Shown here one piece after another: positions 1 through 64,000 of a stretch of 64,000 nucleotides of DNA. A program made the position numbers and the translations under genes. Under the pieces are notes generated by a model. The model was given only the letters and a program-made list of their open reading frames with translations. It ran no database searches and had not been told where the DNA came from. Position 1 is the first letter of the stretch. Every line of letters starts with the position of its first letter. Source of the DNA: a bacterium (lineage in GTDB: Bacteria > Verrucomicrobiota > Verrucomicrobiia > Verrucomicrobiales > Akkermansiaceae); assembly GCA_018222765.1 (NCBI GenBank), contig JAAEZT010000002.1:46111-110110 (forward strand). Direction: 5' to 3'.

Positions 1-256
1 CCGCAAGCTCGCGGGTCGGACACACGATCAAAGCCTGGGGCTCGTTGACATCGGCATCAATACGAGCAAGAGTCGGCAGTGCAAAAGCAGCAGTCTTTCC
101 CGAACCGGTTTGCGACAAGCCGATGAGATCTTTTCCGCTCAATGCGAGAGGGATAGTCTTGGCTTGGATAGGAGACGGACTTTCAAATCCCATGCTCTCA
201 ACCGCTTTAAGAAGTTCATCCGGTAAACCGAGTTCGGAAAAAGGTGGGGTATCCAT
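1..256 (-). CDS. DEAD-box RNA helicase, N-terminal fragment (runs off the window edge)
   Basis: The reverse strand reads from ATG at 256 to the window edge without a stop (85 codons). It begins [19 protein letters not shown] and shows the DEAD-box Q motif ([14 protein letters not shown]), motif I SQTGSGKT and the start of motif Ia PTRELA, in the usual order and spacing. These mark the first RecA-like domain of an ATP-dependent RNA helicase of the RhlE/DeaD type, acting in ribosome assembly or RNA turnover in the cytoplasm. The C-terminal three quarters lie outside the window, so the subfamily cannot be decided. No good Shine-Dalgarno sequence precedes the start, in common with many genes here. 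Confidence 0.93.
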
Positions 257-391
257 AGTATCAGAAGTGCGTGGGGAATTTGGCGGGCGATCCAAAGAAG
301 CGTTGGTCGGAGCGCGCGACAAACCACGGTTTTAATACCTTAGCAAGGAGTATCCGAGATAAAATGGAATACCCACTAGTCGAATAAGACC

Positions 392-559
392 TTACTTCTT
401 CCGCCAAAGGAGAAATATGATCCCGCACAATCCACCAAGAACGGCAACCGAAGGCTCGGGAACAGAGGACACTTCATGAGTCTCCGCAGCCGCACTGAGT
501 GCACAAGTCGTCGCAGCAAGAGTAACGATTGAGTATAGTCTGGAAGGTGAAAACTTCAT
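392..559 (-). CDS. Mini PEP-CTERM protein (55 aa): signal peptide joined almost directly to a sorting signal
   Basis: A complete 55-codon frame from ATG at 559 to TAA at 392. Residues 1-25 form a signal peptide (MKFSPSRLYS, hydrophobic stretch IVTLAATTCALSAAA). About ten residues follow (ETHEVSS), then a canonical PEP-CTERM tail: VPEPS, a hydrophobic membrane segment AVLGGLCGIIFLLW and a basic end RKK. PEP-CTERM tails are recognised by exosortase in Gram-negative bacteria that make exopolysaccharide. Normally the tail ends a large exported protein; here there is almost no mature domain. It may be a true miniprotein or the ends of a deleted larger gene. The seamless frame and intact start and stop favour a real gene. 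It lies alone between the helicase and the beta-lactamase-like gene. Confidence 0.6.
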   Translation of the reverse strand: MKFSPSRLYSIVTLAATTCALSAAAETHEVSSVPEPSVAVLGGLCGIIFLLWRKK

Positions 560-634
560 CTACGAGAGGGAGGGAGCGCAGGGAAACACATCTCGCCCCA
601 ACATTCAACCTCATTATTACCTCATGCGCTAAAA

Positions 635-1717
635 TCATAGCAACAACGCGTTTTGGTGGAATTCCTTTCGCACATCCGAACCATCTGCATTTTCGAAATC
701 AGCCCGCTGTATCATGAGAAGATGAGCTCTTCCCGCAGTCGGATCGATCCAAGCCTGGGTGCCATAAAGTCCCCCATGACCGTAACTGCCAGCAGACAGA
801 CCCTCCGTGGGCCCTTGCGGTTCAAGGACAAGACAACAACCCACTCCCCAGGCATTCCCCGGAGTAAAGCCCGTCTCCAAATCTTCAGACTGCACTGTCT
901 GCATTTCCCGAACCGCTTTCTCACTGAGATACCGTCGCCCATCGAGCTCTCCCCTCTTCAAGAGCATCCGACAAAACAAGGCGTAATCGCTCGCAGTCGA
1001 AAACAAACCTGCATTGGCTTTAGGATAGCGGCTCGAATCCATCATGCGATCATGCGTGATCCAACTCCAGCCGTCATCACGCCACTCGCCTGATTCCGTC
1101 CGCGAATAACACCGCGCCAAACGCGCCGCCTGTTCTTCGGTCGGATAGAACGAGGTGTCTTCCATTCCCAGCGGCTCAAAAAATCTCTTTTGTATGAAGT
1201 TGGGAAACGATTGCCCGGTAATCACCTCGACCACATGAGCCGCCATATTGATACTCGTCTGGCAATATTCCCAGCGCTCACCGGGATTGAACAAAGTCGG
1301 CTTCTCAAGAATCATTGGAATAAGATCTTCCAACTTCTCCGCCCGATTTTCTTCCTCCAAACTCACATCGCTCATGCCCGAGGTGTGAGCCAGGCATTGC
1401 CGCAATGTCGCCGAAATCCTCTCCCCCTCGGCATTCTTCAACTGTGCGAATTCGGGCAAGTGTTTTTCCAAAGGATCATCCAGGGAAAGCTTTCCCTCGT
1501 CCTGCAATACCAAGACTGCCGCCGCCGTGACCGGCTTGGTCATGGACGCGATACAGAACATGGCATCCGGAGTCATCTTCTCGTTCCCAGCCACATTGCC
1601 AAACCCCTCCGCACCGATGAAGAGCGTCTCCTCCGCATCAGTCACCAGCGCAACTGCACCCGCAATTTCTCCGCGGTTCACCGCCGCGCTTAAACCTTCT
1701 GCAATAGTCATTCCCAT
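635..1717 (-). CDS. Serine hydrolase, beta-lactamase/class C esterase fold
   Basis: The 360-residue protein has the S-x-x-K motif SMTK at about residues 58-61 (catalytic serine and lysine), a Y-x-x region YCQ near 151 in place of the usual YSN, and an HGG box (GSYGHGGLYGTQAW) near the C-terminus that replaces the KTG box. These define the beta-lactamase-related family (PF00144), including esterases, D-aminopeptidases and penicillin-binding-protein-like enzymes. No signal peptide is visible, so it is probably cytoplasmic. The substrate is unknown; an ester is more likely than a beta-lactam. The start lies 3 bp after the stop of the giant LTD/CotH gene, which suggests co-transcription. Resistance function should not be assumed. 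Confidence 0.88.
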   Translation of the reverse strand: MGMTIAEGLSAAVNRGEIAGAVALVTDAEETLFIGAEGFGNVAGNEKMTPDAMFCIASMTKPVTAAAVLVLQDEGKLSLDDPLEKHLPEFAQLKNAEGERISATLRQCLAHTSGMSDVSLEEENRAEKLEDLIPMILEKPTLFNPGERWEYCQTSINMAAHVVEVITGQSFPNFIQKRFFEPLGMEDTSFYPTEEQAARLARCYSRTESGEWRDDGWSWITHDRMMDSSRYPKANAGLFSTASDYALFCRMLLKRGELDGRRYLSEKAVREMQTVQSEDLETGFTPGNAWGVGCCLVLEPQGPTEGLSAGSYGHGGLYGTQAWIDPTAGRAHLLMIQRADFENADGSDVRKEFHQNALLL

Positions 1718-1720
1718 CTT

Positions 1721-4700
1721 CTAGCGCTCGATCACCCGCAGACGGAAAAATTCTTTCGCCACCGAATCGGCCACCCGGTAGGTCACGCGACTTTCGAGAT
1801 CCGAACCGTAAACTTCGCTCTCCAGCGTCACCGCTTCAGAACTCCACTCACCAAGAGAACTGCTCCCCTGCACTTCGATCGAGGCATCATCGGCATTTAC
1901 TTTCCTGGTAAAGGAAAGGAAGATGATCGAATCCACCACCGAAATTTCCAGATCACTTAACACGGCATACTCCAGAAAGTTCGTGAGACCATTTCCGTTA
2001 TCGTCACCATTTGGATCCCCTGCGAATGCCAGGGCATCGTCTGCAGCAGGCCCACCTTGATCCGCCACACTGGCGCGCCAGTGCGAGGCCTCATTTCCAC
2101 TGGCGAGACTTCCAGGGGAAATCAACACCAGAGAAGAACCCAGTCCATCCGCTGGCGCTGCCCAAGGAAAGGCATCGTTGTATTCGAAATCCCGAATCGC
2201 GGTTCCCGCACCGAAGGAAAGCTTCATCCGCTCACCGTCGTTGGAAAGCGACTTGGAAAATTCTCCGATAACATGAGCCGGTGTCACCGCGAATCCATGC
2301 CGCAAATTGAAGGCGTCAATATTCGACACGATCAACAAGCGCTCGCCCGGAGCAATCGTGCTCTTACTCGCTGTCACGAAATCAAACTCCACGCCCTTGG
2401 TGAATCGCAATTCCCCAAGAGCAAGCGGCACTGCGCCAACATTCATGATTTCGATCCATTCAAAATCCCTTTCTTCCAGTTCCGGCATCGCAAGAAGCTC
2501 GGCCGCCGTCGGAGGCAAGGGATGATACATGATCTTGCTGACGACCAAGCCATCAAGCCAGGCCTGGATCGCTGGAGTTCCCACCGTAAACTCAAGCGGA
2601 TCGGACCAATTGCTCCAACGGCCGGTATTATCCTGATGCCGCACGCGCGCCCGATAAGGACGATTCACTCTGGTCACGCTGGGAAGATCCAGCTGTGCCG
2701 CAAAGCTTGTCAGCTCTCCCGATTCCCAGTCGGCATCCCACTCAAACCGGGGTGGCCCGCCATCTAGAATCAGTTTCTCGGTTGCACTTAGGGTCACCTC
2801 AAAGCCCATGTCTCCACTCGATGTACTTCGGTTATGAACTTCCACCGCGATGAGATTCTCTCCCTCCACAAACAAACTCGCATCCACGACATACTCGGCA
2901 TACTCTGTTTCGTTCGCATTTGCGGCTGCCGGGGTGTCATGGTTAATTTCTTGATTACTGGTAAAACTATCCCTCACCGCTTCCTCGCCATTCACCCAAA
3001 TCACGGCGGCATCATCCGCGAGGATTTTAAAGGTGAATGACTCCAGCGAATCCAAATCGCTCACATTCACCGTCGTTCGGAAATAGGCCGTAATGATGTT
3101 TCTCTCGGTAGTCGTATCAAAAATCAACCCGGTCACACCACCAAAGCCAAGCGGCGCAGCTCCGGTGCTCCAGCCGGCGTCATCGAATCCGACTTCCTTC
3201 CAGGCCGAGCCCTGATCACTACCATCATCAAGAAAACTCCAGATCCTCCCACCAGGCATGATCTCGCGTTCGCCACCACCGATTTGATTCAACTCGGAAA
3301 CCCGCCACTCCATCGCACCAAATGTTGCCGCTCCTTGTGGATCGGAAAATGCCGAACTGGTGAAAGCCAGATCATCCTGCGGAAAACCCGCCGCTCCGGA
3401 ATAGGAAATTGTGGGCTTGGCCGGAAGCAAAGGATCGGCGACCAGTGCATCCAGATAAGCGTCCCGACCCTGCTGCCCCGAAATTCCGCTGTCATTTGAA
3501 ATCGGCTTCATCAAACCATTGGTTCCCCCAACCCATGAACCGCCATCAAAGGCAAACTTCTTCATGTCATTCGTCACCGTCTCCAAAGCCGGCGAAGTTT
3601 GACTCCCTCCTACTCCCGCAATCCAACGATCCCGGTCAGCCGATACCTGGGGAGCGACAATCGCAGCCAGGGGATCAATCATTAGATCAATCTGCTCCTC
3701 GGTCCAAATCAGATCCCGCATCTCACGCACCACATTGAGATACTCAATGCTATAGGGTTCGCGCGGATTATTATTCCCCGAACCAAAAACCACCTGCATT
3801 GGAAAATCAATTCCGCCATTCCAGTTCGGCCCCCAGCTCGTATCAGAATCCCAGGGAAGCACATTCAAGCGCCCGAGCGGATTGGTCACCGAAGGTTCAA
3901 AATAATACGCCCGGTTCTTCAAATGCTCAGCAGTGTTCGGCTGCACGTCGTAATGCCGGATCATATCCACCACGGCATGGTAGTGATTCCAGCTGTCGAA
4001 ATTCACATGCTCGTCCAACCAGGCATTATCTCTGGCAGGTCGAAGTTGATTAATAATCGTCGTGAAATCGGTCCCATCATCAACCGCACCAGCAGCCTGG
4101 TAGCGTTGCACCGAAAGACCATCGGTCCGACCACTGATCAACTTATAGAGATTTCCTTTCTCGAGGCCATGGGTATCAAGAAAGCGCTTATCATATTCCT
4201 CCAGAGCCAATAACATCCCGTAATAATCTCCCAAATATTGCCCATTCGCTCCTGCCGGCGCTTCTTCCGCCCCACGCACAACCCGCAACTGAAACCAATG
4301 TGTATACGGAGCCGGAGTTCCAGTGAGATTCCACATCAAGTGATTCGTAGCCTGCTCCATTCCCCAGGTAATATTCCCCCGCGACCCTCTCATCTTGTGA
4401 GTCGCAAGATACTTCCACGGTTCGGGATATTTATTCCCTTCACGATCCCGGAAAGTAGGGTAGTCGCCACGATTAAAGCGGAATTTCAGGCTCCTCTTTC
4501 CCGAATTGGAATAACGGGCATTACGCTGTCGCAGACGATACTGCACATGGTCATAAACTTTCCCCTCATACACAAAGGAACAATTCCAATTATAGGCACT
4601 CCGGGCGTCGTATTCATTCCGGGGGATCTGGTCGCCACCGCTATAAGCTACGGCCTGATCAAAATTCGCGGCCGTCGTCAGGATGTGATACGAGGGCACG

Positions 4701-6292
4701 GAAGACATCGTCTCGGCAGAATAAGTATGCGGAACACCCAATACCGAGCGGGTTCCGGCTACGTATTCGGGAATTCCATCGTAGTGGAAGTAGGCAAAGT
4801 TCAGCTTGGGATCATCGGCATACGGAACCCGCTGTTCCGCGCCAAGTAAATCGGTCACGGTGATACGATACCGCACCAAGGTACGATTAGATTCCCCAGA
4901 TATCGCAGCTGTATAAACCCCGTCTCCCGCAATTTTATCCAGTCCGGAACCATCATCCTTCATTTCATAACTCACCCAGTTTTGTTCATAGGCGGGATTT
5001 GGATCCCGGGGGGCGTTGGGCTGGCTCCGCAACACCGTAGTCGTTTTCGCCAAGAAGGCTGGGATGTATGCTCCGGGCGCCACCGTCTGCACCTCCACGT
5101 TGACACTTCCGACCCCATCGGGGTCAGTCACCTTGGCAGTGATGACCGTGGTCTCTCCCGCCATTGGCTGCTTGGGCGAGTGATCAACCTGCCGAATCGC
5201 GGGAGGAGCCGTAACCGAATACACCGTATTCTGCGCTCCCGGCGATGGAATCGGTGGCGCTTCCAAATCCGGACCGGGACGGATCAATTCAAAATTCAAA
5301 CCAAAGTCACTGCTTCCCGAGCCATTGTTGAAGCCATGAATTGCGAGGGTATTTTCGCCCTCATGAAGATAGGCTGCTGTCCCGATAAGCTCTTCCTCAA
5401 TCCAGTTATTCTCGTCTCCATTGGAATTCGCTCGATCCGAAATTGTCAAATCTCCACCCGGTAAATTGGAGCTCCGAAAAACTTCGGTTCCATTAAGAAA
5501 GACCACCATACCGTCATCAAGAAGGTAACGTAGGAGTAACCTCTGCGGCACTTCACCGGCAGCAACCGTGAAATTCCTCCGAAAAAAGACCGAAGTAAAT
5601 TGCCCCTGCATCCCGCTGATCGCCGGGGTAAACACCTGACTTCCCACTCCCCCATACCCAATCGGCATTGCCTGAGTCGTCCACGTTCCGTCTTCCACAA
5701 AACTCTCCCCGGTCCAATCCTTGATCGGATTAGAGGCTTCGGTCTCCCCTTTTCGCCAACGCCAACCGTCGGCAGATTCCGCAATGATCGTCGCCTCAGA
5801 CAATCCAGACTGCCGGGAACTCCGCCACGATGCACCCAGATCATTATCGAGACCCGGATTGATTAACTCCATTGACGATCCACTCCCACTAGCTCCCACC
5901 GGCCAGGGAAATCCAACTCCATAACTCACCTCATCGACTGTCTGTCCGTCGGCACTGCGAAGTTCGACGGTTTCTCCATCACCGGACAAAGCCCCCGAGT
6001 AAGGACCAAGCGCAGTGACGCCAAAATTTGCAAGAAGTGTCGCCGGATCTTCGGAAATGACAAGGAAGGCGCCAGAGGCAATCTTGGTATTTGGGGGAAT
6101 CGTAAAATTAATCCCCTGCTGAAAAAACCACCCCGAGACATCAACCTCATCGGGCCCGGCATTAAACAACTCAACAAATTCCTCGGCACTCGTATTCGGC
6201 TCGCTGTTGTAGTGGATTTCATTAATGACCACCTGCCCGCCAACCGCGGTCGGGGCGAGAAGGGCGCAAAGTATCGCATTTCCAAAGTTCAC
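1721..6292 (-). CDS. Giant secreted surface protein with lamin-tail and CotH domains (1523 aa)
   Basis: A signal peptide (MNFGNAILCALLAPTAVGG) is followed by a lamin-tail domain (QVVINEIHYNSEPN through ELRSADGQTVDEVSYG, about 20-155), jelly-roll-like regions (LRYLLDDGMVVFLNGTEVF), and a choice-of-anchor-like stretch around 385-500. A CotH-type kinase-like region follows (QYRLRQRNARYSNSGKRSLKFRF; later LALEEYDKRFLDTHGLEKGNLYKL; NVLPWDSDTSWGPNW), then another jelly roll, an FN3-like segment and a second lamin-tail domain. The last 99 residues form the D-rich/FLEYA/EFFRLRV module shared with three other giants in this window. CotH proteins in this setting are usually large secreted proteins of unknown role, perhaps adhesion or extracellular polymer handling. 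It probably lies at the cell surface. Confidence 0.85.
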   Translation of the reverse strand: MNFGNAILCALLAPTAVGGQVVINEIHYNSEPNTSAEEFVELFNAGPDEVDVSGWFFQQGINFTIPPNTKIASGAFLVISEDPATLLANFGVTALGPYSGALSGDGETVELRSADGQTVDEVSYGVGFPWPVGASGSGSSMELINPGLDNDLGASWRSSRQSGLSEATIIAESADGWRWRKGETEASNPIKDWTGESFVEDGTWTTQAMPIGYGGVGSQVFTPAISGMQGQFTSVFFRRNFTVAAGEVPQRLLLRYLLDDGMVVFLNGTEVFRSSNLPGGDLTISDRANSNGDENNWIEEELIGTAAYLHEGENTLAIHGFNNGSGSSDFGLNFELIRPGPDLEAPPIPSPGAQNTVYSVTAPPAIRQVDHSPKQPMAGETTVITAKVTDPDGVGSVNVEVQTVAPGAYIPAFLAKTTTVLRSQPNAPRDPNPAYEQNWVSYEMKDDGSGLDKIAGDGVYTAAISGESNRTLVRYRITVTDLLGAEQRVPYADDPKLNFAYFHYDGIPEYVAGTRSVLGVPHTYSAETMSSVPSYHILTTAANFDQAVAYSGGDQIPRNEYDARSAYNWNCSFVYEGKVYDHVQYRLRQRNARYSNSGKRSLKFRFNRGDYPTFRDREGNKYPEPWKYLATHKMRGSRGNITWGMEQATNHLMWNLTGTPAPYTHWFQLRVVRGAEEAPAGANGQYLGDYYGMLLALEEYDKRFLDTHGLEKGNLYKLISGRTDGLSVQRYQAAGAVDDGTDFTTIINQLRPARDNAWLDEHVNFDSWNHYHAVVDMIRHYDVQPNTAEHLKNRAYYFEPSVTNPLGRLNVLPWDSDTSWGPNWNGGIDFPMQVVFGSGNNNPREPYSIEYLNVVREMRDLIWTEEQIDLMIDPLAAIVAPQVSADRDRWIAGVGGSQTSPALETVTNDMKKFAFDGGSWVGGTNGLMKPISNDSGISGQQGRDAYLDALVADPLLPAKPTISYSGAAGFPQDDLAFTSSAFSDPQGAATFGAMEWRVSELNQIGGGEREIMPGGRIWSFLDDGSDQGSAWKEVGFDDAGWSTGAAPLGFGGVTGLIFDTTTERNIITAYFRTTVNVSDLDSLESFTFKILADDAAVIWVNGEEAVRDSFTSNQEINHDTPAAANANETEYAEYVVDASLFVEGENLIAVEVHNRSTSSGDMGFEVTLSATEKLILDGGPPRFEWDADWESGELTSFAAQLDLPSVTRVNRPYRARVRHQDNTGRWSNWSDPLEFTVGTPAIQAWLDGLVVSKIMYHPLPPTAAELLAMPELEERDFEWIEIMNVGAVPLALGELRFTKGVEFDFVTASKSTIAPGERLLIVSNIDAFNLRHGFAVTPAHVIGEFSKSLSNDGERMKLSFGAGTAIRDFEYNDAFPWAAPADGLGSSLVLISPGSLASGNEASHWRASVADQGGPAADDALAFAGDPNGDDNGNGLTNFLEYAVLSDLEISVVDSIIFLSFTRKVNADDASIEVQGSSSLGEWSSEAVTLESEVYGSDLESRVTYRVADSVAKEFFRLRVIER

Positions 6293-6359
6293 AGGGACGA
6301 CGATACCGCCGTATCCTACTCACCAAAAGCGTGGAAAACCGAAAAATGCCTCTTCCGGC

Positions 6360-7634
6360 TTATTTCACGCACCAGAGGAAAGTATCGCCACGAAGGATGA
6401 GCTTTCCACCCACCGCAATCGGCGAAGCAATGAAACTCTGGCCGAGCTTGTTCTCCACCACCTCTCCTAGGCCATCTTTCTTAATCTTGGCCATCACGAC
6501 CGTGCCATCTTCACGCGGGGCGCAGAAAGTATCGCCGATCATGATGGGCGAGGCATAATAAGTGCTCGCTGACTTCGGAAGCTTCCCGCTCCAAAGCTCC
6601 TTGCCCGAATTGGCATCGATGCAATTGATCACTCCGCGATTTTTGCCCCGGTCGATGAGGAGATAAACCTTTCCGTCGTGGGCCACTGGAGTCGCCGCAT
6701 CGGTGGAGGAATACTTCTTGCGCCAGAGAACATTGCTTTTGGTGACATCTCCCTGACCTCCGGCCTTGAGTCCCATGAGAAAATCTCCCCGCCCGTGAGG
6801 CACTACCACCACTCCGTCGGTGTATACCGAGGAAGCAATCGTACGCCACATTCCCTTGTTGTCGGGATTAACTCCGCCCGAGGTCCACACAAGCTTTCCG
6901 CTCCTGGCATCGTGTCCCGTGATATGATCCGCGCCGAAGCTAATGATCGTTTCCACGCCGTCGACTTTCACGACATGTGGAGTGGTGTAACTGTCACCCG
7001 ACTCTTTCTGGGTTTCGATATTACGATCCGTTTTCCAGGCAATGTCGCCACTCTGAAGATCAATCGAAACAAGGTAGGAATTCCCCTCGGTCTGCATCAC
7101 CGCGATCACGGCATTACCTGCTGCGAGAACGGGTGAAGTCCCCTGATCCCACCACAATTTGTCTTCGCCATACTTCGTATGAAGATCATACTCCCAGATT
7201 TTTTCCCCTTCGTGACTTACTCCGACCACGCGGCCGGACTTAAAATATCCCACCACGACTTTTCCATCGCTCACGCAGGATGAATTCGCACCACTTCCCA
7301 CCTTCTGGCCACGACCCGGAGTTTCCTCGGCATAGGAGACTTTCCACTTTTCTTTTCCATCAAGATCGAATGCCAGCAACGAATCTTTCCCGTCAATTGG
7401 CGCAGTCAAAAACAGAAGGCCATTTTTGACAATCGGAGTGGAGCACCCACGACCGGGAAGAGCTGCCTTCCAAACAACCTCTTTCCCCTCTTCGGAAAAC
7501 TTCATTGGGATCTTCCCATCAGAATATGCTCCGTTGCCATTGGGGCCCCGCCACTCAGGCCATTCTGATTGTCCGTGAACAAGAGCCGTCCCAGCGAGAA
7601 AAAGCGAAAGAAGTGATGTTTTCATATATTTCAA
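6360..7634 (-). CDS. Exported PQQ-type beta-propeller protein (BamB-like repeats)
   Basis: 424 residues with a signal peptide (MKYMKTSLLSLFLAGTALVHGQS). The mature protein starts with the WPEWRGPNGNG motif common in planctomycete and verrucomicrobial propellers, then repeats blades of the pattern G-x-L-x-W, for example DGKEKWKVSY, GEKIWEYDL, SGDIAWKTD, SGKLVWTSGG and SGKELWSGKL. These are tryptophan-docking pyrrolo-quinoline-quinone-like repeats (PF13360). Family members include quinoprotein dehydrogenases and the scaffold BamB. No catalytic or cofactor residues can be identified with confidence, so dehydrogenase activity is unproven. It lies 48 bp after the nucleoside transporter in the same direction. 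Confidence 0.85.
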   Translation of the reverse strand: MKYMKTSLLSLFLAGTALVHGQSEWPEWRGPNGNGAYSDGKIPMKFSEEGKEVVWKAALPGRGCSTPIVKNGLLFLTAPIDGKDSLLAFDLDGKEKWKVSYAEETPGRGQKVGSGANSSCVSDGKVVVGYFKSGRVVGVSHEGEKIWEYDLHTKYGEDKLWWDQGTSPVLAAGNAVIAVMQTEGNSYLVSIDLQSGDIAWKTDRNIETQKESGDSYTTPHVVKVDGVETIISFGADHITGHDARSGKLVWTSGGVNPDNKGMWRTIASSVYTDGVVVVPHGRGDFLMGLKAGGQGDVTKSNVLWRKKYSSTDAATPVAHDGKVYLLIDRGKNRGVINCIDANSGKELWSGKLPKSASTYYASPIMIGDTFCAPREDGTVVMAKIKKDGLGEVVENKLGQSFIASPIAVGGKLILRGDTFLWCVK

Positions 7635-7682
7635 ACGATTGGAGAATCGAAGGTGAGGATACGAAAAAAATCAGCCGGGTTA

Positions 7683-8888
7683 TCAGGTCAGAAAGATTCC
7701 CGCCAAAGCCGCGCTCATCAGATTGGCCAAAGTCGCCGCAAAAACAGCTCGCAAGCCCAACCTCGCGATCTCCTGACGTCTGTTGGGAGCCATCACGCCG
7801 AGTCCTCCCAGAAGAATGGCAATCGAAGAAAGGTTGGCAAACCCACACAGCGCAAAAGTCACAATCCCCTGGGTCCGTGGAGTGAGGTTTTCACGAATAG
7901 TATCAAACTGAATGAAAGCCACGAATTCATTGAGAACCAACTTCTGCCCGATCATGCTTCCCGCCTGTTGAATTTCCGAGGAGCCCACCCCGATCAACCA
8001 GGCCACTGGCGCAAAGAGCCACCCGAGAATCATCTGCAATGAAAAATCATCTTTTCCAAACCAGCCCCCAACTCCTCCCAACATCAGGTTGATCACCGCA
8101 ATCAAGCCAATGAACGCCAACAGCATCGCTCCGACATTCAATGCCAGTTTCAACCCACTCCCCGCGCCCAAGGCTGCCGCGTCAATAAAGTTCACTGGCT
8201 TCTCTTCTCCTTCCGCCATTTCAATCTTCCCATCCTTCACCTCTTCGGTTTCCGGTAACAACAATTTCGCGAAGAGCAACCCACCGGGAGCAGCCATAAA
8301 ACAGGCCGCCAAAAGATAATCCATCCGCGCCCCCAGTCCGGCATACCCGGCCAATATCGACCCTGCTACGCTCGCCAGTCCTCCAACCATCACGGCGAAC
8401 AATTCCGACGAAGACATCTTCGACAGGTAAGGCCTAATCACAAGGGGCGCCTCGGTCTGCCCTACGAAAATATTAGCAGTCGCCGAGAATGATTCGGCCC
8501 GACTCGTTCCGAGAACCTTGTGCAACGCTCCACCCACAAAGAAGATGATTAACTGCATCATCCGAAGGTGGTAAAGCACCGCGATGAGAGAGGAAAAAAA
8601 GATGATCACCGGTAAGACCCGAAAAGCGAATACGAAGCCCACCGACTTATCTCTGGCGACATCTCCAAAGAGAAACTCAATTCCTTGATTACCCGCCCCG
8701 ATCAATTGGTTAAAGCCATGAGTCATCCACCCGAGAACATCTCCGCCAACCGAGGTGCCCAACACAAAGGCTGCCAGCCCAAACTGAATCGCGAAGGCCC
8801 CGCCAACCGTCCGCCAGTTTATTGCCTTACGATTTTTCGAAAACGCATAGCCGAGGGCCAACAGAACAAGGATGCCGAGGAAACTCAC
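7683..8888 (-). CDS. Concentrative nucleoside transporter (CNT/NupC family)
   Basis: A 401-residue, strongly hydrophobic protein of CNT length. It begins [28 protein letters not shown] and contains the family motif [16 protein letters not shown] near residue 145, followed by [26 protein letters not shown]. The C-terminal half has [26 protein letters not shown] and [28 protein letters not shown], both typical of the transport domain. CNT proteins import nucleosides with sodium or protons across the inner membrane. It could serve nucleoside scavenging, since no nucleoside catabolic gene is next to it. The gene follows ccsA in the same direction and precedes the PQQ-type propeller. Confidence 0.93.
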
Positions 8889-8931
8889 AACGGATTCCTA
8901 CAATATCAATGGGCCGGTGGGAAGCCGCCGA

Positions 8932-11118
8932 TTACTCTCCTTTCGGCGCCTTTTTGGAATTGCGATCGATAAGATATCCAATCACTCCCACAACGAAGGC
9001 TGCGCCACAGGCTCCATAGAAAAGCCAAATGACACTTCCGCCCTTGATAAAGCCATAACTATGAAGACCCACCTCGAGCATATTCACATGCCACCAGGAG
9101 AAGGCCACCACTGATCCAAAGAAGATGCAGCACAAGTGAATTCCCCAGTCGGTCATCCAACCCGCCAATCGGGCGTGAAGGATAATCAGGCTCCAAAGAA
9201 CAATCAGCAAGGCCCCATTCTCCTTTGGATCCCATCCCCAGAATCGCCCCCAGGAATCATTGGCCCAAATTCCTCCCAGCACTGTCCCGACCAGCGAGAA
9301 GAGCAAAGTGAAGCAAACGATCCCAAATACCGCCCGGGTCATGAAACGACGGAATTTTTTGTCATCCTCGATCACTCCGGCAAGTCGGAGGTGGACATAG
9401 ACCATCGAGAGGAAACAAGCCATCAAGCCGCCGGAATATCCGAGCGTCACCGTGACCACGTGCGTCGCGAGCCAGTAGTTTGACTTCAAAACTGCCACCA
9501 AAGGATCCATGTGATCCGTGGCATCGCCGTATTCAAAACGGAAGGCCATGAACATTCCCGCCACCCCAATAGCAGAACCCAGGGACACAAGCAGATTTCG
9601 TTTGGTCATCCACTCGGCGACTCCCATCACAAGAGTCGCGCCCAAGGTGATGAATGGAATGGTATCGTAGAGGTTCCCCACCGGAGGCCGTCCCATCAGA
9701 AGAGAACGATGCAATATTCCCCACGCGAGGTAAATCAGCGCTAACACAAAGAATGAAATCATGGCAATCTGAATGCCTTTTCCAAATCGACCTTCTTTCC
9801 CAAACCAACCGATGGCCGAGAAAATGAATGCAATCAAAAAGAATACCAGGGCTTTCATGAAGTAGTTCCTTTGGTAGTACTTCACCTCTCCCTCAATTTC
9901 CCCCCCTTCACCACGCACCTTGGCGCGAGCCGTTGCTTCGTCCTTCCACGATTCCAACGCCGCAAGAAATTCTGGCGAGTCGGGTTTTTCCGAGGCCTCC
10001 ACAAGACCTTCCATCGTCGCCATGTCATCCATGAGTTCTTTCCAAAAGCCGGCCATTTTCAACCTCTCCGGCACCTCTCCTTCATTGAGAGCTTCCAATT
10101 CCTTTACCTCATCATCAATGGTGTCCCAGGGAAAATCCTGTTTCTCAAGAATGGTAATAATACGGTCGCCGATCGATTGCCATTCATTCTCGTCCTCATC
10201 ATACGGCGGATACCAGCGCACTCCATAGCGCGACGAATTTAAATTCAATTCAATCTCACGAGCCAATGATTCCACCTCATCGGGAACTGCTATCCCTTGC
10301 TGGCTACTCATGATGAAGATTGCCCGAAGTTGATTCCAACGGGAAATCCAGGTGCTGAATTTTTCAGGATCCCTTCCTTCGTCCTTAAAAAGTTCATCCG
10401 GAAAGTCAGGAGCGTCGAGCTCGATTCGGCCAAAATCCAAAAACTTGGTCATCGCCTCGTAATTCAACACCTGCTGGGCAAACTCCATGATCAGCTTTTC
10501 TTTCCGCTTCTCCTCTTTTTCCTCCTCTTTTTCGGAAGCCTCCATGGCCTCGATCTGATTTGGAGTCATCGACTTACGTTCGCGTTCTTCTTTGGAACGT
10601 TTCTCAGAAATCTCCTTTCCTCCTTTCAGAAGACGATCCTTGCCGCCCGGACCTTTTCCATAATCATCCAAAAGATCATTGAAGCTCAGACGGGCCCGAC
10701 GATCTTTCGGAATAATGCCATAACGATGCAATACTTCCGAATCATCGATCCGGAAGATCGGCAGTTCATTCGCCAGCTCGGGGCGGAAGATGCAATCGAG
10801 AAGCCACTCGGTCGGAGTGATCTTGCGTTTTTTACCACCGGACTTAATTTTCATCGTCACTGCTCCGTGGTAGGACAGCATCTGAAAACGCGCAAAAGTC
10901 GAGAGAGGCTTGATGCGGCCGCCATCCTGAACCGGAATATCCCGAGCCGCTTCGATCACCTTTTCACTCCATGGATTATAACCGTCGACATTGCGCACCT
11001 CGCTGGGAGTAACGCTCCCTTTGATCCCCACCCCGATCAGGCTGAATTCGATCAGCAGTAAAAAGGCCACTAGTCCCCAGCGAAGTCCGCGGGTTTTCTC
11101 TAAATGATTTTGGCTCAT
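8932..11118 (-). CDS. ccsA: Cytochrome c biogenesis protein CcsA with long N-terminal extension (728 aa)
   Basis: The C-terminal part (about 420-728) is a classic CcsA/ResC/CcmC-type haem-handling membrane protein: several transmembrane helices, conserved histidines (WLATHVVTVTLGYSGG, FSWWHVNML) and the WWD-type signature WGRFWGWDPKENGAL. It transfers haem for covalent attachment to exported CxxCH apoproteins (System II). The family is usually about 300-350 residues. Here one N-terminal membrane helix is followed by about 380 mostly soluble, charged residues, including a Lys/Glu-rich coil (ASEKEEEKEEKRKEKL). That insert should face the periplasm. The start lies 5 bp after the resB stop, so the two are translationally coupled. 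Client cytochromes occur later in this window. Confidence 0.92.
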   Translation of the reverse strand: MSQNHLEKTRGLRWGLVAFLLLIEFSLIGVGIKGSVTPSEVRNVDGYNPWSEKVIEAARDIPVQDGGRIKPLSTFARFQMLSYHGAVTMKIKSGGKKRKITPTEWLLDCIFRPELANELPIFRIDDSEVLHRYGIIPKDRRARLSFNDLLDDYGKGPGGKDRLLKGGKEISEKRSKEERERKSMTPNQIEAMEASEKEEEKEEKRKEKLIMEFAQQVLNYEAMTKFLDFGRIELDAPDFPDELFKDEGRDPEKFSTWISRWNQLRAIFIMSSQQGIAVPDEVESLAREIELNLNSSRYGVRWYPPYDEDENEWQSIGDRIITILEKQDFPWDTIDDEVKELEALNEGEVPERLKMAGFWKELMDDMATMEGLVEASEKPDSPEFLAALESWKDEATARAKVRGEGGEIEGEVKYYQRNYFMKALVFFLIAFIFSAIGWFGKEGRFGKGIQIAMISFFVLALIYLAWGILHRSLLMGRPPVGNLYDTIPFITLGATLVMGVAEWMTKRNLLVSLGSAIGVAGMFMAFRFEYGDATDHMDPLVAVLKSNYWLATHVVTVTLGYSGGLMACFLSMVYVHLRLAGVIEDDKKFRRFMTRAVFGIVCFTLLFSLVGTVLGGIWANDSWGRFWGWDPKENGALLIVLWSLIILHARLAGWMTDWGIHLCCIFFGSVVAFSWWHVNMLEVGLHSYGFIKGGSVIWLFYGACGAAFVVGVIGYLIDRNSKKAPKGE

Positions 11119-11123
11119 GATTC

Positions 11124-12323
11124 TTAGGATTTACGAGATCTGGAACTGCCCCCGGCAAACCGGAACAACATAAGCAAGAAATGAATCAGCAACCCCACCG
11201 TGGCAACATAGAGGGAATATTCGGGCCACTTGTCAGATGGGTTGGTCACGATCGCGAAACCCGAGAATGGCTTGCCACCCGTATCCGACCAATTGGCCTG
11301 GAACAGGGTGAATCCTCCGTGGCGCATGGGATTGTTCATGAAAATCTTGTAGTCCTCCCGCTGGTCATTAGCGACCTTGGTAATCGTACTCTCAAAGGTG
11401 CTCGCCTTCCGCGTCCCCGGATAATATTCGCCCACTGACTTGTGAAGTTCGACTTCATAAGGCATGGGCCAAATTTCCATCGTCAAGGTTACCAGATAGC
11501 GCTGCTCATTGTGCACAAAGGAAACCGGTGAAGGGTTCCCCATCCAAAGAATCAACTCTTGAATCTCGTTCCCCTCCTTGTCCTTCACCGTAGCATAACA
11601 ACCGGCCATGTTGGCTAACTCGTTATCTTTGTTATACTCCGCCTCTCTCAGGAAAAAACCATCCACGACCGGACCGTCCTCATTAGATCTTTCGGCTGTC
11701 CGCTCCATGAACAAATTGGATGAACCCAACATCCCGGTAATGTCCATGGTGAAACCTTCGTCCGGGAATTCCGCGCGAAGAACATCGTTCCTCTCAAGCG
11801 AACGTAATGATTCCGAGGGAACAATCTTGGGTGGCAGCCGATGCCCCTCTTCGTCAAGCTTCGCGACCTCGATCGTCGTGGTGTGATACTTCTGGGCGAA
11901 GTCCGATTTCTCACCTTGATACACCGACATTTGCCCCTCCACCTTCGACACACTGGAAACAGCACCTGCAACCAACATGAAGAGAATCGCAAAGTGACTA
12001 ATCAGCACCCCCACCGTTTTCCACCCCTTGCGGGCTCTGATCAAGCCACCGCAAAACATGTTGATCGAAAGCACCACCATCACCCAGTAGGCTCCGGGTA
12101 GCGGCAGAAAAATAAACTTCCCGTCACCTCTCGATGGAAAAACCAGAAAAGAATCAATGTCGAAATATTTCTGGATCACGGCATAAAGCCCGATCCATTT
12201 TTGCTCGATCGTGCCAAAAAATGTCAACAGGAACAAGAGCCCCAAACAGACCACGGCAATCTCGAAGCCTGAGATAACTCGCCAGATTTTTTGGCCTAGG
12301 GATTTAGGTGAAGAATTACTCAT
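11124..12323 (-). CDS. resB: ResB/Ccs1-like cytochrome c biogenesis protein
   Basis: 399 residues. N-terminal membrane helices (FEIAVVCLGLLFLLTFFGTIEQKWIGLY; PGAYWVMVVLSINMFCGGLI; VGVLISHFAILFMLVAGAVSS) precede a large periplasmic domain and a final helix near the C-terminus (YSLYVATVGLLIHFLLMLFRF). The order, the G-T-x-x-Q-x-x-x-G-x-Y segment, and HFTLFQANW-like text (MRHGGFTLFQANWSDTGG) match ResB. ResB pairs with CcsA to deliver reduced haem to apocytochromes in System II. It overlaps the upstream lipoprotein gene by 4 bp and is 5 bp from ccsA. Confidence 0.9.
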   Translation of the reverse strand: MSNSSPKSLGQKIWRVISGFEIAVVCLGLLFLLTFFGTIEQKWIGLYAVIQKYFDIDSFLVFPSRGDGKFIFLPLPGAYWVMVVLSINMFCGGLIRARKGWKTVGVLISHFAILFMLVAGAVSSVSKVEGQMSVYQGEKSDFAQKYHTTTIEVAKLDEEGHRLPPKIVPSESLRSLERNDVLRAEFPDEGFTMDITGMLGSSNLFMERTAERSNEDGPVVDGFFLREAEYNKDNELANMAGCYATVKDKEGNEIQELILWMGNPSPVSFVHNEQRYLVTLTMEIWPMPYEVELHKSVGEYYPGTRKASTFESTITKVANDQREDYKIFMNNPMRHGGFTLFQANWSDTGGKPFSGFAIVTNPSDKWPEYSLYVATVGLLIHFLLMLFRFAGGSSRSRKS

Positions 12324-12898
12324 GATTCAGGTGTTTCGGACTCTTCCTTAATAATATGCAAATCAACATTTTCCAACGATTCACAGTAAGCAATGAATTC
12401 ATCCCGCATCCCTTCAACGGCTTCAGCCGGCCCCACCATTTTGAAGGTCAACACATCACCGCCCGATTCACGAATCGCCCCCAACAAGGCAAAACCCTCC
12501 CTGGGATCTGCACCCATTCCGGGGTTGTAGCTTCCTCTCGCCTCCACCAGTAATGACGGACGCCCTAAAATCTCAATCGAGGCAAAAGTCGATTCATCAG
12601 GCACCGGGGAGAGGCCAAACTGGCCCAGCCAGCGGTTGGCATTACTCAGGCCGGCTCCATTACTGTTCCCCGCGAAAATCTCCACCGACTCATCCGGACC
12701 GCCCACAAAATTCACCGCGCGAAACTGCGTCGGCGGAATTCGTCGCCAACTCAACGGCGGACGGTCGCGTAGGTTTCCGGGATACTTTTGATCAAACAAC
12801 GTCAACACACGGGTTTCGGTCACCTGAATAGATTTCTCGCTTTCTTGGCAGCTCGTGAAAAGAACGACCGCAACGGAGAATAGGACTGGAAGTCGCAT
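12320..12898 (-). CDS. Predicted lipoprotein of the cytochrome c maturation operon, function unknown
   Basis: A start at ATG 12898 gives a protein beginning MRLPVLFSVAVVLFTSCQES, a lipoprotein signal with a candidate lipidated cysteine at residue 17. An upstream ATG at 12943 would place 15 residues before the signal, which is less likely. The body (about 190 residues) includes LTLFDQKYPGNLRDRPPLSWRRIPPTQFRAVNF, a glycine-rich WLGQFGLSP segment and a C-terminal acidic tail. I do not recognise a named domain. The 4-bp overlap with resB shows it is the first gene of the ccs operon, so a role in thiol or haem delivery, or in anchoring the complex, is an inference only. Its ATG shares the CATG palindrome with an ATG on the opposite strand belonging to psd. 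Confidence 0.7.
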   Translation of the reverse strand: MRLPVLFSVAVVLFTSCQESEKSIQVTETRVLTLFDQKYPGNLRDRPPLSWRRIPPTQFRAVNFVGGPDESVEIFAGNSNGAGLSNANRWLGQFGLSPVPDESTFASIEILGRPSLLVEARGSYNPGMGADPREGFALLGAIRESGGDVLTFKMVGPAEAVEGMRDEFIAYCESLENVDLHIIKEESETPES

Positions 12899-13859
12899 GG
12901 CTGAAGGAGACGTAGCCCCGACTGGTAAAATTTCAAATTTCAAATTCCCTAATTATCGTCATTATCCCCGCGTGGAGCCAATTCAATACCTCAATCGCGA
13001 ATCAGGAGAGCTGGAAACCGAACAAGTCTATGGCGAAGGCTTCCTCCGCTGGGCCTATGGCAACCCGCTCGGCAAGATCGCCCTGCACAGTTTCGTCAAA
13101 CGCCCCTTTTTCTCAAGGTGGTATGGCCGCCGCATGGATCAACCGAAAACCACCACGAAAATCCTCCCTTTTCTCGATACCTACGGGCTCGATCCCGACG
13201 ATTTTGAAAAGAAGCCCGAAGACTTCGCCTCCTTCAACGACTTCTTCTACCGCAAGCTCAGGCCTGGCGCCCGCCCGATCGCTGAATCCCCAGTCGTCTT
13301 TCCCGCCGATGGCCGCCATCTTGGATTCGAAAAGGCCAGCGAGATCAGTTCGGTTTTCATCAAGGGCCAAAAATTCGACGTCGCCGGACTCCTCGGCTGC
13401 GAAAAACTCGCTGAGAAATACCAAGACGGCCCGCTTCTTCTCTCCCGCCTCTGCCCCGTCGATTACCATCGCTACCATTTCCCCTGCGCGGGCGTTCCAA
13501 GCGAAACCCGCATGATCAACGGCCCCCTCTTCTCCGTTTCTCCGCTCGCCCTGAGGCAAAAGCTTTCTTATCTCTGGGAAAACAAACGCACCGTCACCGA
13601 ACTGGTCACCGAAGACCTCGGAACGGTCATTTGCATGGAAATCGGCGCCACCTGCGTCGGATCAATCCACCAAACCTTCACGCCCGGAAAAGCCGTCGCA
13701 AAAGGACAGGAGAAAGGCTACTTCGCCTTCGGTGGATCCTCCACCCTCCTCATGTTCGAGCCGGGAAAGATCCAACTCGCCGAAGACCTCCTCAAAACGA
13801 GTCAAAAACAGATCGAACTCTATGCCAAGGTGAACTCGGCGGTTGCAGACAGAGCCTAA
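12897..13859 (+). CDS. psd: Phosphatidylserine decarboxylase proenzyme
   Basis: The protein matches the long PSD group: YLNRESGELETEQVYGEGFLRWAYGNPLG near the start, FNDFFYRKLRPGARP, VFPADGRH, LCPVDYHRYHFP with the catalytic His region, ETRMINGPLFSVSPLAL, and the self-cleavage site FAFGGSSTLLMFEPG, where the serine after GGS becomes the pyruvoyl group. It makes phosphatidylethanolamine at the inner membrane. The start is uncertain: ATG at 12897 overlaps the start of the divergent lipoprotein gene by 2 bp, while GTG at 12972 would begin MEPIQYLNRE, as family members often do, and leave room for promoters. An even earlier ATG at 12855 lies inside the lipoprotein gene and is unlikely. Confidence 0.95.
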   Translation: MAEGDVAPTGKISNFKFPNYRHYPRVEPIQYLNRESGELETEQVYGEGFLRWAYGNPLGKIALHSFVKRPFFSRWYGRRMDQPKTTTKILPFLDTYGLDPDDFEKKPEDFASFNDFFYRKLRPGARPIAESPVVFPADGRHLGFEKASEISSVFIKGQKFDVAGLLGCEKLAEKYQDGPLLLSRLCPVDYHRYHFPCAGVPSETRMINGPLFSVSPLALRQKLSYLWENKRTVTELVTEDLGTVICMEIGATCVGSIHQTFTPGKAVAKGQEKGYFAFGGSSTLLMFEPGKIQLAEDLLKTSQKQIELYAKVNSAVADRA

Positions 13860-14251
13860 ACGACTGCCGCCTCCGGACGCTCGGCGCGTTCGAGACTCTG
13901 ACGGAAGTTGTCGAGCATCTTGGACTCACGCTTGAGCATGTTCACCAACTCAGCCTCTTCCGCTTCGGAAAGAAGTTCACGCTCGGCAAAAAAGATGATC
14001 AAATTGGCAAGTTCCAAAGTGGCGGCACGGGCCCGACCAACAAACTCGGAAAACTCCAACTTGGTGGGGTAAGCGCTCCCGGCAGCCAAGATACCGGAGA
14101 TGCTCAAGCTCTCACTGCGGAGACGATCCGCGTAGGAAGTTTTTCCTTCGGAAGCAATACGGTCAGCAAGATCTGCGACGCGATGTCCGATCTCGGTTGC
14201 CATTTTCCATACCTCGAGGTTTTCAAAACGAAAGTCAGCCACGGGCGGCAA
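13856..14251 (-). CDS. Four-helix-bundle protein (23S rRNA intervening-sequence protein family)
   Basis: 131 residues, all helical in character. It opens with FENLEVWKMATEIGHRVADLAD, the signature of the bundle family first found in proteins encoded by 23S rRNA intervening sequences (TIGR02436/PF05635), and continues SLSISGILAAGSAYPTKLEFSEFVGRARAATLELANLIIF. The function is unknown throughout the family; stand-alone copies away from rRNA are common in Bacteroidetes and PVC bacteria. The chosen start is TTG at 14251; GTG at 14242 is an alternative. The 3' end overlaps the psd stop by 4 bp in convergent orientation. Confidence 0.85.
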   Translation of the reverse strand: MPPVADFRFENLEVWKMATEIGHRVADLADRIASEGKTSYADRLRSESLSISGILAAGSAYPTKLEFSEFVGRARAATLELANLIIFFAERELLSEAEEAELVNMLKRESKMLDNFRQSLERAERPEAAVV

Positions 14252-14351
14252 CTAATGGGAAACGACCCCACTGACAAGCACCGACTGACATAATTTCTCA
14301 TCCCCTCTGATCGCGATTGCAGCCATTTCGAGAACTTGCTACCTCCCTTTC

Positions 14352-15248
14352 ATGCACGGACCGCTCATCGCAACCCTCGAATCCGGCGGCACCAAAATGG
14401 TCGCAGCTCTGGCCTCGGGGCCCGATGACATCCTCGTTCGGAAACGCATTCCCACCACCGCACCCGACGAGACGATCTCCGCTCTCGTCAGCTTCTTCAC
14501 CCAAGCCTCTTCTCAATTCGGGCAGCCCGAAGCTATGGCCATCGGCACCTTCGGGCCCGCCGACCTCAATCCCGATTCTCCCACCTATGGGTATATCACG
14601 ACAACGCCAAAGGCGCGCTGGTCCCATACCAATCTTCTCGGACCACTTCAAAAAGCCCTCGATGTCCCCGCTATTTTCGACACCGACGTCGATGCCGCCC
14701 TTTTCGGAGAAGTCACCTGGGGTGCGGCCAAGGGTTTGAAAAACGCCGCCTATTTCACCATCGGCACCGGAATCGGCGGAGCCGTCATGATCAATGGTCA
14801 TCTCATTCACGGCGCGGGCCATCCCGAAATGGGACACATGCGACTCAAACGACACGCCGACGATCATTTCGAAGGCCATTGCCCCTTTCACAAAGACTGC
14901 CTCGAAGGACTCGCTTCCGGACCTGCCATTCAAAACCGCTGGCAATCCCCCGCCGAAGATCTCGCCCCCGACCACGCCGCGTGGAATATTCAGGCCGACT
15001 ACCTCGCTCAAGCCTGCCTCAATGTCCTCATGATCGCCCCGCCTCAAAAAATCATTCTCGGCGGCGGTGTGATGCATCAAGCCCACCTCTTTCCTCTGGT
15101 GCGAGAGCATCTTACCGACTTACTGCAAGATTACCTCTCCTATCCCGAACTCGCAGACATGGATGACTTTATCGTTCCGCCTGCACTCGGCGACAATGCC
15201 GGCCTCCTCGGGTGCGTCGCCCTCGGGCAACGCCTTCTCAGAGATTAA
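14352..15248 (+). CDS. ROK-family fructokinase-like sugar kinase
   Basis: 298 residues. The N-terminal phosphate loop reads LIATLESGGTKMVAALA; the ROK signature region is IGTGIGGAVMINGHLIHGAGHPEMGHM (about 137-163). The zinc site is formed by H172, C177, H180 and C183 (HADDHFEGHCPFHKDCLEGLASGP), as in bacterial fructokinases of the YdhR/ScrK type. It would phosphorylate fructose, or possibly mannose, with ATP in the cytoplasm. It stands next to no sucrose or mannan gene, so the physiological sugar is inferred from the family. It converges on the PhyH gene, overlapping by 4 bp, and is divergent from the four-helix-bundle gene across a 100-bp spacer. Confidence 0.9.
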   Translation: MHGPLIATLESGGTKMVAALASGPDDILVRKRIPTTAPDETISALVSFFTQASSQFGQPEAMAIGTFGPADLNPDSPTYGYITTTPKARWSHTNLLGPLQKALDVPAIFDTDVDAALFGEVTWGAAKGLKNAAYFTIGTGIGGAVMINGHLIHGAGHPEMGHMRLKRHADDHFEGHCPFHKDCLEGLASGPAIQNRWQSPAEDLAPDHAAWNIQADYLAQACLNVLMIAPPQKIILGGGVMHQAHLFPLVREHLTDLLQDYLSYPELADMDDFIVPPALGDNAGLLGCVALGQRLLRD

Positions 15249-15964
15249 GCCACCACCGGACAGACCCGCTCGTCCTGGAAGTCAGGCACTCCATCCTGCC
15301 GCTGAACCAAGCGCTCATTGACATGGCTAAACTTTCCATGCGGACGGTAGCTGATTTCTCCCGACGCAAAATGCGCCGCCAAGGCCCGCCGCGCTTGCTC
15401 CCCAAAATTAGGAGGATTCCCGTGAAGTGTCCCACTTCCAAACAGCACCAAATCTCCCGCCTTCAAAATCATCCGCTTCATCTCCCTGAGATCCCTGCCT
15501 TTCGGCACGATCGTGATCGGCCCCATCTCCCCGGAAAAATCCATTAGCGGAATCCACGCCGTGACCATTTTCTCCGCCTCACAAGTCATCCAGCGGCTTT
15601 TTTCCCGATGCCAATGGTAGAAGACTTCACCCTCTTTCCTCTCTTCTTCAAAAAGAAGCTGATCATGCCAATAGCGCACCGATTCCAAATTCGCCAATTC
15701 TCGAATCAGCACACCCAAACGCCCGTCCCGAACCAACTCTCCAATCTCCCGCCGAAAAAACGAGGCGTAGGGATGCTTGCGCGACTTTGCTTCGGTCTTT
15801 CTGGGTTTGGGCCACGGAAATTCCGGAGTCTTATTAATTTCTCCTCGATAGAAAGCATCCTGCGCCTCCCTCACCCGCGAAATCTCCTCCGCCTCAAAAA
15901 ACCCCCGCACCACCAAATATCCTTCCTGGTCAAAAAAAGCTCTCTTCCGCTCCCGCAACCGCAT
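15245..15964 (-). CDS. Phytanoyl-CoA dioxygenase (PhyH) family protein
   Basis: 239 residues beginning FFDQEGYLVVRGFFEAEEISRVREA, the typical N-terminus of Fe(II)/2-oxoglutarate oxygenases of the PhyH family. The metal site is a variant H-x-E rather than H-x-D within FYHWHREKSRWMTC; the distal histidine is in GSGTLHGNPPN, followed by RRALAAHF, which supplies the 2-oxoglutarate arginine. AWIPLMDFSGEMGPITIVPKGR is the conserved core between them. Substrates of bacterial members are mostly unknown and include small metabolites. It is divergent from the AraC gene across a 181-bp spacer, so shared regulation is possible but not shown. Confidence 0.83.
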   Translation of the reverse strand: MRLRERKRAFFDQEGYLVVRGFFEAEEISRVREAQDAFYRGEINKTPEFPWPKPRKTEAKSRKHPYASFFRREIGELVRDGRLGVLIRELANLESVRYWHDQLLFEEERKEGEVFYHWHREKSRWMTCEAEKMVTAWIPLMDFSGEMGPITIVPKGRDLREMKRMILKAGDLVLFGSGTLHGNPPNFGEQARRALAAHFASGEISYRPHGKFSHVNERLVQRQDGVPDFQDERVCPVVA

Positions 15965-16145
15965 GCCCTTGGGTTAGACCAGCCTCGAATAAAACGCAAG
16001 AAATGCCCCTCCCCCAATCGACCGCCCTATCAAAATTACAAATCGGATCTCAACAGGCAACGATACTGAAATCGATAAAGCCTGTTTTTCAGGAAAGCTG
16101 TCTGACATATTTTACGTAGTCAACCAAGCGCGTCTCCACTTTCTC

Positions 16146-16547
16146 ATGAACCCTGAAAAAGCAGCACTCACCATTGACCATGCCCGCCAATTCATCCGCG
16201 CCAATCTCAGCCGTCCCGGTCTCCTGGTCGATGACATCGCAAACTACTGCGGCGTTTCCCGCCGGGTCCTCGAAAGACGCTTCCGCGAAATTCTCAAAAG
16301 ATCTCCCCTCGAGGAGATCCTCGACCTCAAGATCCGCTGCGCCAAGGTCATGCTTAGCTCCACCTCCCTGTCCGTCATCGCAATCTCCCAACACCTCGGC
16401 TTTGCCGATGTCAAAAGCCTCCGGGTCCACTTCCGCACCACCGAGGGCATGCCTCCCGGAAAATGGCGTCGCCACCAAAAGACCAACCAAGAAAAAATAA
16501 TCGGTGTCAATCTGCGAAATCTGCAGATAAAAGCACCTCCCGCATGA
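16146..16547 (+). CDS. Short AraC-family DNA-binding protein, XylR-like
   Basis: 133 residues consisting almost only of the two helix-turn-helix AraC DNA-binding domain: VDDIANYCGVSRRVLERRFREILKRSP, then ILDLKIRCAKVMLSSTSLSVIAISQHLGFADVKSLRVHFRTTEGMPPGKWRR. The wording resembles the C-terminus of XylR/verrucomicrobial XylR-like repressors (GVSRRVLERRF), but the periplasmic-binding-like sensor domain is missing. The upstream spacer encodes no such domain, so it is a stand-alone regulator or a shortened one. Its stop overlaps the start of the double-SASA esterase (ATGA), which makes this esterase its likely co-transcribed partner or target. Confidence 0.85.
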   Translation: MNPEKAALTIDHARQFIRANLSRPGLLVDDIANYCGVSRRVLERRFREILKRSPLEEILDLKIRCAKVMLSSTSLSVIAISQHLGFADVKSLRVHFRTTEGMPPGKWRRHQKTNQEKIIGVNLRNLQIKAPPA

Positions 16548-18496
16548 AAACGCTTTTCCTAGCCACCCTCTCTCTCCCCATCGCCTTCGCCGCAGAACTC
16601 ACCCTGAGCTCCCCGCTCAATAATCAAGTCTGCCAGCGAAACACTCCGCTCAAAATTTCCGGCAGCCTTCCCCAAGCCGCCAAAAATAAGCTCACCCTCG
16701 AAGCTCGCCTCAGCGAGAACCTCTGGACTAAGATCGGCTCTCTTGGCGCCGGAAAAACAAACTTCACGGCCCAACTCAACTCCAGCCAAACCGGATGGCA
16801 TCGTCTCGAACTTCGCGCCAAGTCCAACGGTGACATTCTCCATACCGGCTCGGTCGCCAGACTAGGAATCGGCGAAGTGTTCCTGATTGCCGGTCAGTCA
16901 AACTCCGCCAATCACGGTGAAAAAAAACTCACCGTGCAGTCCGGCATGGTCACTTCCTTCGACGGCACAAAATGGCAAATCGCCAACGATCCCCAAGGTG
17001 GTGCCAGCGGGAGAGGCGGCAGCTTCATCCCTCCTTTCGGCGATGCCATGGCCAAGCGCTTCGACGTGCCCATCGGCATCGTTTCCATCGGCTCCGGAGG
17101 CACCAGTGTCCGCGAGTGGCTCCCCAAAGGATCGCGCTTCCCCAATCCTCCAACGGTTCTCAACAAAGTCACGCAACTCGAAAACGGTGAATGGGAAAGC
17201 AAAGGTCTCCTCTTCGATAAACTCGCCAACCGACTCCGCATCCTCGGCCCCAATGGCTTCCGAACAGTCTTATGGCATCAGGGTGAATCCGACGCCAATC
17301 AACGCGATTCCACCCGCACCCTCCCCGGCGCTCTTTACCAAAAATACCTCACGCATCTCATTCAGGAATCCCACCGTGTCGCCAAGTGGAAGGCCCCTTG
17401 GTTCGTTGCGCAAGCCAGCTACCACACGCCCGACGACCCCGGCTCGCCCGATCTCCGGGCAGGGCAAAAAGCACTCTGGACTTCCGGCACCGCCCTCGAA
17501 GGCCCTGACACTGACACCCTCACCGGAGCCAACCGGGACAAGGGCGGAAAAGGCGTGCACTTCAGCGGTCTTGGACAAATAAACCATGGCCAGGCCTGGG
17601 CTCAAAAAGTCGCCCCGTGGCTGGAACAACAACTCGCCCCAATTGAGGTCTTCATCCTCGCCGGGCAATCCAACATGGAAGGCCAAGGCGTCGTCTCAAT
17701 GGATCACGCGAAGTATTACAACGGCGGAAAAGGCAACCTCGTTTGGTCGATGCAGAATTCCGCCAGCAAAGAAAAAATGGCACACCTTCGCGACAGCGAC
17801 GGCAATTGGGTCGAGCGCGACGACGTCGAGATCTCCTTCAAAGCCCGAGAAAAAGTCCGCAAAGGCCAACTCACCGTCGGCTACACCGGCTATGGTAATC
17901 ACTCCCACATCGGACCCGAACTTCAGATTGGCCACGTCCTTGGAGACCACTTCACCGCTCCCGTCCTTCTCATCAAAACCGCGTGGGGCGGCAAGAGCCT
18001 CCACAATGACTTCCGCCCACCCAGCGCCTCCGGCGACACCGGAGAGTATTACACCAAAATGATCGGAGAAGTTCGGGACGCCCTCTACGTTCTCGGTAAT
18101 CGCCCCTACCAGCTCAGAGGCCTTATCTGGATGCAGGGTTGGAACGACATGGTTTCCAAAGAAGCCACCGCGGAATATGCCGACAACCTTGTCCTCTTCG
18201 CCCAGGACCTCCGCGCCGAATTCAAAGCTCCCACTCTTCCCTTCATCGTCGGCGAACTAGGAAACGGCGGTCCCTCCAAAGAAGGCACCGGCATGCACAC
18301 CTTCCGTCAGATCCAACGCGCCGGAACCGCCAGAATTCCCAACGCCCGCTTCGTAGCAACCACGCAATTTTCCCGCCCCAAAGAACTCTCCCCCAACCCC
18401 GGCCACGGCCACCATTGGTTCGGCAATGCCGAAAGCTACTTCCTCATTGGCGACGCCCTCGGCCGGGAGATGACCACAATGCTTGGACAGAAATAA
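16544..18496 (+). CDS. Exported sialate O-acetylesterase-like protein with two SASA domains (650 aa)
   Basis: The start at ATG 16544 gives a clean signal peptide (MKTLFLATLSLPIAFAAE); an upstream in-frame ATG at 16463 would lie inside the AraC gene. An Ig-like N-terminal part (about 20-110) is followed by two SASA esterase domains (PF03629). The first has VFLIAGQSNSANHGE (nucleophile Ser about 119) and LWHQGESDAN (about 243-252). The second has VFILAGQSNMEGQG (Ser about 376) and IWMQGWNDM. SASA enzymes remove O-acetyl groups from sialic acids or from xylan-type polysaccharides. Both blocks keep G-Q-S-N, so both may be active. The coupled AraC regulator resembles XylR, hinting at a plant or algal glycan; that is inference. 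Confidence 0.9.
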   Translation: MKTLFLATLSLPIAFAAELTLSSPLNNQVCQRNTPLKISGSLPQAAKNKLTLEARLSENLWTKIGSLGAGKTNFTAQLNSSQTGWHRLELRAKSNGDILHTGSVARLGIGEVFLIAGQSNSANHGEKKLTVQSGMVTSFDGTKWQIANDPQGGASGRGGSFIPPFGDAMAKRFDVPIGIVSIGSGGTSVREWLPKGSRFPNPPTVLNKVTQLENGEWESKGLLFDKLANRLRILGPNGFRTVLWHQGESDANQRDSTRTLPGALYQKYLTHLIQESHRVAKWKAPWFVAQASYHTPDDPGSPDLRAGQKALWTSGTALEGPDTDTLTGANRDKGGKGVHFSGLGQINHGQAWAQKVAPWLEQQLAPIEVFILAGQSNMEGQGVVSMDHAKYYNGGKGNLVWSMQNSASKEKMAHLRDSDGNWVERDDVEISFKAREKVRKGQLTVGYTGYGNHSHIGPELQIGHVLGDHFTAPVLLIKTAWGGKSLHNDFRPPSASGDTGEYYTKMIGEVRDALYVLGNRPYQLRGLIWMQGWNDMVSKEATAEYADNLVLFAQDLRAEFKAPTLPFIVGELGNGGPSKEGTGMHTFRQIQRAGTARIPNARFVATTQFSRPKELSPNPGHGHHWFGNAESYFLIGDALGREMTTMLGQK

Positions 18497-18615
18497 CCGA
18501 CACGGCCTGACGCTCCACTGACTTGAATCACCCGGTAACCTAGTCGCTCGAGGTCTAAAGGCGCCCTCGGTGATATCGCATTGCCAGCGTCACCACTTCC
18601 CCCCAGATTCATCGC

Positions 18616-19341
18616 GTGTCGGAATTCGTCATCCACGAGAGAAAGGAAGCTCCCTGGGCTGCCGGGATCCGCGCCGCCCGGGCCAATCTCATCCCCGGAT
18701 TGATTCTGCAGGCCATCATGCTCTCGCTCCTGCTGGGATACTACTTCTATCCGCCCACCACCGGGCTCCTCAACCAACTCGCCGACCTAAAATGGCGTTG
18801 GGGGTATGGCTACTCCATTGTCGCGTCCGTCATCGCCGGAGCGGTCATCCCCGAGCTCATGCGCATCATCATTTTTCAAAGAGGAAAAGTGACGCGAGCC
18901 AACTTCGGCAACTTTCTCTTCGCCGCCTTCCACTGGTCCTGGTCCGGTGCTCTCGTCGACTTCCTCTATCGTCAACAAGCAGAATGGTTCGGCTCCGAGA
19001 TCACCTTCAAGGTAGTTGCCATCAAAGTCCTCATCGACCAATTTGTCTTCAACCCCTGCTTCGCCGCCCCAGTCAACTCGTGGGCCTACGACTGGAAAAA
19101 TGCTGGCTTCCCGCTCCGTGGAATCCACCTTTTCTTCACCGCCCGCTACTACCGCCAAACCGTCATTCCAACCCTCGTCGCCACCTGGGGAGTCTGGATC
19201 CCCGTCGTCACCATCCTTTACTGCCTTCCTCCTCTCCTGCAAATTCCGCTCTTCGCCCTCGCTCTCGCACTCTGGGTCATCATCTTCACCTGGATGAGCG
19301 AACAGCGTGCTGTTCCAAAAGAGGAGGCGAATCCATCTTGA
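18616..19341 (+). CDS. Integral membrane protein resembling the Mpv17/PMP22 family
   Basis: 241 residues with four or more hydrophobic segments (LIPGLILQAIMLSLLLGYYF; YSIVASVIAGAVIPELMRIIIF; LVATWGVWIPVVTILYC; LLQIPLFALALALWVIIFTW). Two blocks resemble Mpv17/PMP22: KVLIDQFVFNPCFAAPV (about 137-153; Mpv17 has a D-Q-x-x-x-x-P core) and the C-terminal W-x-x-W-x-P ... IP ... LALWVIIFTWMS. Mpv17 proteins form channels in eukaryotic organelle membranes; bacterial members are little described. The assignment rests on motif resemblance only. The start is GTG at 18616. No partner gene is obvious; the next gene is an exported dehydrogenase fusion 61 bp away. Confidence 0.6.
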   Translation: MSEFVIHERKEAPWAAGIRAARANLIPGLILQAIMLSLLLGYYFYPPTTGLLNQLADLKWRWGYGYSIVASVIAGAVIPELMRIIIFQRGKVTRANFGNFLFAAFHWSWSGALVDFLYRQQAEWFGSEITFKVVAIKVLIDQFVFNPCFAAPVNSWAYDWKNAGFPLRGIHLFFTARYYRQTVIPTLVATWGVWIPVVTILYCLPPLLQIPLFALALALWVIIFTWMSEQRAVPKEEANPS

Positions 19342-19402
19342 TCTCTGAAGATGAATCGGGTGTGATCGGCTCCCCACCAAAAGGCTCTCTTTACTCCTTT
19401 CC

Positions 19403-22400
19403 ATGAAAATCCTGGTCACTCTTCTCCTCCCGCTCTCCGTCCTCGCCAAGCCCCTCAACCTCCCATCCAACTCCCGCATCGTCCTCATCGGCGGAGGCCT
19501 TGGAGCGCGCATGGCCAACTTCAACCATTTCGAAACCGAACTCCACTCCCGTTACCCAAAACACCAGCTCTTCATTCGCAACATGTGCGATGAAGGAAAC
19601 ACCCCCGGCTTTCGACCCCACTCCGCACGCAAAAGCCCTTGGGCCTTTCCCGGTGCCGAGAAATTCCGACCCCTCTCCGATGCCAGAGACCGCTGGGGCT
19701 CGGGCAACGTCGGCAACGGGTTCTACAAATCCCCCGACGAATGGCTCACCACCCTCAAGCCCGATCTCATCATCGGGTTTTTCGGCTATTGCGAATCTTT
19801 CGGCGGCCCGCAAAATCTCGAATCCTTCAAAGCCGAGCTCACCGGCCTGATCAAGCACACCGCGGCTACCACCTACAATGGTAAGAAGCCCTCGCGCTTC
19901 GTCCTCATCTCGCCCACTGCTTTTCAAGACCTCTCGGCCCTCCACGGCACTCCCAATGGCATTAAGGAAAACATCAACCTCGCTCTCTACACCAACGCGA
20001 TGAAAGAGGTCGCCAAAGAGCACGAAGTCCCATTCATCGATGTCTTCACGCCCACCAAGCAATGGTTCGACAAAGACACCACGCCACTCACCCGGGACGG
20101 AGCCCTCCTAACCAGCTCCGGATATGCCAAGCTTGCTCCGCTTCTGGCCGAGAGTCTTTTCGGGAAAAACAAACCTCAACCCGACCTCGACACCATGGCG
20201 CTCCGCAAGGCCATCTCAGAAAAAAGCTGGCTCTGGCGAAACTACTACAAGATCCCGAACGGCGTGCATGTCTTTGGCCGGCGCCATCGCCCTTACGGTC
20301 CTAAAAACTATCCTGCCGAACTCACCAAGCTCGCCGAGATGATGCATATTCGTGACAAGGCGGTTTGGGCCGCCCCCTCCAACGGGCTCATTGATATCGC
20401 AAAAGCCGACGCCCAAACCTCTCCGCTTCCCAATTTTGGAGAACCTAAAAAGACCTACCTGCCCGCCAAAGGCACCGCGAAGAAAATTAAAGTCCCCGAG
20501 GGCTACGGGATCGGACTCTTCGCTTCCAACGAACAATTCCCCGACCTCGCCAACCCAGTCCAGCTTTCCTTTGACAACAAAGGCCGCCTCTGGGTCGCCA
20601 CCATGCCCAGCTACCCACACTACAAACCGGGCGACGCCAAACCCAACGACAAACTTCTCATCCTCGAAGACACCGACAACGACGGCCGCGCTGACAAACA
20701 AACAATCTTCGCCGACGGACTCCACCTTCCCATGGGCTTTGAATTCGGAACCGATGGCGTCTATGTCTCACAAGGCTATTCCCTGGTCTACCTCCGCGAC
20801 ACCGACGGCGATGACCGCGCCGACGAAACCGAAATCGTCCTCAGCGGCTTCGACGACCACGACACCCACCACGCCATTTCCGGATTCTGCGCCGACCCAT
20901 CCGGCGCGATCTACATGGGCGAAGGCACCTTCCTTCACAGTAATGTCGAAACGGCCTACGGCACCATCCGCAGCTCGAACGGAGGCTTCTTTCGCTACAA
21001 TCCCTCCCGCCGACACCTCGAACGCAGCGTTCGACTTTCCATTCCAAATCCCTGGGGCATCGCCTTCGATGAATGGGGACAAGACTTCTTCGCCGACACC
21101 TCCGACCCCAATATGCGCTGGATGCTCCCCGGTTCCGTCCGCGTAGGCTATGGCAACTTCGCGCCCAATCCACCCAACCTCTTGGAAGTAAAAGTCCGCC
21201 CCACTTCCGGACTCGAAATCGTCTCCAGCCGCCACTTCCCCGACGAGGTCCAGGGCGATATTCTCATCAATAACACCATCGGATTTCTCGGCACCAAACA
21301 ACACACTCTCAGCGACGATGGCACGGGATTCAAAAGCACCTTCCGACAAGATCTCGTTCACGGATCCGATCCCAACTTTCGACCCGTCGACATGGAATTC
21401 GCACCCGACGGATCGCTCTATCTCGTCGACTGGCACAATGCCCTCATTGGCCACATGCAACACAGCGCGCGCGACCCCGATCGCGATCACCAACATGGCC
21501 GCGTCTTCCGTATCACCTACCTCGACCGCCCACTCGTCGAACCCGCAAAAATCCACGGAGCTCCCATCGCCACTCTCCTCGAAAACCTTAAACTCCCCGA
21601 ATACCGTACTCGCTACCGCACCCGCCGCGAACTCCGTGGCCGCGATGCCGACAAAGTCATCTCGGCGATCAACAAGTGGACCGCCGAAAACCAAGATAAT
21701 GAGCATCACCTCCTCGAAGCCCTCTGGGTCGCCTGGGGACTCGACCGGGTCGATGAAACCGAGGATCTTTTGAAAACACTTCTCGCCGCCAAAGACTTCC
21801 ATGCCCGCGCCGCCGCCGTCCGTGTTCTTCGCTACAGCGGACACCAAATCCCCGATCAAGTAAACCTCCTCAAAACCGCCGCCGCTGACAAACACGGTCG
21901 CGTGAGAATGGAAGCCATCGCCGCCGCCTCCTGGCTCGGCAAAGAAGAAGGCCTCGCTGTTCTTGCAGCCATCCCTGCAGCCAAGCCCAAAAGAGAAAAA
22001 CCGTCCCCACTCACAACGACTCTCGACAAACGAGGAGTCCTTCACATCCCCGCCCCCTCCAAAAAGGTCGACACTATCACCATCTTCATTCCCGGAAGCG
22101 GAAAGACCCTTAACCTCTCCGAAGTCGAAATCATCAGCAAGAAAAAGAACATCGCCTCCAAAGCCAAAGCCACTCAATCCTCGAAGTATGACGACGTCTT
22201 TATCGCCGAACTTCTCACCGATGGAGATAAAAAGACTTTCGCGCACAGCAAACAAAACGACCACAACCCGAGCTTCATTTTCACTTTTAAAAGTCCCGTC
22301 AAGATTGATTCAGTGAGAATTTACAACCGCACAGGATACGAGAAACGATTCGACGAAGGACAAATCTCCTTTTCCCTCTCCGGAAAGCATCTCCTCACCA

Positions 22401-22945
22401 TCAAGGCCAAGACCAAAGCCCAGTCCAACGATTCAAGCTCCTGGCTCGACCCCGTCTACACCACCGCCAAGGCCTACCTCGAAGGAAAAACCATCGAAGC
22501 CGAAAGCGCCCCCGAATACACCACTCACTTAAAAGGCCCCGATAAAGTGATCTTCAAAAAAGGAGCCGAAATCTTCAACCGCGAAGGTCACTGTATCACT
22601 TGTCACCAGTCCGACGGCAAAGGTCTCCCCGCCGCCCAGTTCCCACCCATCGCCGGCAGCGAATGGATCACCGGCAGCGAAGAGCGCCTCATCAAACTCA
22701 CCCTCCACGGACTTCAAGGCCCCATCGAAGTCAAAGGCACGCAGTACCCCGGTGTCGTTCCCATGACGCCTTTCAAAATGCTCTCTGACGAAGAGATCGC
22801 CGCCGTCCTCACCTTCGTAAGAAACACCTTCGGCAACAAGGCCTCCGTAATCACTCCAACAAGCGTCAAAAAAGTCCGCGAAGAAACAAAAAGCCAACCC
22901 GGCTTTTATTCAGCAGCAGATTTACTGAAGGAACATCCGGAATAG
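19403..22945 (+). CDS. SGNH hydrolase fused to PVC-type dehydrogenase, HEAT repeats and cytochrome c (1180 aa)
   Basis: A signal peptide (MKILVTLLLPLSVLAKP) precedes an SGNH/GDSL-like domain (RIVLIGGGLGARMANFNHFE, about 25-260). From about 350 a PVC-type membrane-bound dehydrogenase propeller begins (KIKVPEGYGIGLFAS; LDNKGRLWVAT-like text; calcium-loop-like DTDNDGRADK and DTDGDDRADE). HEAT-like helices follow (about 730-860), then a discoidin-like segment (WLDPVY region), and a class I cytochrome c with CITCH at about 1064 and a distal M in VVPMTPF. Members probably oxidise sugars or alcohols in the periplasm and pass electrons to the fused haem. The same SGNH and dehydrogenase pair occurs as two overlapping genes at 30.97-35.25 kb. 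Confidence 0.88.
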   Translation: MKILVTLLLPLSVLAKPLNLPSNSRIVLIGGGLGARMANFNHFETELHSRYPKHQLFIRNMCDEGNTPGFRPHSARKSPWAFPGAEKFRPLSDARDRWGSGNVGNGFYKSPDEWLTTLKPDLIIGFFGYCESFGGPQNLESFKAELTGLIKHTAATTYNGKKPSRFVLISPTAFQDLSALHGTPNGIKENINLALYTNAMKEVAKEHEVPFIDVFTPTKQWFDKDTTPLTRDGALLTSSGYAKLAPLLAESLFGKNKPQPDLDTMALRKAISEKSWLWRNYYKIPNGVHVFGRRHRPYGPKNYPAELTKLAEMMHIRDKAVWAAPSNGLIDIAKADAQTSPLPNFGEPKKTYLPAKGTAKKIKVPEGYGIGLFASNEQFPDLANPVQLSFDNKGRLWVATMPSYPHYKPGDAKPNDKLLILEDTDNDGRADKQTIFADGLHLPMGFEFGTDGVYVSQGYSLVYLRDTDGDDRADETEIVLSGFDDHDTHHAISGFCADPSGAIYMGEGTFLHSNVETAYGTIRSSNGGFFRYNPSRRHLERSVRLSIPNPWGIAFDEWGQDFFADTSDPNMRWMLPGSVRVGYGNFAPNPPNLLEVKVRPTSGLEIVSSRHFPDEVQGDILINNTIGFLGTKQHTLSDDGTGFKSTFRQDLVHGSDPNFRPVDMEFAPDGSLYLVDWHNALIGHMQHSARDPDRDHQHGRVFRITYLDRPLVEPAKIHGAPIATLLENLKLPEYRTRYRTRRELRGRDADKVISAINKWTAENQDNEHHLLEALWVAWGLDRVDETEDLLKTLLAAKDFHARAAAVRVLRYSGHQIPDQVNLLKTAAADKHGRVRMEAIAAASWLGKEEGLAVLAAIPAAKPKREKPSPLTTTLDKRGVLHIPAPSKKVDTITIFIPGSGKTLNLSEVEIISKKKNIASKAKATQSSKYDDVFIAELLTDGDKKTFAHSKQNDHNPSFIFTFKSPVKIDSVRIYNRTGYEKRFDEGQISFSLSGKHLLTIKAKTKAQSNDSSSWLDPVYTTAKAYLEGKTIEAESAPEYTTHLKGPDKVIFKKGAEIFNREGHCITCHQSDGKGLPAAQFPPIAGSEWITGSEERLIKLTLHGLQGPIEVKGTQYPGVVPMTPFKMLSDEEIAAVLTFVRNTFGNKASVITPTSVKKVREETKSQPGFYSAADLLKEHPE

Positions 22946-23069
22946 AAAGCAGCTTGCACCCCAGGGGAAGGTCGACCATTCCAAACCGATCTGGACTGTT
23001 GAGGTCACCAACCAAAGCCGAGACGAACTCGCCCACGAAATGATGGGCAAGGTGATACAAACTCTCTAA
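22944..23069 (+). pseudogene. Possible remnant of a protein-coding C-terminus in the spacer
   Basis: The 147-bp spacer between the fusion gene and the DUF1549 gene contains an open frame without a start codon (after a TGA at 22926-22928) that reads like the tail of a real protein: KPIWTVEVTNQSRDELAHEM, then a TAA at 23067-23069. It is in a different frame from both neighbours. The composition is protein-like, but it is only about 42 codons and I cannot name the family. It could be chance or the scar of a deletion. Confidence 0.25.
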
Positions 23070-23092
23070 AACTTGCGTAACTATTCTCTCCG

Positions 23093-25693
23093 GTGCGATT
23101 CGCCTTTCTCCTCTTTACCTACTCTGCCCTAGCCAATGCGGCAGAGCCTACTTGGTGGTCGCTGACAAAACCCTCCCGACCTGAACTTCCTGAGAGATCC
23201 GAGGCGAATCCTATCGACCGCTTCATTCGCGAAAAGCAGGACGCCCTCAATCTCACTCCGGCGAAGCCCGCGGACAAAGGCACTCTCGCCCGTCGCCTCG
23301 CCTACGATCTTTGGGGAATGCCCCTCTCGCCCGAACGACTCAACGCCTTCCTGAAAGATACCCGCCCCGAAGCGTATACCGAACTTGTCGACGAACTCCT
23401 CGCCTCGCCACGCTATGGCGAGCGATGGGCCCGGCATTGGCTCGATATCGTGCACTACGGCGAGAGCCACGGATACGACAAAGACCAACCCCGCTCCCAT
23501 GCCTGGCCATACCGCGACTACGTCATACGCTCCTTCAACAAGGATAAACCTTACGCTCGCTTCGTGCGTGAACAGATCGCCGGAGACATCCTCTGGCCGC
23601 ATTCTGAAGATGGTATTGTCGCGACGGGATTCCTCTCAGCCGGCCCCTGGGATCTCATCGGGCACGAGGAAGTTCCCGAAACCAAAATCGACGGAAAAGT
23701 CGCCCGCCATCTCGACCGCGATGACATGGTCGCAGCCACCATGATTTCCTTTTGCTCGCTCACCGCTCATTGCGCGCAATGCCACGATCACATGGCCGAC
23801 CCGGTAGCAATGAAGGACTACTATTCCTTGCAAGCAGTCTTCGCCGCCATCGACCGCACCAATCGCGAATACGACCTCGATCCAGCCGTCGCAAAAAAAA
23901 GGTCCCAGCTCAAAAAGGAACAAGCCGCTTCAAAAGATCGCCTGTCCCAAGCTGAAAAAGCACTTGAAAAAGCGAAGACCCCTGAGATCAAAAAACTCAA
24001 CGCCGACATTGCCAAACTTCGCAAAGGCTCGAGCAAAGACCGCCTCGGTTACCACGCCAAGGTCGCAAGCAAACAAGAGACCGTGAAGTGGGTGCAAATC
24101 GATCTTGGGAAGGCCAGGCCCATCGACCGCATCGAGATCCTTGGAGCCATCGAATACGGATTCGACGACTTTGGTTTTCCCCATCGCTTCAAAGTCGAAG
24201 CCTCAAACAAAGCCGACTTCTCCCGGTCCGCCATGCTTGCCGACTTTCAGGACAAGGACTACCCGCGACCTGGGAGTAGCCCGGTTGTTCTCGAGGGAAA
24301 AAAGAGCGTCAGTCGCTACGTCCGCATCACCGCCACCAAACTCTGGAGTCGCCGCCACAAAGGCAAACCGCTCACCACCGATTGGATCTTCGCCCTCGGA
24401 GAAATGACCGTGGTCAGCAAAGGAAAAGGAGTCGAAGTGAAGAGGATCACCTCGCTGGATTCCATCGAAGCCCTCCCGCGCTGGGGACACGAAAACCTCA
24501 TCGATGGAGGTCCCGCCGAAGTGAATGGTAATCTCACTTCACTCGTCAGCAAAAGAGACGAGCTTCTCAACCAAGTCGCCGCGAAAGAATTCGAAGAAAT
24601 CAAATCCAGCCGCGAAAAAGTCGAACATGTCACCAAACAACTCGCCGCCCTTCCCAAACCTCGCCTCGCTTACGTCGGCGCTGTTCATCACGGCAAAGGG
24701 AACTTCATCGGGCGCGGCCATCTTAACGGCCAACCACGTGATATTCACATTCTCGATCGCGGCGATGTCACCCAACCTCTCGACAAAGTCGCACCCAATC
24801 CCGTTCCTGGCATCGTCCCGGGCATGGATCAATTCGACCTTCCAAAAGACCACACCGAAGGCGACCGCCGCGTCGCCCTGGCCAACTGGATCATTCATCC
24901 CGACAACACCCTGACCTGGCGCAGCATCGTCAACCGTATCTGGCAATACCACTTCGGCACCGGCCTCGTTGAGACAGCCAACGACTTCGGTCGCATCGGC
25001 GAGAAACCCTCGCACCCCGAACTCCTCGACTGGCTCGCGGTGGAATTCCGTGACAGCGGCGGTTCGATGAAAAAACTTCATCGTCTCATTCTCAACAGCG
25101 ACACCTACAAGCAAAGCTCGCAACACTCTTCCGCCAACGCCGCCATCGATAACTCCAACAAATTCCTCTGGCGGAAAAACCGCCGTCGCCTCGATGCCGA
25201 ATCCCTTCGCGACAGCGTTCTCATCGCCGCCGGAAAAATGAATTTTAAAATGGGCGGGCCATCTTTTCAGGACTTCATCATCGAAAAGCCTCAACACTCG
25301 CCGCATTACAAATACAATAAATCCGATCCCGACAACCCGGCCACCCATCGTCGCTCGATCTATCGTTTTCTTGTCCGCTCCCAGCCACAACCATTCATGG
25401 ACGCCCTCGACTGCGCAGACCCCTCTCTACACGTCGACCGACGGGGCGAAACCACCACCGCCCTCCAAGCTCTCGCTCTCATGAACAACAAGTTCATGGT
25501 GCGCATGGCAGAACACTTCGCCACAAAGATCGCCAGCCAACCCGACCCCGTCGGCACCGCCATCCAACTCACCCTCGGACGCAATATCACCAATGATGAA
25601 CGCGCCCTGCTAGAAGCCTATCAAAAGAAACACGGCCTCCCTGCTACCTGCCGGATCATTTTCAACCTCAGCGAATTTTCCTACGTGGACTAG
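23093..25693 (+). CDS. Exported DUF1549/DUF1553 protein with internal coiled coil and discoidin-like domain (866 aa)
   Basis: A GTG start gives the signal peptide MRFAFLLFTYSALANAAE. The DUF1549 domain follows (NPIDRFIREKQDALNL; LARRLAYDLWGMPLSPERL; LASPRYGERWARHWLDIVHYGESHG; CAQCHDH with a CxxCH motif at about residue 226). Then come a Lys/Glu-rich coiled coil (about 263-315), a discoidin-like domain (VKWVQIDLGKARPIDRIEI to VSRYVRITATKLWS), and DUF1553 (RRVALANWIIHPDNTLTWRSIVNRIWQYHFGTGLVETANDFG; LRDSVLIAAGKMN; TTTALQALALMNNKFM). These planctomycete/verrucomicrobial proteins almost always pair with DUF1501 proteins, as here 4 bp downstream. The function is unknown; extracytoplasmic polysaccharide or sulfate-ester metabolism is often proposed. 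Confidence 0.92.
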   Translation: MRFAFLLFTYSALANAAEPTWWSLTKPSRPELPERSEANPIDRFIREKQDALNLTPAKPADKGTLARRLAYDLWGMPLSPERLNAFLKDTRPEAYTELVDELLASPRYGERWARHWLDIVHYGESHGYDKDQPRSHAWPYRDYVIRSFNKDKPYARFVREQIAGDILWPHSEDGIVATGFLSAGPWDLIGHEEVPETKIDGKVARHLDRDDMVAATMISFCSLTAHCAQCHDHMADPVAMKDYYSLQAVFAAIDRTNREYDLDPAVAKKRSQLKKEQAASKDRLSQAEKALEKAKTPEIKKLNADIAKLRKGSSKDRLGYHAKVASKQETVKWVQIDLGKARPIDRIEILGAIEYGFDDFGFPHRFKVEASNKADFSRSAMLADFQDKDYPRPGSSPVVLEGKKSVSRYVRITATKLWSRRHKGKPLTTDWIFALGEMTVVSKGKGVEVKRITSLDSIEALPRWGHENLIDGGPAEVNGNLTSLVSKRDELLNQVAAKEFEEIKSSREKVEHVTKQLAALPKPRLAYVGAVHHGKGNFIGRGHLNGQPRDIHILDRGDVTQPLDKVAPNPVPGIVPGMDQFDLPKDHTEGDRRVALANWIIHPDNTLTWRSIVNRIWQYHFGTGLVETANDFGRIGEKPSHPELLDWLAVEFRDSGGSMKKLHRLILNSDTYKQSSQHSSANAAIDNSNKFLWRKNRRRLDAESLRDSVLIAAGKMNFKMGGPSFQDFIIEKPQHSPHYKYNKSDPDNPATHRRSIYRFLVRSQPQPFMDALDCADPSLHVDRRGETTTALQALALMNNKFMVRMAEHFATKIASQPDPVGTAIQLTLGRNITNDERALLEAYQKKHGLPATCRIIFNLSEFSYVD

Positions 25694-25697
25694 AATC

Positions 25698-27119
25698 ATG
25701 CTCACAACAAGACGTGACTTTCTTTGGCAATCCGGCGGCGGCCTCGGCGGTATTGCCCTCGCCTCGATGATGGGACAAGAAGCACAGTTTCCCCCAAAAG
25801 CCAAACGCGTCGTCCAACTCTTCATGAGTGGCGCCGCCAGCCATCTCGACCTCTTCGACTTCAAGCCAGAGCTCATCAAACGACACGGCGAGAAATCCGA
25901 CTTCGGCGAACACGTCGAAGCCTTTCAAAACGGCCTCGGTCCTTGGAAGAAACCCGTCTGGGAATTCTCACCTCACGGCCAGAGCGGCAAGATGCTCGGC
26001 GAGACCGTGGCCCCGCTGGGCGAGGTCGTCGATGACATCGCTTTCATCCACAACCTGACAGGGAAAACTGGCGTGCACAGTCAGGCTACCTACCTACAAG
26101 CCACCGGCTTCGACCGCCCCGGCTTCCCCGGCATGGGCTCTTGGGTCAGCTACGGGCTCGGCAGCATGAACGACAACCTCCCCACCTTCGTCGTCCTCCC
26201 CGACCACCGCGGATTCGCCTCCAACGGGCCCAAGAATTGGTCTTCTGCCTTCCTTCCTGCTATCAATCAGGGAACAATCATTCGCCCCGGCACCAAGGAG
26301 CCCATCACGCATCTCAACGCACCCGAGAGCGCCGCTTACCTCACACCGCAAGCCGAGACCGATGCCGGACAACTTCTCGCCAAACTAAACAACGAGCACT
26401 TCGCGCAACGCGCATCCGATTCCCGCCTCGACGCCCGGATCAAAAGCTACGAACTCGCCGCCCGCATGCAACTCGCCGCACCCGAGGCTTTGGACATCTC
26501 CGGGGAACCCGACTATATCCGAAAGATGTATGGCCTAGAACCCGACGGACGTTCCTGGCCGAAGGAGATCAACTGGAGAGAGGAAGCGGACTACTTTGGT
26601 CGCAAATGCCTCACGGCCCGCCGCCTCCTCGAACGCGGTGTTCGTTTCGTGCAAGTCTGGTCCGGCAACGACAACGGCTTCCCGCGTCGCAATTGGGACA
26701 GCCACGAAGACATCGAACGCGACCACGGTCCACTCTCCCGCGGCATGGCCATTGGAGCCGCCGCTTTGATCAAGGACCTCAAACAACGCGGCATGCTCGA
26801 CGACACCCTCATTCTCTGGACCACCGAATTTGGCCGCATGCCTTCAACCCAAGGTAGCAAAGGCCGCGACCACAACCCACACGTCTTCACCAACTGGCTC
26901 GCCGGGGGTGGAATCAAAGGCGGAATCTCTCACGGCGAAAGCGACCAATGGGGCTACAAACCCGCCGACCGCAAAAACCCCACCCAGGTCTACGACATCC
27001 ACGCCACCATCCTCCACCAACTCGGGCTCGACCACGAACGACTCACCTTCCGAAAAGACAGCATCGACCGCCGCCTCACCGACGTGCACGGTCACCTCAT
27101 TGAGGAAATTCTCGCGTAG
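25698..27119 (+). CDS. DUF1501 protein, Tat-exported, alkaline-phosphatase-like fold
   Basis: 473 residues. The N-terminus has a twin-arginine signal (TTRRDFLWQSGGGLGGIALAS). The body carries DUF1501 motifs: VVQLFMSGAASHLDLFDFKPEL, IAFIHNLTGKTGVHSQATYLQATG, FPGMGSWVSYGLGS, RRLLERGVRFVQVWSGNDNGFP, WDSHEDIERDHG and ILWTTEFGRMPSTQGSKGRDHNPHVFT. The family is distantly related to sulfatases and phosphatases through the metal-binding D and H residues, but catalysis is unproven. It follows the DUF1549/DUF1553 gene by 4 bp and the two surely form one operon. Its end converges on the apbE gene across a 129-bp spacer in which I see no gene. Confidence 0.93.
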   Translation: MLTTRRDFLWQSGGGLGGIALASMMGQEAQFPPKAKRVVQLFMSGAASHLDLFDFKPELIKRHGEKSDFGEHVEAFQNGLGPWKKPVWEFSPHGQSGKMLGETVAPLGEVVDDIAFIHNLTGKTGVHSQATYLQATGFDRPGFPGMGSWVSYGLGSMNDNLPTFVVLPDHRGFASNGPKNWSSAFLPAINQGTIIRPGTKEPITHLNAPESAAYLTPQAETDAGQLLAKLNNEHFAQRASDSRLDARIKSYELAARMQLAAPEALDISGEPDYIRKMYGLEPDGRSWPKEINWREEADYFGRKCLTARRLLERGVRFVQVWSGNDNGFPRRNWDSHEDIERDHGPLSRGMAIGAAALIKDLKQRGMLDDTLILWTTEFGRMPSTQGSKGRDHNPHVFTNWLAGGGIKGGISHGESDQWGYKPADRKNPTQVYDIHATILHQLGLDHERLTFRKDSIDRRLTDVHGHLIEEILA

Positions 27120-27248
27120 TCACCTGGCAGAGTTTCCCAGCGCCAAAGCCCTCCCAATAAGAAAATTTAAGGGGCCAAAGGTCCACATCACCAGAGAAGG
27201 CTTATGAGGTAGACCTTCAGTCCAAAGAACTTTCAACGTCAACCTCCG

Positions 27249-28274
27249 TTACGGTTTCTCCAATTTGGGAAAGCCAGCAGTGAAAGCTGCTGGCTTTCCG
27301 AATGGGATAAAAACAGCTTCGATCTCTTTCTCTTCCTCGGCCAATTTGAGCGCGGCCTTGGGGGAGGAAACTCGAAAAGCGGTAGCCCAAGCATCGGCTA
27401 ACATGGCTGATCGGGCAAGGATCGTTACGTTCAAACGATCTGTCTTCGGCTTACGGCTTGAGGGATCAATTAAGTGGGCGTGGCGCACTCCATCTTTCTC
27501 GAAAAACTGGTAGCTGTCACCTGAAGTCGAGAGCGCGGTATTGCTCAGGCTCAATACCCCGAGCAATTGGCGGGACGGTCGCTCGATACCTACGGTCCAA
27601 CCAGCTTTTCCGGGAGGCGCTTCAGTGAACACCATCTCTCCTCCGATAATCACCGCAGCCTCTTTGATCCCGGCTTTCTTGAGAGTTATCATCAATTGGT
27701 CAGCAATGTATCCTTTCGCGATCCCTCCGAGATCGATTGTTAAAGTTTGACGGAGCAAAACACTTTTGGACCCGGGATTGAGAACGACATCCTGGTAGGA
27801 GGCATGACTTTCCCTGGTGCTGGCTTTTTCTTGGGGCAGCTTTTTCTCACGCCACTTGCTGCTCAAGCGTCCCAAGGTGATATCGAAAGCTCCTTCAGTT
27901 GCCTCCGAGATCTCCTGTGCTTGTGCAATCACACGATAGAGATCATCGCTCACATTGTAGGCCACTTTGGCAGGTTTGGCACAAATTTGGGAGACTTCGC
28001 TATCAGGGAGATAATCAGAGAGGGTCTTGTTGAGCTTCTCAACCCGTTCGAAACACTGCTTCGCCAACTTTTCAGAACGCTCTGTGTCCCTCGCGTAGAA
28101 TGCGATCTGCACAATCGTGCCGAGATGTGGCTGCGAAAAATACTGCCTCGTCTTCTCACCCTCGTCCCCCTCCTGGGCAGGCAAAGAAGTCACCCCAAAA
28201 CACAAACAGGCCGCGCTCTTCACGAGCACGGCCAATGAATGAATGAATTTTTCAATGCCCGACAAACTACTCAT
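27249..28274 (-). CDS. apbE: FAD:protein FMN transferase (ApbE family)
   Basis: A signal-peptide-like start is followed by ApbE motifs: GTIVQIAFYA, VEKLNKTLSDYLPDSEVSQI, EATEGAFDITLGRLSSKWR, TIDLGGIAKGYIADQLM, ALSTSGDSYQFFEKDGVRHAHLIDPSSRKP and ARSAMLADAWATAF, where the final D and T belong to the magnesium/FAD site. ApbE attaches FMN through a phosphodiester to Thr/Ser of exported flavoproteins such as Na+-NQR or Rnf subunits, or periplasmic reductases. No acceptor protein is visible in the window. The start at 28274 overlaps the SUMF1 stop by 8 bp; ATG at 28283 is also possible. Confidence 0.93.
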   Translation of the reverse strand: MSSLSGIEKFIHSLAVLVKSAACLCFGVTSLPAQEGDEGEKTRQYFSQPHLGTIVQIAFYARDTERSEKLAKQCFERVEKLNKTLSDYLPDSEVSQICAKPAKVAYNVSDDLYRVIAQAQEISEATEGAFDITLGRLSSKWREKKLPQEKASTRESHASYQDVVLNPGSKSVLLRQTLTIDLGGIAKGYIADQLMITLKKAGIKEAAVIIGGEMVFTEAPPGKAGWTVGIERPSRQLLGVLSLSNTALSTSGDSYQFFEKDGVRHAHLIDPSSRKPKTDRLNVTILARSAMLADAWATAFRVSSPKAALKLAEEEKEIEAVFIPFGKPAAFTAGFPKLEKP

Positions 28275-29397
28275 CAGCTTCAACCCCGGAATTCCAGTAG
28301 TGATACATTTCTTCGACCGTTGGGATTTTTTCAGGACGTACGACTCTTAAACCAAGCCATGGCGTATTGGTATGATACCATTGGCTTCTAGGTCTCTGCG
28401 GATCTGAAATTTTCCACATCGGTGTCGATTGATGACGGGCTGCCGCAGAAACCTCGGCAAGGGTTTGCTGCCAATGGCCGCCTTTCACCACATGCGGATA
28501 GGGCTTCGTCGCCTTGACCCATGGATTCACTACGGTAGCCTTACCGAAGTATTCCCTTCGGTTGGGAACATACTGATCCAGCGTCCACTCCAACACGTTT
28601 CCGTGCATGTCGTGGAATCCCAGAGCGTTGGGCTTTTTCTTTCCCGGAACATTGTAGTGCGTTGAGGCGTCCCCACCGAACCAGGCGTATTCCCCGGCTT
28701 TCCCGGCATCATCACCCCAGGCGTTACCGACCTCTTTTCCAGCACGGCAGGCAAACTCCCATTCAGCTTCGGTGGGCAGGCGATAGAAATGGCCTGTTTG
28801 GAAACTGATCCACTGACAATACTTGTTCGCAGAATGTTGGGTCATGCTCAACGCCGGATGACCGTCACGCTTCATCCCGAAAGTCATCGGGTGATACGGC
28901 GGGGTCGGGCGGGCAATGAATTCAATATCGTTCTTGATTTGCTCCCGCATGAAATCCAAGGGCAGTCCATCTTTCTGACGGGGAATCGGCGACAGCATGA
29001 AAGGCTCGTAGGCCTCCCATGAGATCTCATGCTTGGCCATCCAGAATGGTGACAGGGTTACCTTAAGAACATCATCCTCTTTTTCGCCACGCCAGGTAAA
29101 TTCGCCACCCTTGACCGGAAGCATCTCGATTTTGGCTCCCGACGCGAGGGTATCTTCAAAAGCAACCAACTTCTCGCTCTCGCCATTATGAGTCTTTTTC
29201 TTGATCTCTTGATAATCCACAATTTTTTTATGGATCACCTTGGCGAGGCGCATTTGCTCTTCATCAAACCCGTCCAGAGCAAGGGCAGGCTTGATATCCG
29301 CAGCAGGTCCCGCCTGAGCCAATGACCCCGCGCAAAGCAAAGTCAGGACAGAGGTGAGGACAGATGATTTTTGAGAGTCGCGAACGGACCGAGTCAT
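28267..29397 (-). CDS. Exported SUMF1/FGE-fold protein, probably not a true formylglycine-generating enzyme
   Basis: The start at ATG 29397 gives a signal peptide (MTRSVRDSQKSSVLTSVLTLLCAGSLAQAG) and lies 4 bp after the Gfo/Idh/MocA stop; the longer start at 29439 would overlap that gene by 38 bp. The domain has the SUMF1 landmarks GGEFTWRG, PFWMAKHEISWEAYEPFM, HPALSMTQHSANKYCQWISFQTGHFYRLPTEAEWEFACRAG, EYAWFGGDAS, PNALGFHDMHGNVLEWTLD, VVKGGHW and WLGLRVV. The copper-binding cysteine pair needed by sulfatase-maturing FGE in the C-terminal third is absent (AARHQSTPMWK). It is therefore likely a non-canonical family member with another hydroxylase or binding role. Confidence 0.88.
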   Translation of the reverse strand: MTRSVRDSQKSSVLTSVLTLLCAGSLAQAGPAADIKPALALDGFDEEQMRLAKVIHKKIVDYQEIKKKTHNGESEKLVAFEDTLASGAKIEMLPVKGGEFTWRGEKEDDVLKVTLSPFWMAKHEISWEAYEPFMLSPIPRQKDGLPLDFMREQIKNDIEFIARPTPPYHPMTFGMKRDGHPALSMTQHSANKYCQWISFQTGHFYRLPTEAEWEFACRAGKEVGNAWGDDAGKAGEYAWFGGDASTHYNVPGKKKPNALGFHDMHGNVLEWTLDQYVPNRREYFGKATVVNPWVKATKPYPHVVKGGHWQQTLAEVSAAARHQSTPMWKISDPQRPRSQWYHTNTPWLGLRVVRPEKIPTVEEMYHYWNSGVEADE

Positions 29398-29401
29398 CAC
29401 A

Positions 29402-30727
29402 CTAGAGGAATTTCGTTTTGCCGGGAACCGCAGATTCACGCGGCGTGAAGGGCGTCTCCAGAGTCAGATTCTTCACGTCCTTCAGCAAGACATCCTTGGA
29501 GGCCATGATCTGCTTGTCGGTAATAAGCTGCCCGGTGTATGCCGCACTGCGTCCCATCATGGCAATCGCGTGGCTATTTGCGGTGTAATCAATGACATCG
29601 TTGTAGGCCTTGCCTTCGCGGATGTGCTTCATGAAAATCTCGTGCTCCTGCTTGTAGCCGAGGCCACTTTTGCCTTCCCAGATTTTCTTGCCGTCCACCT
29701 CGATGAAGGCATTGCTTCCCTTGGCAACCGCACGTCCTTTGGTTCCGAGGATGGTGTCTCCGGAGTCAGCGTAGGTTCCTTTGATTTGACGACCGAAGAA
29801 ACTTGCAGTGCGACCGTCTGAATACTCATAGCGGAAGTTGCAGCTGTCCCAGTTATTGGCACCCAGCACTGGGTCAATATTTGCTCCGTTTGCGTAGCAA
29901 CGGACTGGCATCTGGTCGCCCATGAACCACCCCATTCTGTCGATGCCATGAATGTGGTATTCAAGAACTCCGTCACCGCTGAGTTCGAGGAAGTTCTGCC
30001 AGAAGCGGAGTGCCCACTCCATGTCAGTCATACTAGCAGGCTTGAATTTGGGATCAGGCATGCGGTTTGGACGTCCACCACCACAGTAGGATGACGACAC
30101 ATTTACGATATCGCCGATGACACCATCCTTGAGGCGCTTGTCCATGTCCATCAAGTGAGGAGTGTAGCGCCAAACGAGTCCGGTGAGCACCGACTGACCG
30201 GCGGCTTTGGCTTTCTTCGCAGTCTCCACCACACTGTGGAGTCCGGGAATATCGAGAGCGAAGGGCTTCTCAATGAAGACGTGCTTCCCTGCCGCGACGG
30301 CTGCTTCGAATTGCATTGGGCGGAAGTTTGGCGTAGTGGTGAGCAGAACAATATCCACTCCACTGTCGATCACCTTTTGATAGGCATCGAAACCAACAAA
30401 CTCACGTTTTCCTCCGTCGGTATCGACACGGCCAGAAAACTTCTTGGAAATCCCTTTAATCTTTTCCATGCGTTTTTCGACGACATCACCGACAGCCCAG
30501 AGCACAGTATCCGAGTCAGCTTCCAGGATATTCGCGACGGCACCAGCGCCGCGACCACCAAGCCCTACAACGCCTACTTTGTACTTTGATTTAGGCTCTT
30601 TCTCGGCAGCGGTAACAAGCGGGACACCGAGAGTTGAAAGGCCCGCGGCAGCGCCTCCAAGAGCCCCTTTCTTGACAAAGCTACGACGGGAAGAAAGTGA
30701 CGGATTTTCTGTTGATTGATCTGACAT
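29402..30727 (-). CDS. Tat-exported Gfo/Idh/MocA family oxidoreductase
   Basis: 441 residues with a twin-arginine signal SSRRSFVKKGALGGAAAGLS. The Rossmann domain starts KYKVGVVGLGGRGAGAVANIL, with the second-half landmarks VAAGKHVFIEKPFALDIPG and the C-terminal domain VSSSYCGGGRPNRMPD. The E-K-P motif is the conserved NAD(P)-site lysine region. Enzymes of this type oxidise or isomerise sugars and sugar derivatives, and in PVC bacteria many are exported, with tightly bound cofactor. It is first in an operon with SUMF1-fold and apbE genes, and divergent from the SGNH gene across 239 bp. Confidence 0.93.
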   Translation of the reverse strand: MSDQSTENPSLSSRRSFVKKGALGGAAAGLSTLGVPLVTAAEKEPKSKYKVGVVGLGGRGAGAVANILEADSDTVLWAVGDVVEKRMEKIKGISKKFSGRVDTDGGKREFVGFDAYQKVIDSGVDIVLLTTTPNFRPMQFEAAVAAGKHVFIEKPFALDIPGLHSVVETAKKAKAAGQSVLTGLVWRYTPHLMDMDKRLKDGVIGDIVNVSSSYCGGGRPNRMPDPKFKPASMTDMEWALRFWQNFLELSGDGVLEYHIHGIDRMGWFMGDQMPVRCYANGANIDPVLGANNWDSCNFRYEYSDGRTASFFGRQIKGTYADSGDTILGTKGRAVAKGSNAFIEVDGKKIWEGKSGLGYKQEHEIFMKHIREGKAYNDVIDYTANSHAIAMMGRSAAYTGQLITDKQIMASKDVLLKDVKNLTLETPFTPRESAVPGKTKFL

Positions 30728-30742
30728 GGTATTAAGGTTTGA

Positions 30743-30760
30743 ATATCTACGGCCAGATAT
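30743..30760. promoter_or_regulatory. Inverted repeat upstream of the Gfo/Idh/MocA gene
   Basis: ATATCT, six spacer bases (ACGGCC), AGATAT form a perfect 6-bp palindrome 15 bp upstream of the ATG at 30727. It could be an operator, or a hairpin in the leader. The 239-bp spacer is AT-rich compared with the genes around it and must hold promoters for both divergent transcripts, but I cannot assign -35/-10 boxes with confidence. Confidence 0.3.
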
Positions 30761-30966
30761 CCAGATTCCTGACAGCTTTTAAATGAAAAAGTTTAGTTCT
30801 TTATAGAAAAGACAAAAACGACTTTCCCTTAAGGAAGGCCACATTTTCTCTCCTCAGAAAATTGATAGGCTTAATTGTAAAATCAAAGCTTCCGTGGCGT
30901 ATGCTGAAGAATCATTTCCTATGGCTGCTTGTCGTGGCCTCTTAATTAGGAAAGACTGCTTCAGAA

Positions 30967-31875
30967 ATGCGTATGAAACCTTGGATTCTCTCACTACTTC
31001 TCATCTCTCTGGCGAAAGGTGATGGGCTCACCTTCCAAAACAACGACCGCGTTGTGCTTCTTGGAAATACCGTCGTCGAGCGCGCTCAGAAATATGGCCA
31101 TCTCGAAACCGCCCTCACCCTCGCGGCGGGCGAAAAGAACCTCCGCTTCCGCAATCTGGGATGGAGCGGCGATACCGTCTATGGCGACGCTCGCAGCTAC
31201 TTCGGGCCGCCGCAGGAAGGCTTCGACCGACTCAGGACAGATCTCGGTCGCATCAAGCCCAACGTCGTCATCATTTGCTACGGCGCGGTCGCGTCCTTCG
31301 ACGGCGACGATGGCCTTATGGATTTTATCAAAGGCTACAACCGACTCCTCGACATGATCAACAGCGCAGCCAACCCGCGGGCCATTGTTCTCGTCTCCCC
31401 GCCTCCAGCCGAGTCCCTCGGCTCTCCCATGCCCGACATGAGCAAGCAAAACGAGCGTCTAGAAACTTACCGCGCAGCCATCTCAAAGCTCGCCTCGATC
31501 CGAAAAATTTACTTCGCCGACCTCTTCGGCGAAATGAAGGGAAGCAACACTGGCCTCACCAACAACGGCCTGCACTACACCGAGAAAGGCTACGCCGTCC
31601 TTTCCTCAAAACTGGTCAAAGCGATGGGCCTTACCCCGCCCACCGCGAAGCAAATCTTCAGCAAGTCCGGGCAAGACCTCCGCGCCAAAATTGTCAAAAA
31701 GAACAAGCTCTTCTTCTTCCACTGGCGACCAGCTAACGAAACCTACCTCCGTCTTTTCCGTAAACATGAACAAGGAAACAACGCCAAAGAACTCGAAAAG
31801 TTCATCCCCATTATCGAGGCCCGCGAATCCGAAATCGACGGCCTAAAAACTGCAACTCTCAAGGTAAAGTCATGA
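30967..31875 (+). CDS. Exported SGNH/GDSL hydrolase
   Basis: 302 residues. A signal peptide (MRMKPWILSLLLISLAKGDG) is followed by RVVLLGNTVVERAQKYGHLE, where the usual block I serine position (GDS) is altered to GNT, then FRNLGWSGDTVYGDAR, LGRIKPNVVIICYGAVASFDG, and a C-terminal TNNGLHYTEKGYAVLSS that supplies the D/H pair as N-x-L-H. The lack of the GDS nucleophile suggests an inactive or unusual SGNH fold. It overlaps the dehydrogenase gene by 4 bp (ATGA), so the two are made together. The N-terminal domain of the 1180-residue protein at 19.4 kb is the fused counterpart. Confidence 0.85.
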   Translation: MRMKPWILSLLLISLAKGDGLTFQNNDRVVLLGNTVVERAQKYGHLETALTLAAGEKNLRFRNLGWSGDTVYGDARSYFGPPQEGFDRLRTDLGRIKPNVVIICYGAVASFDGDDGLMDFIKGYNRLLDMINSAANPRAIVLVSPPPAESLGSPMPDMSKQNERLETYRAAISKLASIRKIYFADLFGEMKGSNTGLTNNGLHYTEKGYAVLSSKLVKAMGLTPPTAKQIFSKSGQDLRAKIVKKNKLFFFHWRPANETYLRLFRKHEQGNNAKELEKFIPIIEARESEIDGLKTATLKVKS

Positions 31876-34800
31876 TCTCTCGTCTCGCTCTCAGCCTCTC
31901 TCTCTCCTGCCTCGTCGCCTCGGCCCAAAACGGCCTCACCGACATTCCCGACCCGGATGTTTCCAAACAGATCGCGGGGTTTACTCTGCCCGAAGGCATG
32001 GAGATCAATCTCTTCGCCTCCGATCCCATGATTGCCAAGCCTGTCCAAATGAACTGGGATTCCCAGGGACGTCTTTGGTTGGTCTCCAGCGGAATGTATC
32101 CCCACATTATTCCCGGCGCCGAAGAAAATGACAAAGTTCTCGTCCTCGAAGACGCCAACAACGATGGCGTTGCCGACAAGAGCACCGTCTTCGCAGACAA
32201 CCTCCATATTCCAACCGGTGTCATCCCCGGAGACGGCGGGGCCTATGTTGCCAATTCCACCGAAATCCTCTTTCTCAAGGACACCAATGGCGACCTCGTT
32301 TCCGACGAACGCCGCACGGTCCTTTCCGGCTTTGGCACCGAGGACACCCACCATATTGTCCACACTTTTGAGCACGGCCCTGATGGCATGCTCTACTTCA
32401 GCCAATCAATTTACATCCACAGTCACCTCGAAACCCCGCACGGCGTGCGTCGCCTCATGGGCGGTGGCACCTGGCACTTCCGACCCGAAACCTACGAGGC
32501 CGAAGTCCTCTACAAAGGCCTCATCAACCCCTGGGGATTCGTCTTCGACGACTACGGCCAAACATTCGCCACCGACGGCGCGGGCGGTCACGGAATCAAC
32601 TTCGTCTTCCCCCGCTCGGTCCATGTCACTTCACCCGGAGCCAAACGAATCATCAAAGGCCTCAACCCCGGCCAACCAAAGCTCTGCGGACTCGAGATCC
32701 TCTCCGGCACGCACGTTCCCGACAAGATGCGCGGCGTCATGATCGCCCCCGACTTCCGTGGGCATCGCATCAATGCCTACCGCCTCGCTCCAAACGGCAG
32801 CACCTACACCTCGACCCGCATCGATGACTTCATCAGTTCGTCGCACCGCGCCTTCCGCCCCATCGATGTCAAAATGGGACCCGACGGCGCGATTTACATC
32901 GCCGATTGGTATAACCCTATCATTCAACACGGCGAAGTCGACTTCCGCGACCCCCGCCGCGACCACACCCACGGTCGGATTTGGCGCGTCACTTACAAAG
33001 ACCGTCCCCTCGCCAAGAAACCTGACTTTCAAAAAGCCTCGGTCAAAGAACTCCTCGACCTCCAGGTCTCGCCCGAACGTTTCAACCGCGAATACGCCCG
33101 ACGCGAACTTCGTCACCGTGGAGGCGACGCTGTCCTGCCCGAACTTCAAAAATGGGCCCTAAATCAAGGTGATGATCTCGCTGGGTTGCAAGCAATGTGG
33201 ACTTTACAGGCACTCAACACCACCAACATCAAGTTAGTCGAGCGACTCGCTTCTTCTAAGAAGGCCCGCATTCGCGCGGCCGCCCTGAGATTCCTCTATC
33301 ATCGTCAGGACGAAGTCCCTTCAGCGGCCAAAATCATCTCGAGGTCCATTCACGACGAGAACGCGCAGGTCCGCCTCTGGGCCATTTGCTGTCTCGCTCA
33401 AAAGCCCTCCGCGCAATCTGTCGCGCTCGCGCTTGAAGCTCTCGATCACGAAGTCGACGAGCCTCTCGACTTCGCGCTCTGGTCCATCGTCCGCGAACAC
33501 GAGGCTCATTGGGTCCCCGCCTTCGAGAAAGGCGAAATGAACTTTGACAACAAACTTCCGCGACTCCTCTTCGCGATCGCGGCTCTTGAGAAACCCATCG
33601 CGCTCAACTCGATCATAGCGGGCTTAAGTAATGGTTCTCTCAAAGGAGCGGAACAAAGTTCGGCCATCTCTGCGATCGGCAAGGTCGGCACGTCCGAGGA
33701 TCTGAACCAGCTACTCTCGCTGGCTGCTGACAAAAAGATTCCGCAACTACACACCCTGAACGTCCTCATCGACTCCAAGAAGATTCGCAAAATTCAGCCC
33801 TCAAAAGGAACAGAGCGCCTCCTCGATTTCCTCAAATCTCGAGATCAGGGTACTTATCAGAAAACTGCTCTGCTCGCCGGCCTCTGGCGAATCGATTCCG
33901 CCCGTCAACAACTCATCGCAACCTTCAGCGACCCCAATACCAGCGGATCAAAACGTCAGGCCGCGGCAGAAGGCCTACGGAACTTCGGCGGAAAAGCAGC
34001 CGTCGCAACATTCGAAAAGTTCGCCCGTGACAGCCAGACCGATGACATTAAGGCTCTCGCCGTCAAAGAACTCGCCAATCTTGATCCCAGCCGCGCCGCC
34101 AAGGCTGCCGTCGCGCTGCTCGCGAAAGACGAAGCAGGACAAGATCGCTACCGCCTCTTCGATGTCTTCCTAAAAAACCCAAAGGCTTCTACCTCCCTGG
34201 CCAATGCCATCAAGGGACAAAAGCTGCCCGCCAAGATTGCCCGCCTCGGAATGCAACGCGCCGGCACCTCCGGCAAGCCACCCGAGAATCTCATCAAAGC
34301 CTTGCAAACCGCCGGTAATCTCAAGCCCATGGCACAGCAACTCAGTAAGGAAGAAATGACCTTGCTCGTCCAGCGTGTCCAAGCCGACGGCGACCCACAC
34401 AATGGCGAGCGCGTCTATCGCAGCTTCAATCTTCAGTGCGTTGCCTGCCACGCCATCGGAGGAGTAGGCAGCCCCATTGGCCCCGATCTGGTGAGCATTG
34501 GATCAAGTGCTCCCGTCGATTACCTCATTACCTCGCTCCTCAATCCGAATGATAAAATCAAGGAAGGCTACCATACCACCTTGGTGACCACCAAGAATGG
34601 CGACACCTTCACCGGCGGATTGGTCAGCGAAGGCGATCAGGAAATTACCCTCCGCGACAACTCCGGCCGCATGACCAAAATCGCCAAGGCCGATGTGAAA
34701 TCAAAAATCATCAGCCCCGTCTCCATGATGCCTCCCGGCCTCACGGCCAGCCTGCGCGAAGATGAATTCATCGACCTCGTCCGCTTCCTCTCCGAACTCG

Positions 34801-35252
34801 GAAAAGAAGGTGAATTCAAAGTCGACTCCCGTCCCGTCATTCGCAATTGGATGGCGCTGCAACCACACAAGCGAACCCGCGATGACATCGGACATTACGG
34901 GCCCAAGATCTTCGCTGAGAAATTCGAGGACTATTCTTGGACTCCCGTCGGCAGCATGGTTAGCGGAGCGCTTCCGCCAAAAGAACTTCCGCCCGTCCTA
35001 GGTCGTGGTAAAACCCGTTGGGGTGTCGTGCGCTTTGGAGTGGAGCAGCCTGCCAAGGGTGCCTTTTCGCTCAAGATCAACGAGAGCCACCTGATGCACC
35101 TTTTCGACGGTGAGAAGGAAATCAAACTTCCCGAAAAAGGCCCTGCAACGGTGGAGTTTAAAGCTGGAACTGATCCACAACGTTTCACCATCGCCGTCAA
35201 TTCGGTTTACCGCTCCACCAACATTCTCGTCGAAGTCGTCACCCCAAAATAA
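31872..35252 (+). CDS. PVC-type membrane-bound dehydrogenase with HEAT repeats and cytochrome c (1126 aa)
   Basis: A signal peptide (MISRLALSLSLSCLVASAQN) precedes a propeller with the PVC dehydrogenase signature (GFTLPEGMEINLFASDPMIAKPVQMNWDSQGRLWLVSSGMYPHI; DANNDGVADKSTVFADNLHIPTGV; DTHHIVHTFEHGPDGMLYFSQ; YIADWYNPIIQHGEVDF-RDPRRDHTHGRIWR). HEAT-like repeats occupy about 380-800. A cytochrome c domain follows with CVACH at about 856 and TGGLVSEGDQEITLRDNSG after it, then a C-terminal galactose-binding-like part. It probably oxidises a sugar or alcohol in the periplasm and passes electrons through the fused haem to the five-haem cytochrome encoded downstream. That pathway is inferred from gene order. 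Confidence 0.9.
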   Translation: MISRLALSLSLSCLVASAQNGLTDIPDPDVSKQIAGFTLPEGMEINLFASDPMIAKPVQMNWDSQGRLWLVSSGMYPHIIPGAEENDKVLVLEDANNDGVADKSTVFADNLHIPTGVIPGDGGAYVANSTEILFLKDTNGDLVSDERRTVLSGFGTEDTHHIVHTFEHGPDGMLYFSQSIYIHSHLETPHGVRRLMGGGTWHFRPETYEAEVLYKGLINPWGFVFDDYGQTFATDGAGGHGINFVFPRSVHVTSPGAKRIIKGLNPGQPKLCGLEILSGTHVPDKMRGVMIAPDFRGHRINAYRLAPNGSTYTSTRIDDFISSSHRAFRPIDVKMGPDGAIYIADWYNPIIQHGEVDFRDPRRDHTHGRIWRVTYKDRPLAKKPDFQKASVKELLDLQVSPERFNREYARRELRHRGGDAVLPELQKWALNQGDDLAGLQAMWTLQALNTTNIKLVERLASSKKARIRAAALRFLYHRQDEVPSAAKIISRSIHDENAQVRLWAICCLAQKPSAQSVALALEALDHEVDEPLDFALWSIVREHEAHWVPAFEKGEMNFDNKLPRLLFAIAALEKPIALNSIIAGLSNGSLKGAEQSSAISAIGKVGTSEDLNQLLSLAADKKIPQLHTLNVLIDSKKIRKIQPSKGTERLLDFLKSRDQGTYQKTALLAGLWRIDSARQQLIATFSDPNTSGSKRQAAAEGLRNFGGKAAVATFEKFARDSQTDDIKALAVKELANLDPSRAAKAAVALLAKDEAGQDRYRLFDVFLKNPKASTSLANAIKGQKLPAKIARLGMQRAGTSGKPPENLIKALQTAGNLKPMAQQLSKEEMTLLVQRVQADGDPHNGERVYRSFNLQCVACHAIGGVGSPIGPDLVSIGSSAPVDYLITSLLNPNDKIKEGYHTTLVTTKNGDTFTGGLVSEGDQEITLRDNSGRMTKIAKADVKSKIISPVSMMPPGLTASLREDEFIDLVRFLSELGKEGEFKVDSRPVIRNWMALQPHKRTRDDIGHYGPKIFAEKFEDYSWTPVGSMVSGALPPKELPPVLGRGKTRWGVVRFGVEQPAKGAFSLKINESHLMHLFDGEKEIKLPEKGPATVEFKAGTDPQRFTIAVNSVYRSTNILVEVVTPK

Positions 35253-35259
35253 CAGTCTC

Positions 35260-36453
35260 ATGAAATCAGCCTGTCTTGTCATCCCCATCGGATTGGTCGT
35301 GGCCCTCGTCGCCGCCAATTCCGATCAGGCCACTCCATCCCACTCCAAGCTCATCCTCAGTAAAGGCGTCTACACCGAAGGCGCGTCCTTCGGCGACGTT
35401 GATGGCGATGGCGTCCCCGACCTCCTCGCCGGACCACTTTGGTTCAAAGGTCCAAAATACGATAGCCAACATCGCTACCGCCCCGGCGACGCGACTCCCG
35501 CTAAAGGATACAAGCACAGTTCGTTTCAAAGCTGGGTCTTCGACGTCAACGGCGACGGAAGATCCGACATCTTCCAAATCGCGCACACCGGCCGCTTTCA
35601 TCTCGACCTTTATCTGCAACCTGAGAAGCCTTCCGAGAATTGGCCGGTTCATCGCGTCGCCGCCGAAATAGGAAATGAATCCCCCGAAATGGGCGACCTC
35701 ACAGGCGACGGAAAACTGGAACTCATCGCGATGAAGGATGGCAAATTTGGTTTCTTCACGCCCGACATGAAAGCTCCCGAGAAGCCGTGGACATTTCACC
35801 TCATTTCCAGAGTCCGCACCAAGTCACCCTACTACCACGGCCTCGGCTTCGGCGATCTCAATGGCGACGGCCGTCCCGACCTTCTCGAAAAAGGAGGATG
35901 GTATGAAGGTCCCAAAGATCCCACTTCCGGCAAAGAGTGGACCTTCCATGACTATAAATTCTCCGACCCCGGCGGCGCACAGATGCTCGTCTTTGATATC
36001 GATGGCGACGGCGACAACGACATCGTCACCAGCCTCCGGGCGCACTCCTGGGGATTGGCCTGGTATGAAAACACGCTCATCGACGGCGAGGTCTCGCTAG
36101 AGAAGCACATCATCATCCCTGAAGGCGACAAGCCTCCCGCCGATGGGCTAGGCTTTTCCCAAGCTCACGCCCTCGCCGCCGGTGACTTCAATGGCGACGG
36201 CATCACCGACTTCGCCACCGGTAAACGCTACTGGGCCCACAACGGCCGGGACCCCGGCGCCGACGGCCCGGCTGTCATCTATTGGTTCGAAACCAAACGC
36301 GGCAAAGACGGCGTTGAATTCATTCCCCACCTCCTCGACAGCGACTCCGGCGTCGGAACCCAACTCGCCGTCGCCGACTTCAACAAAGACGGACGCACCG
36401 ACCTCGGCGTCGGAAACAAAAAAGGAGTCTTCATTTTTGAAAGTCAGAAGTGA
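35260..36453 (+). CDS. Exported VCBS/FG-GAP repeat protein
   Basis: An ATG at 35260 gives a signal peptide MKSACLVIPIGLVVALVAANS; an earlier in-frame start at 35110 lies inside the dehydrogenase gene. The protein repeats calcium-binding FG-GAP/VCBS motifs: FGDVDGDGVPDLLAG, FDVNGDGRSDIFQI, GDLTGDGKLELIA, FGDLNGDGRPDLLEKG, FDIDGDGDNDIVT, AGDFNGDGITDFATG and ADFNKDGRTDLGVGN, giving a seven-bladed propeller. Such proteins bind partners or polysaccharides at the surface. It follows the dehydrogenase by 7 bp in the same operon. No enzyme motif is seen. Confidence 0.9.
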   Translation: MKSACLVIPIGLVVALVAANSDQATPSHSKLILSKGVYTEGASFGDVDGDGVPDLLAGPLWFKGPKYDSQHRYRPGDATPAKGYKHSSFQSWVFDVNGDGRSDIFQIAHTGRFHLDLYLQPEKPSENWPVHRVAAEIGNESPEMGDLTGDGKLELIAMKDGKFGFFTPDMKAPEKPWTFHLISRVRTKSPYYHGLGFGDLNGDGRPDLLEKGGWYEGPKDPTSGKEWTFHDYKFSDPGGAQMLVFDIDGDGDNDIVTSLRAHSWGLAWYENTLIDGEVSLEKHIIIPEGDKPPADGLGFSQAHALAAGDFNGDGITDFATGKRYWAHNGRDPGADGPAVIYWFETKRGKDGVEFIPHLLDSDSGVGTQLAVADFNKDGRTDLGVGNKKGVFIFESQK

Positions 36454-36476
36454 GGTGGCGGCGGCTTCCAGCCACC
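36454..36476 (+). terminator. Weak hairpin directly after the VCBS gene
   Basis: GGTGGC (36454-36459) and GCCACC (36471-36476) flank an 11-base loop immediately after the stop codon; a short TTTT follows seven bases later (36483-36486). The U-tract is poor, so it may be an attenuator or mRNA-stabilising hairpin rather than a full terminator. The remaining spacer to 36709 holds a smaller hairpin (TTAGC/GCTAA) and a distant imperfect repeat pair, but no gene. Confidence 0.35.
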
Positions 36477-36709
36477 AAGCGATTTTAACGTTCCCCCTAT
36501 GATTATTTTAGCGAAAGGCTAATTCTAATCTCGTCGCGGTAGATGTTCGCCGATCTCCACTAATCACATCGCTTCTGCAGCTCCTTTCATTTCCCTTGGA
36601 GAACAAACCTCGAGGGATTCGTATGAATTAGCGGAGATTCGCAGACAGAAAATCACTCTCATCGCTTTTTTACCTTTGCATATTTTTCTGTCCAGCGAAC
36701 CTCCTACCC

Positions 36710-38950
36710 ATGCTTATCGGACGAGCGTTTCCAGTTTTCTTAATCTCACTCGCCACCCTCGATGGAGCTCCCATTATCCCGGGGCTACAGCATCACAAGC
36801 AGCAGCTCACCGACAAACAAAGCGGGATGGTTCTCGCGAGCGAATTGCGGTGCGCCGCCTGTCACGAAGGTCTGAATGAATCGACGATGAAGTCGGCTCC
36901 GGATCTTCGGGAGGTCGGCTCACGCGTGACGCGGGACTACCTTCAAAAATTCATCGCCAACCCGTCCGAGGTCCATCCCGGCACGACCATGCCAGACATG
37001 CTCGCCGGCAAGTCGGACGAAGAACGACAAAAGATCGCCGAATCCATCAGCTACTACCTCGCCTCGCTCAAAAGCAAGGAACCCCGCCCGACCAAGGGGG
37101 CCAAAGCCACTCCCAAAGAAGGACACGCGCTTTATCACAAAATCGGCTGCGTTGCCTGTCATTCCACCATCGACCCCGAAGGAAAAACCGACGATGAGAC
37201 TGGCGTTCTCAGCCTCGCTCATGTCGCCGGAAAATATCAGGAAGGCGCGCTTGGTGATTTTCTCTTCGATCCACTGAGGTCCCGCCCTTCCGGTCGCATG
37301 CCTGACATGAAACTCAGCAAGGATGAGGCCGCGACGCTGGCTTCCTTCCTTGAAGGAAACGCCAAAAAGAAAGCGCCAGCCGATTTCAATCCCCAGCTCG
37401 CCGCTGCCGGAAAGCACGCCTTCGCCAAATATAACTGTGTTGCCTGCCATCAAATCGACGACACTCCGGCCGAAGCAAAACTCAGTCTGAGCAATTTCGA
37501 TCAAGGTTGTCTCTCGAAAGCTCCCGAAAGCGCCCCTAACTTTCACCTTGAGGATGATCAAATCAAATCCCTCAAAGCGGCTCTCCATAAACCCGACGAA
37601 ATCCAATCCGCCGACCAAATCAAACTTCGCCTGACACAACTTAACTGCATCGCCTGCCATGTCCGCGACGACTACGGCGGAGTCGCTCCGCACCTCGATG
37701 TGTATTTCAACACCAGCGAGGAAGCTCTCGGCAACGACGCCCGCATTCCTCCCCCGCTCACTTTGATCGGGGCCAAACTTCGACCGGAGTGGTTGAACAA
37801 AGTCCTCTACGATGGCGAAAGTATTCGTCCCTACATGCACACCCGCATGCCCCAATATGGTGAGGAAAGTCTCGCCGGACTCCCGGAGCTCTTTGCGAAA
37901 GTCGATCACATCAAGCCCGTCGACCTGCCCGAGCCAGATCGCGAATCGAAACCCCAAATGCGCAACGGCGCCCATCTGCTCCTCGGAGACAAAGGACTGA
38001 ACTGCATCAGCTGCCACAACTTCAACGGCAAGGAATCTCCCGGCATGAAAGGCCTCGACCTCATGACCTCTTTCCAGCGCCTTCAGCCCGGATACTTCTA
38101 CGACTTCATGCAGAACCCGGCCAAGTATCGGCCCGGCATCATCATGCCCTCTTACTGGCCCGGCGGGAAGGCGGTGCAAACCGATATCCTCGAAGGCGAC
38201 ACCCACCGCCAACTGCAGGCACTCTGGCGTAATTTCTCACTCGGACGCTCCGCCCGCGACCCGTCCGGTCTGCGCTCTCCGGCCACCAATCTCGTCGTAA
38301 CCGACAAAACGCGCACCTATCGCGGACGAAGCCGCGTGGCTGGATACCGGGGGATCGCTGTGGGATTCCCCGGCGGAATGAATTACGCCTTCAACGCGCA
38401 AAACGGCGCTCTTTCGTCCATCTGGAAAGGACAATTCGTGACCGCCAATTGGCGATCCCAAGGCGCGGGTGATTTCAATCCCGCCGAACGTGCGATCCAA
38501 CTCGCCCAGGATGTTGGCTTCATGAAGCTCGCCAACGACGAGGGAAAATGGCCACTCCGCCCGACCGCGACCAAGGAGAACCCCGTCAATGCCGACCCGC
38601 TCTATCCACGAAATCGCGGGTATCAGTTCAAAGGGTATTCCTTCGACGAATCCGGCACGCCTACCTTCTCCTATCAGTGCCACGAGGTGGCCATCGAAGA
38701 CAAAACAACTTCTCCGGAAGATCGCCTTCACCGGACTTTGAGTTTTTCCACGGAGAAGGAAACAACGCTCTACTTCCGCGCGCTCACTGGAAAGGTTAAG
38801 AAGATCTCCGACACCGTTTACCAAAGTGAGAAGCTCGAAATCACTCTTCCATCTGGAACCATTCTTCTGCGCGAGAATGAAGTCCTCCTCAAGATCTCCG
38901 TCCCATCCGGAAATTCCGCGATCACCATCGACTACCATCTTCTGCCATGA
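36710..38950 (+). CDS. Five-haem exported c-type cytochrome (746 aa)
   Basis: A signal peptide (MLIGRAFPVFLISLATLDGA) is followed by five CxxCH haem sites: CAACH (about residue 48), CVACH (147), CVACH (243), CIACH (313) and CISCH (432). Each is followed by cytochrome c-type sequence and a distal Met candidate, such as TTMPDMLAG, GRMPDMKLS, TRMPQYGEE and IIMPSYW. The last 250 residues have no haem motif and look beta-rich (TYRGRSRVAGYRGIAVGFPGG onwards). It probably carries electrons from the periplasmic dehydrogenases of this locus toward a terminal oxidase. It overlaps the next gene by 4 bp, and needs the Ccs machinery encoded at 8.9-12.9 kb. Confidence 0.9.
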   Translation: MLIGRAFPVFLISLATLDGAPIIPGLQHHKQQLTDKQSGMVLASELRCAACHEGLNESTMKSAPDLREVGSRVTRDYLQKFIANPSEVHPGTTMPDMLAGKSDEERQKIAESISYYLASLKSKEPRPTKGAKATPKEGHALYHKIGCVACHSTIDPEGKTDDETGVLSLAHVAGKYQEGALGDFLFDPLRSRPSGRMPDMKLSKDEAATLASFLEGNAKKKAPADFNPQLAAAGKHAFAKYNCVACHQIDDTPAEAKLSLSNFDQGCLSKAPESAPNFHLEDDQIKSLKAALHKPDEIQSADQIKLRLTQLNCIACHVRDDYGGVAPHLDVYFNTSEEALGNDARIPPPLTLIGAKLRPEWLNKVLYDGESIRPYMHTRMPQYGEESLAGLPELFAKVDHIKPVDLPEPDRESKPQMRNGAHLLLGDKGLNCISCHNFNGKESPGMKGLDLMTSFQRLQPGYFYDFMQNPAKYRPGIIMPSYWPGGKAVQTDILEGDTHRQLQALWRNFSLGRSARDPSGLRSPATNLVVTDKTRTYRGRSRVAGYRGIAVGFPGGMNYAFNAQNGALSSIWKGQFVTANWRSQGAGDFNPAERAIQLAQDVGFMKLANDEGKWPLRPTATKENPVNADPLYPRNRGYQFKGYSFDESGTPTFSYQCHEVAIEDKTTSPEDRLHRTLSFSTEKETTLYFRALTGKVKKISDTVYQSEKLEITLPSGTILLRENEVLLKISVPSGNSAITIDYHLLP

Positions 38951-40422
38951 ATCGACTTTTCAAAACCAGTCTCTTCTCCCTTCTCCTCACTCCTCTGGCA
39001 GCCGAAGAGGTGGGCGACCGCTGGGGTACCGCTGATCGTGAACGGGAATTCTATCGCATCGTCGACATTCCCATTCCGAAAGGTGAAGTTATCGAAGCAG
39101 GAGCCTTCACCGTCCTCCCCGATGACCGCATCGCCGTCGGCACCCGGCGAGGGGACATTTTCCTTCTCTCCGGAGTGGACGATCCCAAACCGCAACCGGG
39201 CTATCAAAAGTTCGCCACGGGACTGGATGAGATCTTTGGCCTCTCGTGGAAAGACGACGCCTTCTACGTCACCCAAAGCGGCGAACTCACGCGCATCAAG
39301 GATACCAACAAGGACGGCAGGGCCGATCGCTTCGAAGTCGTTTCCGATGTCTGGGGCTACAATACCTATCACGAGTATGCCTTCGGTTCGGAGTTCGATC
39401 CCAAGGGCAATCTCTATGTCGCTCTCGGTCTTTCGAAGTCCTACAACTCTTGGGAGCTCTTTCGTGGCTGGGCCTTGAAGGTGACGCCCGAGGGAAAAAC
39501 CATCCCCATCGCCAGCGGGCTCCGCAGCCCTGGCGGCATCGGTTTTAACGAACAAGGCGCGCTCTGCTATATAGAGAGCCAGGGCCCATGGAATTCCTCC
39601 TGCAGTTTGAAGTTCATTGAGGAAGGCAGCTTCATGGGGCATCCCGCGAGTTACAACTGGTATCCCTACGCACCCAACCTCGGCAAGGCTCCGCCCGAAC
39701 CCACCACGCCTTCTAGCATCATCGTCGAAAAGGAACGCGTACCCCAGCTCGATCCCTACGCCGTGATCTTTCCCTACATCCGCATGGGCCGTTCGCTGGG
39801 GGGATTTGTGATCAACAACACCAAGGGGAAATTCGGCCCCTTCGAAAACCAGCTTTTTATCGGTGACTACACTCAATCCATTGTCGTACGCGCCACCACA
39901 GAGCAGGTCAACGGAGTTTGGCAGGGCGCCTGCTATCCCTTCCGCGAAGGACTTTCCACCGGCATCCTCAACGTGCAGTTCACTCCGCAAGGTCGTCTTC
40001 TATGCGGCGGCACCAACCGCGGTTGGCCCGTGAGAGGACTGAAGGCCTACGCCCTTGAACGCCTCGAATGGACAGGGGTGATGCCCTTTGAAATAAAAAC
40101 GGTTACTATAACTCCCAAGGGTTTCAAGATCACCTTCACCAAGCCGGTCGAGCCAAAGACCGGCAATGATCCCGCTTCCTATGTCATGTCCACCTTCACC
40201 CACCGCTACACCCGTGGTTACGGCGGCCCTGAGATCGATCAAACCACCCCCAAGATCACTTCGGCAACTCTCGCCAAAGACGGCCTCTCAGCCGTCATCA
40301 AACTGGACACCTTAAAAAAAGGCCACGTTCACGAATTCGACCTCGCCGCCCTTCGTTCAAGCGACGGTGGAGAACTTCTCCATCGCCACGCGTATTATAC
40401 CGTAAACGAGGTGCCCAAGTGA
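38947..40422 (+). CDS. Exported beta-propeller, sugar dehydrogenase-like (491 aa)
   Basis: A signal peptide (MNRLFKTSLFSLLLTPLAAEE) precedes a six-bladed propeller of the soluble glucose dehydrogenase/PVC dehydrogenase type: EAGAFTVLPDDRIAVGTRRGDIFLL, FATGLDEIFGLSWKDDAFYVTQSGELTRIKD, a calcium-loop-like DTNKDGRADRFE, YAFGSEFDPKGNLYVALG, ASGLRSPGGIGFNEQGALCYIESQGPW and QFTPQGRLLCGGTNRGWP. The C-terminal 110 residues are an Ig-like beta domain. It overlaps the five-haem cytochrome gene (ATGA), suggesting that cytochrome is its electron acceptor or that both belong to one complex. The substrate is unknown. Confidence 0.85.
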   Translation: MNRLFKTSLFSLLLTPLAAEEVGDRWGTADREREFYRIVDIPIPKGEVIEAGAFTVLPDDRIAVGTRRGDIFLLSGVDDPKPQPGYQKFATGLDEIFGLSWKDDAFYVTQSGELTRIKDTNKDGRADRFEVVSDVWGYNTYHEYAFGSEFDPKGNLYVALGLSKSYNSWELFRGWALKVTPEGKTIPIASGLRSPGGIGFNEQGALCYIESQGPWNSSCSLKFIEEGSFMGHPASYNWYPYAPNLGKAPPEPTTPSSIIVEKERVPQLDPYAVIFPYIRMGRSLGGFVINNTKGKFGPFENQLFIGDYTQSIVVRATTEQVNGVWQGACYPFREGLSTGILNVQFTPQGRLLCGGTNRGWPVRGLKAYALERLEWTGVMPFEIKTVTITPKGFKITFTKPVEPKTGNDPASYVMSTFTHRYTRGYGGPEIDQTTPKITSATLAKDGLSAVIKLDTLKKGHVHEFDLAALRSSDGGELLHRHAYYTVNEVPK

Positions 40423-40520
40423 TCGAAAGGCATACAGCTGCGGGTATTTGCCCATAATCTCTCTTCTCGGAGTGAAATTTTTGTCGGGAATCCCCCAAAG
40501 GTTTGCACTAATATTGCCGC

Positions 40521-41294
40521 ATGATTCGAATCGCCACCTGCCTCGCCCTCCTGCTCTCCCCGTTTTCGCTCGCTAGAGAAGGCAAGTTCATTTCACTCTT
40601 CAATGGTAAAGACCTCTCCGGCTGGACTCCCAAAATTGCAGGACACCCTTGTGGCGAGAACACCTTCGATACCTTCCGCGTTGAGGACGGCATCCTGAAA
40701 TGCGAATACGACAAATACAAAAATTTCAACAAGCAGTTCGGCCACCTCTACACCAATAAGGCCTATTCACACTACATTCTCCGCATGGAATACAAGTTTG
40801 TCGGAAAAATGATGTCCGACGCACCTGGCTACGTAAACTTAAACAGCGGGATCATGGTGCATTCCCAATCGCCGCAGAGCATGGATCTCAACCAGGGATT
40901 CCCCGTGAGTATGGAATTCCAATTCCTCGCCGACGAGGGAAAAGGCAAGCGCCCGACCGGAAACGTTTGCACGCCCGGCACAAACCTCGTCATGAACGAC
41001 AAGCTGGTTACCAAGCACATCGTACAATCGTCCTCCTCCACCTTCCCGGCTGACCAGTGGGTCAAAATCGAAATCGAAGTTCATGGTCACGACGAGATCA
41101 TTCATCGCGTCAATGGTAAGGAAGTCCTCCGCTACCAAAAACCCCAACTCGATCCCGAAGGCCGCGTCGTCTCGGCCGAGGCCTTGATCAAAAAGGGCGG
41201 GCCCCTCGCTCTCAGCACCGGCTACATCGCCCTGCAGGCTGAAGGCCAACCCGTTTGGTTTCGGAATATCGAGATCAAGGAGTTGAAGAAATAG
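40521..41294 (+). CDS. Exported DUF1080 protein (3-keto-disaccharide hydrolase family)
   Basis: 257 residues with a signal peptide (MIRIATCLALLLSPFSLAREG) and the DUF1080 opening FISLFNGKDLSGWTPKI, followed by TFRVEDGILKCEYDKYKNFNKQFGHLYTNKAYSHYILRMEYKFVG, NSGIMVHSQ, MEFQFLADEG and a C-terminal ALSTGYIALQAEGQPVWFRNIEIKEL. DUF1080 is a concanavalin-like sandwich; some members hydrolyse 3-keto-disaccharides formed by sugar dehydrogenases. That fits the dehydrogenase/cytochrome genes upstream, which could form 3-keto sugars. The 98-bp gap before it allows a separate promoter. It ends 1 bp from the convergent LTD/CotH giant. Confidence 0.9.
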   Translation: MIRIATCLALLLSPFSLAREGKFISLFNGKDLSGWTPKIAGHPCGENTFDTFRVEDGILKCEYDKYKNFNKQFGHLYTNKAYSHYILRMEYKFVGKMMSDAPGYVNLNSGIMVHSQSPQSMDLNQGFPVSMEFQFLADEGKGKRPTGNVCTPGTNLVMNDKLVTKHIVQSSSSTFPADQWVKIEIEVHGHDEIIHRVNGKEVLRYQKPQLDPEGRVVSAEALIKKGGPLALSTGYIALQAEGQPVWFRNIEIKELKK

Positions 41295-41295
41295 G

Positions 41296-44200
41296 CTACG
41301 GTCGCTGGGTCACCCTGATCCGGACAAACTCCCGGACGATCGAAGCGAACGGCGTGGTCGAACGATACGTGACCGTTTCCGTCCCGTCGCCATTTGGAAT
41401 TGACGAAACGTATTGCACACCCAACGAATCCCAGTTTGCAAGGTCTGAAGAACTCTCAGCCGTAATAATGACGTCGTCCGCTGCCATGTTTCGACGGAAG
41501 GTGATGGTGAAGTTTTCCTCGGTCCCGCCATTGAACAAGCCCGTTCCGATCACGACCTGAGACTCAGGACTCGCTCCGGCATCGCCATTGATCGAACCCA
41601 AGGCGTGCTCAAGAAGAGCCTCCAGACCGTCTCCGTCGAGATCATCTGCTGGATTCCCGACAAAATTCACCGCGTCCGTTGTCCCGGGACTTCCTCCAAT
41701 GGCTGCGCTGGACCGCCAATTCAAAGCCGCCCCGTGATCGGGCGCAGTCTCCGGAGCAATCAGGACGAGCGAATATCCACCGCCGTCCGGACCGGTCGGC
41801 CACGGCGCTTCATCCGAATAGGTGAAGCGCTGAATGTCTACAGTGCCCGTCGAATCGATGACCGCCAATTCCTCGCCACTGTTACTCAGGCTGGCGGTGA
41901 ACTCACCCGGAGCAATCGTGATACCCGCCGTGTTGTTAGCGGCGGCAAAGGCGACCTGGTCGCTCACCACGAGAATCCGCCCGCCTGCCGGCAAGAGCCA
42001 ACCGGACGGGAAGGTGTAGGTGATTCCTGAGAAGCTCACGTCCGTGAGATCAATCGTGCCGCTGGAGATATTCATCAACTCGATCCACTCCGTGCTCTCA
42101 TCGGCTCCGGGAGGATTATAGTAAATTTCAGACACCACGAGATTGCCAACCGCAGCCGGTGCTCCGACAATGAACTCTGCTTCGGTGAGGGCCGACCATT
42201 CTCCGCCATTCAGAGCGCGGGCTTTCAAGGTCCCGGTCTGGGTCATCGTTACAGTATTGGAACCTCCATTCGGCTTGGCTCCCCGAACCCGCAAATCCAT
42301 CCCCAAATCGGAGGTTGAACTCGGAGCCTGATGCAGCTCCACCGCGATGAAATTCACGCCCTCGACAAGATCGCCCGGCGAGAGAACCAAGGTATCAAGC
42401 GCCACTAGCCCTCCTTCGGGACTACCCGATGCAACCGCGTCATCGGAATAGGTTTTGTTCCCCGCCGTCATGTTCGAGCGGTCCACTTCCCTCCCGTTGA
42501 GATAAACGATTACGCCATCGTCGCGCACGATATCAAAAGTCAGTTCGGTATAATCTCCTGCTCCGGTCACATTGAACTCCTTCCGGAAATACAAGGTGTT
42601 GGTGCTCGCTGATCCCACCGTTGTCCGCGTCGTGCGACCACTGATTGTTCCATACCCCAGTAGCGCCTGACCCGTCCCCCAGGAGCTGTCGTCGAAATTC
42701 GGATGCTTCCAATCCGACGGACCATAGCTTCCATTCCCCACCACAACCTCGCTGTCGCTCTGCGCCACGCCGTTTCCGAGATACTTCCAACCCGTATCCT
42801 CCAGATCGACAAAGGTATCCACGATCGCTCCCCCGGTCAGCATTCCGGCACCCGGATTGATCCCTCCACCGACTTCCCTCGGATCGCTCCCATCCAGAGT
42901 ATAATAAATTGATCCCGTGGTAGCAGTCACGGGCAACTCATAGCCATTGGCCACGACTCCACCATGTTGCATAAATACCGGAGGATCAATGGACGGATAG
43001 AGGTTTTGCCCGCGCAACTCCGGGATAATCCCACGAGAGTCGGACTCGTTCAAAATCATCGGGATATGATTATTGACGACATTATCACGCTCGACGATCC
43101 AGTGTTGCTCGCGCGTGAAGAAGATCGGTGAGTTGATTGTAGGAGGATAGTGGTCGTTGAAGGGATCGGTCGATGAGCTCGCCGTACTTCCGTAAGGCGT
43201 ATTGGCCTGCACATCACCCCACCGGGCGGATTCCGCCATGATCGCCTTGTCCATCTCGGCACAGATCCCGAGGAAGCGCTGAGCGGAGTTTTGTTCGGTG
43301 AGGGCTCCACCGTTGTAGATATGCTTCGCAACCCGGTCGGCAAAGCGGATCCGAAACTCCTCGTTCAACCGGAGCCGCTGGAAGGGCCGCATGGAACCGC
43401 TATTGGATCCGTAGCGATTCCAGCTGAACTTATCGAGACTGATCTCCTGATCCCAAACCTGAAAACGCCAGCGGCCGTCCCCGCTGATGGCATTGACGGC
43501 GGCGTAACCGTTCTTGGTCGGCCAATCTTCGGCATCGGCATAAAAGTGGAGGAAGGTATAATCGATATAGTTGTCGATATCGATGACGTTCTTGGCCTGC
43601 TCGTAAACGGTATTGTTGGTGATGTCACCGTTGAGAGTGCTGATCATCGAATTCCAGAGCGGCCCCGGAGTCAGGATGTCGGCATTGACCTCCCAATCTT
43701 CGGTCTCGCCACCGATGTGATCCGCATACCAGTCATCCTCGTAGCGCTCGGTGAGATCATGCAACCCCCAGTAGAGTCCGTTGACGTAAAGGTGAACAAA
43801 GTCGCCATTCCCCGAAGCGTTGCCCATTGCGCGCATGGAGTCCTTCATCCAGACATCGCGCATGTACATCGAGTCGTTCGGACGATAGCGCCCGCCAGAC
43901 CACGAAACGAGAGCCCACGAATCGGTGAAGCAGGCTCGCAGGACAAGCTTGTTGAAAGTCTCAACGTCGCTTTGAGGGAAGAGCGGGTAATTGAGCTTCG
44001 GCTTACCAACAGTTGAGCTAAAGGTAAGGCGTAGCGAATGCTTGTGCATTCGCGCCGACCGCCGGCTGGCATTGCCGTGGACTTCGATTTTGCAGTCCTC
44101 CTGAAAGCCCGGAGAGCCATCGGGGAGAATGTATTCCATCGAACAAGTCCGCTCCCACCGGCTGCGGGGATTGGAATAGATCCCGGTCGCTGGTTCGGCA

Positions 44201-46419
44201 TCCGAATTCAAAAAATCGGACGGATTCATGGTGATCGATACCGTCGGGATATCGAGCAAGGCCTCCTGCATGGTGTGGTCCGCAAGACCGAGATCGTCGT
44301 TCACGACCCGCGGATCCATTTCGTAGTCCGAGGGGTGAATCACATTCGGGTCACCGGAGTTCGACCAGTCGACCGGCCAGCCCGGCGGGTTGGCAGGTTG
44401 CTGAAGCACATCATCGACAAAGATGTAGGTATGGGAATCAACATTCGTGGAGAGCCAATTGCTGAAATAAGCGATCGCCCGGATCATCGAAGTCGTCGTG
44501 ATGTTGATGGGACCGGAGTAGACTGTTCCATAACTCGTCGTCGGCTTGGAGCCATCCGTTGTGTAGCGTATCGTGACCCCGGGAGTATCTGATGTAATTG
44601 CCAAGGCGAAGGGTGAGGAATAGAATCCCCGGTCGATGGAAAAATTCGTATCCTTCACCACCCCCGGATACTGCGTCGTGTTATTGACGGTGCCTGGAGT
44701 GCTCGACTGAAAGAAGACCGGTCCTCCTCCCGCCGCCGGAGGGCCATAGGAAATGTCGGTGAACTGCTCCGGGTATGTCGGCAAAAAACTATCGTCCACC
44801 GTCGTTCCGTCGGGCCGCACAATCGCCAGATATTCGCCATCTGCCGAAAGACTGAAATTGGTATGCGCCGCTCCGCCGGGGTCGACAACATTCTTGCCCG
44901 AAGCGAAGACCACCAGATACCCCGAAGCCGGAATTGTTGCGGACGGAAAATTCCACTTCGTCGGATTTTCCGCATTGTCGGTGAGATAGTATCCATCCAA
45001 ATTCACGATGCTTGGATTGGGATTATAGATCTCGATCCAATCTTCCCGGTTCCCAAAACCGTCGGTGATGTCAGTCACATTGCGGGTCAGGATCTCGTTG
45101 AGCTGAAGCGGGATCAAGGTGTTTGGAAAATCCGCCGGGTTGTTCGGGTCCGTTCCCTCTGCAGCTTCCAGGGAATCATTGAAGCCATCACCATCGGAAT
45201 CAGGGTCAGTCGGATCAGTGACCCAACCATTCGCTCCGATGGCCTCATCATTGTCATTCAGCCCGTCCCCATCGGTATCCTGCTCAAGAGGGTTTGTGCC
45301 ATAAACATTGACCTCATCGTCATCATCCAAACCATCGGTGTCAGTATCAGCTAGGGTCGGACTCGTCCCCGACGCCTGCTCCTGCACATTTGTCAGCGAA
45401 TCCCCGTCATTGTTTCCACTCCCTGTCGCGACACCCAAGTTGGCAAAGTAAAGGAGCTCCCAGTCGTCATCGAGATTGTCCAGGTCGGAATCATTGAGCA
45501 CCTCAATCTGAAACACTTCTTCGTAAAATGCTCCCATCGCATCCGTGGTGCGTATCCGAACCGAAAAGATCGTGCCTCCTGCGAAACCAGTCAAATCACT
45601 GTCAACCTCCAGATCCGCCCCGCTAATCGTAAATTGTCCATTATTCGAGTCACCTGCTCCTGCAGCGAGGGTATAGGTAAAGGTATCAGCTGGCGTCGGG
45701 TCTGTGGTAGAGAACGTTCCCACCACCGTTCCGATCGTCGCCGTCTTGGCAACCGTTAGCCCCGATAAATCCAAATCAGTTGGTCCGTCGGTCGAAACCG
45801 GATCCCCAACTTCCAGGCCATTGATAAAAACATTGTGCGAGCTGCTCGGACTCACGGCCGAAACGGTTCCGCTCAGAGTCACCGCTCCGCTTCCATCGGT
45901 GGTGACATTCAAGGTCACGAAATTGTCCGCCAGGGTCGCCGGGGTCGGGGAATTTTGGAAAATGTACCGCTGCGTCGGCGCTCCCCCTCCGCTCCAGTCG
46001 GCCGCCCTTCCGCCACTGGAGCTCCTGTCAAAACCCCAAATCGTGACTGGATATTCCGTATTGGGTTGAAGACCGGTAAAAACCAAACTCAAGCCACTCC
46101 CCTGGTTGTTGCTGAAGCTTCCGTTCGCGAACAAAAAATCCCGCCACATCGACGCCTCGCCGCCACCACCATTGTTTGAGCCCCGGTCTCTGGTGTCCAG
46201 ACCGACCGAGCCAATGGCGTCAACATCCAATCCGATGCTTCCGGGAAACGTCTTCGACCAGGAATCACCCAAATCAGAATCTCCGGACGAGATCGACTCC
46301 CAACCGCTCTGGGTCACGCTGCCCTGGTTAAAATCAATCCGCAGGGTCTGGGCTGACACCAAAAGCGAGCCGAAAAGATACGCAGCGAGAGTTCCCTGCA
46401 AGCGACCAGTCAAAATCAT
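41296..46419 (-). CDS. Giant surface protein with TSP3, lamin-tail, CHB_HEX and CotH domains (1707 aa)
   Basis: A signal sequence (TLAAYLFGSLLVSAQT) is followed by a carbohydrate-binding-like domain (about 25-200), a cadherin-like stretch (DLDLSGLTVAKTATIGTVVGTFSTTDP), and calcium-binding thrombospondin type-3 repeats (DTDTDGLDDDDEVNVYGTNPLEQDTDGDGLNDNDE). Then come a lamin-tail domain (LNEILTRNVTDITDG), a chitobiase C-terminal-like repeat (IRYTTDGSKPTTSYG), CotH (CKIEVHGNASRRSARMHKHSLRLTF; GLYWGLHDLTERYEDDW; FQVWDQEISL), a second chitobiase-like unit, a jelly roll, a second lamin-tail domain and the shared C-terminal module ending EFVRIRVTQRP. Likely a calcium-stabilised cell-surface adhesin or matrix protein; the role is not known. 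Confidence 0.86.
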   Translation of the reverse strand: MILTGRLQGTLAAYLFGSLLVSAQTLRIDFNQGSVTQSGWESISSGDSDLGDSWSKTFPGSIGLDVDAIGSVGLDTRDRGSNNGGGGEASMWRDFLFANGSFSNNQGSGLSLVFTGLQPNTEYPVTIWGFDRSSSGGRAADWSGGGAPTQRYIFQNSPTPATLADNFVTLNVTTDGSGAVTLSGTVSAVSPSSSHNVFINGLEVGDPVSTDGPTDLDLSGLTVAKTATIGTVVGTFSTTDPTPADTFTYTLAAGAGDSNNGQFTISGADLEVDSDLTGFAGGTIFSVRIRTTDAMGAFYEEVFQIEVLNDSDLDNLDDDWELLYFANLGVATGSGNNDGDSLTNVQEQASGTSPTLADTDTDGLDDDDEVNVYGTNPLEQDTDGDGLNDNDEAIGANGWVTDPTDPDSDGDGFNDSLEAAEGTDPNNPADFPNTLIPLQLNEILTRNVTDITDGFGNREDWIEIYNPNPSIVNLDGYYLTDNAENPTKWNFPSATIPASGYLVVFASGKNVVDPGGAAHTNFSLSADGEYLAIVRPDGTTVDDSFLPTYPEQFTDISYGPPAAGGGPVFFQSSTPGTVNNTTQYPGVVKDTNFSIDRGFYSSPFALAITSDTPGVTIRYTTDGSKPTTSYGTVYSGPINITTTSMIRAIAYFSNWLSTNVDSHTYIFVDDVLQQPANPPGWPVDWSNSGDPNVIHPSDYEMDPRVVNDDLGLADHTMQEALLDIPTVSITMNPSDFLNSDAEPATGIYSNPRSRWERTCSMEYILPDGSPGFQEDCKIEVHGNASRRSARMHKHSLRLTFSSTVGKPKLNYPLFPQSDVETFNKLVLRACFTDSWALVSWSGGRYRPNDSMYMRDVWMKDSMRAMGNASGNGDFVHLYVNGLYWGLHDLTERYEDDWYADHIGGETEDWEVNADILTPGPLWNSMISTLNGDITNNTVYEQAKNVIDIDNYIDYTFLHFYADAEDWPTKNGYAAVNAISGDGRWRFQVWDQEISLDKFSWNRYGSNSGSMRPFQRLRLNEEFRIRFADRVAKHIYNGGALTEQNSAQRFLGICAEMDKAIMAESARWGDVQANTPYGSTASSSTDPFNDHYPPTINSPIFFTREQHWIVERDNVVNNHIPMILNESDSRGIIPELRGQNLYPSIDPPVFMQHGGVVANGYELPVTATTGSIYYTLDGSDPREVGGGINPGAGMLTGGAIVDTFVDLEDTGWKYLGNGVAQSDSEVVVGNGSYGPSDWKHPNFDDSSWGTGQALLGYGTISGRTTRTTVGSASTNTLYFRKEFNVTGAGDYTELTFDIVRDDGVIVYLNGREVDRSNMTAGNKTYSDDAVASGSPEGGLVALDTLVLSPGDLVEGVNFIAVELHQAPSSTSDLGMDLRVRGAKPNGGSNTVTMTQTGTLKARALNGGEWSALTEAEFIVGAPAAVGNLVVSEIYYNPPGADESTEWIELMNISSGTIDLTDVSFSGITYTFPSGWLLPAGGRILVVSDQVAFAAANNTAGITIAPGEFTASLSNSGEELAVIDSTGTVDIQRFTYSDEAPWPTGPDGGGYSLVLIAPETAPDHGAALNWRSSAAIGGSPGTTDAVNFVGNPADDLDGDGLEALLEHALGSINGDAGASPESQVVIGTGLFNGGTEENFTITFRRNMAADDVIITAESSSDLANWDSLGVQYVSSIPNGDGTETVTYRSTTPFASIVREFVRIRVTQRP

Positions 46420-46485
46420 CTAAAAAAAGAGTCCAATTGAGAGGAAAACTCAAACGCAAAAACTCTCCTCGATTCCCAAAAACCG

Positions 46486-48228
46486 CTATTCCATCCTTTC
46501 CAGAGTCAAAAGACGGAATTCCATCGCCTCCGACCCGGGGATCTCGGTCGCGCTGAGAACCATCTGACCAGATCCTTGTTCAAGGGTAATCTCTCCAATC
46601 GGGATTGCCTTGAAGTCCTTCACGTAAGACTCCATTCGGGGGGAACGATCATGCTCCGCCCCAGTTTCGGGAACGTCGTGTGCTTCCGAAATTACGAAAG
46701 GCAGCTTCGCCTCCTTGAAAGTCAGCTCACATTTTGCTCCCACCTCTTTCGCCGCATAGTAGAGCACGACTTTGAAACTCCCCGCCTCCATCACCTCGAC
46801 ATCGAAGGCGATTTTTCCGTCCGTCGTTTTCCAGCTGTGAAAGTAAGAGCAATTGGGAAACTTGTTCGACCGCTTGATCCCGCCATGCACCTTGGCATCC
46901 CGCGCGGGCAGCTGGGTCATGACGCTGTCGGGATGAGCAATCACGAAGGGGCGATCATCATCCGAGTAACCCGGCATAAACTGCTGGCGGTGAGCCTCCA
47001 TCGCTTGCTTCAGCTCCTTCACCATCTCCGGCTTATCTTTGACGGGCTTCCGTTGCCCCGGATCTGCGACCATATCGAAAAGGTTTCCTTTATGATCCAG
47101 GCGAAACCGCTGGTTCCGTGCGCTGATCTTACTCTTCCATTGATTCACGATTGTCCGACCTCTCCAACTTACCTTCTCCCCTTTCAGTAAAGGCTTGAGA
47201 CTTCGTCCATCAAGCGGCTTTGACTTCTCCTGCGACACACCAGCCAAGTCACACAAAGTCGGCAACAAATCCTGCACGCTGGCAATCTGTGGAATCTTCA
47301 ATCCCGCCTTTACCCCGTTCGTCCAACGAAGGTAAAGCGGGCTCCGCACTCCCCCTTCATCCGTGCTCCCTTTCCTTCCCTTCATGCCGCCATTCCAACG
47401 AACACCGTTCGGCCCATTGTCGTGAAACCACACCACGATGGTATCGTCGGCCACTTTGAGCTCTTCGAGCTGCTTCAGCATCCGACCAACGTTCCAATCC
47501 AAATTCTCACACATCGCGAGCGCACATCGCTTATGATTATCAGCCTTCTTTGATTCCTTCTGCTGCTGGTTGGAAAACTTGAGTTCCTTCTTGGCAAACT
47601 TCTTCCAAAACTCCTCCGACACCTGCATCGGAGAATGCGGCGTGTTGTAAGGCACATAGGCAAAGAAAGGTTTTCCTTCCTTCACTGACTTATCGATGAA
47701 GGACATCGCCTTGTTCGTAAAATCATCCGTGCAAAAACCCTCTCCCTTCACAATTTGCCCATTGTGTTCCAAGAGCGGATCGAAGTAGTTCCCCCAATGC
47801 CCGCTGCAAAAGCCATAAAACTCCCCAAAGCCTCGACCGTTGGGATGATAGGGATACTGCATGCCATTGTGCCACTTCCCAAAAGCTCCCGTGCGATACC
47901 CCGCCGCCTTAAAATGATCAGCAATCGTCACTTCATCGAGATCCATCCTTTCCCCACCTCCCGAGGTCGAATAGACCCCGCTGCGCGCATGATGACGCCC
48001 CGTAAGAAATTCCGCCCTCGTCGGCGAACAAACCGCGCAGACAAAAAATCGCTCAAAACTGGCCCCCTCGCGCGCCAACGAATCGACATGCGGCGTCGCC
48101 AAATCACCATTTCCCGAACTCGACAAATCACCCCAACCCTGGTCATCGGTCAAAAAGACAAGGACATTGGGAGATTTCCCCGAAAGAGGAAGTAAACAAG
48201 CGAGAAGAGCTAAGAGACGGACGATCAT
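46486..48228 (-). CDS. Exported arylsulfatase-type sulfatase
   Basis: The chosen ATG at 48228 gives a signal peptide MIVRLLALLACLLPLSGKS; the longer frame adds 20 basic residues and overlaps the upstream gene. The sulfatase core shows PNVLVFLTDDQGWGD (metal Asp residues about 28-29), the maturation site CSPTRAEFLTGRH with the formylglycine Cys at about 67, GKWHNG, and FFAYVPYNTPHSPMQV. A C-terminal beta-rich addition (about 440-580) may bind carbohydrate. It would remove sulfate from polysaccharides or other esters outside the inner membrane. Activation needs a formylglycine-generating enzyme; the SUMF1-fold protein in this window lacks the expected Cys pair. Confidence 0.92.
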   Translation of the reverse strand: MIVRLLALLACLLPLSGKSPNVLVFLTDDQGWGDLSSSGNGDLATPHVDSLAREGASFERFFVCAVCSPTRAEFLTGRHHARSGVYSTSGGGERMDLDEVTIADHFKAAGYRTGAFGKWHNGMQYPYHPNGRGFGEFYGFCSGHWGNYFDPLLEHNGQIVKGEGFCTDDFTNKAMSFIDKSVKEGKPFFAYVPYNTPHSPMQVSEEFWKKFAKKELKFSNQQQKESKKADNHKRCALAMCENLDWNVGRMLKQLEELKVADDTIVVWFHDNGPNGVRWNGGMKGRKGSTDEGGVRSPLYLRWTNGVKAGLKIPQIASVQDLLPTLCDLAGVSQEKSKPLDGRSLKPLLKGEKVSWRGRTIVNQWKSKISARNQRFRLDHKGNLFDMVADPGQRKPVKDKPEMVKELKQAMEAHRQQFMPGYSDDDRPFVIAHPDSVMTQLPARDAKVHGGIKRSNKFPNCSYFHSWKTTDGKIAFDVEVMEAGSFKVVLYYAAKEVGAKCELTFKEAKLPFVISEAHDVPETGAEHDRSPRMESYVKDFKAIPIGEITLEQGSGQMVLSATEIPGSEAMEFRLLTLERME

Positions 48229-48260
48229 CTTTTTAAAACGAAGCCTGACTCCCCGGTATT

Positions 48261-48731
48261 TCAACAACACCCGGCCGGTCCGCAACAATCCGAAAGCTGT
48301 TCGTCGTCATACTCCGGAATCCCGCATTTGTCCTTGGCGAGACAATCGGTGTGCTTTTTCTCCAACTTCAAAACCAGAGCAGCCTCCCCCACTTCAACCG
48401 CCGCGAGCGGATACTGCGAAATCACCCCGTCCTCATACTCAAACTCCACCGGTAAAAAATCCCCCGGCATCACCGAAGCTCCCATTTCGAGAATCTTCAA
48501 CAACTTCTCAGCCCCAATCCGATGCTCCACATCCGTCGCCACCCAAGCCTGAAGCAGACACCAAGAGGCCACTCGCTTGGTCCCACCGCAATCGATGAAG
48601 TCCTTCCTTACTCCTCCCACCTCGGTGACATGAAAATGCCGTGGCACCGCCTCTCCGCCTGGAAGCACCAACTGCAACCCTTTTCCTGGATTCTCTCCAA
48701 GGACCTCTTTCAGAGCCTTCACATCAATCAT
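48261..48731 (-). CDS. DUF6428-like protein with Cys-rich C-terminal tail
   Basis: 156 residues. The pattern LQLVLPGGEAVPRHFHVTEVGGVRKDFIDCGGTKRVASWCLLQAWVATDVEHRIGAEKLLKIL matches, as far as I remember, the DUF6428 family, which often sits near arsenic or metal genes. The last residues, DDEQLSDCCGPAGCC, contain four cysteines in two CC pairs and look like a metal- or arsenic-binding tail. No ars gene is in the window. It lies 32 bp upstream of the sulfatase gene in the same direction and diverges from the desaturase gene across 100 bp of AT-rich spacer. Confidence 0.65.
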   Translation of the reverse strand: MIDVKALKEVLGENPGKGLQLVLPGGEAVPRHFHVTEVGGVRKDFIDCGGTKRVASWCLLQAWVATDVEHRIGAEKLLKILEMGASVMPGDFLPVEFEYEDGVISQYPLAAVEVGEAALVLKLEKKHTDCLAKDKCGIPEYDDEQLSDCCGPAGCC

Positions 48732-48831
48732 GGATTTAATATCAACCTATTTCTCAATATTTAAAGTCCAACTTATCGAGATGAAGGGTTGCCTATCTGC
48801 CACTTAGCTGAAACAAGCCTTTCGCTCTCAT

Positions 48832-49875
48832 ATGGGCACTGTCCCACTCATGAGCAATTACACCGACCTACCGACCATCAAAGAATGGAAAAGGATCGTC
48901 GCCCCGCACACCAAGCCCTCGATCGCAAAAGCCACTTGGCAAATCATCAACTCCATCGGCCTCTATTTTGCACTTTGGGCCGCGATGTATTTCACGGTAC
49001 AATTCTCTTATTTGGCTACTTTCGCCCTGGCTATTTTTGGGGGCGGCCTCCTCATTCGGGTTTTCATCATCTTCCACGACTGCGGTCACGGCTCCTTCTT
49101 TAAATCCCGCCGCGCCAACCACATCACCGGTTTCATCTCAGGCCTCCTCACCTTCACACCATACTTCCACTGGCGATGGGAGCACTCGGTGCATCATGGC
49201 GCATCCGGCGATCTCGACCGGCGAGGCACCGGCGATGTCTGGACCATGACTGTCGAAGAATACCTCTCTGGCTCCCGACCCAAGCGCCTCGCCTATCGCC
49301 TCGTTCGTAATCCCCTCATTCTCTTTTTCATCACCCCGATCATTCTCTTCGTCATTCGCGAACGCTTCCCCTCCAAAGGAGCCAGCAAGCGGGATCGCAA
49401 TTCCGTCCTCTGGATGAATCTCGCCATCATCGCCCTCGCCGCCGCGCTCATCTCAATCTTCGGATGGCAGCATTACCTTTTCATCCAGGGCACCACAATC
49501 AGCTTCGCCGCCATGGGAGGCGTCTGGCTCTTCTATATACAGCACCAATACGAAGGCGTCTACTGGGAGCGCAAAGATGAATGGAACTTCACCGCCGCCG
49601 CCCTCGAGGGCAGCTCCTTCTACAAACTCCCGAAAATCCTCCAATGGTTCTCCGGCAACATCGGCTACCATCACATTCACCACCTCAGCTCAATGATTCC
49701 TAACTACAATCTTGAGCAGTGCCACAACTCACACGAAATCTTCACCAGGGTGGAGCCCGTGACCTTCTGGAAAGGATTCAAATCCCTCAACTTCCGCCTC
49801 TGGGACGAAGAAGAAGGTAAACTCGTCAGCTTCCGCGCCATCAGAAAACGCGAGCGCAAGCCAAGGGCTGCTTAA
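48832..49875 (+). CDS. Membrane fatty acid desaturase
   Basis: 347 residues with hydrophobic segments (YFALWAAMYFTVQFSYLATFALAIFGGGLLIRVFIIF) and the three histidine boxes of the di-iron membrane desaturases: HDCGH (about 82-86), HSVHH (118-122, within HWRWEHSVHH) and HHIHH near residue 283. It inserts a double bond into acyl chains, with oxygen and an electron donor, at the cytoplasmic face of the membrane. An alternative start is the ATG seven codons later (MSNYTDLP). The 3' end overlaps the convergent amidohydrolase stop by 4 bp. Cold adaptation is a usual role. Confidence 0.93.
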   Translation: MGTVPLMSNYTDLPTIKEWKRIVAPHTKPSIAKATWQIINSIGLYFALWAAMYFTVQFSYLATFALAIFGGGLLIRVFIIFHDCGHGSFFKSRRANHITGFISGLLTFTPYFHWRWEHSVHHGASGDLDRRGTGDVWTMTVEEYLSGSRPKRLAYRLVRNPLILFFITPIILFVIRERFPSKGASKRDRNSVLWMNLAIIALAAALISIFGWQHYLFIQGTTISFAAMGGVWLFYIQHQYEGVYWERKDEWNFTAAALEGSSFYKLPKILQWFSGNIGYHHIHHLSSMIPNYNLEQCHNSHEIFTRVEPVTFWKGFKSLNFRLWDEEEGKLVSFRAIRKRERKPRAA

Positions 49876-50954
49876 TCGGCAATCCTCAAAAACTCCCGGC
49901 TCATCTCGAAGACTTCCTTCTTCGCCCCAAGGGCCGCCTTTAGTTTGACATCGCGATCCCACGAATTCTTCGTCCTGAGAATTCGCCAAAGCTCTCCCAG
50001 TTTCAAATTCAAAGTATACTGTAAGGGAGTCACCAGCGGTGTATTGGTGAGCGGATAATCCGTGCCATACATCAAGCGACCATTCAGGCGTTCGTCATTC
50101 AACACCACCGGCAAATACTTCCGACGATTACTCTGCGTCAGCGTGGAAATATCGGCTACGAGATTAGGAAACTCCGGCATCATTTCCAACAAGCGCTCGA
50201 CATTGTCCTGCCCCTCCGATTCCCCCGAGCTCGCCACGTGAGCCGCGATCACTTTCACCCCGCACTCCAGGGCGAATCTCAAGAGCCGGGGATCACCCAG
50301 CGCATTGTTCGTTTGCGAAAAAGAATCCTCATCGCCCACATGCGTCAGCAGCGGAAGATCCAACTCCACCAACTTCCGGTAGTATTCTTCATACCGCTTT
50401 TCCGACGGATCGATATTCTGAATATTCGGCAACCACTTTACCAGGACCGCTCCGTTCTCTTTCGACCACTCTAATTCCTCCAGGGCATCTTTTCGATTCG
50501 GATGCACGCTCGAAGCAAAGTAGAGCTCGGGAAACTTCTTCACACCTTCCCCTACAAAACGATTGGGCACGAAGACTTCCCCTCCTTCTCGATCCAATTC
50601 CCCCTCCACGGTATACGGCGCATCCATCGCCAAAATCACCGCGCCATCGACATACTCTGATTCCTGAATCGAGTTCGCAATAATCCCCATCAACGACTCA
50701 TCACCCTCTTCATTCACCTTCTTCTCATTGCTCCCGAAAATCTTCAAATAGAGCCCAAACTTCCAGCTATTGCGCAGCGCGTCCGAAATCCAGGCCCCGC
50801 TCCCACCCGCGCCGATTCCCGCGGTATGACAATGCATATCAATAATCCCCCTCGGCGGCTCGACCGCCTCCTCCCCGATCACTCCTCGAAACATCATCAG
50901 GCGCAAAAGAAATAGCGCCACGATCAAACCGCAAACGATCAGGAAGGGAATCAT
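49872..50954 (-). CDS. Membrane-anchored amidohydrolase (PF04909-like)
   Basis: An N-terminal membrane helix (MIPFLIVCGLIVALFLLRLMM) precedes a TIM-barrel amidohydrolase: IIDMHCHTAG gives the first metal pair H-x-H, then LLTHVGDED, VIAAHVASSGESEG and RLMYGTDYPLTNTPLVTPL with the final Asp. Enzymes of this group hydrolyse or decarboxylate small carbon-nitrogen or aromatic substrates; the substrate here is unknown. The start overlaps the rapA stop by 4 bp, so they are translated from one message, an unusual pairing of an RNA polymerase recycling factor and a membrane hydrolase. Confidence 0.86.
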   Translation of the reverse strand: MIPFLIVCGLIVALFLLRLMMFRGVIGEEAVEPPRGIIDMHCHTAGIGAGGSGAWISDALRNSWKFGLYLKIFGSNEKKVNEEGDESLMGIIANSIQESEYVDGAVILAMDAPYTVEGELDREGGEVFVPNRFVGEGVKKFPELYFASSVHPNRKDALEELEWSKENGAVLVKWLPNIQNIDPSEKRYEEYYRKLVELDLPLLTHVGDEDSFSQTNNALGDPRLLRFALECGVKVIAAHVASSGESEGQDNVERLLEMMPEFPNLVADISTLTQSNRRKYLPVVLNDERLNGRLMYGTDYPLTNTPLVTPLQYTLNLKLGELWRILRTKNSWDRDVKLKAALGAKKEVFEMSREFLRIAD

Positions 50955-53674
50955 CCCTGAGTCTTATAGATCAAACGTAAGGCATCCAGACGAATACGCG
51001 CTCCCTTGAGAGCTTTCTCAAGATCCTCCTGTCGCGTCTTCACCACCTCGATCTCGTGATCGCCAATCATAGGGTTCACTTCGGCCAGATCCTGCAAGCG
51101 ATCCAACTCCGCGCTCAACGACACTTTCATCGCCTCGACCGCCTTGGTCACCACCGTCTTACGCCTTTTTTTCACAAGTCCACCCAACTGCTTCAACATG
51201 TCCGGAATCAGCTCCTGAGTCACCTGAGGTTGCCCCAAAAACTTACGATGCTTACCGGGTCGACAAACCGCCCGAATCAACTTTGCGTCACTCGTAAGAT
51301 CATTCCCCTTAAAATCCACCGCGACCCGAATCGGCACCGCCGGCAGGAAGTGATCGGTCTGCAAGGAAGCCGGAGCAATACACTCAACAACATAGTAAGC
51401 CTCCATGATCACCGAAGTCTCACCTGGCGTCTCCCAGACTCCGAAGGCACTATTCCCAGCCTCACCCGACAACAATAAATCAATCGCCGAAACCACCATG
51501 GGATGATCCGCCGACATGAAGCCCATCTCTTCCCGGCTCAGGGCCTTCTCCCGATCAAAAGTCACCGCCATTCCTTCTTCCGGCAAATCAGGAAAAGCAT
51601 CCGTGATGACATTCCCCGGTTTCAACAAATAATCCCGGTCATCAAGCTCCTCCACTTCGAGCCCGAAAAAGTCAAAAGTCCGCGCAATCCAATCTTCAAA
51701 ATTTCGATCCCGATCCCACGTGTCCATCCTCTCGAGAACTTCGTCAATCTCACCACCACCATTCGAGGTCAGCGCAAGCAAACGATCGTGCCCGCGTTCC
51801 ATCTCAGCTTCGGTTTCATCACGCAAGACCTTCGAGGCCGCGATAAACTCATCAAGCGTATCCGTCTTCAAAGCCTGTAAGCGCTTCACCAAGATTTGCG
51901 CACCTTGCAAATTCTTCTCAAAGGCATTCAGCCCTTCAGAATACCACCGAGCATAACGTTCGCACCGCTGCCCCTTCACGAAAGGCACATGAATATGAAT
52001 TGTCTCGGTCTGGCCAATCCGATCCAATCGCCCGATCCGTTGTTCCAGCAATTCCGGATTCTCCGGCAAATCAAAAAGCACCAAATGATGAGCAAACTGG
52101 AAATTCCGCCCTTCACTTCCAATCTCGGAACACAAAAGAACACGCGCTCCTTCCTCCTCGGAAAAGTAGGCCGCATTGCGATCCCGTTGAAGTAAGGTCA
52201 GTTCTTCGTGGAACTGCGCCAGATTCACCGCCACCCGATCCAGCACCGCCACGGCAATCTCCTCGACCAACTCGAGCGTCTTACAAATCAACAGGACCTT
52301 CTCGTTCGGATTCTTCTCCAAAAAATCCACCAGCCAATTGATCTTAGGCGCAAAATCATCATCGCCTTTCAACTCAATCAAATTCTGCTTCCGCTCCGGA
52401 AAGCCACTCAGCTGCTTTCGTGTATTTCGAAACATCACCCGACCGGTCCCAAAAGAATCGAGCAAATCCGAAACCACTTCATCACGCATTCCCTCTTCGT
52501 CAATCCTCGTAAGCCCATCCGCCAAACGAGGCGAACGTTTCGCAAAAGCCTCAACCGTGGCATCTCCCACAGATTCTCCTGACTTCACAACATCAATGAC
52601 ATCCGCCACCTCTTCATAATGCGCCGACTCTTCCAAAAACTCCTCCAAATCACTGTAACGATCCGGGTCAAGCAACTGCAATCGCGCAAAGTGCCCCTCC
52701 GCACCCAACTGCTGCGGCGTCGCGGTGAGCAAAAGAACCGAAGCCGTTTCCGCAGCCAGCACTTGCACCAATTCATATTCCTCACTTGCCTCCTCCGGCG
52801 TCCACTCCAAGTGATGAGCCTCATCCACGATCAACAAATCCCACCCCGCCTCGATCACCTGCGGCATTCTTTCTGGATTCGCGATCAAAAAGTCCGCGCT
52901 ACACAACACCAGTTGGCTATCCAAAAAGGGATTCGCCTCCGGATCATTATGGGTAATCGACGCACACCGCGCCTCATCAAAGAGCGAGAAAGTCAGATTA
53001 AATCTTCGATACAGCTCCACAAACCATTGATGAGTCAACGCTTCCGGCACCAAAATCAACACTCGCTCGGCGCGTCCGGTCAGCTGGAGACGGTGCAATA
53101 TCAAGCACGCCTCAATCGTCTTTCCCAATCCCACTTCATCCGCCAGCAATACCCGCGGCGCAATTCGTGAGGCCACCTCGTTCACAATTGCGATCTGATG
53201 CGGAATTAAATCCATTCGCCCACCCAAAAACCCCCGAACCGGTGACTTGCGAATCTGACTACTCCGGAAAAGCGATTCCGCACGCAGATTAAAAGTCCGT
53301 AATTCATCCACCTGCCCGCTCAGCAAACGGTCTTCCGGCTTTGAAAAACTGATGGTATCCGAAAGCTCCGCTTCCTCGATGGCCCGCTCACCTGCGTGAT
53401 AAATCAACAAACCCTCTCTCTCCTCCACCCGATCAATCGTCACCGTCACTCCATCATGCAAAAGAACTTCATCCCCCGCCTTAAATTGCACCCGCATGAT
53501 CGGCGCCGTCTCCAGCGAATACGTCCGCTTCTCCTCCGTCGCCGTGAACAGGATGCTCACCTGCCCGTTCTCTTTCTCCAACAAAATCCCCAAACCCAAT
53601 TCAGGCTCGGTCTTGCTAATCCATCTCTGACCCGGCGCAATCGCAGTGTGACTCACGCCGTTGGATACATCCAC
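50951..53674 (-). CDS. rapA: RNA polymerase-associated protein RapA (SWI2/SNF2 ATPase)
   Basis: 907 residues against about 968 in E. coli. The N-terminal part matches RapA (GQRWISKTEPELGLGILL, Tudor-like), followed by the SNF2 ATPase: motif I LLADEVGLGKTIEAC (Walker A about 179-186), DEAHH (about 284-288), TATPQQLG, and helicase C motifs VLLCSEIGSEGRNFQFAHHLVLFDLP and EQRIGRLDRIGQTETI. RapA recycles RNA polymerase after transcription under stress, in the cytoplasm. The start is GTG at 53674; the next ATG is far downstream. The 103-bp spacer before it follows the kbl gene in the same direction. Confidence 0.93.
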   Translation of the reverse strand: MDVSNGVSHTAIAPGQRWISKTEPELGLGILLEKENGQVSILFTATEEKRTYSLETAPIMRVQFKAGDEVLLHDGVTVTIDRVEEREGLLIYHAGERAIEEAELSDTISFSKPEDRLLSGQVDELRTFNLRAESLFRSSQIRKSPVRGFLGGRMDLIPHQIAIVNEVASRIAPRVLLADEVGLGKTIEACLILHRLQLTGRAERVLILVPEALTHQWFVELYRRFNLTFSLFDEARCASITHNDPEANPFLDSQLVLCSADFLIANPERMPQVIEAGWDLLIVDEAHHLEWTPEEASEEYELVQVLAAETASVLLLTATPQQLGAEGHFARLQLLDPDRYSDLEEFLEESAHYEEVADVIDVVKSGESVGDATVEAFAKRSPRLADGLTRIDEEGMRDEVVSDLLDSFGTGRVMFRNTRKQLSGFPERKQNLIELKGDDDFAPKINWLVDFLEKNPNEKVLLICKTLELVEEIAVAVLDRVAVNLAQFHEELTLLQRDRNAAYFSEEEGARVLLCSEIGSEGRNFQFAHHLVLFDLPENPELLEQRIGRLDRIGQTETIHIHVPFVKGQRCERYARWYSEGLNAFEKNLQGAQILVKRLQALKTDTLDEFIAASKVLRDETEAEMERGHDRLLALTSNGGGEIDEVLERMDTWDRDRNFEDWIARTFDFFGLEVEELDDRDYLLKPGNVITDAFPDLPEEGMAVTFDREKALSREEMGFMSADHPMVVSAIDLLLSGEAGNSAFGVWETPGETSVIMEAYYVVECIAPASLQTDHFLPAVPIRVAVDFKGNDLTSDAKLIRAVCRPGKHRKFLGQPQVTQELIPDMLKQLGGLVKKRRKTVVTKAVEAMKVSLSAELDRLQDLAEVNPMIGDHEIEVVKTRQEDLEKALKGARIRLDALRLIYKTQG

Positions 53675-53777
53675 ACCACCAAGATGTCGAGACGCACCCG
53701 AGAGGAATTATGATCCACCCGTCAGCCTATATGCTTCCATCAACTCCCTTGATGTTCATCAACGGATCAAGAATTAA

Positions 53778-54974
53778 TCAAAGAACTCCAAGCTCTTTCC
53801 CCACCTCCACAAATGCCTCAAGGCCTCGATCCAAATGCTCCTTGGTGTGCGCCGCGGAGATTTGGGTCCGGATCCTCGCCCGTTCTTTTGGGACGACCGG
53901 GAAGAAAAAGCCAATCGCGTAAACTCCCCTCTCCATCAACCCTTCCGAAAATCGCTGGGACAATTCCGCCTCCCCTAAAATCACCGGCGTAATCGGATGT
54001 TCCGCCCCCGACACTTCAAAGCCCGTCGATTCAATCTGCTCCCGAAAATACCGGGCGTTTTCTTTCGCGCGATCCGCCAAGTCCGTCGAAGCCGTCAACA
54101 TCTCCAGCACCTTGAGCGACGCCGCTGCGATTGGAGGCGCAATACTATTCGAAAATAAATACGGCCGCGATCTCTGACGAAGCAAATCTACGATCTCCTT
54201 CTTCCCCGAAGTGTATCCGCCTGAGGCACCTCCGAGAGCTTTTCCCAAAGTCCCCGTCGTCAAATCAATCTTCCCAAAAAGACCACAATGCTCATGCGTC
54301 CCGCTCCCGCGCGCGCCGAGGAACCCCGTGGCATGACAGTCATCAAAGTGCACCAAAGCGCCATATTTTTCCGCCAGTGCATGAACGCCCGCGAGATCGG
54401 CAATCACTCCGTCCATCGAAAAAACCCCATCCGTTGTGATCAACTTATGTCTCGCTCCATCGGCATCCGCCTGCTTCAGCTTTCCCTCCAAATCCGCGAG
54501 ATCATTGTTGGCGTAGCGATAGCGCTTAGCTTTGCACAAACGCACGCCATCAATAATTGAGGCATGATTGAGCGAATCCGAAATCACGGCGTCTTCCGCC
54601 GTCAACAAGGTTTCGAAAAGCCCGCCGTTGGCATCGAAACATGAGGGATAGAGAATGGTATCCTCCGTTCCGAGAAACTCTGTGAGCGCCTCTTCCAGTC
54701 GACGATGTAAGGTCTGGGTACCGCAAATAAATCGAACCGAAGAGAGCCCGAAACCATATTCATCGATCGACTCTCTCGCCGCTTCCCGAACCTCAGGGTG
54801 ATTCGACAGCCCAAGGTAGTTGTTCGCGCACATGTTGATCACCCGTCGACCGTCATCGAGCGTAATCTCCGCGTCCTGAGGCGAACTGATCTGGCTTTCT
54901 TTTTTATAAAGGCCATCGCGCTTAATCTCATCGAGAGTTGTGGCAAGCTGAGTCTGAAATTCAGAAGTATACAT
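53778..54974 (-). CDS. kbl: Glycine C-acetyltransferase (2-amino-3-ketobutyrate CoA ligase)
   Basis: 398 residues, the exact family length. Motifs: [79 protein letters not shown], and the PLP-binding lysine K245 in [14 protein letters not shown]. Kbl splits 2-amino-3-oxobutyrate with CoA into glycine and acetyl-CoA, following threonine oxidation by Tdh. It lies 18 bp downstream of tdh, so kbl and tdh form one threonine-degradation operon with tdh first. Confidence 0.97.
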
Positions 54975-54992
54975 AATTTTTAAGGTGATATT

Positions 54993-56027
54993 TTATCCAA
55001 GGTCGGACCATTGCAGAAGAACTTTCCCGCAGGAGCCCCCTTTCATCGCCGCGAAGCCCTCTTCGAAATCGGCGTAGTGAAAACGATGAGTGATCACGGG
55101 CGAAATATCGAGGCCCGACTGGATCATCGAGGTCATCTGATACCAGGTCTCGTACATCTTCCGGCCATAGATTCCCTTGATCGTCAGTGAATTAAAAATG
55201 ACCTGATTCCAGTCAATCGTGACATTCGGCCCGGGAATTCCCAACAGGGCAATCTGTCCACTATGCCGCATATTGGAAATCAAGTCATTAAAGGCATCAT
55301 GATTTCCGGACATTTCCAAACCGACATCAAATCCCTCTTTCATTCCCAATTCATCTTGAACGTCCGATAATTTTTCCTTTCCCACGTTAACAGTCCTCGT
55401 TGCTCCAAGCGTTCTGGCTAGCTCCAGGCGTGTCTCGTCCAGATCAGTAATCACGACGTGTCTCGCGCCCGCATGTTTTGCGATCGCCACTGACATGATT
55501 CCGATTGGACCCGCCCCGGTAACGAGCACGTCCTCGCCCAGCAGGGGAAACGTGAGCGCCGTATGGGTGGCATTCCCGAGGGGATCGAAAATCGCAGCTT
55601 CATCGCGTGAGATCTCCGGAGCCAGCTTCCAAACATTTGTCGCCGGCAGCGCGAGATACTCCGCGAAGGCACCCGGCGAAGTCACCCCCACGCCTTTGGT
55701 GTCCTTGCAGTAATGCCGCCGTCCCGCCAGACAGTTGCGACACCTTCCACAAATCAAATGCCCTTCCCCGGAAACAACATCACCCACTTTCAAATAATCT
55801 ACCTCCCCGCCGACCTCGACAATGTCCCCCACAAACTCATGCCCCGTCACCAAGGGCACCGGAATGGTCTTGGCCGCCCATTCATCCCAATTGTAGATGT
55901 GCAGGTCGGTGCCACAGATCCCCGTCCGATCTACTTTGATCAAGACGTCCCGGGGACCAATTGAGGGCTCAGGAACATCCAACAAAGCCAAGCCAGACGC
56001 GGAGTCGTTTTTAACAAGTGCTTTCAC
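54993..56027 (-). CDS. tdh: L-threonine 3-dehydrogenase
   Basis: 344 residues of zinc-dependent medium-chain dehydrogenase. The catalytic zinc ligands are C38 ([16 protein letters not shown]), H63 and E64 (GHEFVG); the structural zinc cysteines are C93, C96, C99 and C107 ([15 protein letters not shown]). The Rossmann motif is [22 protein letters not shown]. The [13 protein letters not shown] signature and the partner kbl separate it from other alcohol dehydrogenases. It oxidises threonine with NAD+ to 2-amino-3-oxobutyrate, which Kbl cleaves to glycine and acetyl-CoA. It diverges from the thioredoxin-like gene across a 191-bp spacer. Confidence 0.97.
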
Positions 56028-56218
56028 GATAATTCAATTTCGATTTCCGAGGAACATCCTTTGATCTGGATTTTAGAGACACGCAAGCCGCGATTCTTGA
56101 AAATGTATGACAGTGAATTCAGATCCCTCTCACACTTCTTCGCAACAAAGTGTAAACTACGCGGTTTCCTCCTCCAACTACTGAAACATTCTGCTAATTA
56201 TTTCTCAGCCACTCCCCA

Positions 56219-57238
56219 ATGAAAACTTTCGCACTCCTGCTCTTAATTTCTATCGCCACCCTCTCCGCGCAACGAGGCCCAAGACCTCATGAGATTGCCG
56301 AATCACCCGCTGACATCGGCTCATCAGGCTTCGTCTGGTATCCCATCCTCGAAGACGGACTCGCCGAAGCCAAACGCTCCAAGCGTCCAATCTTCTTCTT
56401 GGCCGCCGCTTCACAGTGCAGCGGGGTTTCCGGAGTCTTCTGACCCGGCTACACTCACACGGCGTACCGGGAGTACACCAAAAACGATGTGATCAAAGCG
56501 AGCCGCGACTTTGTCTGTATTCGCATCGACTCCTACGAAAGCGAAGAGGCTCAGAAAATTGTCCGCAGCCATCTCAACGGACGATTTGAAAACACCGCCT
56601 TCTGCATCCTTTCCCCTGATGGTAAAGAACGCCTGACTCGAAGCGGACGTGGACCCGGACAGGTTTTTAGAGGAAATCTCGCGAGCTCCCTCAACACCAT
56701 TTCCAAAGAATATCGGAGCAGAGACAAGGGCGCCGCAGTCCCCGATTTCCCCACATTCAAGCTCAGCCTCAACGTCACCTCCGCCGATCAACGCCTGCTT
56801 CTTCTCGTCACCGGGAATGACAAGGAACTCAAAACCGCCCGCAAGTACCTCCAACCATTCGCAGAGCACCCGGACATCATTGGCCGCTTCCACTACGATT
56901 TTGAAAGCGACGAAAAAGCTTGGTCAAAGGTCCTGAGCAAAAGTAAATCAGGCTCTCGAATCATGATTGTTGCAGCCGACACCTTCGGACAAAAAGGCGA
57001 AGTTATCAAAAGTTTCCCTCTCAATGTCAAACTGAGTGATCTGAAAGACGCTCTCCTCAAGGCCAATGAATCCTACGCAAAAAACACGCCGAAGAAAAAC
57101 TATGGCAACCACATTCAAAAGGGCCGTCGCAATGGCGTGACCTGGGAAATGCCCATGGAGTATGGTGAAGACCGGGACGGAGACGGAAAAATCGACCATC
57201 GTGGAGGAGCAGGTCGTCCGGGGCCACGCCGACGGTAG
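56219..57238 (+). CDS. Exported thioredoxin-like protein with in-frame TGA (candidate selenocysteine codon)
   Basis: Two open frames in the same phase are joined by TGA at 56441-56443. Read through, the protein has 339 residues: a signal peptide (MKTFALLLLISIATLSAQRG), then SSGFVWYPILEDGLAEAKRSKRPIFFLAA (a thioredoxin-like strand), a Cys at about 67 (SQCSGVSGVF), the TGA at codon 75, PGYTHTAYREYTKND and IKASRDFVCIRIDSYES. The tail is rich in G, R and P. Codon use stays typical on both sides and no frame shift is present. A hairpin follows the TGA at the distance expected of a bacterial SECIS. Either it is a selenoprotein, or the gene is broken by a nonsense change (for example TGG or CGA to TGA). 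Confidence 0.7.
56444..56471 (+). promoter_or_regulatory. SECIS-like hairpin directly downstream of the in-frame TGA
   Basis: CCCGG (56444-56448) pairs with CCGGG (56467-56471); after a bulged C at 56449, TAC (56450-56452) pairs with GTA (56464-56466). The 11-base loop holds GG at 56461-56462, 18-19 bases after the TGA; in E. coli fdhF the loop GG is also about 19-20 bases downstream. The fit is good by eye but folding energy was not computed, and the hairpin could be chance in GC-rich coding sequence. Confidence 0.4.
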
Positions 57239-57241
57239 GAA

Positions 57242-60200
57242 CTATCGTTCTGCCACCTTCAATCGGTAAAATCTTTTTTCTCCCGCTGCGACAGGCTTAC
57301 CAAAAGTTATCAGCTCCCGCCCATCGACCGGAACGGCCCGTGACACCACGGTCAATGATTCGTCGCTCCCCCAATCTTCCAGATTCGTAGAACTCTCCAA
57401 CATTAACCTGGCCTGATCAGCTCCGACTCTCACTGGAAACTGAAAACGCCATTCGCCACCATCCTCCGAAAAGAGAATTGCCAATCTTCCATCACGCCGG
57501 TCTCCGGCATCCGTCCCGATGGCATACTCGAAGAAGTCATCCAATTCATCGCCATCGGAATCAACTCCGGAAAGACCACCAAAAGCAAGCGTCGCCCCAC
57601 TTCCCGGAGTTCCCCCCGCAAACATGCTCACTCGCCAATTTGAAGCATCGCGATGATCCGGATTTGTATCCGGTGATATCAAAGTTAAACTATGTCCCGC
57701 CCCATCCGCACCCTTGGGCCAGGGAGCAGCATCGTTAAAGGCAAAGTCATGGATCACCGAGCTATCGGCAGCCCGCAAATCGATCCACTCGCCGTCATTG
57801 TTCAAGCTGCCCGAAAAAGTCCCCACCACTTTATCTGCTTCGTCAGGATACGCCGCGGCGAAATCATCGAGATTTTTCACTAACACGATCCGCTCCCCGG
57901 GAACAAGCACCCACAAGCGCGTGCTTGTCCCTTCATCAAAGGAAAATTCAACGCCGTCTCGAAATTCTACACCCCGCAGGTCCACCGGAAGATCTCCGAC
58001 ATTCATCAACTCTACGAATTCCTCCTCAGTCTCCGTATTCGACGGATGATAATATAGTTCACTGATAACGAGATTCTCACTACTCGCCGGTTCCGTTCCG
58101 ACGTAAAACGCCGCACTGCTCAACGCACTCCATTCTCCGCCGCTTAAGGCACGGGCATTCACAATAAACGAAGCACCCAAGGGAACTGCGCCACTGTAGA
58201 CAAATCCCCCGCCATCCTTCGGGTCGCTTCCATCGATGGTATAGCGAATCTCGCCAGCTGGCGCTGTCATCGTCAAATTGAATCCCGGCGGAACGTTGCC
58301 CCCAAATTGACTCATCTCCGGCGCCTCGACGGAGGGATAGAGATTTTGATTCCTAAATTGATTCAAGACCGTTTCACTACGTCCCGGGATGTAGGTACTC
58401 AACTGGTAATTCACCTCCGTCTGCCACTCCGAATTCACCGTATACGGATTTCCGGCTCGCTGAGCATCTCCCCACCTCGCCGATTCCGCAATCAGGGGAA
58501 TGCGCAATTCATCCACGAAGCCCTGGAAGGTTGCCGCAACACTCGGCGGAGTCAGCGCTCCGTTATTGAAAAAATGACGGTGAATGCGATCCGCAAATAA
58601 CAATCGATAATCCGCATTGGCCCGTAATTTCTGATGCACCCCTGTCGCACGCCCTGCATTATTTTTCGTGGTATTATTTACCATCGGTCCCAGCAAAGTC
58701 CGCTCGGAATCCCAAGTGAAAAACTTAAAGGTCTCGCCCTCTCCTCTCAAGCGCCCCGCCTGCCAGTTGTTGGTATCCCAGTCCGAGTTACCGTTGTAAA
58801 AATTCACCAACAACCAATCGATCATGTTCTCCAAATCGAGATATTCCTGAATTCCATCGTAGTTTTCCGGCAAGGCCATGTCGGTTTCCGAGATCGCCAG
58901 GACCTGATCCCACGGATCCACCGAACCATCGACCGCCTCGATCCCTGGTCGAGGCGATGACTTGATGACATCCCAATCTTCCTTCTCCCCGCCAAAGGCC
59001 TGCACCATGGAATCAGATTCGATTCGCTCGATGGTATTGAATAAGCCCCAATACATTCCATTGAGATAGACATGAATGTGACCTTGCCTTGTGGCGGGTT
59101 GCCCCATTTCACCCTGAAGACGCCGCGCCAACTGGTCTCGAATGTAGAGCGCCTCTTCCCGTTGAGGGGCATTGGGATGGAACCACGAGTCACCATTCTG
59201 ACCACGAAGCAAATAGCTGTTCACTTCGTCATTCTCGCTTCCCTCTCCAAAGATTGGAAACTTCAAAGTCGATTCCCCGTAGCCACTCCGAAAGACAAGG
59301 CGCATGTTGTGTTTCTTTCGTGAGGTCGTCCGACTAGCATTACCAAAAATGCGCATCCCCGCATCGAGTTGAATTTCTTCACCATGAGGAAAATCAAAGA
59401 ACTCCGCCGAGACTCTTCGCTCCCACGCCGGCCCACGGGCGATCACCGAATTAGAATAAATCCCACCAGTCGTCGGATCGGTATCACTGTTAAACCAATC
59501 ATCGACCTCCATCACCAGAGACAAGGTCGGGAGACCCCGCAAAGCCGCCTTGATCTGAGCCGTTGTCCCAATACTTCCTCCACTCGCCATTGCGTAGTCA
59601 GCTGTCACCGACGGCTGCCAGGTCGCAGGATAGCCAGCCGGATTTGGGGGCTGGTTCACCACGTCATCGAGAAAAAGGTAAGTGTGCGTCATCACCTTCA
59701 GGGGAACGGCACCGGGAAAAAACGCACTCGCCCGCAAGGTCGTAGTAGTAGAAATTGAAATCGGAGCTGAGTAGAGAATCCCATTGTCTGGAGATGGCTC
59801 ACTGGCATCCATGGTATAATATATCTCAGCGCCCACAGCCTCGGTTGAGAGAGCCACATTGAACGGTGCCGTAAAAAAGCCACGGGTGACATCTGCCACC
59901 ACCTCCTCATCAATGACCGAATCAGCAGCCGTCGAGGCATTCGCCGCCAGGGGAGTCGGATTCACAAAATAACCCGGCCCATTCTCGGATAGCCCCCACG
60001 ATACTCCCACATTTTGCTCGGGATACTCGGGAGAAAACTCATGGTGAATCGTTACCCCGTCCGGCTCGACCAAGGCAAGATATTCCCCCTCCCGGGCCAA
60101 TCCAAAATTGGCGTGCAATTCCCCCGCCGCCCCGACCCGGTCCTTGCCACTGGCGAAGATCATAAGATATCCGTTCCCATTCACTTGCGCGTTCGGGAGT

Positions 60201-60667
60201 TCCCACTTCGATAAATTTTCCGGGTCATCGGTAAGATACCAACCTGCGAGATTTCCGCCCAGCCCTCCCAAATTTCTCAACTCGATCCAGTCGGACTCGT
60301 CACCGTCTTCATCCTGAATCGGTCCGGCATTTCTCGCCTGGATTTCGTTCAATCGAATCGGTCCGAAGACGGAAACCTCGACCGTTACAGATCTTGACTC
60401 GGTATCAATCCCATCCGAAGCAGTCAACGTATACACCGTCGTTTCCTGGGGAGCCAAGATCCCGCTTCCAGATCTTGCCGGTATCGAGCCAATTCCCGGT
60501 TCCAAAGTCAAAGACGTCACGCCCTCATTCACGGCCCAACTGATCGTCACCGCTTCCCCAGGATCGACCCCGGAAGGCGCAGCCTGAAAACTACTGATCA
60601 AGGGCAATCCTAATACACTGGTATGCAAGCACGCCCAGCTGCAAATGAGCAGGTATATTCTCATCAA
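57242..60667 (-). CDS. Giant surface protein with Ig/PKD-like, lamin-tail, CHB_HEX and CotH domains (1141 aa)
   Basis: A signal peptide (MMRIYLLICSWACLHTSVLG) is followed by an Ig/PKD-like domain (FQAAPSGVDPGEAVTISWAV), a lamin-tail domain (PIRLNEIQARNAGPIQDEDG), a chitobiase C-terminal-like repeat (IYYTMDASEPSPDNGILYS), and CotH (LDAGMRIFGNASRTTSRKKHNMRLVF; HVYLNGMYWGLFNTIERIESD; FFTWDSERTLLG). Then come a second chitobiase-like unit (IRYTIDGSDPKDGG), a lamin-tail domain (VISELYYHPSNTETEEEFVELMNVG) and the C-terminal module DSDGDELDDFFEYAIGTD to RFYRLKVAER. It is a closer paralog of the 41.3-46.4 kb protein than of the 1.7-6.3 kb one, by domain order. Confidence 0.87.
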   Translation of the reverse strand: MMRIYLLICSWACLHTSVLGLPLISSFQAAPSGVDPGEAVTISWAVNEGVTSLTLEPGIGSIPARSGSGILAPQETTVYTLTASDGIDTESRSVTVEVSVFGPIRLNEIQARNAGPIQDEDGDESDWIELRNLGGLGGNLAGWYLTDDPENLSKWELPNAQVNGNGYLMIFASGKDRVGAAGELHANFGLAREGEYLALVEPDGVTIHHEFSPEYPEQNVGVSWGLSENGPGYFVNPTPLAANASTAADSVIDEEVVADVTRGFFTAPFNVALSTEAVGAEIYYTMDASEPSPDNGILYSAPISISTTTTLRASAFFPGAVPLKVMTHTYLFLDDVVNQPPNPAGYPATWQPSVTADYAMASGGSIGTTAQIKAALRGLPTLSLVMEVDDWFNSDTDPTTGGIYSNSVIARGPAWERRVSAEFFDFPHGEEIQLDAGMRIFGNASRTTSRKKHNMRLVFRSGYGESTLKFPIFGEGSENDEVNSYLLRGQNGDSWFHPNAPQREEALYIRDQLARRLQGEMGQPATRQGHIHVYLNGMYWGLFNTIERIESDSMVQAFGGEKEDWDVIKSSPRPGIEAVDGSVDPWDQVLAISETDMALPENYDGIQEYLDLENMIDWLLVNFYNGNSDWDTNNWQAGRLRGEGETFKFFTWDSERTLLGPMVNNTTKNNAGRATGVHQKLRANADYRLLFADRIHRHFFNNGALTPPSVAATFQGFVDELRIPLIAESARWGDAQRAGNPYTVNSEWQTEVNYQLSTYIPGRSETVLNQFRNQNLYPSVEAPEMSQFGGNVPPGFNLTMTAPAGEIRYTIDGSDPKDGGGFVYSGAVPLGASFIVNARALSGGEWSALSSAAFYVGTEPASSENLVISELYYHPSNTETEEEFVELMNVGDLPVDLRGVEFRDGVEFSFDEGTSTRLWVLVPGERIVLVKNLDDFAAAYPDEADKVVGTFSGSLNNDGEWIDLRAADSSVIHDFAFNDAAPWPKGADGAGHSLTLISPDTNPDHRDASNWRVSMFAGGTPGSGATLAFGGLSGVDSDGDELDDFFEYAIGTDAGDRRDGRLAILFSEDGGEWRFQFPVRVGADQARLMLESSTNLEDWGSDESLTVVSRAVPVDGRELITFGKPVAAGEKRFYRLKVAER

Positions 60668-60742
60668 AGCTAAACGGTTATGACATGCATGACGGGATTT
60701 TTGCCATCCCCGATATTTTCGAGGACAGCATTCAGAAATCCC

Positions 60743-63700
60743 CTACGGAACGAACACAACATTCACGCGGAAGTATTGCGGGATACTTGTATCCGGCAGG
60801 AAAATAGGAAAGGGCACCGCGACGAGTTCGTAGTCGGAATTCGCACCGACCGGAGACGCTAGGACAACCACTGGATCCGCACTCACATACCAGTTATCGA
60901 GATCAGAGCTGAACTGGGGAACATAACGCACACTCCCCGAGTCTCCATGATCAATCCTTCTGACGAACACCCCTCTGAAGGCACCGCCGTCCAAATCCGC
61001 AATTGGAACTCCATTAACAGAACCATCGATGGCCAGACTGGCATTATCATCGGAATTCGGATCCGTGCCAAAACCGAATTCCAGAAGATTGTTCAAACCA
61101 TCCAAATCACCGGCATCCGAGAAGTCCGAACCGTCTCCGGTATTCGAAGCCGAACCAAAATATTGGAATCTCCATGAGCCAATGGCATTGGCAGAACCGA
61201 TCGTGAGCAAGATATCATTCCCATCTCCGCCCTCATAGTCAACCAATCCGGCCAATCCTGATCCCAGGAAGTTTGTCGTAAAGGGATCGCCGAAAGCAAA
61301 GGTGCCGGTGACATCATCTGCCTCATCATTGGATACGACAACAATGGCTGAGGGAGATCCCTCGACAGTCGTCGACTGGGTTACCACAAGAGACCCGGTG
61401 GACAAGTCGATCGTTCCCGTCACCGCAATTTGATCCCAGTCCGTTCCTCCGATTCCAGTGGTATTATTGACATCGATGGCGAGTGTTCCATTCAAGTCGA
61501 GTGTTCCCACGGAGAGTGTTCCGATACCAGTCCCTCCAGGAGAGAGACTACCGTTGTTTTGAATTGTTACGTTCGATTCAGTTGAACCTGTTCCCGCAAG
61601 AGTGGAATTATTGACGGTATAGTTTCCGCCTCCAGTGTGGCTTCCGTTCAAGAACATGGTCCCTCCAACAATATTGCCCCCAATAGTTGTTGTTCCAGTG
61701 TAAGTATTCGTTCCAGAGAGAGTAACCTCACCATTATCGAAGTTATTTTGGAGAAGCACATTTGCCAGGCCGGTGATATCTCCAGTGACGGTCCAACTTC
61801 CGTTGTCCTTACCTTCACTTCCTTCGAAATTCATACTAGAGGCAGATGTTGGCAGACTAATATTCCCGCTGATCACCAGATCCACTCCATCAAGCCCCAC
61901 ATTACTGTATCCCCGGGTGCTGCTGTTGATATTGGTAATGTCTCCGGCAATCTCAAAACCAAACGAACCGCCACAACGGAATCCGCCACCATCAATTTCA
62001 AAATCATTGGGAATCACAATGCCAGCTGTACCAGCCCGAAGCTGTGCACCGCGCGAATGAACGACACCAGCCCCAAGATCGTCATTGTGGTTGACCACTA
62101 CGAATCCTTGTTTAACTCCAGTCTCTCCATCGAAAAAGCTGCTCGCTCCATCGCCCAACATGAATCTCCCAGTAAAGGTATTTCCTCCGGGACCAGCCAA
62201 AACGAGGGTTCCATCTCCCAAGGTGCGAACCTCCCCGTCTCCACTAATCTGACCCGAGCAAGTTTGGGATTTATCAATATCGGTATTGAATTCCAAAATC
62301 CCTGGGCTGTTGACTACAATCGGGCCATTTCCATCCAGACTGGATTGGAACCCAAGTGCAGTGGCGAAGCCTACTCTGAAGGCGCCATCGCTAATGGTCG
62401 TCGTTCCCGTATAGGTCACGGGATTGTGAAGAATAAATTGCCCTGTTCCAACTTTCGTCAAATTGCCGCTACCCGAAATGCCACATTGCACAATGGCATC
62501 ATTGTCGTCTCCAAACACCAACGTTTCCGCCCCAAGATCAATACTGGGAGTCTCCGAGGCTGCGAGGGAAGCGATCGTTATCGGACTCCCTCCGCTTCCA
62601 GTGAGCTGCAGAGTAACTGCACCGGTAAGCGAGACTGCTTCGCTCGAATAATCTCCACTATTCACGATCACCGTTCCGTTGGGCTGAACCGCCGACAGCG
62701 CTTCTCCAATTGTTGCGAACGCATTGTAACTCATTGTGGCCGGAGAGACCGCAGAACCGCTATCGGCATCTGCGATTGCTGAGCCCGCAGTGGTGCCCGA
62801 AAAATCATCGTCCACATAAATTGGATCGGGAGCGGTTTCAGAAACGATGATCGTGCCTGCCGTGGGACCGCCGCCATCTTCGTCACCGTCCTCGACCGAC
62901 ACCAAAATTACCGTCGGATCAATTGCAACAAAGCCCGGGACAAATTCAACCGCAGCGAGCGCTGCCGTCACAGTAGAAGGTTCTCCAGTCACCGTCCATT
63001 CTCCTGAGGCATTATCAAATGATTCTCCATTCCCACTCGCGGCCGTGAGCTCACCTTCGAGTCCGGTATAATTTTGAATACTCAGGGTCACCGTGACTTG
63101 ATCGGCTGCTCCAATACTTGTGAAAATACCCGCACCATCAGACTCATTCCAAAATTTCAAGCTTGATACTGCAGCGGATCCTCCGGAAAGAGCCCTGATA
63201 CTAACATCAGTAAAAGGCGACCCTGGTGTATTGGTATTTCCTCCGGTTCCGGTTGCGTTTCCCACATTGATTCCTACGTTGACGGTATGGTCACCAACCC
63301 AGTTACTGCTATCATTACTCGCCAAGTTCGCTGTCGCAGACGCCGCTCCATTGACGGAGTAGGTCACCGAGTCACTGGCATCACTCAGAATCATCGCTAG
63401 ACGAACCGGAGCTCCTGGAACCAGAGCAATAGTAGAGAGAGGAACAACAATCGTATCGTCACCCAACCAGCTCAGGTCGGTGAAGACTCCCGCAGTAGAA
63501 AGATCATCAGTCGGAACATCCGCGGGTGCACCACCCGACTTCACCAGGAGGTGCGGAATTCCATTCACCAAGAGAATAGAACTTCCATTGCTACTCCCGC
63601 CAATCTCCCAAACAAGAACAGTTCCCGTGAGATCAGCTGCTTGGACCGTAAAATCTATTTCAATCGCGTAACCTGATGCAACCGCAAGTGCGGCACCATT

Positions 63701-64000
63701 TGCATCGATATCAAAACTGCTATCGTCCGGGGACCGTCCATCGCTGAACGTAGAAATATTGCTCAGTCCCGCATAATAGACCAGTGGCGTTCCCAACCCG
63801 ATTAGCGAGGATCGAGTTGAGTCATCGGGATCAAATATCGTGATGTCATTCAAGGGAATGTTCCCCGCAAATGATCCAACCGCCACCTGGGCCAAGTTTG
63901 TACCGGTGGGACTGCTATTCCCATCACCAATAAGAACGATCGCACTGGAAGGAGATCCCGCAATGGGGGTGACCTGCCCACCACTCATCGCACCGATATT
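60743..64000 (-). CDS. Large surface protein with autotransporter-type beta-strand repeats, 5' end outside the window
   Basis: The frame is open up to the window edge (codons upstream of the ATG at 63988 read N-I-G-A without a stop), so the true start lies outside. At least 1085 residues are present. A cadherin/Ig-like N-terminal part (LSIQNYTGLEGELTAASGNGESF) is followed by right-handed beta-helix-like text (YVDDDFSGTTAGSAIADADSG) and autotransporter-associated beta-strand repeats (GSGNLTKVGTGQFILHNPVTYTGTTTISDGAF; LSGTNTYTGTTTIGG; NVTIQNNGSLSPGG). The last 124 residues are the shared D-rich/LLEF/YFRVNV module. No translocator beta-barrel is seen, so despite the repeats it is not a classical autotransporter. 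Confidence 0.82.
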   Translation of the reverse strand, partial: NIGAMSGGQVTPIAGSPSSAIVLIGDGNSSPTGTNLAQVAVGSFAGNIPLNDITIFDPDDSTRSSLIGLGTPLVYYAGLSNISTFSDGRSPDDSSFDIDANGAALAVASGYAIEIDFTVQAADLTGTVLVWEIGGSSNGSSILLVNGIPHLLVKSGGAPADVPTDDLSTAGVFTDLSWLGDDTIVVPLSTIALVPGAPVRLAMILSDASDSVTYSVNGAASATANLASNDSSNWVGDHTVNVGINVGNATGTGGNTNTPGSPFTDVSIRALSGGSAAVSSLKFWNESDGAGIFTSIGAADQVTVTLSIQNYTGLEGELTAASGNGESFDNASGEWTVTGEPSTVTAALAAVEFVPGFVAIDPTVILVSVEDGDEDGGGPTAGTIIVSETAPDPIYVDDDFSGTTAGSAIADADSGSAVSPATMSYNAFATIGEALSAVQPNGTVIVNSGDYSSEAVSLTGAVTLQLTGSGGSPITIASLAASETPSIDLGAETLVFGDDNDAIVQCGISGSGNLTKVGTGQFILHNPVTYTGTTTISDGAFRVGFATALGFQSSLDGNGPIVVNSPGILEFNTDIDKSQTCSGQISGDGEVRTLGDGTLVLAGPGGNTFTGRFMLGDGASSFFDGETGVKQGFVVVNHNDDLGAGVVHSRGAQLRAGTAGIVIPNDFEIDGGGFRCGGSFGFEIAGDITNINSSTRGYSNVGLDGVDLVISGNISLPTSASSMNFEGSEGKDNGSWTVTGDITGLANVLLQNNFDNGEVTLSGTNTYTGTTTIGGNIVGGTMFLNGSHTGGGNYTVNNSTLAGTGSTESNVTIQNNGSLSPGGTGIGTLSVGTLDLNGTLAIDVNNTTGIGGTDWDQIAVTGTIDLSTGSLVVTQSTTVEGSPSAIVVVSNDEADDVTGTFAFGDPFTTNFLGSGLAGLVDYEGGDGNDILLTIGSANAIGSWRFQYFGSASNTGDGSDFSDAGDLDGLNNLLEFGFGTDPNSDDNASLAIDGSVNGVPIADLDGGAFRGVFVRRIDHGDSGSVRYVPQFSSDLDNWYVSADPVVVLASPVGANSDYELVAVPFPIFLPDTSIPQYFRVNVVFVP

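Follow-up and report, generated by a model that had tools for sequence, protein, structure and literature searches.

The gene studied here lies in a 64,000-nucleotide stretch of DNA (the window, meaning the whole stretch that was analysed), and consists of one open frame of 339 codons which is interrupted by a single TGA at codon 75 and continues in the same phase to a TAG stop. In the window's own genome (G000, 4.33 Mb, 87 contigs, 97.8% complete) it is a single-copy gene. The first-pass annotation, made from the sequence alone, proposed that the TGA encodes selenocysteine (Sec) in a thioredoxin-like exported protein, and its coordinates and reading of the frame were correct. The features of the gene and of its neighbours are listed in Table 1. 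There was no sign that the upstream neighbours accompany the gene elsewhere, and no neighbour cluster was found in more than 22 of 76 loci, and that one lies on both strands and sides. No conserved gene neighbour hints at a substrate. A scan with Rfam around the gene gave nothing convincing, and no relatives were found in viral and plasmid collections.

Table 1. Features of the TGA-containing gene and its neighbours, in window coordinates
Position	Strand	Feature	Basis
56219-57238	+	Whole gene, ATG at 56219, TAG at 57236-57238	Single frame conserved across homologs, each with a TGA at this site
56219-56269	+	Predicted signal peptide (MKTFALLLLISIATLSA), export to periplasm	Inspection of the sequence; helix 4-12 in the model
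56339-56716	+	Domain 1, predicted thioredoxin fold with the active site (residues 41-166)	AlphaFold2 model and structure comparison
56417-56419	+	Cys67, candidate resolving thiol, eight residues before the TGA	Invariant in both alignments
56441-56443	+	TGA codon for selenocysteine 75, in motif C-x-G-x-x-G-x-F-U-P-G-Y	TGA in every homolog covering the site
56461-56479	+	Conserved SECIS candidate hairpin: upper stem GUAC 56464-56467 / GUAC 56473-56476, loop CGGGA 56468-56472, two lower G-C pairs 56461-56462 / 56478-56479	Conserved pairing, frozen codons, compensatory changes
56729-57085	+	Domain 2, predicted thioredoxin fold without any Cys (residues 171-289)	AlphaFold2 model and structure comparison
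57164-57196	+	C-terminal GEDRDGDGKID, resembling a Ca2+-binding DxDxDG loop	GEDR invariant and DGDG-ID nearly so in the alignment; Ca2+ binding is inference
53778-54974	-	Neighbour resembling 2-amino-3-ketobutyrate CoA ligase, upstream and divergent	By eye
54993-56027	-	Neighbour resembling threonine dehydrogenase, upstream and divergent	By eye
57242-60667	-	Large convergent downstream protein resembling a lamin-tail/CotH/chitobiase-type surface protein	By eye
60743-64000	-	Large repeat-rich, autotransporter-like protein running off the window edge	By eye

Conservation of the TGA codon and the selenocysteine machinery

Homologs with 34-96% identity occur in Verrucomicrobiota and Planctomycetota, two phyla of mostly uncultured bacteria. 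We searched 145 genomes (the window's own and its relatives) and obtained matches in 39, one of which (genome G094) was a weak match that does not belong to the family. The other 38, i.e. 37 of 37 relatives' genomes and the window's own, all have a TGA inside the frame, and the 30 fetched place it at one spot with invariant neighbours. A separate scan of GTDB species genomes gave 79 loci in the two phyla (one record is labelled Spirochaeta), of which 76 cover the site and all 76 have TGA. The two collections overlap in part, and the counts must not be added. A profile search of 387 genomes of the order again gave TGA in every full-length match. The most divergent member (locus L170, 34% identity) also has it, which is far more than expected by chance. 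The homologs include the closed isolate genome of Planctomycetes bacterium K23_9 and the isolate Rubritalea profundi, so sequencing error is excluded.

No Cys, Trp or Arg form was found. Cys homologs were absent from 388 genomes of the phylum and 387 genomes of the order, searched with two profiles that both carry Cys at the site, although Planctomycetota genomes were not searched as a set. The remaining weak matches that were read are DUF255-type or ordinary CxxC thioredoxin-like proteins, plus one member of a second TGA-bearing family described below. It means that the expected Cys/Sec pair does not exist here among the homologs found.

The genome of the window has SelB (272 bits, over cut-off, 655-residue frame), SelA (488 bits), SelD (374 bits) and a tRNA-Sec with UCA anticodon (Rfam 54 bits against a cut-off of 47). 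The SelD gene (G000:C60:58831-59760, that is, contig 60 of this genome) itself carries one in-frame TGA followed by a strong hairpin with a G-G-U loop, and is read as a selenoprotein too. Among the 145 genomes, 38 have both the gene and SelA, which was used here instead of SelB, none has the gene alone, 33 have SelA alone and 74 have neither (Fisher p 1.5e-15, relatedness not removed). TGA also ends 10 of 34 long frames in the window, so the code is not changed wholesale. The refutation tests named in the first-pass annotation that could be run all came out in favour of the selenoprotein reading.

The SECIS candidate hairpin

The first-pass annotation drew a stem of 8 pairs with GG in its loop 18-19 nt after the UGA. 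This stem (CCCGG-c-UAC ... GUA-CCGGG) exists and is the minimum-energy fold of the window sequence (RNAfold, -12.2 kcal/mol for the whole 45 nt), but it is not the conserved element: all 8 pairs form only in the window, 7 in its two 95-96% relatives, and 2-4 in 61 of 77 distinct homologs. The conserved candidate is a smaller hairpin with a 4-pair stem and a 5-nt loop, the loop lying 24 nt after the UGA. Most homologs read GAAC-[A/C/G]GU[N][N]-GUUC, and the loop always has G at its second place, followed by U or, in the window, by G. The published bacterial model (stem of 4 or more pairs, loop of 3-9 nt, G in the first two positions followed by G or U, 16-37 nt after UGA; PMC13188914) is fitted by 73 of 77 distinct sequences, against at most 33 in 300 synonymous shuffles, and all four pairs hold in 72 of 77, against at most 41. 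The shuffle tests ignore relatedness, and five sequences of the Rubritalea group break the pair 25-33 (counted from the T of TGA as 0). The isolated window hairpin is weak (-6.2 kcal/mol), above the -7.5 threshold of the published model, while L170 gave -16.1 kcal/mol.

In a test of 145 conserved codon columns, UGA+6, +7, +8, +10 and +11 (ACG CAG AAC, TTG or CTG, TTC) are among those with the strongest synonymous freezing, and Asn83 is AAC and Gln82 is CAG without exception among the sequences that keep those residues. Compensatory changes were found in all four stem pairs. The pair 24-34 is A-U in most homologs and U-A in the window clade, through two amino-acid changes (N83Y, F86Y). In L170 the stem is CAGG/CCUG with loop AGUUU at the same place, so against the window all four pairs differ and still pair, and against the common form three of four.

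Predicted structure and relation to known families

AlphaFold2 with 60 sequences (pLDDT 88, pTM 0.85) gives two thioredoxin folds. Domain 1 matches 3f9u (cytochrome c biogenesis-related C-terminal domain, VIA Z 10.7), 3ira (Z 10.1), the Brucella DsbH-domain protein 7tkv (Z 9.6), the ER protein 1sen (Z 9.4) and DsbD gamma 2fwe (Z 9.2). These DsbD gamma, DUF255/DsbH and ERp19 type structures share 13-17% identity with it, and here U-P-G-Y with an insert before it stands in place of a CxxC-type site and a second thioredoxin fold follows. Domain 2 matches thioredoxins (Z 9.8 to Caulobacter Trx1, 6esx). A PDB sequence search gave nothing significant. The spacing to the following F-S/D motif and a profile alignment, which sets U-P-G-Y on C-P-P-C of an ordinary thioredoxin with the F-S motif in register, place Sec75 at the first Cys of CxxC, whereas Cys67 lies in an insert before it. 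The model is less confident here, with pLDDT of about 72-77 around the active site and below 50 at residues 78-81.

No Pfam or NCBIfam model reaches its cut-off. The window protein scored 16.2 bits with Thioredoxin_7 (PF13899) against a gathering cut-off of 27, and 28 of 29 members match this model weakly (best E 8e-4). The VPGUxxT family thioredoxin-like (seleno)protein, type 1 (NF041382) is of similar length, but the best score among members scanned singly was 18.5 bits against 350, with none for the window protein, and the motif is F-U-P-G-Y, not V-P-G-U-x-x-T. Trx7/PDZ domain (seleno)protein (NF041199) gave 14.4 bits at best against 300, and TsoB (NF045694) gave 15.9 bits against 805 for the member scanned singly (best E 0.0014); both are Sec-containing with a Thioredoxin_7-like domain, but no PDZ or rhodanese part was seen here, and those have CxxU and UxxxxU motifs. 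The weak similarity to these three models marks a shared kind of fold, not membership. The 2026 catalogue of 119 families has no such motif and that review does not name these phyla (PMC13188914), and the string UPGY together with selenocysteine occurs in no paper searched, although supplementary files, subscription papers and the annotation of these genomes were not covered and priority is not proven. It is likely that the family is new and undescribed.

In a tree of 61 proteins the Planctomycetota members (loci L075, L078, L089, L116, L119, L130 and the GGUCU-loop group) fall in several places among Verrucomicrobiota members. It suggests transfer between phyla with Sec kept each time, but the root is only a midpoint and L170 has a very long branch.

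A faint match in genome G046 led to a second, distantly related thioredoxin-like family with a TGA in a motif such as NPCGET-U-NNG or GHPLGCT-U-NNG. Matches occur in 59 of 193 genomes (a few at the bottom of the list are the present family), and every match that reaches the site is marked with one TGA, as are the 20 loci read in detail (L171-L190), including one in the window's own genome (L183, G000:C52:2698-3660). One subgroup has a hairpin GGUCU-GGUC-AGACC whose loop starts 31 nt after the UGA. No NCBIfam or Pfam model reaches its cut-off for this family.

Interpretation as an exported selenoprotein

We conclude that the gene almost certainly encodes a selenoprotein, although this rests on sequence and structure prediction without selenium or mass-spectrometry data. 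In this explanation SelD makes selenophosphate, SelA turns Ser-tRNA-Sec into Sec-tRNA-Sec, and SelB, recruited by the hairpin downstream, delivers it to the UGA, giving a 339-residue protein. After the inferred export, Sec75 would take the N-terminal nucleophile position of the usual CxxC, Cys67 probably resolves an oxidised Sec as a selenenylsulfide, and the second, Cys-free domain probably binds substrate or partner. That the protein is an exported oxidoreductase with a Sec75-Cys67 pair is inferred and only somewhat more likely than not.

It is possible, though unlikely, that Sec is inserted but the protein is a metal- or selenium-binding carrier rather than a thiol oxidoreductase. U-P-G-Y lacks the second Cys of CxxC, the cis-Pro site seems by inspection to hold Thr126, the second domain has no Cys, and the C-terminal motif is acidic; but the invariant Cys67 near Sec75 and the position of Sec at the thioredoxin nucleophile speak against it. 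Insertion of another amino acid by near-cognate read-through or a changed code is very unlikely. Read-through at UGA is known in general and was not tested directly, but TGA ends ordinary frames in the window, the gene occurs only with SelA, a conserved hairpin of SECIS type follows, and SelD in the same genome shows the same arrangement. It is still less likely that the TGA is a real stop and a second protein restarts at the in-frame GTG at 56489, since residues between them are among the most conserved (P76, G77 and Y78 are invariant) and the restart would cut the thioredoxin fold in two. A nonsense mutation or sequencing error in an ordinary gene is refuted by the same TGA in well over a hundred genomes of two phyla.

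Reviews state that nearly all selenoproteins (PMC13188914) have, or now all known ones (PMC12013277) seem to have, Cys-containing homologs, and the main search methods depend on this. The GOS survey worked from Sec/Cys pairs (PMC2398784), and the deep-Sep authors write that their method may miss families without Cys homologs (PMC12013277). Glycine reductase selenoprotein A (GrdA), by name and pathway an unrelated protein, was once thought to be the one selenoprotein without Cys homologs, and Cys homologs were later reported for it (PMC12013277). The present family appears to be an exception, but that it is truly Sec-only is just somewhat more probable than not. With about the same modest confidence, the two families may form a superfamily of exported, thioredoxin-fold selenoproteins in Verrucomicrobiota, the present one also in Planctomycetota, which exists only with Sec and whose chemistry Cys cannot replace, hidden so far because most searches need Cys homologs and gene callers stop at the UGA. 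A widespread family found only with Sec is a counter-example to the general rule, shows a blind spot of those methods, and gives a direct test of when selenium cannot be replaced by sulfur. It also means that standard gene calling is likely to truncate or miss this gene in these genomes.
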